Source of the DNA: Alphaproteobacteria bacterium
GTDB taxonomy: Bacteria; Pseudomonadota; Alphaproteobacteria; Bin95
DNA: 37,584 bases
Assembly: GCA_026710105.1 (NCBI GenBank)
Contig: JAPORR010000172.1
Span: 1 to 37,584, forward strand
Reading direction: 5' to 3'
Below, one piece after another: positions 1-37,584 of the stretch. The translations under genes and the position numbers were made by a program. Under the pieces are notes generated by a model. That model had not been told where the DNA came from and did no database searches. It saw only the letters and a program-made list of their open reading frames with translations. Within the stretch, counting starts at the first letter, position 1. Each line of letters begins with the position of its first letter.

Positions 1-485
1 AATAAATCAACCGCTTACCAGCGCCATGTCAGCGCCATGCCAGACTTGCACCCGTCGCCTGTGGTATTCAACCACGACGTAGTCTAGCAGGGCGGTGGGT
101 TACATTAAATTCACAGCACGTTTTGGATTCAGTTTGCCGTGAGTTTGATCGGCCCACCATTCATGAATTTCCTACTCTGCTACCCCGACAAGATAGATCA
201 AGAGGTGTTGCTTCGCCTTAGCGACAGGGCTCCTCTCGGTGCTGACTGAGTGGGAACAATGCTGCGCGCTTTCCCTGGCCCGAGCCTTTGTGTCTAATAT
301 CCACCCAAATGCCTGTGACCAACAGGCGCACCCATACGCTATAGTCTCTTCAGCAAGTGGAGGTGCTCCAGGTGCCCCTGATCGATCCAGAGTCCGAGGG
401 GGGCATATAAAATATGGGCGAGTGGCATCAGTTGTATCCTTGACCACGCAGCGGGTCTCGGTTAGACGATCGCCGTTGCGCCTGT
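1..485. other. No recognisable gene upstream of the tRNA
   Basis: The first 485 bases hold no reading frame that resembles a protein. The open frames present are short, and their translations are rich in Arg, Ser and Pro without family motifs. A ten-base word (CAGCGCCATG) occurs twice in tandem near position 20, eleven bases apart, which is too little to call a repeat element. The only likely functional element is the promoter-like sequence directly before the tRNA, given separately. The end of a gene lying to the left of the window could run into this stretch, but I see no coding signature for it. Confidence 0.5.
440..468 (+). promoter_or_regulatory. Candidate sigma-70-type promoter for tRNA-Asp
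   Basis: TTGACC at 440-445 is followed by a 17-base spacer and TAGACG at 463-468. The predicted start near 475 lies about ten bases before the mature tRNA 5' end at 486. The -35 hexamer is a five-of-six match and the -10 is weaker, as is common for alphaproteobacterial promoters. The assignment rests on sequence match and position only. Confidence 0.45.
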
Positions 486-562
486 GGGGGTGTAGCTCAG
501 TCGGTTAGAGCGCTGGCCTGTCACGCCAGAGGCCGCGGGTTCGAGTCCCGTCACTCCCGCCA
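486..562 (+). tRNA. tRNA-Asp (anticodon GTC)
   Basis: A complete 77-base cloverleaf including an encoded 3' CCA. The acceptor stem GGGGGTG (486-492) pairs with CACTCCC, with one G-U pair. The D arm GCTC...GAGC, the anticodon arm CTGGC-CTGTCAC-GCCAG with anticodon GTC at 520-522, and the T arm GCGGG-TTCGAGT-CCCGT are all present. The GTC anticodon reads Asp codons GAC and GAU. The gene stands alone ahead of the nuo operon, 119 bases before nuoA. Confidence 0.97.
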
Positions 563-621
563 CTTATATTCGCTATTGGCTGCACGATCGGATAACACCT
601 GCGAGGCTTTGCGAGCATGAG

Positions 622-651
622 CCCGACCCTCTATGATGCGTTTGGGTCGGG
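622..651 (+). terminator. Hairpin between tRNA-Asp and nuoA
   Basis: CCCGACCC (622-629) and GGGTCGGG (644-651) form a perfect 8-bp stem with a 14-base loop, followed by only three T residues. It could end the tRNA transcript or be a structured element in the nuo leader; it ends 30 bases before the nuoA start. The short T run makes a strong intrinsic terminator doubtful. Confidence 0.4.
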
Positions 652-681
652 TTTCGAGAACAAGGAGGCGGGCCCAGGGCG

Positions 682-1047
682 ATGAATGCGTTTCTTGCCG
701 AATATGTACCGATACTGATCTTCACGGCTGTTGCCGGGGTGCTGGCATTGAGTGCTGTTGTCGCTTCGATGATCATCGCGCGGCAAAAGCCCGACACAGA
801 AAAGCTTTCCACCTATGAGTGCGGATTTGATGCGTTCACTGATACTCGAGGGCGGTTCGATGTCCGGTTCTATCTGGTAGCGATCCTCTTCATCATCTTT
901 GATCTCGAAGTCGCATTCCTGTTTCCTTGGGCGATTTCGCTGGGCGGCATCGGGATGCTGGGATTCTGGTCGATGATGATTTTCTTGGGTGTGCTCACGG
1001 TCGGTTTTATCTATGAGTGGCGCAAGGGAGCGCTTGAATGGGAGTAA
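682..1047 (+). CDS. nuoA: NADH-quinone oxidoreductase subunit A
   Basis: Small membrane-arm subunit of respiratory complex I, 121 aa, at the junction between the peripheral arm and the first membrane subunits. Three hydrophobic segments are visible: an N-terminal one around residues 9-31, then two after residue 55. The conserved loop motif YECGFD follows the first segment. An AAGGAGG-like site lies at 662-668, somewhat far upstream of the ATG, but the N-terminus fits the family. It is the first gene of the nuo operon, and its last ten bases overlap nuoB. Base composition is GC-normal (35 of 60 bases are G or C in 721-780), unlike the other membrane-arm genes downstream. Confidence 0.97.
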
Positions 1048-1574
1048 CCGGTGGACTTGGGCTGGGGCCAGGAGCGGAACAGAACACCCTGTTGCGCGGG
1101 GTAAACGACGAGCTTCAGGATCGCGGCTATGTTGTTGCCCAGTTCGACAAGCTGGTGAACTGGGCTCGCTCAGGGTCGCTCTGGCCCATGACCTTTGGGC
1201 TCGCCTGCTGTGCGGTGGAAATGATGCATACTGCCTGTTCGCGTTACGACCTGGACCGTTTTGGTGTTGTATTCCGTCCGAGCCCGCGGCAATCCGATGT
1301 CATGATTGTGGCGGGTACGCTCACCAACAAGATGGCGCCAGCTCTCCGCAAGGTTTACGATCAGATGGCTGAACCGCGTTGGGTGATTTCCATGGGCTCC
1401 TGCGCCAATGGTGGCGGCTACTACCACTATTCCTATTCAGTAGTCCGGGGGTGTGACCGTATCGTGCCGGTCGATGTGTATGTACCGGGATGTCCGCCGA
1501 CTGCCGAGGCGTTGCTATACGGCGTGCTGTTGCTGCAAAAGAAGATTCAACGCACTGGCACAATAACGCGCTGA
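1038..1574 (+). CDS. nuoB: NADH-quinone oxidoreductase subunit B
   Basis: PSST-type subunit of 178 aa that binds the last iron-sulfur cluster (N2) and helps form the quinone site at the membrane interface. The four N2 ligands are recognisable: adjacent Cys57-Cys58 in [10 protein letters not shown], Cys122 in MGSCANGGG and Cys152 in [10 protein letters not shown]. The first ~30 residues are variable, as is normal in alphaproteobacteria. The start overlaps the end of nuoA, suggesting translational coupling, and 13 bases separate it from nuoC. Confidence 0.98.
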
Positions 1575-1587
1575 ACCGGACCGACAA

Positions 1588-2181
1588 ATGCAGGAAGCTC
1601 TAAAAGACCTCATTGAGCATGTTGAGGCGGCGCTTGGCGCGAAAGCAGCTCGCGAATATGCGGGGCTGGAATTGGTATTTCGTGTCGGCGGGGACTCGTT
1701 GCTTGAGGTGTTGGCCTTCTTGCGCGATGATGTAAACTGTCGTTTCAAGTGCCTTGTAGACCTCTGTGGCGTTGATTATCCGGAGCGTCGAGAGCGTTTC
1801 GAGATTATATATAACTTGTTGAGTCATAGTCATAATCTGCGTATTCGAATCAAGACGGCCACAGACGAGGATACACCGGTACCTTCAGTGACGGGGCTAT
1901 TTAGCTCGGCGATCTGGCCCGAACGTGAAGCGTGGGACCTTTATGGTATCTTTTTTTCGGACCATCCGGACCTTCGTCGCCTGCTGACCGACTACGGCTT
2001 CGAGGGCCATCCGATGCGAAAGGATTTTCCGCTCACCGGGTATCTTGAGGTTCGTTACGACGATGAACAGAAGCGTGTGGTCTATGAGCCTGTCTCCCTG
2101 ACGCAGGAATTTCGGTCCTTTGACTATCTCAGTCCTTGGGAAGGCCCATTGCCAGGCGATGAGAAGGCCGAGGGCGTCTGA
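1588..2181 (+). CDS. nuoC: NADH-quinone oxidoreductase subunit C
   Basis: 30-kDa-type subunit of the peripheral arm, 197 aa, with no cofactor of its own; it packs against NuoD. The family signature is clear in the second half: the [12 protein letters not shown] segment, [13 protein letters not shown], then [13 protein letters not shown] and an FDYLSPWEG tail. It is a separate protein here, not fused to NuoD as in Escherichia coli, which is the usual alphaproteobacterial and mitochondrial state. Its TGA shares one base with the nuoD ATG. No strong ribosome-binding site is seen before the ATG. Confidence 0.97.
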
Positions 2182-3359
2182 TGGCCGAAGCCCAGATCAG
2201 AAATTACACGTTGAACTTTGGACCCCAGCATCCTGCAGCGCATGGCGTACTGCGCATGGTTATGGAGCTCGATGGCGAGGTCGTGGACCGTATCGATCCC
2301 CATATCGGCCTGCTGCATCGCGGTACCGAGAAACTGATCGAACACAAGACCTATCTTCAGGCGGTCCCTTATTTTGATCGGCTGGATTATGTTGCGCCAA
2401 TGAATCAAGAGCATGCCTTTGCGCTGGCGACCGAGAAGCTGCTCGGCATAGAAGTCCCGGAGCGCGGCCAATATATCCGGGTTCTGTTCTCCGAAATATC
2501 CCGTATCCTGAATCACTTGTTGAACCTTACCGCCTTCGCGATGGATGTCGGCGCGATGACGCCGATGCTTTGGGGCTTTGAACAACGCGAACTACTGATG
2601 GAGTTCTACGAACGGGCAAGTGGGGCACGCCTACATGCTGCCTATTTCCGGCCGGGCGGGGTCCATCAGGACCTTCCGGAGGGTATGCTTGATGACATTA
2701 TGGAATGGGCTACCGCCTTCCCGAAATTCATCACTGACATGGAAACATTGCTCAACGAGAACCGTATCTTCAAGCAACGCACGGTGGATATAGGCTGCGT
2801 GTCGGCGGACGATGCGCTTGACTGGGGGTTTTCTGGACCGATGCTGCGCGCGTCCGGCGTTGCGTGGGATTTGCGCAAGGCGCAGCCTTACGATGTCTAT
2901 GACCGGCTCGATTTCGACATCCCGATCGGCAAAAACGGCGATTGCTACGATCGCTATCTTGTCCGTGTGGAAGAGATACGCCAGTCCTTGCGCATTATCG
3001 GCCAGTGCGTAGGGGATATGCCCGGTGGCCCCGTGGTTGCGGAGAACAACAAGATCGCTCCGCCGAAACGCAACGAAATGAAACAGTCGATGGAGGCATT
3101 GATTCATCATTTCAAGCTTTATACCGAGGGCTATCGGGTACCGGTTGGCGAGACCTACACGGCAGTAGAGGCACCCAAGGGCGAGTTCGGCGTCTACTTG
3201 GTGTCGGACGGCACGAACAGGCCCTATCGGTGCAAGATCCGGGCGCCCGGTTTCGCGCATCTGGCAGCCATAGACTTCTTATCGCGCGGTCATATGCTTG
3301 CTGACAGCGTTGCAATTCTGGGCGCTATGGACATCGTGTTCGGAGAGGTTGATCGATGA
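2181..3359 (+). CDS. nuoD: NADH-quinone oxidoreductase subunit D
   Basis: 49-kDa-type subunit, 392 aa, related to the large subunit of NiFe hydrogenases; with NuoB it forms the quinone reduction site. The N-terminus carries [15 protein letters not shown], whose His lies at the quinone site in characterised complexes. [14 protein letters not shown] and [11 protein letters not shown] follow, and the C-terminus ends with the family-typical [15 protein letters not shown]. Length is normal for the stand-alone form. It starts inside the nuoC stop (TGATG) and overlaps nuoE by four bases (ATGA). Confidence 0.98.
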
Positions 3360-3949
3360 ACGGACACGCGGAAGAAGGTGAGAGCTTCACCTTCACAGCC
3401 GACAATTTGAAGGCTGCGAAGGCCGTGGTTGCTAAGTATCCTGAAGGCCGTCAACAAAGTGCTGTTATGCCATTGCTAGACTTGGCGCAGCGGCAACTCG
3501 GCTGGACGTCCCCTGCCGTGATCGAATATGTTGCGAATTTCCTCGATTTGCCGTCCATCCGCGTCTGGGAAGTTGCCAGCTTCTACACGATGTATTACCG
3601 TGAGCCAGTAGGCAAATACCGTTTGCATGTCTGCACGACAACACCATGTTGGCTGCGTGGTTCCGATGAAGTCGTCCGGGTTTGTCGGGAAAAGACCGGG
3701 CTGGAGTTCGGCGAAACCAGTGAAAAAGGCCTGTTCACCCTTCTGGAGGTGGAATGTCTCGGAGCTTGCGTCAACGCGCCGATTCTGCAGGTCAACGACG
3801 ATTACTACGAGGACCTGGATGCGACGCGGACGGCTGCATTACTTGATGCGCTGGTTGAAGGCCGCCCGCCCCCATACGGTACCTTGGCCAAACGCGTCAA
3901 TTCTGCGCCGGAAGGCGGGAAGACGAGTCTGCTGGAGACTAATGTCTGA
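3356..3949 (+). CDS. nuoE: NADH-quinone oxidoreductase subunit E
   Basis: 24-kDa-type subunit of the NADH dehydrogenase module, 197 aa, with a thioredoxin-like [2Fe-2S] domain (cluster N1a). Ligands follow the family spacing: Cys93 and Cys98 in CTTTPC, Cys134 and Cys138 in CLGAC. A helical N-terminal part ([18 protein letters not shown]) precedes it, and a short C-terminal extension follows, as in many alphaproteobacteria. The gene overlaps nuoD by four bases and nuoF by one base, fitting coupled synthesis of the NuoE-F-G module. Confidence 0.97.
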
Positions 3950-5232
3950 TGTTGAGCGACCAGGACCGTATCTTCACCAACCTCTATGGCGAGCATGACT
4001 GGACACTGAAGGGTGCACGCTGCCGTGGCGACTGGGATGGCACCGCCGAGTTGATTGCCAAGGGCCGCGAGTGGCTGATCGAGGAAGTGAAGACATCCGG
4101 CTTGCGAGGTCGTGGTGGAGCAGGTTTCCCAACGGGCCTTAAGTGGTCCTTCATGCCTAAGCAACGCGATGGGCGCCCTGCTTATCTTGTGGTCAACGCC
4201 GACGAAGGGGAACCCGGCACTTGCAAGGACCGGGACATGATGCGCTGGGAGCCTCACAAACTGGTCGAGGGTTGCCTTCTGGCTTGTGCGGCGATGGGTG
4301 CGGACGCTGCCTATATCTATGTCCGCGGTGAGTTTTACAATGAGGCGTGTCATCTGCAGCATGCTATAGATGAGGCCTATGAAGCGGGCTTGATCGGCTC
4401 TAATGCCTGCGGCTCAAGTATCGACTGTGATGTTTTCGTCCACCGGGGCGCTGGCGCTTATATATGCGGCGAGGAAACCGCGTTGATTGAAAGCCTTGAA
4501 GGCAAGAAAGGCCAACCGCGCTTGAAGCCACCTTTCCCTGCTATGGCGGGCCTCTATGGCTGTCCAACAACTGTAAACAATGTCGAGACCATTGCTGTGG
4601 TGCCGACTATCTTGCGGCGGGGTGCATCCTGGTTTTCAGGCTTTGGAAGCAGCAACAATACCGGTACAAAGGTGTTTTGTATTTCTGGCCATGTGAATCG
4701 CCCTTGCAATGTCGAAGAAACCATGAGCATCCCATTGAAAGAGCTCATCGAAAAACATGCTGGCGGCGTGCGTGGCGGCTGGGATAATCTTAAAGCGGTT
4801 ATTCCCGGGGGCTCCTCGACGCCAATTCTGCCGAAAAGCATCTGCGACAGTGTGTTGATGGATTTCGATGCTCTCCGGGACGTGCAAAGTGGACTCGGCA
4901 CGGCTGCCGTGATTGTGATGGACCGGTCTACGGATGTAGTTAGAGCGGTTGCGCGTCTGGCGCGTTTCTACGCGCATGAAAGTTGCGGACAATGCACGCC
5001 CTGCCGTGAAGGTACCGGCTGGATGATGCGCGTAATGGAACGGATGGTTTCAGGCCGTGCCCGGGTCGATGAGATCGACATGCTGTTGGATGTTTCGAAA
5101 GAGATCGAGGGGCACACCATCTGTGCTCACGGCGACGGTTCCGCATGGCCTATCCAGGGGTTGATCCGCCATTTCAGGCATGAAATGGAGGAACGGATTT
5201 TGAATTACCGAAACCGGGCTGCAGTGGCCTGA
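3949..5232 (+). CDS. nuoF: NADH-quinone oxidoreductase subunit F (FMN and NADH binding)
   Basis: 51-kDa-type subunit, 427 aa, which oxidises NADH, passes electrons to FMN and carries cluster N3. The glycine-rich FMN loop [13 protein letters not shown] lies at 51-63, and [17 protein letters not shown] at 168-184 belongs to the flavin/NADH site. The N3 ligands are Cys346, Cys349 and Cys352 in [11 protein letters not shown], plus Cys392 in HTICAHGDG. Full length. The ATG shares one base with the nuoE TGA, and 17 bases separate it from nuoG. Confidence 0.98.
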
Positions 5233-5249
5233 CCCCGGGAGCGGAGTGC

Positions 5250-7292
5250 ATGCCGAAACTTACCGTCGACGGGATCGAGGTCGAGGTTCCGCCTGGCAGC
5301 ACAGTGCTGCAGGCAATAGAGGCCGCTGGCGGGGAGGTGCCACGGTTCTGCTATCATGAGCGTTTGTCGATTGCTGGTAATTGCCGTATGTGCCTAGTCG
5401 AGATCCGCCCCGGTCCACCGAAACCGGCCGCATCTTGCGCCATGCCGGCCGGGGACAATATGGAAGTGTTAACCTTAAGCCCGATGACGCAGAAGGCCCG
5501 CAAGGGGGTGATGGAGTTCCTGCTCATCAACCATCCGCTCGATTGTCCGATTTGCGACCAGGGCGGTGAATGCGATCTCCAGGATCAGGCTCTATTTTAT
5601 GGAGCTGACACGAGCCGCTTCGAAGAAAACAAGCGGGCCGTGCCGGACAAAGATATGGGGCCGCTCATCAAGACGACTATGACGCGGTGTATTCACTGCA
5701 CAAGGTGCATTCGCTTCGCCGAAGAAGTGGCCGGGGTGCCGGCAATCGGGGCGGTCGGCCGCAGTGAGCATATGGAGATCACCACGCTTGAGCGTGCGGT
5801 GGAAAGCGAGCTTTCGGGAAATGTCATCGATCTCTGCCCAGTTGGTGCGCTTACGTCAAAACCATACGCCTTCAATGCCCGCCCCTGGGAGCTTCGAAAG
5901 ACTGAAGGCATTGATGTGTTCGATGCGCTGGGTGCGAATATCCGCATTGATTCCCGGGGTTCCCAAGTTTTGCGCATTCTGCCGCGCCTCAACGAGGCGG
6001 TGAACGAAGAGTGGCTCGGCGACAAGAGCCGCTTCGCGCATGACGGGCTCCGACGCCAGCGTCTTGACCGTCCCTATGTACGGCACAATGCCCAGCTGCA
6101 TCCGGTAAGCTGGAGCGAGGCTTTTGAAGCGATCAGAAAAAGAATAGAGGGGCGCGCTGGCACAGATATAGGCGCTATTGTCGGCGATCAGGCTGACGCC
6201 GAATCCATGCAGGCCCTCAAGGATCTCATGCAAGCCCTCGGTTCGCCGAACCTAGATTGCAGGCAGGATGGCGCGGTCGCTATACTTGGCCAGCGCGCAA
6301 GCTATCTCTTTAATTCCACTGTCCAGGGCATCGAAGAAGCTGATGCTCTTCTGTTGGTTGGGTGCAATCCGCGTTGGGAATCGCCAGTGCTGAACGCGAG
6401 AATCCGTAAGCAGTGGCTCACGGGCCGTCTACAGGTAGCCATGATCGGCGAACCCCATGAACTTGGTTATCGTTACGATCACCTTGGCCGGGGTGGGGCC
6501 ACTTTGCGCAGCGTTGCCGCTGGCAGGACTCGTTTTCGTGCCGCATTGAGGAATGCGTCGTACCCGATGTTGATCGTTGGCGCTGGCGCTCTGGCGCGAC
6601 CTGATGGTGCTGCCGTGCTGGCAGCAACGCAGCGCATAGCAGAGTTAAATGGTCTGATCCGTGATGATTGGAACGGTTTCAATGTTCTGAACCGAGCCGC
6701 ATCGCGAGTTGGAGGGCTAGACCTAGGCTTCGTACCCGGCGAGGGCGGAGCAGATACAGGCAATATGTTGTCAGGAGCTGTCGATACGCTCTTCCTGCTT
6801 GGAGCCGACGAGATCGATTTGTCGGGTCTTGATGATGCCTTCGTCATTTATCAGGGCCATCATGGCGATATAGGTGCAGCACGGGCTGATGTTATTTTGC
6901 CAGGCGCAGCTTATACTGAAAAATCCGGTACTTGGGTCAACCTCGAGGGGCGAGTGCAGCGCAGCGAAAGAGCGACTTTCCCGCCCGGTGAGGCACGGGA
7001 AGACTGGGCGGTGCTGCGTGCGCTATCCAATGCACTCAGCAGACCATTGCCGTATGATTCTTTATCGGCACTGCGTGCCTGTATGGACCGAACAAATCCG
7101 ATATTTTCTGCACGGGACCGAGTTATGCCGGCAGAATGGAACAGTGTAGAATCAACAGGTTGGATTGACGACACGCCATTCAAAAGTCCTGTCGCCAACT
7201 ATTACATGACTGACCCAATTTCCCGTGCCTCGGAAACAATGGCAATCTGTACCAAGACTTTCTTTTCTACGGAAGTCCATAATAATGGTTAG
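5250..7292 (+). CDS. nuoG: NADH-quinone oxidoreductase subunit G
   Basis: 75-kDa-type iron-sulfur subunit, 680 aa, conducting electrons from NuoF/E toward NuoI/B. The N-terminal ferredoxin-like domain has the [2Fe-2S] ligands Cys34, Cys45, Cys48 and Cys63. Cluster N5 has His95, Cys99, Cys102 and Cys108 ([14 protein letters not shown]), and cluster N4 has Cys147, Cys150, Cys153 and Cys196. The rest is a degenerate molybdopterin-oxidoreductase-like domain without a molybdenum ligand, as expected. The extra N7 cluster motif of E. coli-type NuoG is not seen. A purine-rich GGGAGCGGAG stretch precedes the ATG. Its last eight bases overlap the preferred nuoH start. Confidence 0.97.
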
Positions 7293-8328
7293 CTTCTGGG
7301 CAGCATATCTCTGGCCAGTAGCTGCCATCGTCGGTTATATCTTGCTGATCGTTGTGCCGCTTCTCGGCTGTATTGCCTATCTCATCCTTGCTGAGCGCAA
7401 GATAATTGCTTCTATGCAAATGCGCAAGGGACCAAATGTTGTCGGACCGTTTGGTTTATTTCAACCGATTGCGGACGGTTTAAAATTATTGACCAAAGAA
7501 ACGATTATTCCTGCTGGTGCAAATCGTGTAGTTTTTTTATTAGCGCCAATATTAACTTTTATGCTTTCTCTCATTGCCTGGGTAGTAATTCCATTTGATC
7601 TTGGCTGGGTTTTGGCAGATATTAATGTTGGAATTTTATACCTTTTTGCCATTTCATCTCTTGGTGTTTACGGTATTCTAATGGCTGGATGGGCTAGCAA
7701 TTCACGTTATCCATTTCTTGGAGCTTTACGGTCAGCAGCGCAGATGGTATCCTATGAAGTTTCGATAGGGTTTGTAATTGTAACAGTATTACTATGTGCT
7801 GGCTCCTTAAATCTTTCAGTTATTGTTCAAGCTCAAAGAGGTTCTGCTGGTTTATTTTCTTGGTTTTGGTTACCATTATTGCCTATGCTTATTGTATTTT
7901 TTGTATCTACCTTAGCTGAAACTAATCGTTTACCATTTGATTTGCCAGAAGCTGAAGCTGAATTAGTTGCAGGGTATAATGTTGAATATTCAGGGATGAC
8001 ATTTGCATTATTTTTCCTTGGCGAATATTCAAATATGATCCTAATGAGTGCGATGACTGTTATACTTTTTCTTGGCGGTTGGCTTTCACCTATTCCTTAC
8101 GATCCGTTCACATTGATACCAGGTATTGTTTGGTTTGCACTTAAGACAGCTCTTGTGTTATTTATTTTCCTTTGGGTAAGAGCAACTTTCCCACGTTACC
8201 GTTATGATCAATTGATGCGATTAGGTTGGAAAGTATTTTTGCCACTATCTCTGCTTTGGGTAGTAGGTTTAGCAAGTATTCTTGTGATGTTCGACTGGGT
8301 ACCAGACCCAGTTGTAATGCGGTCATAA
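7285..8328 (+). CDS. nuoH: NADH-quinone oxidoreductase subunit H
   Basis: ND1-type membrane subunit, 347 aa with about eight membrane helices, forming most of the quinone channel. Recognisable segments include [50 protein letters not shown] and [20 protein letters not shown]. The frame is open further upstream to 7225, but the ATG at 7285 gives the family N-terminus ([11 protein letters not shown]) and overlaps nuoG by eight bases, so I prefer it. Around codon 55 (near 7450) the DNA turns from GC-normal to AT-rich within the gene, while the protein stays fully conserved. Confidence 0.97.
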
Positions 8329-8350
8329 ACGGTAAAAGAAAGATCCAGTA

Positions 8351-8839
8351 ATGATCATCTTTGACCGCAAGATACATAATTTATTACTTGTAGAGCTAAT
8401 CTCCGGTATGTGGTTAACTTTAAAATACATGTTTAAGCCTAAAGTAACGCTGAATTACCCATATGAAAAAGGGCCCCTTAGCCCTCGTTTCCGGGGTGAA
8501 CACGCGCTACGCCGTTATCCCAATGGTGAAGAACGTTGCATCGCATGCAAGCTCTGTGAGGCTATTTGCCCAGCCCAAGCTATCACTATTGAATCAGAAC
8601 CGCGCGAAGATGGCAGTCGCCGTACGACCCGATATGACATTGACATGACGAAATGCATATATTGCGGATTCTGTCAGGAAGCTTGCCCTGTCGATGCTAT
8701 TGTCGAAGGTCCGAATTTTGAATTCGCAACAGAGACACGAGAAGAACTTATGTACAGTAAAGAAAAACTTCTTGCAAATGGTGATCGTTGGGAGGCGTCG
8801 TTGGCTGATAATCTTGTTCTAGACGCACCTTACAGTTGA
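8351..8839 (+). CDS. nuoI: NADH-quinone oxidoreductase subunit I
   Basis: TYKY-type subunit, 162 aa, with two [4Fe-4S] clusters (N6a and N6b) linking NuoG to NuoB. The N-terminal amphipathic membrane-anchoring helix is followed by two ferredoxin motifs: Cys63, Cys66, Cys69, Cys73 ([12 protein letters not shown]) and Cys102, Cys105, Cys108, Cys112 ([12 protein letters not shown]). It is the only soluble-arm gene inside the AT-rich block. The iron-sulfur part (about 8461-8640) has near-normal GC, whereas the first ~100 bases are AT-rich. 22 bases separate it from nuoH. Confidence 0.98.
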
Positions 8840-8854
8840 GGCAGGGAGAACGTA

Positions 8855-9463
8855 ATGGTTGTTCAAGCCTTAGCGTTTTATATTTTCGCAGCAGTCGCAA
8901 CGGCTTCTGGGGTAATGGTTATTTCATCTCGAAATCCAGTACATTCGGTTTTGTTCTTGATTCTTAGTTTCTTCAATGTGGCCGGATTATTCATTCTAAT
9001 GGGAGCTGAATTTCTTGCTATGCTTTTAGTAGTAGTTTATGTTGGTGCAGTGGCAGTTTTATTCTTATTTGTAGTAATGATGCTTGACATCAATTTTGTA
9101 GAGTTACGAGAAGGATTCTTACAATATTTACCGATCGGTAGTCTTGTGGGTATTGTATTATTCATTGAGCTTTTATTAGTAGGTGGCAGCTGGGTGTTAT
9201 CTGACAGTATTACAAAGATATCTTGGCCAATGCTCGACAAAGAAATGACTAACACACATGCACTGGGATATATTTTATATACAGATTATATCTATCTTTT
9301 TCAAACCGCTGGTCTTATATTATTAGTGGCCATGATTGGCGCCATAGTGTTAACGCACCGTAGGCGTTCAGGCGTGTACAGACAGAGAGTGTCAATACAA
9401 GTGAATCGTCGTCGGGAAGACACTATTGAGATTGTTAAATTTTCAAAGAAAGTGGATGAATGA
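8855..9463 (+). CDS. nuoJ: NADH-quinone oxidoreductase subunit J
   Basis: ND6-type membrane subunit, 202 aa, about five membrane helices. The conserved helix around [20 protein letters not shown] contains the pi-bulge region known from complex I structures, and the preceding [15 protein letters not shown] is also typical. The charged C-terminal tail after [13 protein letters not shown] is normal for alphaproteobacteria. A GGGAG ribosome-binding site lies eight bases before the ATG. It overlaps nuoK by four bases and is AT-rich. Confidence 0.96.
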
Positions 9464-9774
9464 TGTTAGAAATTCAGTTAATTCACTACCTAACCCTCGC
9501 TGCGATCCTCTTTACGATTGGTGTCTTTGGTATTTTTCTTAATCGAAAGAATGTCATTATAATTCTAATGTCAATTGAACTCATGTTACTTGCTGTTAAT
9601 ATTAATTTAGTATCATTTTCATATTTTCTCAAGGATCTAACTGGTCAAGTATTTGCTATGTTTATACTTACTGTTGCAGCTGCTGAAGCTGCTATTGGAC
9701 TCGCTATTCTTGTAGTTTATTTCCGCAATCGTGGTTCTATTGCTGTCGAAGATATCAATTTAATGAAAGGTTGA
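9460..9774 (+). CDS. nuoK: NADH-quinone oxidoreductase subunit K
   Basis: ND4L-type subunit, 104 aa (103 if the second of two adjacent ATG codons at 9463 is used), three membrane helices. The two membrane glutamates of the proton path are in place: one in [13 protein letters not shown] (second helix) and one in the [11 protein letters not shown] stretch of the third helix. The start overlaps the nuoJ stop. The TGA at 9772 lies just before the nuoL ATG. Composition is strongly AT-rich. Confidence 0.97.
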
Positions 9775-9779
9775 GCGCA

Positions 9780-11732
9780 ATGAATGGATACACATGGTTG
9801 TATTTAGCTTCTATATTTCTTCCACTTTTGGCTGCGATCATCGTCGGCCTATTTGGACGTTTGATGAAAGATCATCTATCACAATTAATAACGTGTTTTT
9901 CTGTAACATTTGCAGCAGTATGTTCAATCTTTATATTCATTGATATAATTTATGACGATACTGCCATTAAAGTAATACATGTTCTTGATTGGATTAGATC
10001 TGGAGGTTTCGAAGCACATTGGACTCTTCGTTTTGATACTCTTTCCGCTGTTATGCTTGTTGTGGTCAATAGCATCTCAGCTTGTGTTCACTGGTATTCA
10101 ATTGGTTATATGAGCCACGATTTACATAAACCGCGTTTTATGACTTATTTAAGTCTTTTTACTTTTTCTATGTTGATGTTAGTAACTTCTGATAATTTAG
10201 TGCAACTATTTTTTGGTTGGGAAGGAGTTGGGGTTTGTTCATATTTGCTTATTGGTTTTTGGTATGATCGTCCAGAGGCTAATGCTGCTGCTATCAAAGC
10301 GTTCATTGTTAATCGAGTAGGAGATTTTGGTTTTGCGCTCGGTATTTTTAGTATCTGGTTGATATTTGAAACGGTTGAATTTTCTGTCATCTTTGCAGCT
10401 ATTCCAGATCAAACTGGTAAAAGTATTGAATTTTTGAATATAGAATTATCAGCAATTGAGTTAATGTGCTTCTTACTATTTATTGGCGCGATGGGCAAAT
10501 CAGCACAAATTGGATTACACACTTGGTTACCGGATGCCATGGAAGGCCCAACACCTGTTTCTGCATTGATTCATGCTGCGACTATGGTGACAGCAGGTGT
10601 GTTTATGTGCGCGCGCTTGTCACCGCTATTCGAACATGCACCAAATACGTTGATTTTTATCACCTTCATTGGTGCAACGACCGCTTTTTTTGCTGCGACT
10701 TGTGCATTGACGCAGACTGATATCAAAAGGGTGATTGCATATTCAACTTGTAGCCAGCTTGGTTATATGTTTTTTGCAATTGGAATTTCTGCTTATCCAG
10801 CGGCGATTTTTCACCTAATGACCCATGCTTTTTTTAAAGCACTGTTATTTCTTGGCGCAGGTAGTGTTATTCATGCTATGTCTGGTGAACAGGATATGCG
10901 TCGTATGGGAGGTATATGGCGGCAAATCAAACACACTCATATCCTTATGTGGATTGGCTCATTTGCCCTTGCTGGATTACCAGTTTTTTCCGGTTATTTT
11001 TCTAAAGATGCAATTTTAGAAAGCACTTGGGGTGCGCATAGTAATATTGGGAACTATGCTTTTACCTTCGGAATTCTTGCAGCGATGATGACGGCATTTT
11101 ATTCTTGGAGACTTTTATTTATGACTTTCATGGGAACACCGCGTGCAGATGAAAAAGTAATGGCACATGTCCATGAATCCCCAACTATTATGCTGATACC
11201 ACTCTACATTCTTGCAATAGGAGCAGTTGTGGCAGGTTTTGCATTTGTAGACACTTTTGTTGGCAAGAATTGGCAACAATTTTGGGGAACATCAATCTTT
11301 ATCTTGGATCAAAATCAAGCTATAATAACTGGGCATCATGCTCCATGGTATATCAAAAAATTACCATTAGCCGTGACAATATTCGGAATCTTAATTGCTT
11401 GGTATATGTATATCTGGAAGCCATTGACACCCACTAATCTCAGGAAGTATTTTGAACCTATATACCAGCTTTCTCTGAACAAGTGGTGGTTTGATGAAAT
11501 TTACAATATTTTATTTGTACTACTAGCAAAATTTTTTGCGCGATTGTTTTGGAAAATTGGTGACGAATTTATGATAGATGGCTTTGGCCCCAATGGTTTG
11601 GCAAACCTTACACAAGCTTTAGCACGCCGAGCCAGGATTTTTCAATCTGGTTATATTTATCACTACGCATTTGCGATGATAGTAGGTGCGGTTGCTCTTA
11701 TTTCTTGGTATCTATTCTCGACGGAGTTTTAG
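9780..11732 (+). CDS. nuoL: NADH-quinone oxidoreductase subunit L
   Basis: ND5-type antiporter-like subunit at the distal end of the membrane arm, 650 aa, ending in the long lateral helix and a last membrane helix. Family motifs are clear: [18 protein letters not shown] with the key Glu, [20 protein letters not shown] with the key Lys, then [13 protein letters not shown] and [19 protein letters not shown] at 9771 would add three residues. The ATG at 9780 is preferred because an AAAGG site lies about nine bases upstream. AT-rich throughout. Confidence 0.97.
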
Positions 11733-11736
11733 AAGC

Positions 11737-13266
11737 ATGAACTCAGGAGGTAACTTGCTTTCGATTATCATTTTCTTACCACTCATAGGTGTGTTAGCAA
11801 TCTTATTACTGTGTCGTGGTACTGGAGAAAGTGCAATTCGTAATGCCCGTATGGCTGCGCTATGGACTTCTTTGGTGACTTTTACAGTATCATTATTACT
11901 ATGGTTTCGATTCGATTCAAAAATCACTAATTTTCAATTTGTTGAGCATACAGTTTGGTTAGAAGATTTCAATATTTCATATCATATAGGTATCGATGGT
12001 ATATCCTTATTTTTCGTACTACTTTCTACTTTCTTAATTCCAATATGTATTTTATCTAGCTGGACTGTAGTTCAAGGTCGTGTGAAGGAATACATGATTT
12101 CGTTTTTAATCCTAGAAACATTTATGGTTGGAATGTTTTGTGCACTCGACTTTGTTATTTTCTACATTTTCTTTGAAGGTGTTTTGATTCCAATGTTTCT
12201 TATTATTGGTGTCTGGGGAGGTGTCCGTCGTGTTTATGCGGCATTCAAATTTTTCTTATTTACGTTACTTGGCTCGGTATTGATGCTACTTGCTCTTCTG
12301 GTGATCTATCTTGAAATAGGATCTACAAGCATTGTTCAAGCACTTATATATCCTTTTGCAATGAATGTTCAAATTTGGCTGTGGCTTGCATTTTTCGCTA
12401 GCTTTGCGGTTAAAATTCCAATGTGGCCGATGCATACATGGTTGCCAGATGCTCATGTCGAAGCGCCAACGGCTGGCTCTGTTATTCTAGCCGGTGTATT
12501 ATTAAAGATGGGAGGGTATGGCTTTTTAAGATTTTCCCTACCTATGTTTCCAGAAGCAAGTGACTTTTTCACTCCACTAATTTTTACGTTGAGTTGTATA
12601 GCAATAATTTACACATCGCTTGTCGCGTTAGTACAAGAGGATATGAAAAAGCTAATAGCTTATTCTTCTATAGCTCATATGGGATTTGTTACTATTGGTA
12701 TTTTTACAGCAACTCACCAGGGTATAACTGGTGCAATTTTTCAAATGCTGAGTCATGGAATTGCATCTGCTGCTTTATTTCTTTGTGTTGGAGTTGTTTA
12801 TGATAGATTACATACACGAGAAATTATTCGTTATGGTGGGCTTGTTCATCGTATGCCAATCTATGCAATTGTATTCATGATATTCACTTTAACATCTATT
12901 GGATTACCAGGAACAAGTGGCTTTATAGGTGAATTTTTGATTCTATTGGCAGCATTTGAGATAGATATTTGGGTTTGCTTTTTTGCTGCTACAGGGTTAA
13001 TTCTTAGCGCTACTTATATGCTTCATCTTTACCGTCGTGTGATTTTTGGCAAACTGGATCGCACGGAACTTAAAAAGATTTTAGATCTTAGTCCTCGCGA
13101 AATTGTTATTTTTGTTCCGCTTATAGGCTTAGTGCTGTGGATGGGTATTTACCCATCTTCATTTCTTGATCCGATTCAAGCGTCAGTTCAAAACCTTGTC
13201 GACCAGCATCAAGCAGTCATGCATACTATACAGGAAACAACAATCATAGAGACAAAAGGACGTTGA
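11737..13266 (+). CDS. nuoM: NADH-quinone oxidoreductase subunit M
   Basis: ND4-type antiporter-like subunit, 509 aa, about 14 membrane helices. Signatures are [16 protein letters not shown], the Glu-containing [17 protein letters not shown], and [20 protein letters not shown] followed by [16 protein letters not shown] with the helix-7/8 lysines. A longer GTG-initiated frame begins at 11686 inside nuoL. The ATG at 11737 is chosen because it follows the nuoL stop by four bases and gives the normal N-terminus. It ends four bases before nuoN. Confidence 0.97.
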
Positions 13267-13270
13267 AGCA

Positions 13271-14707
13271 ATGAATATGAACTATACTCCCGCTGTGCCA
13301 GAAATTATCCTTGCTTGTTTTAGTATGATATTACTTATGGCTGGTGTTTTTGGTTTTAAGCGAAGTCGTACAATCTCATGGCTCTGTGTTGCTTCTTTGA
13401 TAATCGCAGCTATATTTCTATTAACCGCAAAAATGGATCGAATTATTGGTCTTGGTGGATTTTTTATTATTGATATATTTGCTGTGTACATCAAGACATT
13501 AATATTACTGGGTAGTGCAGTGGCTATTATTATGTCTCTCACATTTAATGAACGTGAATCTATTAATCAATTTGAATTTTCTATTATGATTTTATTTGCA
13601 ACTATTGGTATGTTGATGATGGTATCAGCCAACGATTTGATAGCTTTATATCTCGGATTAGAATTGCAAAGTTTATCATTATATGTGTTAACTTCTTTTC
13701 ATCGTGATACATTAAGATCTAGTGAATCTGGTTTAAAATATTTTATCCTTGGTGCTTTGTCTTCGGGTATATTACTCTATGGTTGTTCAATGATTTATGG
13801 CTTTACCGGAACTACTAATTTTAGTACAATTTCTATTGTAATCAAAGATAGTACAGAACCTTCAATTGGTCTTGTTGTTGGTCTTGTATTACTTATGACC
13901 GGATTATGCTTCAAAATTTCTGCTGCTCCTTTTCATATGTGGACACCTGATGTCTATGAAGGTGCCCCAACACCAGTGACAGCACTTTTTTCTATTGCGC
14001 CGAAAATCGCAGCTATGGGATTATTCATACGTATTCTTATAGAGCCGTTTGGTGATCTGATTGACAAATGGCAACAAATTATAATTGTGATAACAATTCT
14101 TTCGATGATAATAAGTGCTTTTACAGCAATTGCACAAGAAAATATTAAGCGCCTAATGGCATATTCATCAATTGGACATATTGGTTTTGCCCTTGTTGGT
14201 TTAGCTACTGGCACTGAAGAAGGCATTCGAGCAGTATTGATTTACCTTGCTATATATCTGTTTATGAATATAGGTGTATTTGCTTGTGTTTTGGCAATGC
14301 GACAAAATGAAAATACGGTTGAAAATATTTCTGATTTATCTGGATTCTCTAAATCTCAACCACTAATGGCGGGTATTTTTGCGGCTCTCATGTTTTCAAT
14401 GGCGGGTATTCCACCGTTTGCTGGTTTTTTTGGAAAATTTTATATATTCATAGCTGCTATCAACGCTGAATTAATAGGGTTGGCAATTTTTAGTGTCTTG
14501 ATGAGTGTTGTTAGTTGCTATTATTATTTACGAGTCGTGAAAGTGATGTATTTTGATGAAATCGGAGAAGATATGGATCGACCACTACCTACAGAAATAA
14601 GTGTCTTGGCAGGAATGAGTGCCGTTGTAGTGATTTTCTTCGTTGTCATTCCTTGGACAGTTACTGATTTTGCTAAGATTGCTGCAGGTACATTATTTAC
14701 TGGATGA
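13271..14707 (+). CDS. nuoN: NADH-quinone oxidoreductase subunit N
   Basis: ND2-type antiporter-like subunit, 478 aa, the last gene of the operon. Motifs include YLGLELQSLSLYVL with the conserved Glu, SGLKYFILGALSSGILLYG, FHMWTPDVYEGAPTPVTA and NIKRLMAYSSIGHIGFALVG. AAAAGGA before the ATG serves as ribosome-binding site. The AT-rich composition persists to the last codon, and the ATGA overlap with birA marks a sharp return to GC-normal DNA. Confidence 0.97.
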   Translation: MNMNYTPAVPEIILACFSMILLMAGVFGFKRSRTISWLCVASLIIAAIFLLTAKMDRIIGLGGFFIIDIFAVYIKTLILLGSAVAIIMSLTFNERESINQFEFSIMILFATIGMLMMVSANDLIALYLGLELQSLSLYVLTSFHRDTLRSSESGLKYFILGALSSGILLYGCSMIYGFTGTTNFSTISIVIKDSTEPSIGLVVGLVLLMTGLCFKISAAPFHMWTPDVYEGAPTPVTALFSIAPKIAAMGLFIRILIEPFGDLIDKWQQIIIVITILSMIISAFTAIAQENIKRLMAYSSIGHIGFALVGLATGTEEGIRAVLIYLAIYLFMNIGVFACVLAMRQNENTVENISDLSGFSKSQPLMAGIFAALMFSMAGIPPFAGFFGKFYIFIAAINAELIGLAIFSVLMSVVSCYYYLRVVKVMYFDEIGEDMDRPLPTEISVLAGMSAVVVIFFVVIPWTVTDFAKIAAGTLFTG

Positions 14708-15444
14708 ACAAGATGTTGAAGACGACCGGAATTGACTTATTTACTTATTCGGTTCTTGGTAGCACCAACGACGAGGCAAAGCGTTTGGCGGGGCAGGGCA
14801 CGCGTGGTCCGCTTGTGATCTGGACTACTAGACAAGTACGCGGCCGCGGGCGAGCCAGGAAAAATTGGATCGGTATGCCCGGCAATTTGATGGCGAGTCT
14901 GTTATTACATCCTGGTCGAGTGCTTGCAGAAGCTGGTTCCATGGCCTTGGTTGCTGGTTTGGCTGTTACGGACTATGCTCGGACATTGGGAGTGGATGCC
15001 CGTATTAAATGGCCGAATGATGTTCTGGTAGGAGATGCTAAGCTAGCTGGTGTTCTGGTAGAGGCCAGTTCGGGAAACGATGAACTCAATTGGATGGTAA
15101 TCGGGATCGGTCTCAATCTGGCTGTAGCGCCGGTGCTTGGACGGCAGACGGCTTGTATTGGCTACGAGGTGAAACTTGAAGTGGCATTGGATCAGGTTAT
15201 TGAATCCGTTCTACGACGTTACCGGCAATGGCTATGTGGTGGCTTTCTTGTTCTGCGGGATGAGTGGCTTGAACGTGCGGCATGGCTCGGTCGTAGTGTT
15301 CGTATAAGGAACAGGCTGGGCGCTGTAGAAGGCATAATTCGTACTGTGGACGCGAATGGAGCACTTATTGTTTGCGATTCGGCTGGAGTAGAACACTTTC
15401 TCTTCTCTGGAGAGATTGTTCCATTGGAAGTCCAATGCTGCTAG
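14704..15444 (+). CDS. birA: Biotin--[acetyl-CoA-carboxylase] ligase
   Basis: Biotin protein ligase, 246 aa, which activates biotin with ATP and attaches it to the biotin carrier lysine of carboxylases. The catalytic domain shows GSTND at 19-23, the biotinyl-AMP loop GRGRARKNW at 47-55, KWPNDVLV at 102-109 and KLAGVLVE at 113-120. A C-terminal SH3-like domain follows. There is no N-terminal winged-helix domain, so it is the monofunctional form without repressor activity. It overlaps nuoN by four bases (ATGA) and coaX by ten. Presence directly after nuoN is a common alphaproteobacterial order. Confidence 0.95.
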
Positions 15445-16211
15445 CGATCGATGCTGGCAATACGAATATCGTCTTCGCGGTTTACGACGGCGAGGTTCGC
15501 AAAGGGTTGTGGCGGGCCAGCAACGATCAACACCGTACAGCGGACGAATACGCTGTTTGGCTCATGCAGCTTATGGGGCTCGAAGGTGTAGATTCTGAGG
15601 CGGTCGATGCGGGCATCGTGGCGACGGTCGTGCCAGCGTCCTTGTTCAACCTGCGGCACCTCTGTCAGCGTTATTTCGGTGTCTCGCCTCTCGTCATCGG
15701 TGATCCGGATATCGACCTCGGTATGACAATCAGAGTCGATAATCCTTCAGAAGTCGGAGCCGACCGGATAGTCAACGCCGTTGCAGCGCATAGCGCCTAT
15801 TCCGGCCCCTTGATTATCATCGATTTTGGCACCGCAACGACATTCGATATCGTGGATGCGGCAGGCAACTATTGCGGAGGCGTGATTGCGCCTGGCGTAA
15901 ATCTGTCCCTCGAAGCGTTGCACCAGGCTGCCGCCAAGCTGCCTCTGATTGCTGTGGGCCGCCCAGAGCGTGTAATCGGCTGTAATACGGTTACCGCCAT
16001 GCAGTCTGGTATCTTCTGGGGTTATGTCAGCATGATCGAAGGTCTCGCAGGACGGATCGAGCGTGAAGCAGGCGAACCCATGACTGTTGTGGCGACAGGC
16101 GGCCTTGCAGCCTTGTTTGCGGGGGCAACCGACGTCATCGACCATATCGACAGCGACCTGACCCTGCGCGGCTTGCTGGAAGTCCACCGACGCAATGGAA
16201 ACGTCCCGTGA
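15435..16211 (+). CDS. coaX: Type III pantothenate kinase
   Basis: Catalyses the ATP-dependent phosphorylation of pantothenate, the first step of coenzyme A synthesis; 258 aa of the ASKHA fold. Motifs are AIDAGNTN near residues 4-11 (phosphate binding), [13 protein letters not shown] at 106-118 with the catalytic Asp110, [12 protein letters not shown] at 130-141, and GGVIAPG after it. The frame is open upstream to 15372, but the ATG at 15435 gives the family start [11 protein letters not shown]. It overlaps birA by ten bases, and its TGA shares a base with the rnj ATG. Confidence 0.96.
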
Positions 16212-17884
16212 TGCGCTTGCCGATTCCTGCCGGAGACGAAATCTTGTTCGTTTCACTTGGCGGGGTGGGCAACATCGGCATGAATTGTGCGCTGTATGGC
16301 CATGCCGGGCGCTGGATTCTGGTGGATCTCGGAATCATGTTTGGCGATGAGACTACGCCGGGTATTGAAGTCATCGTCCCAGATACATCTGTTGCCGAGG
16401 CGGTTCGGGACCAGCTTGATGCTATTGTCATCACCCACGCGCATGAAGACCATATCGGGGCCGTTCCGTACCTCTGGCCTGAACTGGGAGTGCCAATTCA
16501 TGTCACGCCGTTTTCAGCCGCGTTCCTGCGCCGCAAACTACAGGATGAGGGCACGGAAGACGAAGCACCCATCGTTGAGCACAAGCCGGGCGAGCGCTTT
16601 GCGGTTGGACCGTTTGAGCTCGAATATCTGCCCTTGGCGCACTCTATTCCAGAACCCAACGCTCTGGTGCTGCGCACTGCGGCCGGCACAGTCTTCCACA
16701 CGGGGGACTGGAAGCTAGATTCAGGCCCCGTTGTGGGAGAGCCAGTGGACGAACGGATTTTCCGTCGCCTCGGGGATGAAGGCGTTGCGGCAATGGTCTG
16801 CGATTCAACGAATGCCACAATCGATGGTGCAAGCGGGTCAGAAGCTGATCTTCTGGAGAGTTTGACGGATCTGATTGCTTCCAGGAGCAGCCGGGTTGCC
16901 TTCGCTTGTTTCGCTAGCAATGTGGCGAGGCTCGATACAGTAGCGCGGGCTGCCGAGACCAACGGCCGATCAGTGTCTTTAGTGGGGCGTTCATTGAAAC
17001 GTATGAACGACATCGCTCGTCAATGCGGCTATCTAGCGGATATTCCCTCCTTTGTGTCCGAGCAGCATTCTGGGTACTTACCGCCTTCCAGCTTGGTGCT
17101 GATTTGCACGGGAAGCCAGGGAGAGCCGCGTGCCGCCCTGGCGCGGATTGCATCTGGGTTCCATCCACATGTGTCGCTGGAGGGCGGCGACACGCTTGTT
17201 TTCTCTTCCCGCACGATTCCTGGCAACGAGCGCGCCGTTGCCAAGCTCCAGAACCAATTCCTACGGATGGGCGTCCAGATTGTCACCTCCAGGGATGCCT
17301 TCGTGCATGTATCGGGACATCCGGGCCGTGATGAGCTTCGACGCATGTATGGGTGGATAAGGCCAAAAGCGGCCATTCCAGTTCATGGCGAATTCCATCA
17401 TCTCCGCGCCCATGCTGAACTGGCGCGGGGATGCGGCGTCGATACGGTTGCCGAGATTGAGGATGGGATCCTGCTGCGGATAGCGCAGGGTGGAGTTGAG
17501 CAGCTTGGCGATATCAGGGTCGGACGCCTCGGTCTTGATGGTGGGCGGCTCGTTCGGCTCGATTCGGAGCATGTCCAGGCACGGAGGCGGCTTTCCAAAC
17601 AGGGGCTCGTTGCTGCATCGGTTTTATTAAATGGCCGTGGTAGTGCCCTCGCCGAACCTCGTGTGTCGAGCCAGGGTATTGTGGCTGAAGACGAAGTTGC
17701 TGGCCTTGCTTCGGAGCTGGCGGCCCGCAGCAGCTATGCTCTCGAACGGTTACCCCCCCTGCAACGCCGCGACGATAACATGGTAGAAAAAGCGATCCGG
17801 ACGGCTATTCGCCGGCATGTCAGGGAACATTATGGTCGCCGGCCACTCGTTGAAGTCCATGTCATGCGCCTTGATGAAGGATAA
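16211..17884 (+). CDS. rnj: Ribonuclease J (metallo-beta-lactamase/beta-CASP)
   Basis: RNase J-type exo/endoribonuclease, 557 aa, acting in mRNA decay and rRNA maturation with 5'-to-3' activity. The N-terminal motif FVSLGGVGNIGMN is characteristic. The metal-binding motif ITHAHEDHIGA supplies His76, His78, Asp80 and His81; later ligands are in YLPLAHSIPE and HTGDWKLD. The beta-CASP insertion and the HVSGHPGRDELRRMY and IPVHGEFHHL motifs follow, with a C-terminal domain. GTG at 16208 is an alternative start three bases upstream of the ATG. Its position after coaX matches many alphaproteobacteria. Confidence 0.95.
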   Translation: MRLPIPAGDEILFVSLGGVGNIGMNCALYGHAGRWILVDLGIMFGDETTPGIEVIVPDTSVAEAVRDQLDAIVITHAHEDHIGAVPYLWPELGVPIHVTPFSAAFLRRKLQDEGTEDEAPIVEHKPGERFAVGPFELEYLPLAHSIPEPNALVLRTAAGTVFHTGDWKLDSGPVVGEPVDERIFRRLGDEGVAAMVCDSTNATIDGASGSEADLLESLTDLIASRSSRVAFACFASNVARLDTVARAAETNGRSVSLVGRSLKRMNDIARQCGYLADIPSFVSEQHSGYLPPSSLVLICTGSQGEPRAALARIASGFHPHVSLEGGDTLVFSSRTIPGNERAVAKLQNQFLRMGVQIVTSRDAFVHVSGHPGRDELRRMYGWIRPKAAIPVHGEFHHLRAHAELARGCGVDTVAEIEDGILLRIAQGGVEQLGDIRVGRLGLDGGRLVRLDSEHVQARRRLSKQGLVAASVLLNGRGSALAEPRVSSQGIVAEDEVAGLASELAARSSYALERLPPLQRRDDNMVEKAIRTAIRRHVREHYGRRPLVEVHVMRLDEG

Positions 17885-17889
17885 TCGGG

Positions 17890-18294
17890 ATGATCGGCCG
17901 CCTGAACCATGTCGCCATCGCCGTACCGGATCTGGAAGCGGGAGCGCGCCCCTATCGAGGGGTGCTCGGCGCGTTCGTTTCGGCACCACAGGCGCTGCCA
18001 GAGCACGGCGTCACTGTGATCTTCGTGGAACTGCCGAACACGAGAATCGAACTCCTGGAGCCGCTTGGGGACAAGTCCCCGATTGCTGGATTCCTGAAGA
18101 AAAACCCGGCTGGCGGCATGCATCATATCTGCTATGAGGTAGATGACATTCTGGCCGCCCGCGATGTACTGAAGAACTCTGGGGTCCGGGTTCTAGGGAG
18201 CGGCGAGCCGGTAATCGGGGCGCATGGCAAACCTGTCTTGTTCCTACATCCAAAAGATTTCTGCGGGACTCTGATTGAGATCGAGCAGGCCTGA
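17890..18294 (+). CDS. mce: Methylmalonyl-CoA epimerase
   Basis: Interconverts (S)- and (R)-methylmalonyl-CoA in propionate metabolism; 134 aa of the vicinal-oxygen-chelate fold. The paired beta-alpha-beta modules start with LNHVAIAVPDL (metal ligand His7) and GGMHHICYEVDD (His79 region); Glu47 and Glu130 lie in FVELPNTRIELL and TLIEIEQ as expected for the acid/base and metal residues. The AHGKPVLFLHPKDFCGTLIE ending is characteristic. It begins five bases after rnj and overlaps the next gene by one base. No mutase gene is in view. Confidence 0.92.
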   Translation: MIGRLNHVAIAVPDLEAGARPYRGVLGAFVSAPQALPEHGVTVIFVELPNTRIELLEPLGDKSPIAGFLKKNPAGGMHHICYEVDDILAARDVLKNSGVRVLGSGEPVIGAHGKPVLFLHPKDFCGTLIEIEQA

Positions 18295-18530
18295 TGTCCT
18301 GGCTGTCCGGCATCGTCGTCTATGTTATCCTATGGTGGCTGGTCTTCTTCATGGCGTTGCCGGTCGGCGTCCGCAGGACAGCGAATGTCGAACGCGGCAA
18401 CGATCCAGGCGCGCCGGAAGGAGCGAGGCTTGGCCTGAAGGCCGCCGTGACCACGATCATCGCTGCAATGCTCACCTTGCTTGCCTTTCTGCTTATCGAC
18501 AGCGAATGGTTCACATTTCGCAAACCCTGA
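18294..18530 (+). CDS. DUF1467 family small membrane protein
   Basis: A 78-residue protein with two predicted membrane helices, one at the N-terminus (about residues 5-24) and one near residues 50-67. The central loop contains the family-typical LPVGVRR followed by ADGN/ERGNDPGAP-like residues and a GLK motif. DUF1467 proteins are widespread in alphaproteobacteria and often lie between mce and proS, as here. Function unknown. It overlaps mce by one base (TGATG) and ends seven bases before the glycosylase gene. Confidence 0.88.
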   Translation: MSWLSGIVVYVILWWLVFFMALPVGVRRTANVERGNDPGAPEGARLGLKAAVTTIIAAMLTLLAFLLIDSEWFTFRKP

Positions 18531-18537
18531 ACCGACC

Positions 18538-19092
18538 ATGAGTTATTGTAAGACTGCGCCCGGCCATCCTTGGCATGGTCCATATCATGACTGCGAATAC
18601 GGATTCCCGACCCGCAACGACGCCGTACTGTTTGAGCGCCTGGCACTGGAGATCAACCAGGCGGGCCTTTCCTGGCTAACGGTCCTGAAGAAGCGGGCCG
18701 CATTCTTCGAGGCTTTCCGGGAGTTTGATCCCAGGGTCGTCGCCAATTTCGACGAGGCTGATCGGGCGCGGCTGCTAGGGGATGCACGAATTATCCGCAA
18801 CCGCCTCAAAATCGCCGCCGTCATGGAAAATGCCGGTCGGGTGGTCGCCATACAGTCCGAATATGGCTCCTTCGCTTCTTGGCTGGACAAGCATCATCCC
18901 CTTCCGAAAGACGACTGGGTTAAGCTTTTCAAGGAGACTTTCAAATTCATGGGCGGAGAAATCGTCGGTGAGTTTCTGATGAGCACCGGCTACCTACCGG
19001 GCGCGCACAATCCCGATTGCCCGGTTTATGCCCGCATCGTTCCGCTTGCCCCACCCTGGATGCGCGAAGCCGTTGGGCGAGTGGACTGTTGA
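18538..19092 (+). CDS. tag: DNA-3-methyladenine glycosylase I
   Basis: Removes 3-methyladenine from alkylated DNA, starting base excision repair; 184 aa. The zinc site typical of Tag is complete: Cys4 and His17 at the N-terminus (in GPYHDCEYGFP), His157 and Cys161 in HNPDC near the C-terminus. Glu38 in LEINQAGLSW matches the base-recognition residue. The frame extends upstream into the DUF1467 gene, but the ATG at 18538 gives the correct zinc-ligand spacing. Its place between the DUF1467 gene and proS appears to be an insertion into an otherwise common gene order. Confidence 0.93.
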   Translation: MSYCKTAPGHPWHGPYHDCEYGFPTRNDAVLFERLALEINQAGLSWLTVLKKRAAFFEAFREFDPRVVANFDEADRARLLGDARIIRNRLKIAAVMENAGRVVAIQSEYGSFASWLDKHHPLPKDDWVKLFKETFKFMGGEIVGEFLMSTGYLPGAHNPDCPVYARIVPLAPPWMREAVGRVDC

Positions 19093-19155
19093 ATGCCAGG
19101 GCTGACACGGTAGATTGACACTGTTTCCCGAAACCTCCAGTCGAGCTTTCTGTCC

Positions 19156-20472
19156 ATGCGTCGAACCCATCTTTTCCTGCCGACACTGAAGGACGTACCC
19201 TCTGAAGCGCAGATCATCTCACACCGCCTGATGCTGCGCGCCGGCATGGTACAGCAGGCCTCAGCTGGCATCTATTCCTGGTTGCCGCTTGGCCTCCGCG
19301 TGCTGAAAAAGATCGAGCGGATCGTTCGTGAGGAACAAGACCGTGCAGGCGCCCAGGAAGTCCTAATGCCGACTGTGCAGTCAGCAGATCTTTGGCGTCG
19401 CTCGGGTCGCTATGACGATTATGGTCCAGAAATGCTGCGCATCCGCGATCGACACGAACGCGACATGCTCTACGGACCGACCAACGAGGAACAAATTACC
19501 GAGATCTTTGCGACTCATGTTCGCAGCTATCGCGACCTACCCAAGATGCTCTACCATATCCAGTGGAAATTCCGGGATGAGGTCCGTCCCCGGTTCGGAG
19601 TGATGCGCGGGCGTGAATTCCTGATGAAGGACAACTATTCCTTCGATCTTGACTTCGAATCAGCTTGCCTTTCCTACAATAGGATGTTCGTCTCCTATCT
19701 GCGGACATTCGCTCGCCTTGGTCTGAAGGCTGTGCCCATGGAAGCAGAGTCTGGCCCCATCGGCGGCAATCTCAGCCACGAGTTCCTCATTCTCGCAGAT
19801 ACCGGCGAGAGCAGCGTCTATTGTGACCGGGACTGCGTCGAGTTCGACATGCTTGCCCGCGAGGTGAATTACGAGAACCCGAAAATGGTTCAAGCTGTAG
19901 TGGAGGATTTCACTCGGCCCTATGCGCGCACCGACGAGAAGCACGATGCCGCTGCCTTCGAGGCGGCAGTGCCGCCCGAGCGACGTTATGTTGGACGCGG
20001 CATCGAGGTTGGCCATATCTTCTATTTCGGTGCTAAATATTCCGAACCGCTCGGCGCGCGCGTGACGACTGCCGGGGGCGGAGAGGTTGCGGTGCACATG
20101 GGATCCTACGGTGTCGGCATTTCGCGCCTTGTGGGCGCAATTATTGAGGCGAGTCATGACGAGCAGGGCATTGTATGGCCGGAATCAGTGACGCCTTATG
20201 GGGCAGGAATCATCAATCTGCGACAGGGCGATTCACGCTGTGATGGTGCCTGCGAAGACATCTACGCCAAGCTATTTCATCGGGAGCCGCTCTACGATGA
20301 CCGACCGGAGCGGGCAGGGGTTAAATTCGCGGATATGGACCTGATCGGCCTGCCATGGCAGGTGGTCGTTGGCCCCCGCGGCATCGACAGGGGAAGGGTC
20401 GAGCTCAAATGCCGCGCAACCGGCGCACGCGAGGAGATTTCTTTAGAGTCGGCATTGGCACGACTAGCCTGA
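19156..20472 (+). CDS. proS: Prolyl-tRNA synthetase (short alphaproteobacterial type)
   Basis: Class II aminoacyl-tRNA synthetase charging tRNA-Pro, 438 aa. The start [19 protein letters not shown] is typical. [10 protein letters not shown] follows at about 109-118, motif 2 lies at 139-160 ([17 protein letters not shown]), and motif 3 at 316-330 ([14 protein letters not shown]). [16 protein letters not shown] shows that the long editing insertion found between motifs 2 and 3 in E. coli ProRS is missing, which is the normal short form in alphaproteobacteria. The anticodon-binding domain fills the C-terminus. No clear Shine-Dalgarno is seen; 63 bases separate it from tag. Confidence 0.96.
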
Positions 20473-21719
20473 TGTTCTCAGCATTCGAGAGGACCGTCGC
20501 GTTCCGGTATCTGCGCGCGCGGCGCCAGGAAGGGTTTATATCGCTCACCGCGATTGTCTCTCTGGTCGGCATCGCGCTCGGTGTTGCGACGCTGATCGTC
20601 GTTATGGCGGTGATGAATGGCTTCCGCACCGAACTGTTCGAGCGGGTACTGGGTTTGAACGGCCATATCGCGGTGATGGCCATAGACCGCGGTCCGCTCG
20701 GCGGTTTCGACAAGCTGACCAGCCAGGTACGGTCTGTCGAGGGAGTCACGAGTGCGCATCCTTCTGTGGAAGGCCAAGCGATGGTCGTGCGCGAGGGTAG
20801 GGCAGCCGGCGCGCTTGCGCGCGGCATCAGGGCCGAGGATCTGCGCTCGCTTACAATCATCTCGGACAATCTGCGCTCCGGGGTGCTTGACGCATTCGGC
20901 GAGCCATCCGGTGTGGTGCTTGGCAACCGTCTGGCAGCGCGGCTTGGCGTCGGGCCTGGCGGGCGCATCTCTATGGTGGCGCCGAAGAGCAATGCTGGGC
21001 CGTTCGGCGCCGTACCCCGGACTAAGGCGTTCCGTGTGCTTGCGACTTTTCATGTCGGGATGTACGAATATGATAACAGCTATGTCTATATGCCGCTGGA
21101 AACAGCACAGCGCTTCTTCAAGCTCGGCGACGGTATCACTAATATCGAGGTGAAAATCGCTGATCCAGAAAATGTCCGGGACGTTGGCGCACGCATCCTC
21201 TCCGCTGCCGATACCGGTGTACAGGTCTTCGACTGGCGCCAATCGAATGCGAGCTTTGTGAGCGCGCTTGAGGTCGAGCGGAATGTTATGTTCCTGATCC
21301 TTACGCTTATTATCATGGTGGCTGCGTTCAATGTCCTCTCTAGCATGATTATGCTGGTGAAGGACAAGGCGCGGGATATAGCTATCCTTCGGGCCGTTGG
21401 TTCGACGCGCGGCTCGATGATGCGCATATTCTTTCTCACGGGGGCTTCCATCGGCGTAGTCGGTACCGTCCTAGGCTTTGGCCTGGGCCTGGTTTGCGCG
21501 ACGAATATCGAGCGCCTGCGCCGGTGGGTCGAGAGCTTCACCGGGACAGACCTGTTTCAGGCAGAGATCTATTTTCTTTCCCGGTTGCCGGCCAGGGTAG
21601 ACTCGACCGAGGTCGCGGCCGTGGTGGCGATGAGCCTCATCCTTTCGTTCCTGGCGCCTCTCTATCCCTGCTGGCGGGCGGCGCGGCAGGACCCGGCGGA
21701 TGCCTTGCGTTATGAGTAG
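20472..21719 (+). CDS. lolC: Lipoprotein-releasing ABC transporter permease (LolC/LolE family)
   Basis: Inner-membrane permease of the Lol system, which extracts outer-membrane lipoproteins and passes them to LolA; 415 aa. An N-terminal membrane helix follows FRYLRARRQEGFISL (about 20-50), then a large periplasmic domain, then three C-terminal helices beginning about residue 270, one followed by KDKARDIAILRAVGSTR, the conserved coupling motif. Only one permease gene is present, as usual in alphaproteobacteria, so it probably works as a homodimer. The ATG shares a base with the proS TGA, and its end overlaps lolD by eight bases. It is a GC-normal polytopic membrane gene. Confidence 0.94.
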   Translation: MFSAFERTVAFRYLRARRQEGFISLTAIVSLVGIALGVATLIVVMAVMNGFRTELFERVLGLNGHIAVMAIDRGPLGGFDKLTSQVRSVEGVTSAHPSVEGQAMVVREGRAAGALARGIRAEDLRSLTIISDNLRSGVLDAFGEPSGVVLGNRLAARLGVGPGGRISMVAPKSNAGPFGAVPRTKAFRVLATFHVGMYEYDNSYVYMPLETAQRFFKLGDGITNIEVKIADPENVRDVGARILSAADTGVQVFDWRQSNASFVSALEVERNVMFLILTLIIMVAAFNVLSSMIMLVKDKARDIAILRAVGSTRGSMMRIFFLTGASIGVVGTVLGFGLGLVCATNIERLRRWVESFTGTDLFQAEIYFLSRLPARVDSTEVAAVVAMSLILSFLAPLYPCWRAARQDPADALRYE

Positions 21720-22401
21720 GGCGGCGCTGGAGCTTGAAGGCGTCCAGCGCACTTTCGCGCAGGGCGACACGCAGCTTGCGGTGCTGCGGCAGATTGACCT
21801 GATTGTGAACGAAGGTGAAACTGTTGCGCTGATTGGGCCCTCGGGTTCTGGCAAGACGACGTTATTGCAGATTGCCGGCTTGCTGGACCGTCCAGACGCC
21901 GGCGAGGTCCGGATTTCCGGTGTGAGTGCTGACAGGCTGAGTGACAAGAGGCTGAGCGCTATGCGGGCTCGCCATATCGGCTTCGTCTTCCAGTTCCATC
22001 AGTTGCTGCCGGAATTCTCGGCGCGCGAAAATCTTGTCATTCCGCAGCTCGTCACCGGCCGATCGAAGCGCGAAGCTCGCAGCCGAGCGGATGCGCTGCT
22101 CGCCATGGTTGGCCTTTCGGACCGGTCTGAACACCGTCCAGCGCGGCTTTCCGGCGGCGAACAGCAGCGCGTCGCCATAGCGCGCGCCACGGCGAACGCC
22201 CCCGGTCTGCTGCTAGCCGACGAGCCAACCGGCAATCTCGACGAAACAAATGGGCACCTTGTAGTACGAACCTTTCTGGAACTCGCACACGAGGCTGGCG
22301 TCGCCGCCCTGGTTGCAACGCATAATATCGATCTTGCCTGCCAGCTCGATCGGATCCTGCGGCTTGAGGACGGCATGCTTCAGGAGGAGCGGGCCAACTA
22401 G
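21712..22401 (+). CDS. lolD: Lipoprotein-releasing ABC transporter ATP-binding protein
   Basis: ATPase of the Lol transporter, 229 aa. Walker A GPSGSGKTT lies at 42-50, the Q-loop Gln at 94 in FVFQFHQLLPEF, the ABC signature LSGGEQQRVAIARA from 146 and Walker B LLLADEPTGNLD from 166, with the H-loop His in VATHN. ATG at 21700 would add four residues; the ATG at 21712 is preferred because it overlaps the lolC stop in the usual way. In many alphaproteobacteria dnaE comes next; here it lies 7 kb away on the other strand. Confidence 0.95.
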   Translation: MSRAALELEGVQRTFAQGDTQLAVLRQIDLIVNEGETVALIGPSGSGKTTLLQIAGLLDRPDAGEVRISGVSADRLSDKRLSAMRARHIGFVFQFHQLLPEFSARENLVIPQLVTGRSKREARSRADALLAMVGLSDRSEHRPARLSGGEQQRVAIARATANAPGLLLADEPTGNLDETNGHLVVRTFLELAHEAGVAALVATHNIDLACQLDRILRLEDGMLQEERAN

Positions 22402-22421
22402 CATACAGCGCATGATCCGTT

Positions 22422-22464
22422 CCTAAGCGCTGCATCATCGCGCCGGACCATTGCAGCGCTTAGG
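22422..22464. repeat. 13-bp perfect inverted repeat after lolD
   Basis: CCTAAGCGCTGCA (22422-22434) and TGCAGCGCTTAGG (22452-22464) are perfectly complementary around a 17-base loop. It starts 20 bases after the lolD stop, so it may end the long + strand operon, although no T run follows. Alternatively it is a protein-binding palindrome or protects the 3' end of the message. Confidence 0.6.
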
Positions 22465-22512
22465 CGACCTTGCCCCAGACTAGAAAATCGCCTAGGTGCC
22501 AGCGCACGACCG

Positions 22513-22540
22513 TTGACATATTCTGTGTGTTGGCCATAAC
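22513..22540 (+). promoter_or_regulatory. Candidate promoter upstream of the flavin reductase gene
   Basis: A perfect -35 hexamer TTGACA (22513-22518) is followed by a 16-base spacer and CATAAC (22535-22540), a four-of-six -10. The surrounding DNA is locally AT-rich. It would give a leader of roughly 180 bases before the flavin reductase ATG, containing the hairpin at 22588-22620. Confidence 0.45.
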
Positions 22541-22587
22541 TAACTATATTAGAAGGATTATCTTAGACTCAATCCGTGATCACTTTA

Positions 22588-22620
22588 CCACAGTGTTGCC
22601 CGTCAAGATCAACACAGTGG
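22588..22620 (+). repeat. Inverted repeat in the flavin reductase leader
   Basis: CCACAGTGTTG (22588-22598) and CAACACAGTGG (22610-22620) pair over 11 positions with a single A-A mismatch, around an 11-base loop. It lies between the candidate promoter and the ATG at 22729. It could be an RNA hairpin or an operator. I do not recognise it as a known riboswitch; a flavin riboswitch would be much larger. Confidence 0.45.
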
Positions 22621-22728
22621 CGATTTGCGCGCCAGGGCGCAGGCCAATAGGATGGCAGTTGTTGCGCTCCGTTGGCTGTTTGAAGTGCCAGGGCGGGCTT
22701 CGGGCCGGAGTGGAGAGGGAACCCGGGG

Positions 22729-23226
22729 ATGACCGTCGAGCCACGCGCCTTCCGTGATACGCTTGGGCGTGTGCCGACCGGCGTGACTGTAATTACAACC
22801 ACGGCGCAGGATGGAGAGATGCACGGTGTGACAATCGGATCCTTTAGTTCGCTGTCACTGGAGCCGCCGCTAGTATTGTTTTGCCTCGACAAGCATGCTA
22901 ATTGCCGCCAAGCGTTCCTTGATAGCACCCATTTCGCGGTCAATGTGCTGGCGGAAGACCAGTCAGCGCTCTCCTCGATTTTCGCGACCAAGAACGCTCC
23001 CCGTCCCTGGCACGACCTCGACTATTTCATCGGCGCGGCAAGTGGCGCGCCGCTGATGGCGGGAACCGTCGCCCGGATAGAATGCACGACCGAGGTGATC
23101 CATGACGGTGGTGACCATGATATTCTCATCGGACGCGCTAAGGCGCTTGAGACCGACGCGATTGGCCGGCCGTTAATTTTCTTTGCGGGGGGCTATCGCC
23201 AACTTGCCGCCGACGAGTCTCCATAA
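22729..23226 (+). CDS. Flavin reductase domain protein (FMN-binding)
   Basis: A 165-aa protein of the HpaC/RutF-like flavin reductase family, which reduces FMN or FAD with NAD(P)H, usually for a partner monooxygenase. It begins FRDTLGRVPTGVTVITTTA, continues with GVTIGSFSSLSLEPPLVLFCL and HFAVNVLAEDQ, and ends with the family-typical PLIFFAGGYRQL. A GGAGAGGG site precedes the ATG. No monooxygenase gene lies beside it, so the partner is unknown; it may act alone or on a distant oxygenase. Its last 34 bases overlap the convergent queG coding region. Confidence 0.88.
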   Translation: MTVEPRAFRDTLGRVPTGVTVITTTAQDGEMHGVTIGSFSSLSLEPPLVLFCLDKHANCRQAFLDSTHFAVNVLAEDQSALSSIFATKNAPRPWHDLDYFIGAASGAPLMAGTVARIECTTEVIHDGGDHDILIGRAKALETDAIGRPLIFFAGGYRQLAADESP

Positions 23227-24359
23227 GACCATTCCAGCCGGACAGATTCGTCGATCTCAGCTGGCAGCCGAGCGCGCCTGAACCCGTTGAATTCCGCGTC
23301 TGACAGGAGCTGACCTAACGCCCATACGGCTGCGCCGCGCACCAAGGGTGCCGCATCGTCGAGTGCATGTTTCACCGTCGGAATGAGCCCTGGATCGCCG
23401 CTATTGCCAACAGCGACGAGTACATTGCGCAGGAAGCGGTTGCGGCCTGTGCGCTTAATCGGCGAGCCTGAAAAAACCTGACGGAACCCGGCTTCATCAA
23501 GTTCGGCTAGATCGGCGAGTTTGGGCGCTGTCAACTCGATACGTGGCATGAGATCCGGCTCGCGCGCGCGGGCAGCGAATTTATTCCAAGGGCAAGCAGC
23601 CAGACAATCGTCGCAACCATAGATTCGGTTCCCCATGGCTCGGCGGAACTCATGCGGGATGGGCGCCTTGTGTTCGATAGTGAGATAGGAGATGCAACGC
23701 CGGGGCTCCAGTTGGTAGGGCGCGGTGAAGGCGTCGGTCGGGCAGGCGTCAAGGCAGGCGCGGCAGCTTCCGCAGCGGTCTTCGTGGGGAAGGTCGGGTG
23801 TAAGTGCCAATGTGGTAAAGATTTCACCCAGGAACAGCCAGGAGCCGTGGCGGCGTGAGACCAGATTGGTGTGCTTACCCTGCCAGCCGAGGCCGGCTGC
23901 CTCCGCTGTCGGCTTCTCCATGACGGGCGCAGTATCGACGAACACCTTAACCGCCCCGCCATGGGTCTCAACCAGCCAGCAGGCTAGTCGTTTCAGCCTA
24001 CGCTTGAGCACATCGTGATAGTCGCGGGCTGTGCGAGCATAGACTGAAACTGCGCCGCATTCCTGCTTCGAGAGCAATGCGAGCGGGTCTCCGGCGGGAC
24101 CATAGCTCATGGCCAGAACGATCACTGTCTGCGCTTCAGGCCAGAGCCCGTCGGGACTAGCCCGGCGGTCTTGATGCACGGCGAGCCAGCCCATATCGCC
24201 ATAGCGGCCTTCCGAGAGGAAGGTCTGCAAGTTCTGCCGGACCTCAAGACGCGCCACAGCTGGCGCAAAGCCGACAGCGTCAAAACCGAGTCTGAGCGCC
24301 TGGTCCCTGATTGCCGCCGGCCCGGTCGACGCTGGCGGCGCCGGGTCGGCAGTCGCCAT
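23193..24359 (-). CDS. queG: Epoxyqueuosine reductase
   Basis: Cobalamin-dependent iron-sulfur enzyme that reduces epoxyqueuosine to queuosine in the wobble position of tRNA; 388 aa. The general acid Asp is in FVDTAPVMEK (Asp142). Two [4Fe-4S] sets follow: Cys196, Cys199, Cys202, Cys206 in RCGSCRACLDACP, and Cys222, Cys249, Cys252, Cys256 with CDDCLAACPWNKFA. A HEAT-like region (LIPTVKHALDDAAPLVRGAA) closes the protein. The frame is open a further 66 codons upstream, but the ATG at 24359 overlaps the stop of the preceding gene by one base and gives normal length. Third gene of a minus-strand unit. Confidence 0.95.
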   Translation of the reverse strand: MATADPAPPASTGPAAIRDQALRLGFDAVGFAPAVARLEVRQNLQTFLSEGRYGDMGWLAVHQDRRASPDGLWPEAQTVIVLAMSYGPAGDPLALLSKQECGAVSVYARTARDYHDVLKRRLKRLACWLVETHGGAVKVFVDTAPVMEKPTAEAAGLGWQGKHTNLVSRRHGSWLFLGEIFTTLALTPDLPHEDRCGSCRACLDACPTDAFTAPYQLEPRRCISYLTIEHKAPIPHEFRRAMGNRIYGCDDCLAACPWNKFAARAREPDLMPRIELTAPKLADLAELDEAGFRQVFSGSPIKRTGRNRFLRNVLVAVGNSGDPGLIPTVKHALDDAAPLVRGAAVWALGQLLSDAEFNGFRRARLPAEIDESVRLEWSYGDSSAASWR

Positions 24360-24862
24360 CAGAACGGTGGGTTCTGTGCCGCAAGCATGCCGTAAAGCAT
24401 CGGGATCGACAGCATGGTGTTGGTACGCGAGAACAGCAGTGCGCGACGCGCAGCCTGAGGCTTGCGGTCTGCAGGTGCATCCACGATGCCGAGCGCGACC
24501 TTCTGGCTGGGCCAGATCACGAACCAGACATTGAAAGCCATGATGAGGCCAAGCCACATGCCGATGCCAATGAAGGCGCTCGTGCTGCTGCCGTCGGTAA
24601 GCCCGATGGCGAACCAGTCACCAAATGTGCCCTGCATGATCGCCAGCAACAGGCCCCAGAGCACCGTTGAGGCCGCTGACCAGCGGAACCAGAACAACAC
24701 TGCCGGAGCGATATGCTTGCCGATGGCAGGTTTCATTTCATCGGGGATCTTCGGCATCGTCGGAACCTGCACGAAATTCAGGTACCACAAAAGGCCGATC
24801 CACATCACGCCACTCAACACATGGAACCAACGAACGAGGTGGAGAAAGAACTCCGTTTCCAT
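24359..24862 (-). CDS. Urate_ox_N/PuuD-type integral membrane protein, stand-alone domain
   Basis: A 167-aa membrane protein with about four helices, resembling the membrane domain of PuuD urate dehydrogenases (Urate_ox_N, formerly DUF989). The start LVRWFHVLSGVMWIGLLWY is typical, with His8, His14 and His50 as possible haem or metal ligands and FNVWFVIWPSQK in the third helix. The cytochrome c domain of PuuD is absent, and no purine genes are nearby, so I do not infer urate oxidation. An AAAGGGAGGA ribosome-binding site stands nine bases before the ATG. It is sandwiched between a 31-codon membrane peptide gene and queG. Confidence 0.8.
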   Translation of the reverse strand: METEFFLHLVRWFHVLSGVMWIGLLWYLNFVQVPTMPKIPDEMKPAIGKHIAPAVLFWFRWSAASTVLWGLLLAIMQGTFGDWFAIGLTDGSSTSAFIGIGMWLGLIMAFNVWFVIWPSQKVALGIVDAPADRKPQAARRALLFSRTNTMLSIPMLYGMLAAQNPPF

Positions 24863-24887
24863 AATGTACCGTCCTCCCTTTCCGAGC

Positions 24888-24983
24888 CTAGCCGCCGATT
24901 ATCTGGGCGATAACAATCAGGATGACGGTCAACACGACGCCCATGCCGATTGTCATGTGGAGCGATTCCAAGGGATTCTTCAT
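24888..24983 (-). CDS. 31-residue single-helix membrane peptide
   Basis: A short frame on the minus strand encoding MKNPLESLH, then MTIGMGVVLTVILIVIAQ and IIGG before a TAG stop. It is one hydrophobic helix with a short charged N-terminus. Support for it being real: a GGGAGGAG ribosome-binding site eight bases before the ATG, a perfect TATAAT box 31 bases upstream of the ATG, and the PuuD-like gene beginning 25 bases after its stop. Size and topology resemble small accessory subunits such as CydX or CcoQ, but I see no sequence similarity and assign no function. It may associate with the PuuD-like protein. Confidence 0.7.
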   Translation of the reverse strand: MKNPLESLHMTIGMGVVLTVILIVIAQIIGG

Positions 24984-25013
24984 CGACGTCTCCTCCCGCC
25001 GGGGTCTGATACG

Positions 25014-25044
25014 ATTATAGCAGCAGGGCGGCGTTGAAAAGCAA
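25014..25044 (-). promoter_or_regulatory. Candidate promoter of the small peptide-PuuD-like-queG unit
   Basis: On the minus strand TATAAT (25019 down to 25014) is a perfect -10 box, with TTGCTT (25044 down to 25039) 19 bases upstream as a weaker -35. The expected start near 25007 gives a leader of about 24 bases carrying the GGGAGGAG site of the 31-codon gene. Confidence 0.6.
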
Positions 25045-25463
25045 GTGGCGTTTGCATCACTGCCGGTGACTTTGGGGCGAAAGCCCGGCCAGGCCCCTTT
25101 TCAGGGCTGTCCGACGGTCGTGGCAAACTATTTTAATTGGCTCCACAAGAAGCAATTCCGGCGGGCAGGCTATCGAATTCTCCAGGGCGAATCGGCTCTG
25201 CAAGAAGGTCGAGGTGGCGCAAACGCCGTGGCCGCTTGTAGCCCGTGGAGACGGTCGCTGCCGCCTGCGCTGCCATTCGCGGTAGCGAACTCGGCTGAGC
25301 AAGCCGGCGGCGATTGCCAGCATGTCGTCGACGCGGTCGAGCAGGGGTTAGTCATGGCTGCAATTCCAAAGGGTTTTCAGGATCTAGTAGGCAGTGGGAA
25401 ACGCATCCATCAGCCGTTTTGTCTCATCGGATTGCTTCCTTCCCTTGTTGAAAATAAGGCATC
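25045..25463. other. Divergent intergenic region without a recognised gene
   Basis: This stretch lies between the divergent promoter region of the minus-strand unit and the + strand gene at 25464. Open frames on both strands are present, but their translations show no family motifs and their codon patterns do not look coding. An AAGG site six bases before 25464 belongs to the next gene. I cannot place its promoter with confidence. Confidence 0.45.
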
Positions 25464-26174
25464 ATGACCGAACTGAACAATGACGAGATCTATTGCAGAG
25501 ACCGAGTGCGCCGTTTCGACCCGGATCGGGCGACCGTCATCGCCTTCCAGCCAGCGGCAACCCGCCCGAGCCTCTATGCGCTGCATGCTTTCAACCTGGA
25601 AGTGGCGCATTTGCGGGAAACCGTGAGCGAGCCTGCTCTGGGGGCCATGCGGCTCCAATGGTGGCGGGACGCGCTTGATAACGCTGCCTCGGGGCGAGAA
25701 TATCACCACTCTGTGCTGCAGCCGCTGGCCGCAGCCATCCGCAAACATGATTTGCCGGCAGACGAATTCCGCCGCCTGCTTGATGCGCGAGAAATGGACC
25801 TCGACGCGCTGCCGCCAGCAGACTTGCTAGCCTATGCACGGGAGACAGGCGGTGTGCTGACCGCACTTGCTGGACGAGTCGTGAGCGGGCAGGCAGGCAA
25901 CGAAGATATCGGCACGGCCTGGGCACTCGTCGGCTGGCTGCGCGCCGCTGCCTTCTTCCGCCGACCATTGCCAGAAAGCGCCGGGCCGCGTGCCCTAGCA
26001 AGGGAAGCCGAAGCGTTGCTGGCACCGGGGACAGATAGTTATGGTCGTGCGCTCGCCGCGCTGGCACGCGCCTATATCCGAAAACTTGGCCAGCTAGGCT
26101 ACGATCTCGCCGATTCGCGTGCAGCTGCGCCGTTGCGACTCAGGGGCTGGCGCATTGCATTCGGGAGGGAATGA
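25464..26174 (+). CDS. Squalene/phytoene-synthase-fold protein, NDUFAF6-like
   Basis: A 236-aa protein of the squalene/phytoene synthase superfamily. It begins with YCRDRVRRFDPDRATVIAF, then LYALHAFNLEVAHLRETVSEP and MRLQWWRDAL, which matches the NDUFAF6 (C8orf38) branch, a complex I assembly factor in mitochondria. The Asp-rich DxxxD motifs that bind prenyl diphosphate in true synthases are missing: the first helix reads EVAHLRE. A catalytic role in terpenoid synthesis is therefore unlikely, and no carotenoid or hopanoid genes are near. A role in complex I assembly is an inference from family similarity and from the nuo operon 11 kb upstream. Confidence 0.82.
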   Translation: MTELNNDEIYCRDRVRRFDPDRATVIAFQPAATRPSLYALHAFNLEVAHLRETVSEPALGAMRLQWWRDALDNAASGREYHHSVLQPLAAAIRKHDLPADEFRRLLDAREMDLDALPPADLLAYARETGGVLTALAGRVVSGQAGNEDIGTAWALVGWLRAAAFFRRPLPESAGPRALAREAEALLAPGTDSYGRALAALARAYIRKLGQLGYDLADSRAAAPLRLRGWRIAFGRE

Positions 26175-26177
26175 AGC

Positions 26178-26591
26178 TTGGCGAAGGCCAGGCAAATCGT
26201 ATTCTCGCGGATGCAACGGGTCGTGTGGGGCTGGCCTGCCTCAGAAGTCGTGGTCGAAGAGGCTGTGCGGCTCGCGGCGAGGCGCGCCTTTCTGATCGTG
26301 AGCCGGACACTATATGTGAGCAAGATCTGGGCGGACGGCGGCTATGGGGGAGCGAAGCTGGCCGGGATACCAGATGCCCGGGACCTCGAGATCGTGCCGA
26401 AACCCGAGGGCCAGCAAGGGTTTGTAGTGCTATTGCATCGGCGAACTGCCCAGGAGGTCGCAAGCGAATTCTGGTATGGTCAGTTTCAGCTTGCTGCAGA
26501 CCGTTCTCCCGGCGGTGCAGGCGCTTACCGCCGATTCAGAAGGTTGGTCGAAGGCCGGTCCTTCGCTACAATCAAGGGGCGGCTTCCATAA
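26178..26591 (+). pseudogene. Possible remnant of an iron-containing alcohol dehydrogenase gene
   Basis: An open frame (TTG at 26178, ATG at 26211) whose first part, RVVWGWPASEVVVEEAVRLA followed by ARRAFLIVSRTL, resembles the N-terminal nucleotide-binding strand of iron-containing alcohol dehydrogenases/maleylacetate reductases. After about 45 residues the similarity is lost, and the glycine-rich GGGS motif and metal-binding histidines of the ~380-aa family never appear in any frame before moaA. I read it as a decayed gene with a large internal deletion. It could instead be a small unrelated ORF; the similarity is by eye. Confidence 0.4.
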
Positions 26592-26699
26592 TGACGATCG
26601 ACCTGATGGCGTGGACAAACAGCGCGGCGCTTGAGGACTGGCGGGAGGGACATTCGCTCTCTATATTGGCTTGCGCTGGGTGGAGGAGGGCTTTCAACG

Positions 26700-27722
26700 A
26701 TGGACGGCGGCCCCTGGGGCAGCGCAGCGCCGATTGTCGATCCGTTCGGACGCGAGATCACTTATCTGCGCGTCTCGGTGACGGACCGTTGCGACTTTCG
26801 CTGTGTCTACTGCATGTCAGAGGACATGACATTCCTGCCAAAGCGGGATCTGCTCACGCTTGAAGAACTGGACCGGGTGTGCAGCGCTTTCGTCCGTATG
26901 GGAGTCCGCAAACTGCGCCTGACTGGCGGCGAGCCGCTGATGCGCCGCAATGTGATGCAATTGATCCACTCACTTGGCCGTCATCTCGACGGGGGCGGGC
27001 TGGAAGAACTCACGATCACTACCAATGGCAGCCAACTCAGTCGCTTCTCGGAAGGCCTCTATGCAGCCGGCGTGCGCCGGGTGAATGTGTCGCTCGATAC
27101 ACTCAACCCAGAGAAATTCAAGGATATTACCCGCTGGGGGCAATTCGCGCAGGTCATGGCCGGGCTCGATGCGGCTCAGGTGGCTGGCCTGATGGTGAAG
27201 GTCAACATGGTTGCGCTGCGGGGCGTCAATGACGATGAGTTTGATGCCATGATCGCCTGGTGCGGCGAACGGGGCTTCGATCTTGTCATCATTGAGGTCA
27301 TGCCGATGGGGGATATCGGCGAAGATCGTCTCGACCAATACATACCGCTCTCCATGGTGCGCCAGAAGATCGAATGTAACTGGACGCTGACTGAAACTGA
27401 TTACGCGACCGGCGGCCCCGCACGATATTCCATAGTGGAAGAGACCGGCGGGCGAATCGGCTTCATCACGCCGCTCACGCATAATTTCTGCGAGAGCTGC
27501 AATCGGGTGCGGCTGACCTGCACGGGCACGTTGTATATGTGCCTCGGCCAGGAAGATGCAGCCGATCTGCGTGCACCGCTCAGGGGCGAAGCGGGTGACG
27601 CTAGGCTGGAGGAAGCGGTGCGGGAGGCGATCTCGCGTAAGCCCAAAGGCCATGACTTCGTCATCGACCGGCGGCGCGGTGCCGTGTCCGTGCCGCGCCA
27701 TATGAGCGTGACCGGCGGCTGA
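26700..27722 (+). CDS. moaA: GTP 3',8-cyclase (molybdenum cofactor biosynthesis protein A)
   Basis: Radical SAM enzyme that rearranges GTP to 3',8-cyclo-dihydro-GTP, the first step of molybdopterin synthesis; 340 aa. The radical SAM cluster ligands are Cys31, Cys35 and Cys38 (CDFRCVYC), LTGGEPL lies at 74-80, and the C-terminal second cluster follows the family spacing with Cys264, Cys267 and Cys281. The protein ends in the functional Gly-Gly tail (SVTGG). The frame is open upstream to 26631, but the ATG at 26700 follows a GGAGGAGGG site. No other moa or moe gene is in view. Confidence 0.96.
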
Positions 27723-27737
27723 CGCGGTTTTCCTTCA

Positions 27738-28505
27738 ATGCCTCGTCCGCGCCTGGCATTCGTCGCCGCCGAGACACCGGCGGCGCAGGAGGCTCGCCGT
27801 GACCTCGTCGCCGCTTATGGCGACACGTCACCGGTGGAGGCAGAAATTGTCGTCGCGCTCGGCGGCGACGGTTTCATGTTGGAGACCCTGCACGGCCTAG
27901 GCGATCATCCGCCACCGATTTACGGCATGAATCGCGGCAGCGTAGGATTTCTGATGAACGGGTTTCGCGTCGAAGGCCTGCCGGAACGGATCGAAACTGC
28001 AGAGACAGTAAGCCTCCATCCACTACTCATGGAGACACGTACGCTTGCCGGGCAGATGCGCCAAGCGCGCGCCATCAACGAAGTCTCATTGCTGCGCGAA
28101 ACGCGACAGACAGCGAAACTGCGTATCGAGATCGATGGCGTCGTGCGTATGGAGGAGTTGATGTGCGATGGCGTCATCGTGGCGACACCCGCCGGTAGCA
28201 CGGCCTACAATCTCTCGGCGCATGGGCCTATCCTGCCGCTTCGGGGGCAGTCGGTTTGCATCACGCCGATTAGCGCTTTCCGGCCGCGGCGTTGGCCCGG
28301 CGCGATTCTGCCGGACACGGTGTCCGTGCGGTTGACCGTTCTCGAAGCACGCAAACGGCCGGTGAGCGCGGTCGCCGATTTCACCGAAGTGCGCGACACG
28401 GCTGAGGTGCTGGTGCATCGAGACGAAGGAACGGCACTGCGCCTGCTTTTCGACCCCGACCGGAGCCTAGAAGAGCGCATATTGAAGGAGCAATTCCAGC
28501 CGTGA
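27738..28505 (+). CDS. nadK: NAD kinase
   Basis: Phosphorylates NAD to NADP with ATP; 255 aa. The ATP/NAD site GGDG lies at 42-45 ([14 protein letters not shown]), [13 protein letters not shown] follows at about 62-74, the NE motif is Asn114-Glu115 in INEVSL, and the beta-rich second half contains [20 protein letters not shown] and [10 protein letters not shown]. The short N-terminal part is normal for alphaproteobacterial NadK. It starts 15 bases after moaA, and its TGA shares one base with the next gene, suggesting co-transcription. Confidence 0.95.
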
Positions 28506-29572
28506 TGCGTGCCTTGCTCGAACTTGCGCGGAATTGGCCTCTGCTTGTCAAAACGCTCGTCATCGGTGCTGGCGGCGGTTATCTGTTCTCTCTGATACAG
28601 AGCCCGCTGCCCTGGATGTTGGGCAGCCTATTCGTCTGTACCGTCGCGGCGCTCTCGGGGATGCGTCTCTACATGCCGAACGATGTGAGGCGGGTCTGGA
28701 TGGTCGTTCTAGGCGTGATGCTCGGCGCAGCTTTTGCGCCTGATGTGCTCGACAGGCTGGCAACCTGGGGCGGTGTGTTTGCTGGCATGCTCGCCTTTAC
28801 AATCGTTGGTGCAGCGGTTGGAGCGTGGTTCTTCCACCGTATTGGCAAAATGGACCGACGGACGGCGTTCTTCTGCGCGGCACCGGGTGGTCTGGGCGAA
28901 ATGGCGTTACTAGGGCCCTCGATGGGAGCGGACGAACGCGCCATCCTGCTCTCGCATTCGACCCGCATTCTGATGGTGATGTTCATCGTGCCGCCAGCCT
29001 ACAGTCTGCTTGCCGACTATGCGCCGCCGCCAGATCTTGGGGGGGCGCGGCTCACAGACCTCAGCCTCCATGACTGGGCAGCGCTCACGGCGTCCGCCGT
29101 CATCGGCGCTGGCGCGGCGAAACTGATGCGTATTCCGGCTTGGCAGATGGTCGGCCCGATGTTGGTGAGCGCTGCCGTTCATATCGGCGGCCTGACAGAC
29201 TCCCGACCGCCGACGGAGCTTCTAGCTGCGGCCCAAGTGTTTATCGGTTGCGGTGCCGGTGCGCGTTTCGTCGGCGTCCGCCCCCGCGAGTTGGGGCGCA
29301 CAATCGCTGCCTCAGTAGTGTATTATGCGTTGTTTCTGATACTGGCTTTCTTCGTCGCCGGCCTTGTCGCGGCGTTAGGCGGTTACGATTTCAGAGCCGT
29401 CCATCTGGCCTATACGCCCGGTGGTTTCGCTGAAATGAACCTGATCGCACTGTCTCTTAATATCGATGTTGCCTTCGTAGCGACTCATCACACTGGACGG
29501 CTGTTCGTCGTCGTTATCGGCGCAGCCCTGCTGGCGCGCATGCTCTGGCCCACTGCCCGGCGGGAGGAGTAG
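28505..29572 (+). CDS. AbrB-family integral membrane protein (putative transporter)
   Basis: A polytopic membrane protein of 355 aa with about ten helices in two related halves, as in the Gram-negative AbrB duplication family (COG3180, sometimes labelled ammonia monooxygenase). Both halves carry LPWMLGS- and MVGPMLVSA-like segments, and CAAPGGLGEMALLGPSMGAD and AYTPGGFAEMNLIALSLNID are the family's paired PGG motifs. The old names are misleading: no oxygenase or DNA-binding residues are seen. Substrate unknown. GTG at 28502 is an alternative start. GC-rich despite being very hydrophobic. Its end is 12 bases from the convergent dnaE stop. Confidence 0.85.
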   Translation: MRALLELARNWPLLVKTLVIGAGGGYLFSLIQSPLPWMLGSLFVCTVAALSGMRLYMPNDVRRVWMVVLGVMLGAAFAPDVLDRLATWGGVFAGMLAFTIVGAAVGAWFFHRIGKMDRRTAFFCAAPGGLGEMALLGPSMGADERAILLSHSTRILMVMFIVPPAYSLLADYAPPPDLGGARLTDLSLHDWAALTASAVIGAGAAKLMRIPAWQMVGPMLVSAAVHIGGLTDSRPPTELLAAAQVFIGCGAGARFVGVRPRELGRTIAASVVYYALFLILAFFVAGLVAALGGYDFRAVHLAYTPGGFAEMNLIALSLNIDVAFVATHHTGRLFVVVIGAALLARMLWPTARREE

Positions 29573-29584
29573 CAGATGTCGGTG

Positions 29585-32500
29585 CTAGATCTCCTGGACC
29601 TCCTCGATATTCTGCATCGCCTTTAGTTCAGCGAGCATACCGGGCGTAACGGTGAACCGGCTGCCGAGCGACATCTGTACTTCATGCGTCCTGTCCATAT
29701 CGAACAGGATCCGCACCTCGCCGCGCCCTGTCGGTTCTCGTTGCAGCACGCTCCGGATGTGGGGCAGGGCTTCGTGATTGTCGATGAAGATACTCACGCC
29801 GCTGCCGGTCTTGCCGACCGCGGTGTCCAGCAGCTCCACACTTCTGGCAGTCAGGCGCACACCCTCCCCGTCTGGAGCAGCTTCACAGGCTAACAGCAGT
29901 AGTTTTCCGGTATCGAGCAGTGTCCTTGCAGACGCCAGAACTTCCGAGAAAAGCGTGATCTCCGATTGGCCAGAACTATCAGAAACGGAGATAAAAGCGA
30001 ACCGGTTGCCGTGCTTCGATATGCGTTCCTGACGTGACAGAAGAATGCCGGCAATATTCACCGCATTACGGCCCCGTTTCACAAGACTTGGTATTGCGCG
30101 GATCGGATCGATACGAAGACGCCGGAAATAGCTCTCATAGTCATCGAGCGGGTGGGCGGATAGATAAAAGCCCGTGGCATCGAACTCGTGCTGGAGACGT
30201 TCCATCGGCTCCCAGCCCGGGACGTTCGGCAATTCGGGGCTTGGTGCCAGATTGTCCGCGGCCTCGAATAGATTGGTCTGGTTAGTTGTGCGTTCTTCCT
30301 CCTCGACGGCCGCATGGCGTATCAAGATCTCCACGCCAGCAAATATACGCGCTCGGTCTGGTTCCAATGTGTCGAAGGCCCCGGCCTCGGCCAACCTCTC
30401 CAGGAGCCGCGAATTCAGTGCTCTCGGCCCAAGCCGCGCGGCGAAGTCGAACGGGCTCTCAAAGGGTCCGCCGGCGCCGCGCTCGCTTTCCACTGCCTCC
30501 ATAGCGGCCCTGCCGACCGACTTGATTGCGGCGAGTGCATAACGAATGGCCGCTGTGCCTTCTGGCGTCGTCTCGACTTGAAAAAGGGCACCGGAGCGCT
30601 GCACATCCGGCGGCAGCAGTGCGACACCCATCCGGTCCAGTTCGCGGAGCAAGAGCGCAAGCTTGTCGGTATTGCCGAATTCGTGAGTCATGGACGCAGC
30701 CATGAACTCAACTGGATAGTTCGCCTTCAGCCATGCTGTCTGGTAGGCGATCAGCGCATAAGCAGCAGCATGAGACTTATTGAAGCCGTAACCGGCGAAT
30801 TTGTCCACCAGGTTGAAGATTTTCTCAGCTAGTTTGCGTTCGACGCCGCGGGATACCGCGCCGTCGATAAACGTTTGTCTCTGTGCGTCCATTTCCGACT
30901 GGATTTTCTTGCCCATCGCCCGGCGCAGCAAATCAGCACCACCGAGCGTGTAACCTGACAACACCTGCGCGATCTGCATCACCTGTTCCTGATAAATGAT
31001 GATGCCGTATGTCTCCTCCAGAATCGGCTGGAGGCTCTCATGCATATAATCTATGTGTTCGCTTCCATGTTTTCTCTTGATATAGGTCGGGATATTCTCC
31101 ATCGGGCCTGGACGGTAGAGGGCGACAACGGCAATCAGGTCCTCGAACCGGGTGGGTTTCAGTTTTTTCAAGGTGTCGCGCATGCCCGCGCCCTCCATCT
31201 GGAACACGCCGACTGTGTCCCCACGCGAGAGCATTCGGAAGGTTTTTTCATCTTCTAGCGGCAGTTTCAGAAGATCGATGTCGATTCCCCGGGCGGCTAG
31301 CATCTTGCGTGTGTCTTCAAGAATCGTCAGCGTCTTGAGACCGAGGAAATCGAATTTGACAAGGCCTGCTGCCTCCGCCCATTTCATGCTGAATTGCACC
31401 GCCGGAATGTCGGAGGAGCCGCGGTCGCGGTAGAGCGGGGCGATGTGCTGCAGCGGTCGATCGGCAATGACCACGCCTGCCGCATGGGTCGAGGCGTGCC
31501 GGTAGAGGCCCTCAAGCTTCAGCGCCAAATGAATGAGCTGCTCAACGGTCTCGTCCTCGTCCCGCAAAGTCTGCAGGGTCGGCTCGTTGGCAACGGCGTC
31601 TTCCAGCCGTGGTGGATTCGCCGGGTTGTATGGCACCAGCTTGCTGATCCGGTCCACCTGGCTGAACGGCATGTTGAGCACCCGGCCGACATCGCGGAGC
31701 GCGGCACGGGCCTGCAACTTGCCGAATGTGATGATCTGCGCTACCCGATCCTCACCGTAGCGCTGCTGGACATGGGCGATTACCTCGTCGCGCCGATCCT
31801 GGCAGAAGTCGATGTCAAAATCTGGCATTGAGACACGCTCGGGGTTGAGGAAACGCTCGAACAGCAGCCCCCAGCGCAGCGGGTCCAGATCCGTGATCTG
31901 TAAGGCCCATGCCACCACGGAGCCTGCCCCCGAGCCCCGCCCGGGGCCCACTGGAATGCCCTGATCCTTCGCCCAGCGGATGAATTCAGAAACGATAAGG
32001 AAATAGCCCGGAAACTTCATGTCGACGATTACATCAAGCTCGTATTCGAGCCGCTCGCGATAGGCCGTGGCGCCGTCTTCACCTACGCTACCCGGAAAGA
32101 CATACTCGGTGAGCCTCGTCTCGAGCCCCTCGCGGGCCAGCCGGCGCAGCTCTTCCGCCTCGTCTGTGCCGGTGTCGAAGGCAGGCAAGATCGGCTCCGA
32201 CTCTGTCGGCATGAAGGCGCAGCGCTGTGCGATGATGAGCGTGTTGTCCAAGGCCTCAGGCAAGTCAGCGAACAGAGTCCGCATCTCTTCGGCCGTCTTG
32301 AAGCGGTGGTCTGGTGTTAGACGTGGACGGTCTTCCTCCTCGACCCGTCGCGAGGAGGCTATGCAAAGCAGCGCATCATGGGCTTCGTAATCGTCCGCGG
32401 ACCCGAAATGCACGTCATTGGTTGCAACCAGCGGCAGGTCGATCTCATAGGCGAGATCTATCAACGCCGCCTCCTCAGCCGAACCCCCACCGCTACCATG

Positions 32501-33031
32501 GCGCATTACCTCGACATAGAGATGGCCCGGGAACAATTCCTTCAACCGCTCCAGCAATTGGCGCGCGAGTTCCGTCCGCCCCTCCACTAGGGCGCGTCCG
32601 ACCGGCCCGTGCGGGCCACCACTCAGTGCAATTAAGCCGTCACTGTAATCCTTGAGACGGCTCCACGGCACATGCGGCGCCTCAGTTCCCGGCGTTTCCA
32701 GAAAGGAGGCGCTGACGAGCCTCAGAAGGTTGCGATAACCGATTTCGTTCTGCACCAGCAGCAGAATCGGCGCAGGCTCTTCTTCATGTCGTCTACGCTG
32801 CCGGGGCGTGTTACCGACCGTAAGCAGCGTGCCTATGACCGGCTGGACGCCGGCGCGGGCGGCATAGACCGCGAACTCCATCGCGCCGAAAAGATTGCCG
32901 GTGTCAGTGACCGCAACCGCCGGCATCCGGGATTGCCGACAGAGCGATACGAGATCATCGATCTGGACCGCTCCCTCCGACAGCGAGTAGGCGGAATGCA
33001 CACGAAGATGCACGAAATCGGCATGAGGCAT
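29585..33031 (-). CDS. dnaE: DNA polymerase III subunit alpha
   Basis: Replicative C-family polymerase, 1148 aa. The N-terminal PHP domain starts FVHLRVHSAYSLSEGAVQ. The polymerase palm has PDFDIDF at about 403-409 with two catalytic aspartates, preceded by GPGRGSGAGSVVAWAL; FDFLGLKTLTIL and ALYRPGPMENIP follow. A helix-hairpin-helix region and an OB domain (NIAGILLSRQERISKHGNRF) are near the C-terminus. A GTG at 33049 would add six residues, but GAAGGAG lies nine bases before the ATG at 33031, so I choose that start. Its neighbourhood is unusual: it usually follows lolD in alphaproteobacteria. Confidence 0.97.
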   Translation of the reverse strand: MPHADFVHLRVHSAYSLSEGAVQIDDLVSLCRQSRMPAVAVTDTGNLFGAMEFAVYAARAGVQPVIGTLLTVGNTPRQRRRHEEEPAPILLLVQNEIGYRNLLRLVSASFLETPGTEAPHVPWSRLKDYSDGLIALSGGPHGPVGRALVEGRTELARQLLERLKELFPGHLYVEVMRHGSGGGSAEEAALIDLAYEIDLPLVATNDVHFGSADDYEAHDALLCIASSRRVEEEDRPRLTPDHRFKTAEEMRTLFADLPEALDNTLIIAQRCAFMPTESEPILPAFDTGTDEAEELRRLAREGLETRLTEYVFPGSVGEDGATAYRERLEYELDVIVDMKFPGYFLIVSEFIRWAKDQGIPVGPGRGSGAGSVVAWALQITDLDPLRWGLLFERFLNPERVSMPDFDIDFCQDRRDEVIAHVQQRYGEDRVAQIITFGKLQARAALRDVGRVLNMPFSQVDRISKLVPYNPANPPRLEDAVANEPTLQTLRDEDETVEQLIHLALKLEGLYRHASTHAAGVVIADRPLQHIAPLYRDRGSSDIPAVQFSMKWAEAAGLVKFDFLGLKTLTILEDTRKMLAARGIDIDLLKLPLEDEKTFRMLSRGDTVGVFQMEGAGMRDTLKKLKPTRFEDLIAVVALYRPGPMENIPTYIKRKHGSEHIDYMHESLQPILEETYGIIIYQEQVMQIAQVLSGYTLGGADLLRRAMGKKIQSEMDAQRQTFIDGAVSRGVERKLAEKIFNLVDKFAGYGFNKSHAAAYALIAYQTAWLKANYPVEFMAASMTHEFGNTDKLALLLRELDRMGVALLPPDVQRSGALFQVETTPEGTAAIRYALAAIKSVGRAAMEAVESERGAGGPFESPFDFAARLGPRALNSRLLERLAEAGAFDTLEPDRARIFAGVEILIRHAAVEEEERTTNQTNLFEAADNLAPSPELPNVPGWEPMERLQHEFDATGFYLSAHPLDDYESYFRRLRIDPIRAIPSLVKRGRNAVNIAGILLSRQERISKHGNRFAFISVSDSSGQSEITLFSEVLASARTLLDTGKLLLLACEAAPDGEGVRLTARSVELLDTAVGKTGSGVSIFIDNHEALPHIRSVLQREPTGRGEVRILFDMDRTHEVQMSLGSRFTVTPGMLAELKAMQNIEEVQEI

Positions 33032-33363
33032 CGGTTCGCGCTCCTTCACCGTCGGAGCTTGAGATCCTAATCAGATTCGCCCGCACGGCGCGAGCGATTT
33101 ACCCACAAATACCAGGGGAATTGCTTTTGAAGATTTCGATGCCGATCTGCCGTCGCCTGCCCCCCGCTTCGGTGGGATCGATGACAGAAATTCACGCTAT
33201 GTTCGCTTCGAGAGTACGCAATGCAGGAAATGTCATGGCCGTTTCAAGGCCCTTTCGGGGTGTAGCAGACCCGTGGCCGGGCACGACGGCCCCAAAAGCG
33301 ATTGTCCTGCCACAAATATCCGAAACAAGGAGAAACTGCTTGCCCGTGACTTCGGCGGCGCCC
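33032..33363. other. Intergenic region upstream of dnaE
   Basis: Between the dnaE start and the end of the dioxygenase gene there is no convincing coding sequence. The dnaE promoter should lie here, but I see no clear -35/-10 pair. GGCGCC occurs twice, eight bases apart, around the dioxygenase stop codon at 33364 and could form a short hairpin without a T run. Confidence 0.45.
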
Positions 33364-34221
33364 TTACTCCGGCGCCTCTGTCGGGGGAGCGAGATAGGGG
33401 CAGTCCCCCTGTATCGTTACCCGGTGGCCTTTGCGCTCCTCCGGCCAATAGTCCCACATGGCATAATGTTGGAGACAACGATTGTCCCAAAAGGCGATAT
33501 CGTTGATCTCCCATTTGAAGCGCGCCTGGAATTTCGGCTGCTCAATGTGCTCGAAGAGAAAGTCTAGTAGCGCCTTGCTCTCGGCGGCTTCTAGGCCTTC
33601 AATATGTGTCGTGAAGGCGCGATTGACATAAAGCGCGCGACGCCCTGTCTCAGGATGGGTACAGACGATCGGATGCAAGGCTTCTGGATATACCCTGTCC
33701 GTGTCATCCACATTCCGGTCCCGATATCGGCCCCGGTAGACATGTTCCGATTCATGGCGGGCACTCAGTGTCGAAAGGAATGCCTGCATCGGCTCTGAAA
33801 GATTATCCCAAGCTGCATACATACTCGCAAACAGCGTATCGCCTCCGACACTAGGCAACTTGTGCAATTGCAGCATAGTGCCGAGTGGCGGCTCCTTATC
33901 GCAGGACACGTCGGTATGCCAGGCATCGCCATTCGCGATTCTCGACCCCTTGTGTGTATGAATTACAAAAATTTCCGGCTGGCCCTCGAGATGTGGCGCG
34001 GCGGGATGCAGATGCAGGCCGCCGAACCGGCGCGCAAAGGCGATCTGCTGGTCGGGCGAAAGCCATTCCTGGTTCTTGAAGAACAGCACTTGGTGGCGGA
34101 GGAAAGCCGACCGGACCTCCTTGAAGACTTCGTCTGACAGGGTCTCGCGAAGATCAACGCCGCGAACCTCCGCGCCGACCGTAGGGGTTACGCTCCTCAC
34201 ATCGATATAACGATAAGCCAT
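33364..34221 (-). CDS. TauD/TfdA family Fe(II)/2-oxoglutarate dioxygenase
   Basis: A 285-aa cupin-fold dioxygenase that couples 2-oxoglutarate decarboxylation to hydroxylation of a substrate. The metal triad is visible: His102 and Asp104 in WHTDVSC and His252 in WDNRCLQHYAMWDY; Arg267 in GHRVTIQGD fits the 2-oxoglutarate carboxylate ligand. LRHQVLFFKNQ and RFGGLHLHPAAPH in the N-terminal half are typical of the family. The substrate cannot be told from sequence; neither taurine nor phenoxyacetate use is implied. Downstream of the small barrel-protein gene on the same strand, probably one transcript. Confidence 0.92.
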   Translation of the reverse strand: MAYRYIDVRSVTPTVGAEVRGVDLRETLSDEVFKEVRSAFLRHQVLFFKNQEWLSPDQQIAFARRFGGLHLHPAAPHLEGQPEIFVIHTHKGSRIANGDAWHTDVSCDKEPPLGTMLQLHKLPSVGGDTLFASMYAAWDNLSEPMQAFLSTLSARHESEHVYRGRYRDRNVDDTDRVYPEALHPIVCTHPETGRRALYVNRAFTTHIEGLEAAESKALLDFLFEHIEQPKFQARFKWEINDIAFWDNRCLQHYAMWDYWPEERKGHRVTIQGDCPYLAPPTEAPE

Positions 34222-34246
34222 AGCCTGCTCTTCCTCTTTTGTTGGC

Positions 34247-34549
34247 TCAGTCCAGCACCTGCACGATATCGACGATGCGGCGTGTACGCACGATGCGCCC
34301 CTGCCAAACGCGGTCGACTTCGGCGATCAGAGCTGTGAGCGCGTCCGACTTTATTGCCGCCCGGGCGGCTGCTAGGTCGGTAAATTCGTAAAACGCGAGA
34401 TGGGCGCTGTCATCGCTCCAGCCGCGAAACGCCCGCACTGCACCGAATGCGGCCTTTGCATCCGACAGATGCTCCTCGGCGTACCAGCGGTCGAATGCAT
34501 CCCGATCATTCTCGGATACCTCGGCACACACCACAAGATAGGTGATCAT
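34247..34549 (-). CDS. Small dimeric alpha/beta-barrel (EthD-like) protein
   Basis: A 100-residue protein with the ferredoxin-like pattern of the dimeric alpha/beta-barrel superfamily. It starts MITYLVVCAEVS, followed by DRWYAEEHLSDAKAAFGA, which matches the FDxWYxxEHLPD signature, then AHLAFYEFTDLAAARAAI. Such proteins bind or degrade small organic compounds; the substrate here is unknown. It ends 25 bases before the TauD-family gene and is probably co-transcribed with it. Confidence 0.72.
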   Translation of the reverse strand: MITYLVVCAEVSENDRDAFDRWYAEEHLSDAKAAFGAVRAFRGWSDDSAHLAFYEFTDLAAARAAIKSDALTALIAEVDRVWQGRIVRTRRIVDIVQVLD

Positions 34550-34896
34550 CGGCTTGTCTCATTAGTAAAGAGAGCAAAAAGTCTGCGCCCCTGCGCCCCG
34601 GCTGGCAAGACTGGTATCGCTTTCAACGGGCGGGAATCAGCATAAATTCACGCCATGATCGGAAATCGTACCGCAGTCTACTGCGCCCTAGAGGCGATAG
34701 AGAAGGGGACCGCAGCTTGGGCTGGGACATGATCATCGAGAAAGTCGGGCATTGGGTCCAGGAAGAGCAGCCGGAGTCTGTATCAGTCTCGCTCCTGGCC
34801 TTTGCCGCGGACAACGGCGGTCTCCGGGCCGGGATGACAGGGCAGGGGGCTTACTGCTAGTTTTGATTGATCGCAATGTTGAGGGCATGGCTAAAG
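34550..34896. other. Divergent intergenic region before the lyase gene
   Basis: The region separates divergent genes and should carry promoters for both sides, but I cannot pick out a convincing pair. A short + strand frame from ATG at 34654 (MIGNRTAVYCALEAIEKGTAAW) stops after 25 codons. A second frame, one step shifted, continues with MIIEKVGHWVQEEQPESVSV and stops at 34860. Together they could be a frameshifted remnant of a small gene, but I recognise no family. Confidence 0.35.
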
Positions 34897-36555
34897 ATGG
34901 GCACTTCGACCGGCGCGGAGATCATGGCGCGCGAACTCAAGAAGCACGGTGTCGAATATATGTTCGGCATTGTTGGCTTTCCGGTGCAGCCGATCGCGAA
35001 AGCGGCGCAGGAGGTCGGCATCAAATATGTCGGCATGCGCAATGAGCAGGCGGCATCCTATGCGGCGCAGGCCGCCGGCTATCTGACCGGACGTCCGGGC
35101 GTGTGCCTTACGGTCTCGGGGCCGGGTGTCATCCATGCGCTCGCCGGCCTCGCCAATGCCGAGCAGAACTGTTGGCCAATGATCCTGATCGGCGGCGCCT
35201 CGCCCGTCTACCAGAACGGTATGGGCGCCTTCCAGGAGGAAAATCAGGTCCAGCTTGCCGCGCCCTATTGCAAATTCGCCCATGGGGTGGAACATGCTTG
35301 GCGGATCCCGTTCTATATTGAGAAGGCCGTGCGCACCTCGATCTACGGTCGTCCAGGACCAGTCTATCTCGACATGCCGGACGATATTATTCAGGAGACG
35401 GTCGAAGATGGTGACATCTATGAGGCCGCCCCGGTGGCCGATGCGCCTCGGATGCAGGCAATGGACGAGGATATCGAGGCGGCGCTTGATGCACTCGAAT
35501 CCGCCGAGCGCCCGCTGGTCATCGTTGGCAAGGGCATGGCTTGGTCGCGCGCCGAGGATGAAGTCCGCGCTTTCATTGAGCGCACCCAGCTCCCGTTTCT
35601 CGCCTCGCCGCTTGGCAAGGGGGTGATCGACGACAACCACCCGCTCTCCGTGGGCGCAGCACGCAGCCATGCGCTGCGCGAAGCGGATGTGATCTTCCTG
35701 ATGGGGGCCCGGCTCAACTGGATCATGCATTTCGGCAAGCCGCCGCGTTTCAACAAGAAGGTGCGTGTCCTCCAACTCGACATCTTGCCGGAAGCCATCG
35801 GCAACAATGTACCGACTGAAGTGGCGCTTGTGGGCGACGGCAAGGCAGTTGTCGGCCAGTTGAATACAGCGCTCGGCGGCCGGCAATGGTTCTACCCGGC
35901 GGATACCGAGTGGCGTCGCGCCATTGCAGAGAAGGCCGCTGGCAATGCCGAACAGATCCGCCCGATGCTCAATGACAATGCCACGCCGACCAACTATTAC
36001 CGCGCTCTCAGGGACATCAACGCCTGGGCCGGCAAGGATGCTGTAATTATCGGCGAGGGTGCTAACACTATGGATATCGGGCGCACCCAGCTTCCAAACG
36101 CCTTGCCTCGCCTGCGTCTCGACGCCGGCAGCTACGGCACGATGGGCGTCGGCATGGGCTTCGCCATCGCGGCAGCGGTCGTGCATCGAGACCGCCCAAT
36201 CATTTCGGTTTCCGGCGACTCGGCCATCGGCTTCTCCGGTATGGAGATGGAGACAGCCTGCCGTTACAAGCTGCCGGTCAAGATCGTGGTGCTGAACAAC
36301 GGCGGCATCGGGCAGGGTATCCCGGACTATCCGAAGGATCCCTTCAACAACCCAGCCGGCGTGCTCATCTACGGCGCGCGCTATGACAGGATGATGGAGG
36401 CTTTCGGCGGCTACGGGGCCTTCATCGAGGATCCCGCTGACCTGCCGGCAGCGCTTGACGCAGCGGCAGCTTTCGACGGCCCGGCGCTCGTCAATGTTTG
36501 CTTGCATCCGCAGGCTGGCCGTAAGCCGCAGCAATTCGGCTGGCTGACGACCTGA
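34897..36555 (+). CDS. 2-hydroxyacyl-CoA lyase / oxalyl-CoA decarboxylase family enzyme
   Basis: Thiamine-diphosphate enzyme, 552 aa. It has the TPP-activating Glu50 in VGMRNEQAASYAAQAAGY, GEGANTMDIGR at about 387-396, and the TPP/Mg motif beginning GDS at 440-442 and ending in NN at 467-468 (GDSAIGFSGMEMETACRY...). Segments such as SGPGVIHALAGLANAEQNCW, ARLNWIMHFGKPPR and the QAGRKPQQFGWLT tail are closer to human HACL1-type lyases than to E. coli oxalyl-CoA decarboxylase, so cleavage of a 2-hydroxyacyl-CoA to an aldehyde and formyl-CoA is the likelier activity. Start ATG at 34897 fits the family; earlier in-frame TTG and ATG codons exist. Confidence 0.88.
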   Translation: MGTSTGAEIMARELKKHGVEYMFGIVGFPVQPIAKAAQEVGIKYVGMRNEQAASYAAQAAGYLTGRPGVCLTVSGPGVIHALAGLANAEQNCWPMILIGGASPVYQNGMGAFQEENQVQLAAPYCKFAHGVEHAWRIPFYIEKAVRTSIYGRPGPVYLDMPDDIIQETVEDGDIYEAAPVADAPRMQAMDEDIEAALDALESAERPLVIVGKGMAWSRAEDEVRAFIERTQLPFLASPLGKGVIDDNHPLSVGAARSHALREADVIFLMGARLNWIMHFGKPPRFNKKVRVLQLDILPEAIGNNVPTEVALVGDGKAVVGQLNTALGGRQWFYPADTEWRRAIAEKAAGNAEQIRPMLNDNATPTNYYRALRDINAWAGKDAVIIGEGANTMDIGRTQLPNALPRLRLDAGSYGTMGVGMGFAIAAAVVHRDRPIISVSGDSAIGFSGMEMETACRYKLPVKIVVLNNGGIGQGIPDYPKDPFNNPAGVLIYGARYDRMMEAFGGYGAFIEDPADLPAALDAAAAFDGPALVNVCLHPQAGRKPQQFGWLTT

Positions 36556-36601
36556 CGCAAGCTCCGGCGGTGGCGCGCGCTGTCGTTGGAGCGCGGCTGG
36601 C

Positions 36602-37584
36602 TCATGGGCGGATGGTAAAGTGGGAGAGACCGCATTGTGTCTGCAACCGCTGCTGACTCCATTCGATCCATTCGCAGAGCATGGGTCGGGTCTCGCAGGG
36701 GTCAATGAGTTCATGCATGGAGAAGCTCTCTGCCCGCTGTGCAGGCGATAGAGTTGCTGCCATGCGTGCCTCGATCTCGGCGCGCTTCGCTTCGGGGTCC
36801 TCTGCCGCAGCGATCTCGTGTCCGAAAGCGACCGCTACGCCTCCTTCGAGCGGCAGAGCCCCCATCTCCGCAGAGGGCCAGCCCAGGATGTAGGCACCGG
36901 GGCCGTAATGTGCCGCCGCGGCCACGCCATAGGATTTACGCAGGATGACCGCCGCCCAGGGCGATCGGCATACCGCTGCCGCTAGCACTGCGGCCGTGCC
37001 GGCGCGGATAGCCCCTTCTTGCTCGGCGCGGCTGCCGATCATGAAACCAGGTTCGTCCACAAAGCTCACGATCGGCAGGTTGAAGGTCTCGCAGAACTCG
37101 ATGAAGCGCCGGACCTTGCGCGCGCCGTTCGCCGTCATAGCGCCAGCATGGAAACGCGCATCGTTGGAAAACACGCCGACCGGATAACCGTTCAGCCGTG
37201 CCAGCATGACGATCTGCCCGGGGCCGTACTGGCGTGCCATCTCGAACATCGAATCACGATCTACAATCATGGCTATGGCCCGGCGCATATCAAAGAATTT
37301 GCGCCGATTATCCGGCACAATGTCGCGCAGCGCTTCATCAGTGCGGGCGGGGTCGTCCTCGGTCTCCCTGCGTGCTGGGATTTCCCAGGCGTTTTGCGGC
37401 AGATAGGAGAGGAAACGGCGGATCTGCGCCAGCGCGTCAGCCTCGTCCTGGGCGATATTATCGATCACACCACTCCTGGCATGGACCTGAACGCCACCGA
37501 GCGCCTCCTTGGTCAGGTCTTCGCCTAGGGCTACCCATGCCCCACAAGTAGTTCCAATGTAATGAAGGCTTCGGTTCTTTTCAC
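36602..37584 (-). CDS. Acyl-CoA carboxylase carboxyltransferase subunit (5' end beyond the window)
   Basis: The visible 326 residues are the C-terminal two thirds of a biotin-dependent carboxyltransferase of the propionyl/acetyl/methylcrotonyl-CoA carboxylase beta family. Although a GTG at 37468 can open a frame, the same frame continues without a stop to the window edge and encodes ALGEDLTKEALGGVQVHARS, the family's loop before the C-terminal half; the start is therefore outside. SFVDEPGFMIGSRAEQEGAI, ILRKSYGVAAAAHYGP and GWPSAEMGALPLEGGVAVAF are diagnostic. The acyl-CoA substrate is not evident, and the biotin-carrying partner is not in the window. It converges on the lyase gene with 46 bases between. 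Confidence 0.92.
   Translation of the reverse strand, partial: EKNRSLHYIGTTCGAWVALGEDLTKEALGGVQVHARSGVIDNIAQDEADALAQIRRFLSYLPQNAWEIPARRETEDDPARTDEALRDIVPDNRRKFFDMRRAIAMIVDRDSMFEMARQYGPGQIVMLARLNGYPVGVFSNDARFHAGAMTANGARKVRRFIEFCETFNLPIVSFVDEPGFMIGSRAEQEGAIRAGTAAVLAAAVCRSPWAAVILRKSYGVAAAAHYGPGAYILGWPSAEMGALPLEGGVAVAFGHEIAAAEDPEAKRAEIEARMAATLSPAQRAESFSMHELIDPCETRPMLCEWIEWSQQRLQTQCGLSHFTIRP

Follow-up and report, generated by a model that had tools for sequence, protein, structure and literature searches.

A 31-residue gene probably encoding the detached first transmembrane helix of a short DUF989/Urate_ox_N protein in Alphaproteobacteria

Related systems and the locus

In several membrane-enzyme operons, short hydrophobic peptides are encoded that act as single-helix stabilisers, as observed with CydX, KdpF, and CcoQ. 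As far as we are aware, none of these three was derived from its partner by splitting. In the ba3-type (B-family) cytochrome c oxidase, subunit IIa is a single helix of 34-41 aa whose gene lies directly upstream and is often unannotated (PMC3128077). IIa replaces a helix that elsewhere is part of subunit II, an arrangement explained by gene fission or fusion, and it is reported to run in the opposite direction to the helix replaced and to lack sequence similarity with it (PMC3128077).

In the literature searched, DUF989 is mentioned only in PMC4562309 and PMC3597751. In the portion of the former available to us, short DUF989 proteins are described as having four helices, corresponding to helices I, II, V, and VI of PuuD, without cytochrome c, and no function is assigned to them (Doniselli et al., 2015; PMC4562309). 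The window, the whole 37,584-nucleotide stretch of DNA analysed here, carries a gene of this kind preceded by a very short open reading frame (ORF). The features of the locus are as follows.

23193..24359, minus strand: queG, tRNA epoxyqueuosine reductase (TIGR00276 equivalog, 434 bits)
24359..24862, minus strand: 167-aa four-helix protein of the short DUF989/Urate_ox_N family, without a cytochrome c domain (Pfam PF06181, AlphaFold2, 53-row alignment)
24872..24878, minus strand: second Shine-Dalgarno (SD) sequence, GGGAGGA, for the 167-aa protein (sequence read)
24888..24983, minus strand: gene of a 31-aa single-helix peptide, the probable detached first transmembrane helix (ORF translation, conservation, selection)
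24990..24997, minus strand: SD sequence GGGAGGAG for the 31-aa peptide (separated by 6 nt from the ATG at 24983)
25014..25019, minus strand: -10 box TATAAT (sequence read)
25039..25044, minus strand: -35-like hexamer TTGCTT (consensus match only; 19 nt before the -10 box)
25464..26174, plus strand: divergent squalene/phytoene-synthase-like gene, NDUFAF6-like (Pfam SQS_PSY)

Read from 24983 to 24888 on the minus strand, the ORF translates as MKNPLESLHMTIGMGVVLTVILIVIAQIIGG and then reaches a stop codon, which lies 25 nt before the ATG (24862) of the 167-aa protein, with the second SD inside this gap. The original prediction of a 31-residue ORF 25 nt ahead of a Urate_ox_N-type gene is borne out by the sequence, as are the TATAAT box and the ribosome-binding site that it named, the latter a strong one. 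The SD, TATAAT, and TTGCTT are kept in all six aligned genomes of the same genus while the surrounding sequence varies. From the position of the -10 box, a leader of about 24 nt is predicted. Standard gene finders skip genes of 31 residues, and the micropeptide is without description in Pfam, NCBIfam, or the literature searched: neither database gave a match to the peptide, and comparison of 36 split relatives with Pfam gave weak scattered matches only (best E 0.015).

Split and fused forms of the helix

Relatives of the locus were collected by searches of 40 related genomes, with the 167-aa protein as query, and of 84,980 species genomes, 385 genomes of the class, and 398 of the phylum; the upstream regions of the resulting loci were inspected, and split and fused forms were counted on non-redundant cores. 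The peptide motif M-x3-L-x2-L-x2-T-x3-G forms the N-terminus of the protein itself in 126 short-family members, as in L009, which begins MANILTSLQNTVIAGVVLTIIMVAVVGG..FFFRWLHVLSGVMWIG, and a separate upstream helix ORF is present in a further 55 loci. The gene is therefore found again upstream of orthologous genes, and the lack of conservation that would speak against it was not seen. No short-family member without the helix was found among the 181 that could be judged, one more being cut off by a contig end. Because sampling was partly by similarity and partly designed to include short open frames, the split:fused ratio, which is 18:62 among the 80 named loci, does not estimate that of the population; the absence of helix-less members is independent of the choice of sample.

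Within the genus of the window, seven genomes carry the gene, and each of them encodes the peptide in an ORF of its own. Other lineages of the class are also split, with peptides of the types MKNPLESL.., MGNPLDSL.., MAKILESL.., and MDVVLTDL.., and all inspected members from outside the class are fused. Some split peptides (L052, L154, and L157, and also L036, L038, L041, L054, L058, and L188) continue after the helix into a C-terminal tail that is either Ala/Thr/Glu-rich, with total lengths of up to 90 aa, or short and charged; most split forms lack such a tail.

Because the same motif is fused in 126 relatives, the ORF very probably represents the N-terminal transmembrane helix, detached as a gene of its own, of a short DUF989/Urate_ox_N protein with five helices. 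Judged by its sequence, the micropeptide gene is real, protein-coding, and conserved, and most relatives have the homologous helix covalently joined to this protein; the products of the two genes would almost certainly assemble into one complex. An independent accessory or regulatory micropeptide of the CydX, KdpF, or CcoQ kind, which stabilises an enzyme from which it does not derive, would share the size, the single helix, the place in a membrane-protein operon, and the position ahead of the large-subunit gene, and one fused relative matches the KdpF model very weakly (E 0.0015). However, such an origin is improbable given that the homologous helix lies within the protein, at one fixed place, in 126 relatives; we know of no comparable general fusion of known add-on peptides to their partners. 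The peptide further differs from those subunits in its probable origin by splitting from the partner and in matching no Pfam or NCBIfam family. The distinction is partly one of wording, as the peptide, once split, would act like such a subunit. Of the undescribed two-component complex originally proposed, the association with the Urate_ox_N-type protein is thus supported by natural fusions, and what changes is that the peptide is more probably a split-off part than an independent accessory subunit.

The peptide is also specific to these loci. When the window's own genome is searched with a profile built from the split peptides, a single match results, at the window locus (E 3.2e-16). In 60 relatives, every match of the profile with E<1e-3 falls at a short-DUF989 locus or, for the two in genome G029, in a PQQ-type cluster that contains a paralogue. 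No helix ORF was found upstream of full-length PuuD at any of the 11 loci checked.

Selection was assessed on disjoint pairs pooled over all split lineages, since within-genus pairs alone were too noisy (dN/dS 0.22-0.73). Over 24 such pairs of split peptides, the true frame gives a pooled dN/dS of 0.218, compared with 0.73 and 2.3 in the shifted frames, and the differences at codon positions 3, 1, and 2 number 280, 163, and 73. The split peptide is, on these codon patterns, under purifying selection; neutrality, the outcome that would have weighed against a functional product, was not found, and the hydrophobic helix read from the ORF at the outset is a constrained one.

This constraint also bears on whether the ORF is a translated leader peptide, kept for translational coupling or attenuation with a functionless product. 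A short ORF just ahead of the main gene, with a 25-nt gap, fits such a role, but it is the amino-acid sequence and not the frame alone that is conserved, and the same sequence exists in fused form. In addition, the gaps vary (median 21 nt over 56 split loci; 24 and 25 nt within the genus), the core ORF has its own SD, and no Rfam element was found at the peptide leader. An SD-like site precedes the peptide ORF in 52 of the 56 split loci and the core ORF in 49. A leader peptide is therefore very unlikely, and a detached helix remains the preferred reading.

The partner protein and its gene neighbourhood

The 167-aa protein matches Pfam Urate_ox_N (PF06181) with E 1.5e-13 and 51.3 bits (gathering cut-off 26.9), mainly at profile positions 168-238 and mainly through its C-terminal half, and all 72 fused relatives match the same family. 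With this partial match, four helices, and no cytochrome c, it is one of the short DUF989 proteins of Doniselli et al. (2015), differing in the extra N-terminal helix, fused or split, which goes unmentioned in the available portion of that paper. With PuuD (COG3748) it has in common the Pfam domain and, in the core, the helix bearing RW-x-H-V. However, PuuD has eight helices and a C-terminal CxxCH cytochrome c (PMC4562309) and, at the loci checked, no N-terminal or upstream helix of this type. Ten of the 11 full-length PuuD loci carry CxxCH; in the eleventh, the reading frame is truncated where its stretch ends. In the 167-aa protein, the eight-helix domain, the C-terminal CxxCH, and a purine-catabolism context are all absent; its sequence contains no cysteine, and hence no CxxCH.

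Related short proteins are automatically annotated as urate hydroxylase PuuD, and the shared Pfam domain could likewise suggest that the 1+4 protein is a urate oxidase. This is highly improbable: the cytochrome c domain is missing, the neighbours are secDF, yajC, SQS_PSY, and Mth938-like genes and not purine genes, and a completely different gene context of the short variant is described in the portion of Doniselli et al. (2015) available to us (PMC4562309). The genome of the window also has a full-length PuuD-type gene besides this one (G000:C27), so that the window locus is very unlikely to be its genome's urate oxidase.

The start codon of queG overlaps the stop codon that ends the 167-aa gene (TGATG, 24359), so that the unit of a PuuD-like gene with queG originally proposed holds for this locus; the linkage with translational overlap is confined to loci of the same genus and does not extend to the family. 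In another member of the genus (G003), no match was found for the peptide, the partner, or queG, and loss cannot be distinguished from a missing contig. Outside the genus, the short-DUF989 gene adjoins secDF, yajC, SQS_PSY, and Mth938-like genes. Among the 80 named loci, the neighbours include secDF (51), yajC (33), TrmFO (19), and Mth938-like genes (14), names that were read from the sequences, only SQS_PSY being confirmed by Pfam. The squalene/phytoene-synthase-like gene has a tblastn match in 102 loci and is a neighbour in 27 of the 81 neighbourhoods, a count that takes in the window. In mitochondria, the relatives of the Mth938-like and SQS_PSY genes are the complex I assembly factors NDUFAF3 and NDUFAF6, so that gene neighbourhood may hint at respiration. 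As a separate matter, replacement of the protoporphyrinogen oxidase HemJ was considered as a role for the family and rejected, as HemJ is present in the window's genome and in many genomes with short-family genes.

Assembly, evolution, and possible chemistry

AlphaFold2 predicts the natural fusion L009, modelled with 72 natural fusions, as one five-helix unit (pLDDT 95.1, pTM 0.86) with helices at residues 8-30 (the peptide part, pLDDT about 92), 37-72, 75-110, 127-157, and 165-198. The 167-aa chain of the window alone is predicted as four long helices (pLDDT 93.6). Split and fused helices have similar conservation profiles (Spearman 0.76, P 1.5e-6). Along the small helix, conserved positions recur with the periodicity of one buried face, at modest significance (P 0.03 and 0.04). 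From the relative's natural fusion, the peptide and its partner are predicted to pack in one unit.

In the lineage of the window, it is proposed that both ORFs are translated from one mRNA, each from its own ribosome-binding site. The 31-aa helix would then insert into the membrane N-in/C-out and the 167-aa protein N-out/C-out, orientations that are assigned because of the charged loops and the PuuD topology given in the available portion of its description (PMC4562309). The small helix would pack on its partner through the conserved face (L5, L8, T11, G15, and L18/T19), rebuilding the five-helix unit, and the peptide would thereby serve as a required structural subunit, as IIa does to II in the ba3 oxidases. 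The likeness to IIa/II lies in a gene directly upstream and in a helix that is fused to the partner in relatives (126 fused, 55 split). However, the protein family is another one, and the split and fused helices here share an evident motif and conservation profile. In our reading, the present pair may work like IIa/II without being a member of the IIa family.

In a tree of 160 cores (51 split, 109 fused), parsimony requires a minimum of 9 state changes, compared with 43.6 when labels are shuffled; well-supported branches force at least two split/fused changes, the deep branches being weak. The most distant relatives (L213-L216) are fused, which suggests that splitting may be the derived state. 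Fused relatives and the +1 offset of the window might recall programmed frameshifting, or a five-helix gene disrupted through a frameshift error or recent mutation, but this is refuted because the peptide-core offsets take all three frames (23/22/11 across the 56 split loci), with separate SDs and start codons over the 55 non-redundant loci, two offsets among the seven split genomes of the genus, and selection on the peptide, leaving it a negligible chance.

Haem binding, suggested by the candidate ligand histidines of the original prediction, would be speculative. H14 is the only invariant His of the 167-aa protein family (53-row alignment), invariant Met residues are also present, and no CxxCH or informative fold match was obtained. 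Because only a single His is invariant, bis-His haem within one chain is unlikely; His/Met ligation, or no haem, is possible. The best hit of a Foldseek search with the fold had E 0.91, and VIA-align returned generic four-helix bundles that were uninformative, designed proteins coming first (Z 13.4, rmsd 2.8, 142 aligned), with equally generic matches to cytochrome b6 (Z 11.7, rmsd 3.2, 136 aligned) and superoxide oxidase 5oc0 (Z 9.9, rmsd 3.5, 143 aligned). A sequence search of the PDB with the family or peptide profile found nothing meaningful. The best hit of the peptide was uteroglobin (E 0.69), and with so short a query a sequence relation to IIa itself may go unseen. Tentatively, the rebuilt protein could be a redox enzyme of the membrane, passing electrons into or across it in the manner supposed for the membrane domain of PuuD, conceivably with separate partners in place of a fused cytochrome c.

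Distant short-DUF989 paralogues occur with pqqA, pqqD, pqqE, and a serC-annotated aminotransferase gene on plasmids of Acidibrevibacterium and Methylovirgula, and G029 has a similar paralogue cluster in which no pqqA was seen. These PQQ-type clusters are located as follows.

L217:1316-4561 (Acidibrevibacterium): PQQ-type cluster with a short-DUF989 paralogue
L218:1400-4585 (Methylovirgula): PQQ-type cluster with a short-DUF989 paralogue
L219:3746-9005 (G029): PQQ-type cluster with a short-DUF989 paralogue

The three hold pqqD, pqqE, a class V aminotransferase gene annotated serC, and DHO_dh-like or M48 peptidase genes, with pqqA in two of them; pqqB and pqqC were found in none of the stretches read. 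A separate helix ORF precedes the paralogue in Acidibrevibacterium and G029, and none was found in Methylovirgula. In L219, the helix peptide is encoded twice (G029:C90:10115-10189 and 8479-8562, minus strand), with one copy directly following the pqqE-like gene and the other preceding the DUF989 paralogue. An acyl-CoA dehydrogenase gene separates the two copies, an arrangement that resembles a duplication flanking a gene insertion. The PQQ-type clusters may be the strongest hint of redox chemistry in the family. A more speculative proposal, which we hold as rather doubtful, is that short DUF989 proteins are undescribed five-helix membrane redox enzymes, repeatedly split 1+4, whose paralogues may carry out a membrane-bound oxidation step of a PQQ-like cofactor.

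The locus would thus be a case of a first helix shifting between part of a protein and a micropeptide gene, several times within one bacterial class, and would offer a natural experiment on the assembly of split membrane proteins. The picture of the short DUF989 family would be corrected from four helices to five, and studies of the 167-aa protein purified alone from a split lineage would probably leave out an essential component. Such genes would be overlooked, wherever they occur, by gene finders that disregard very short ORFs.
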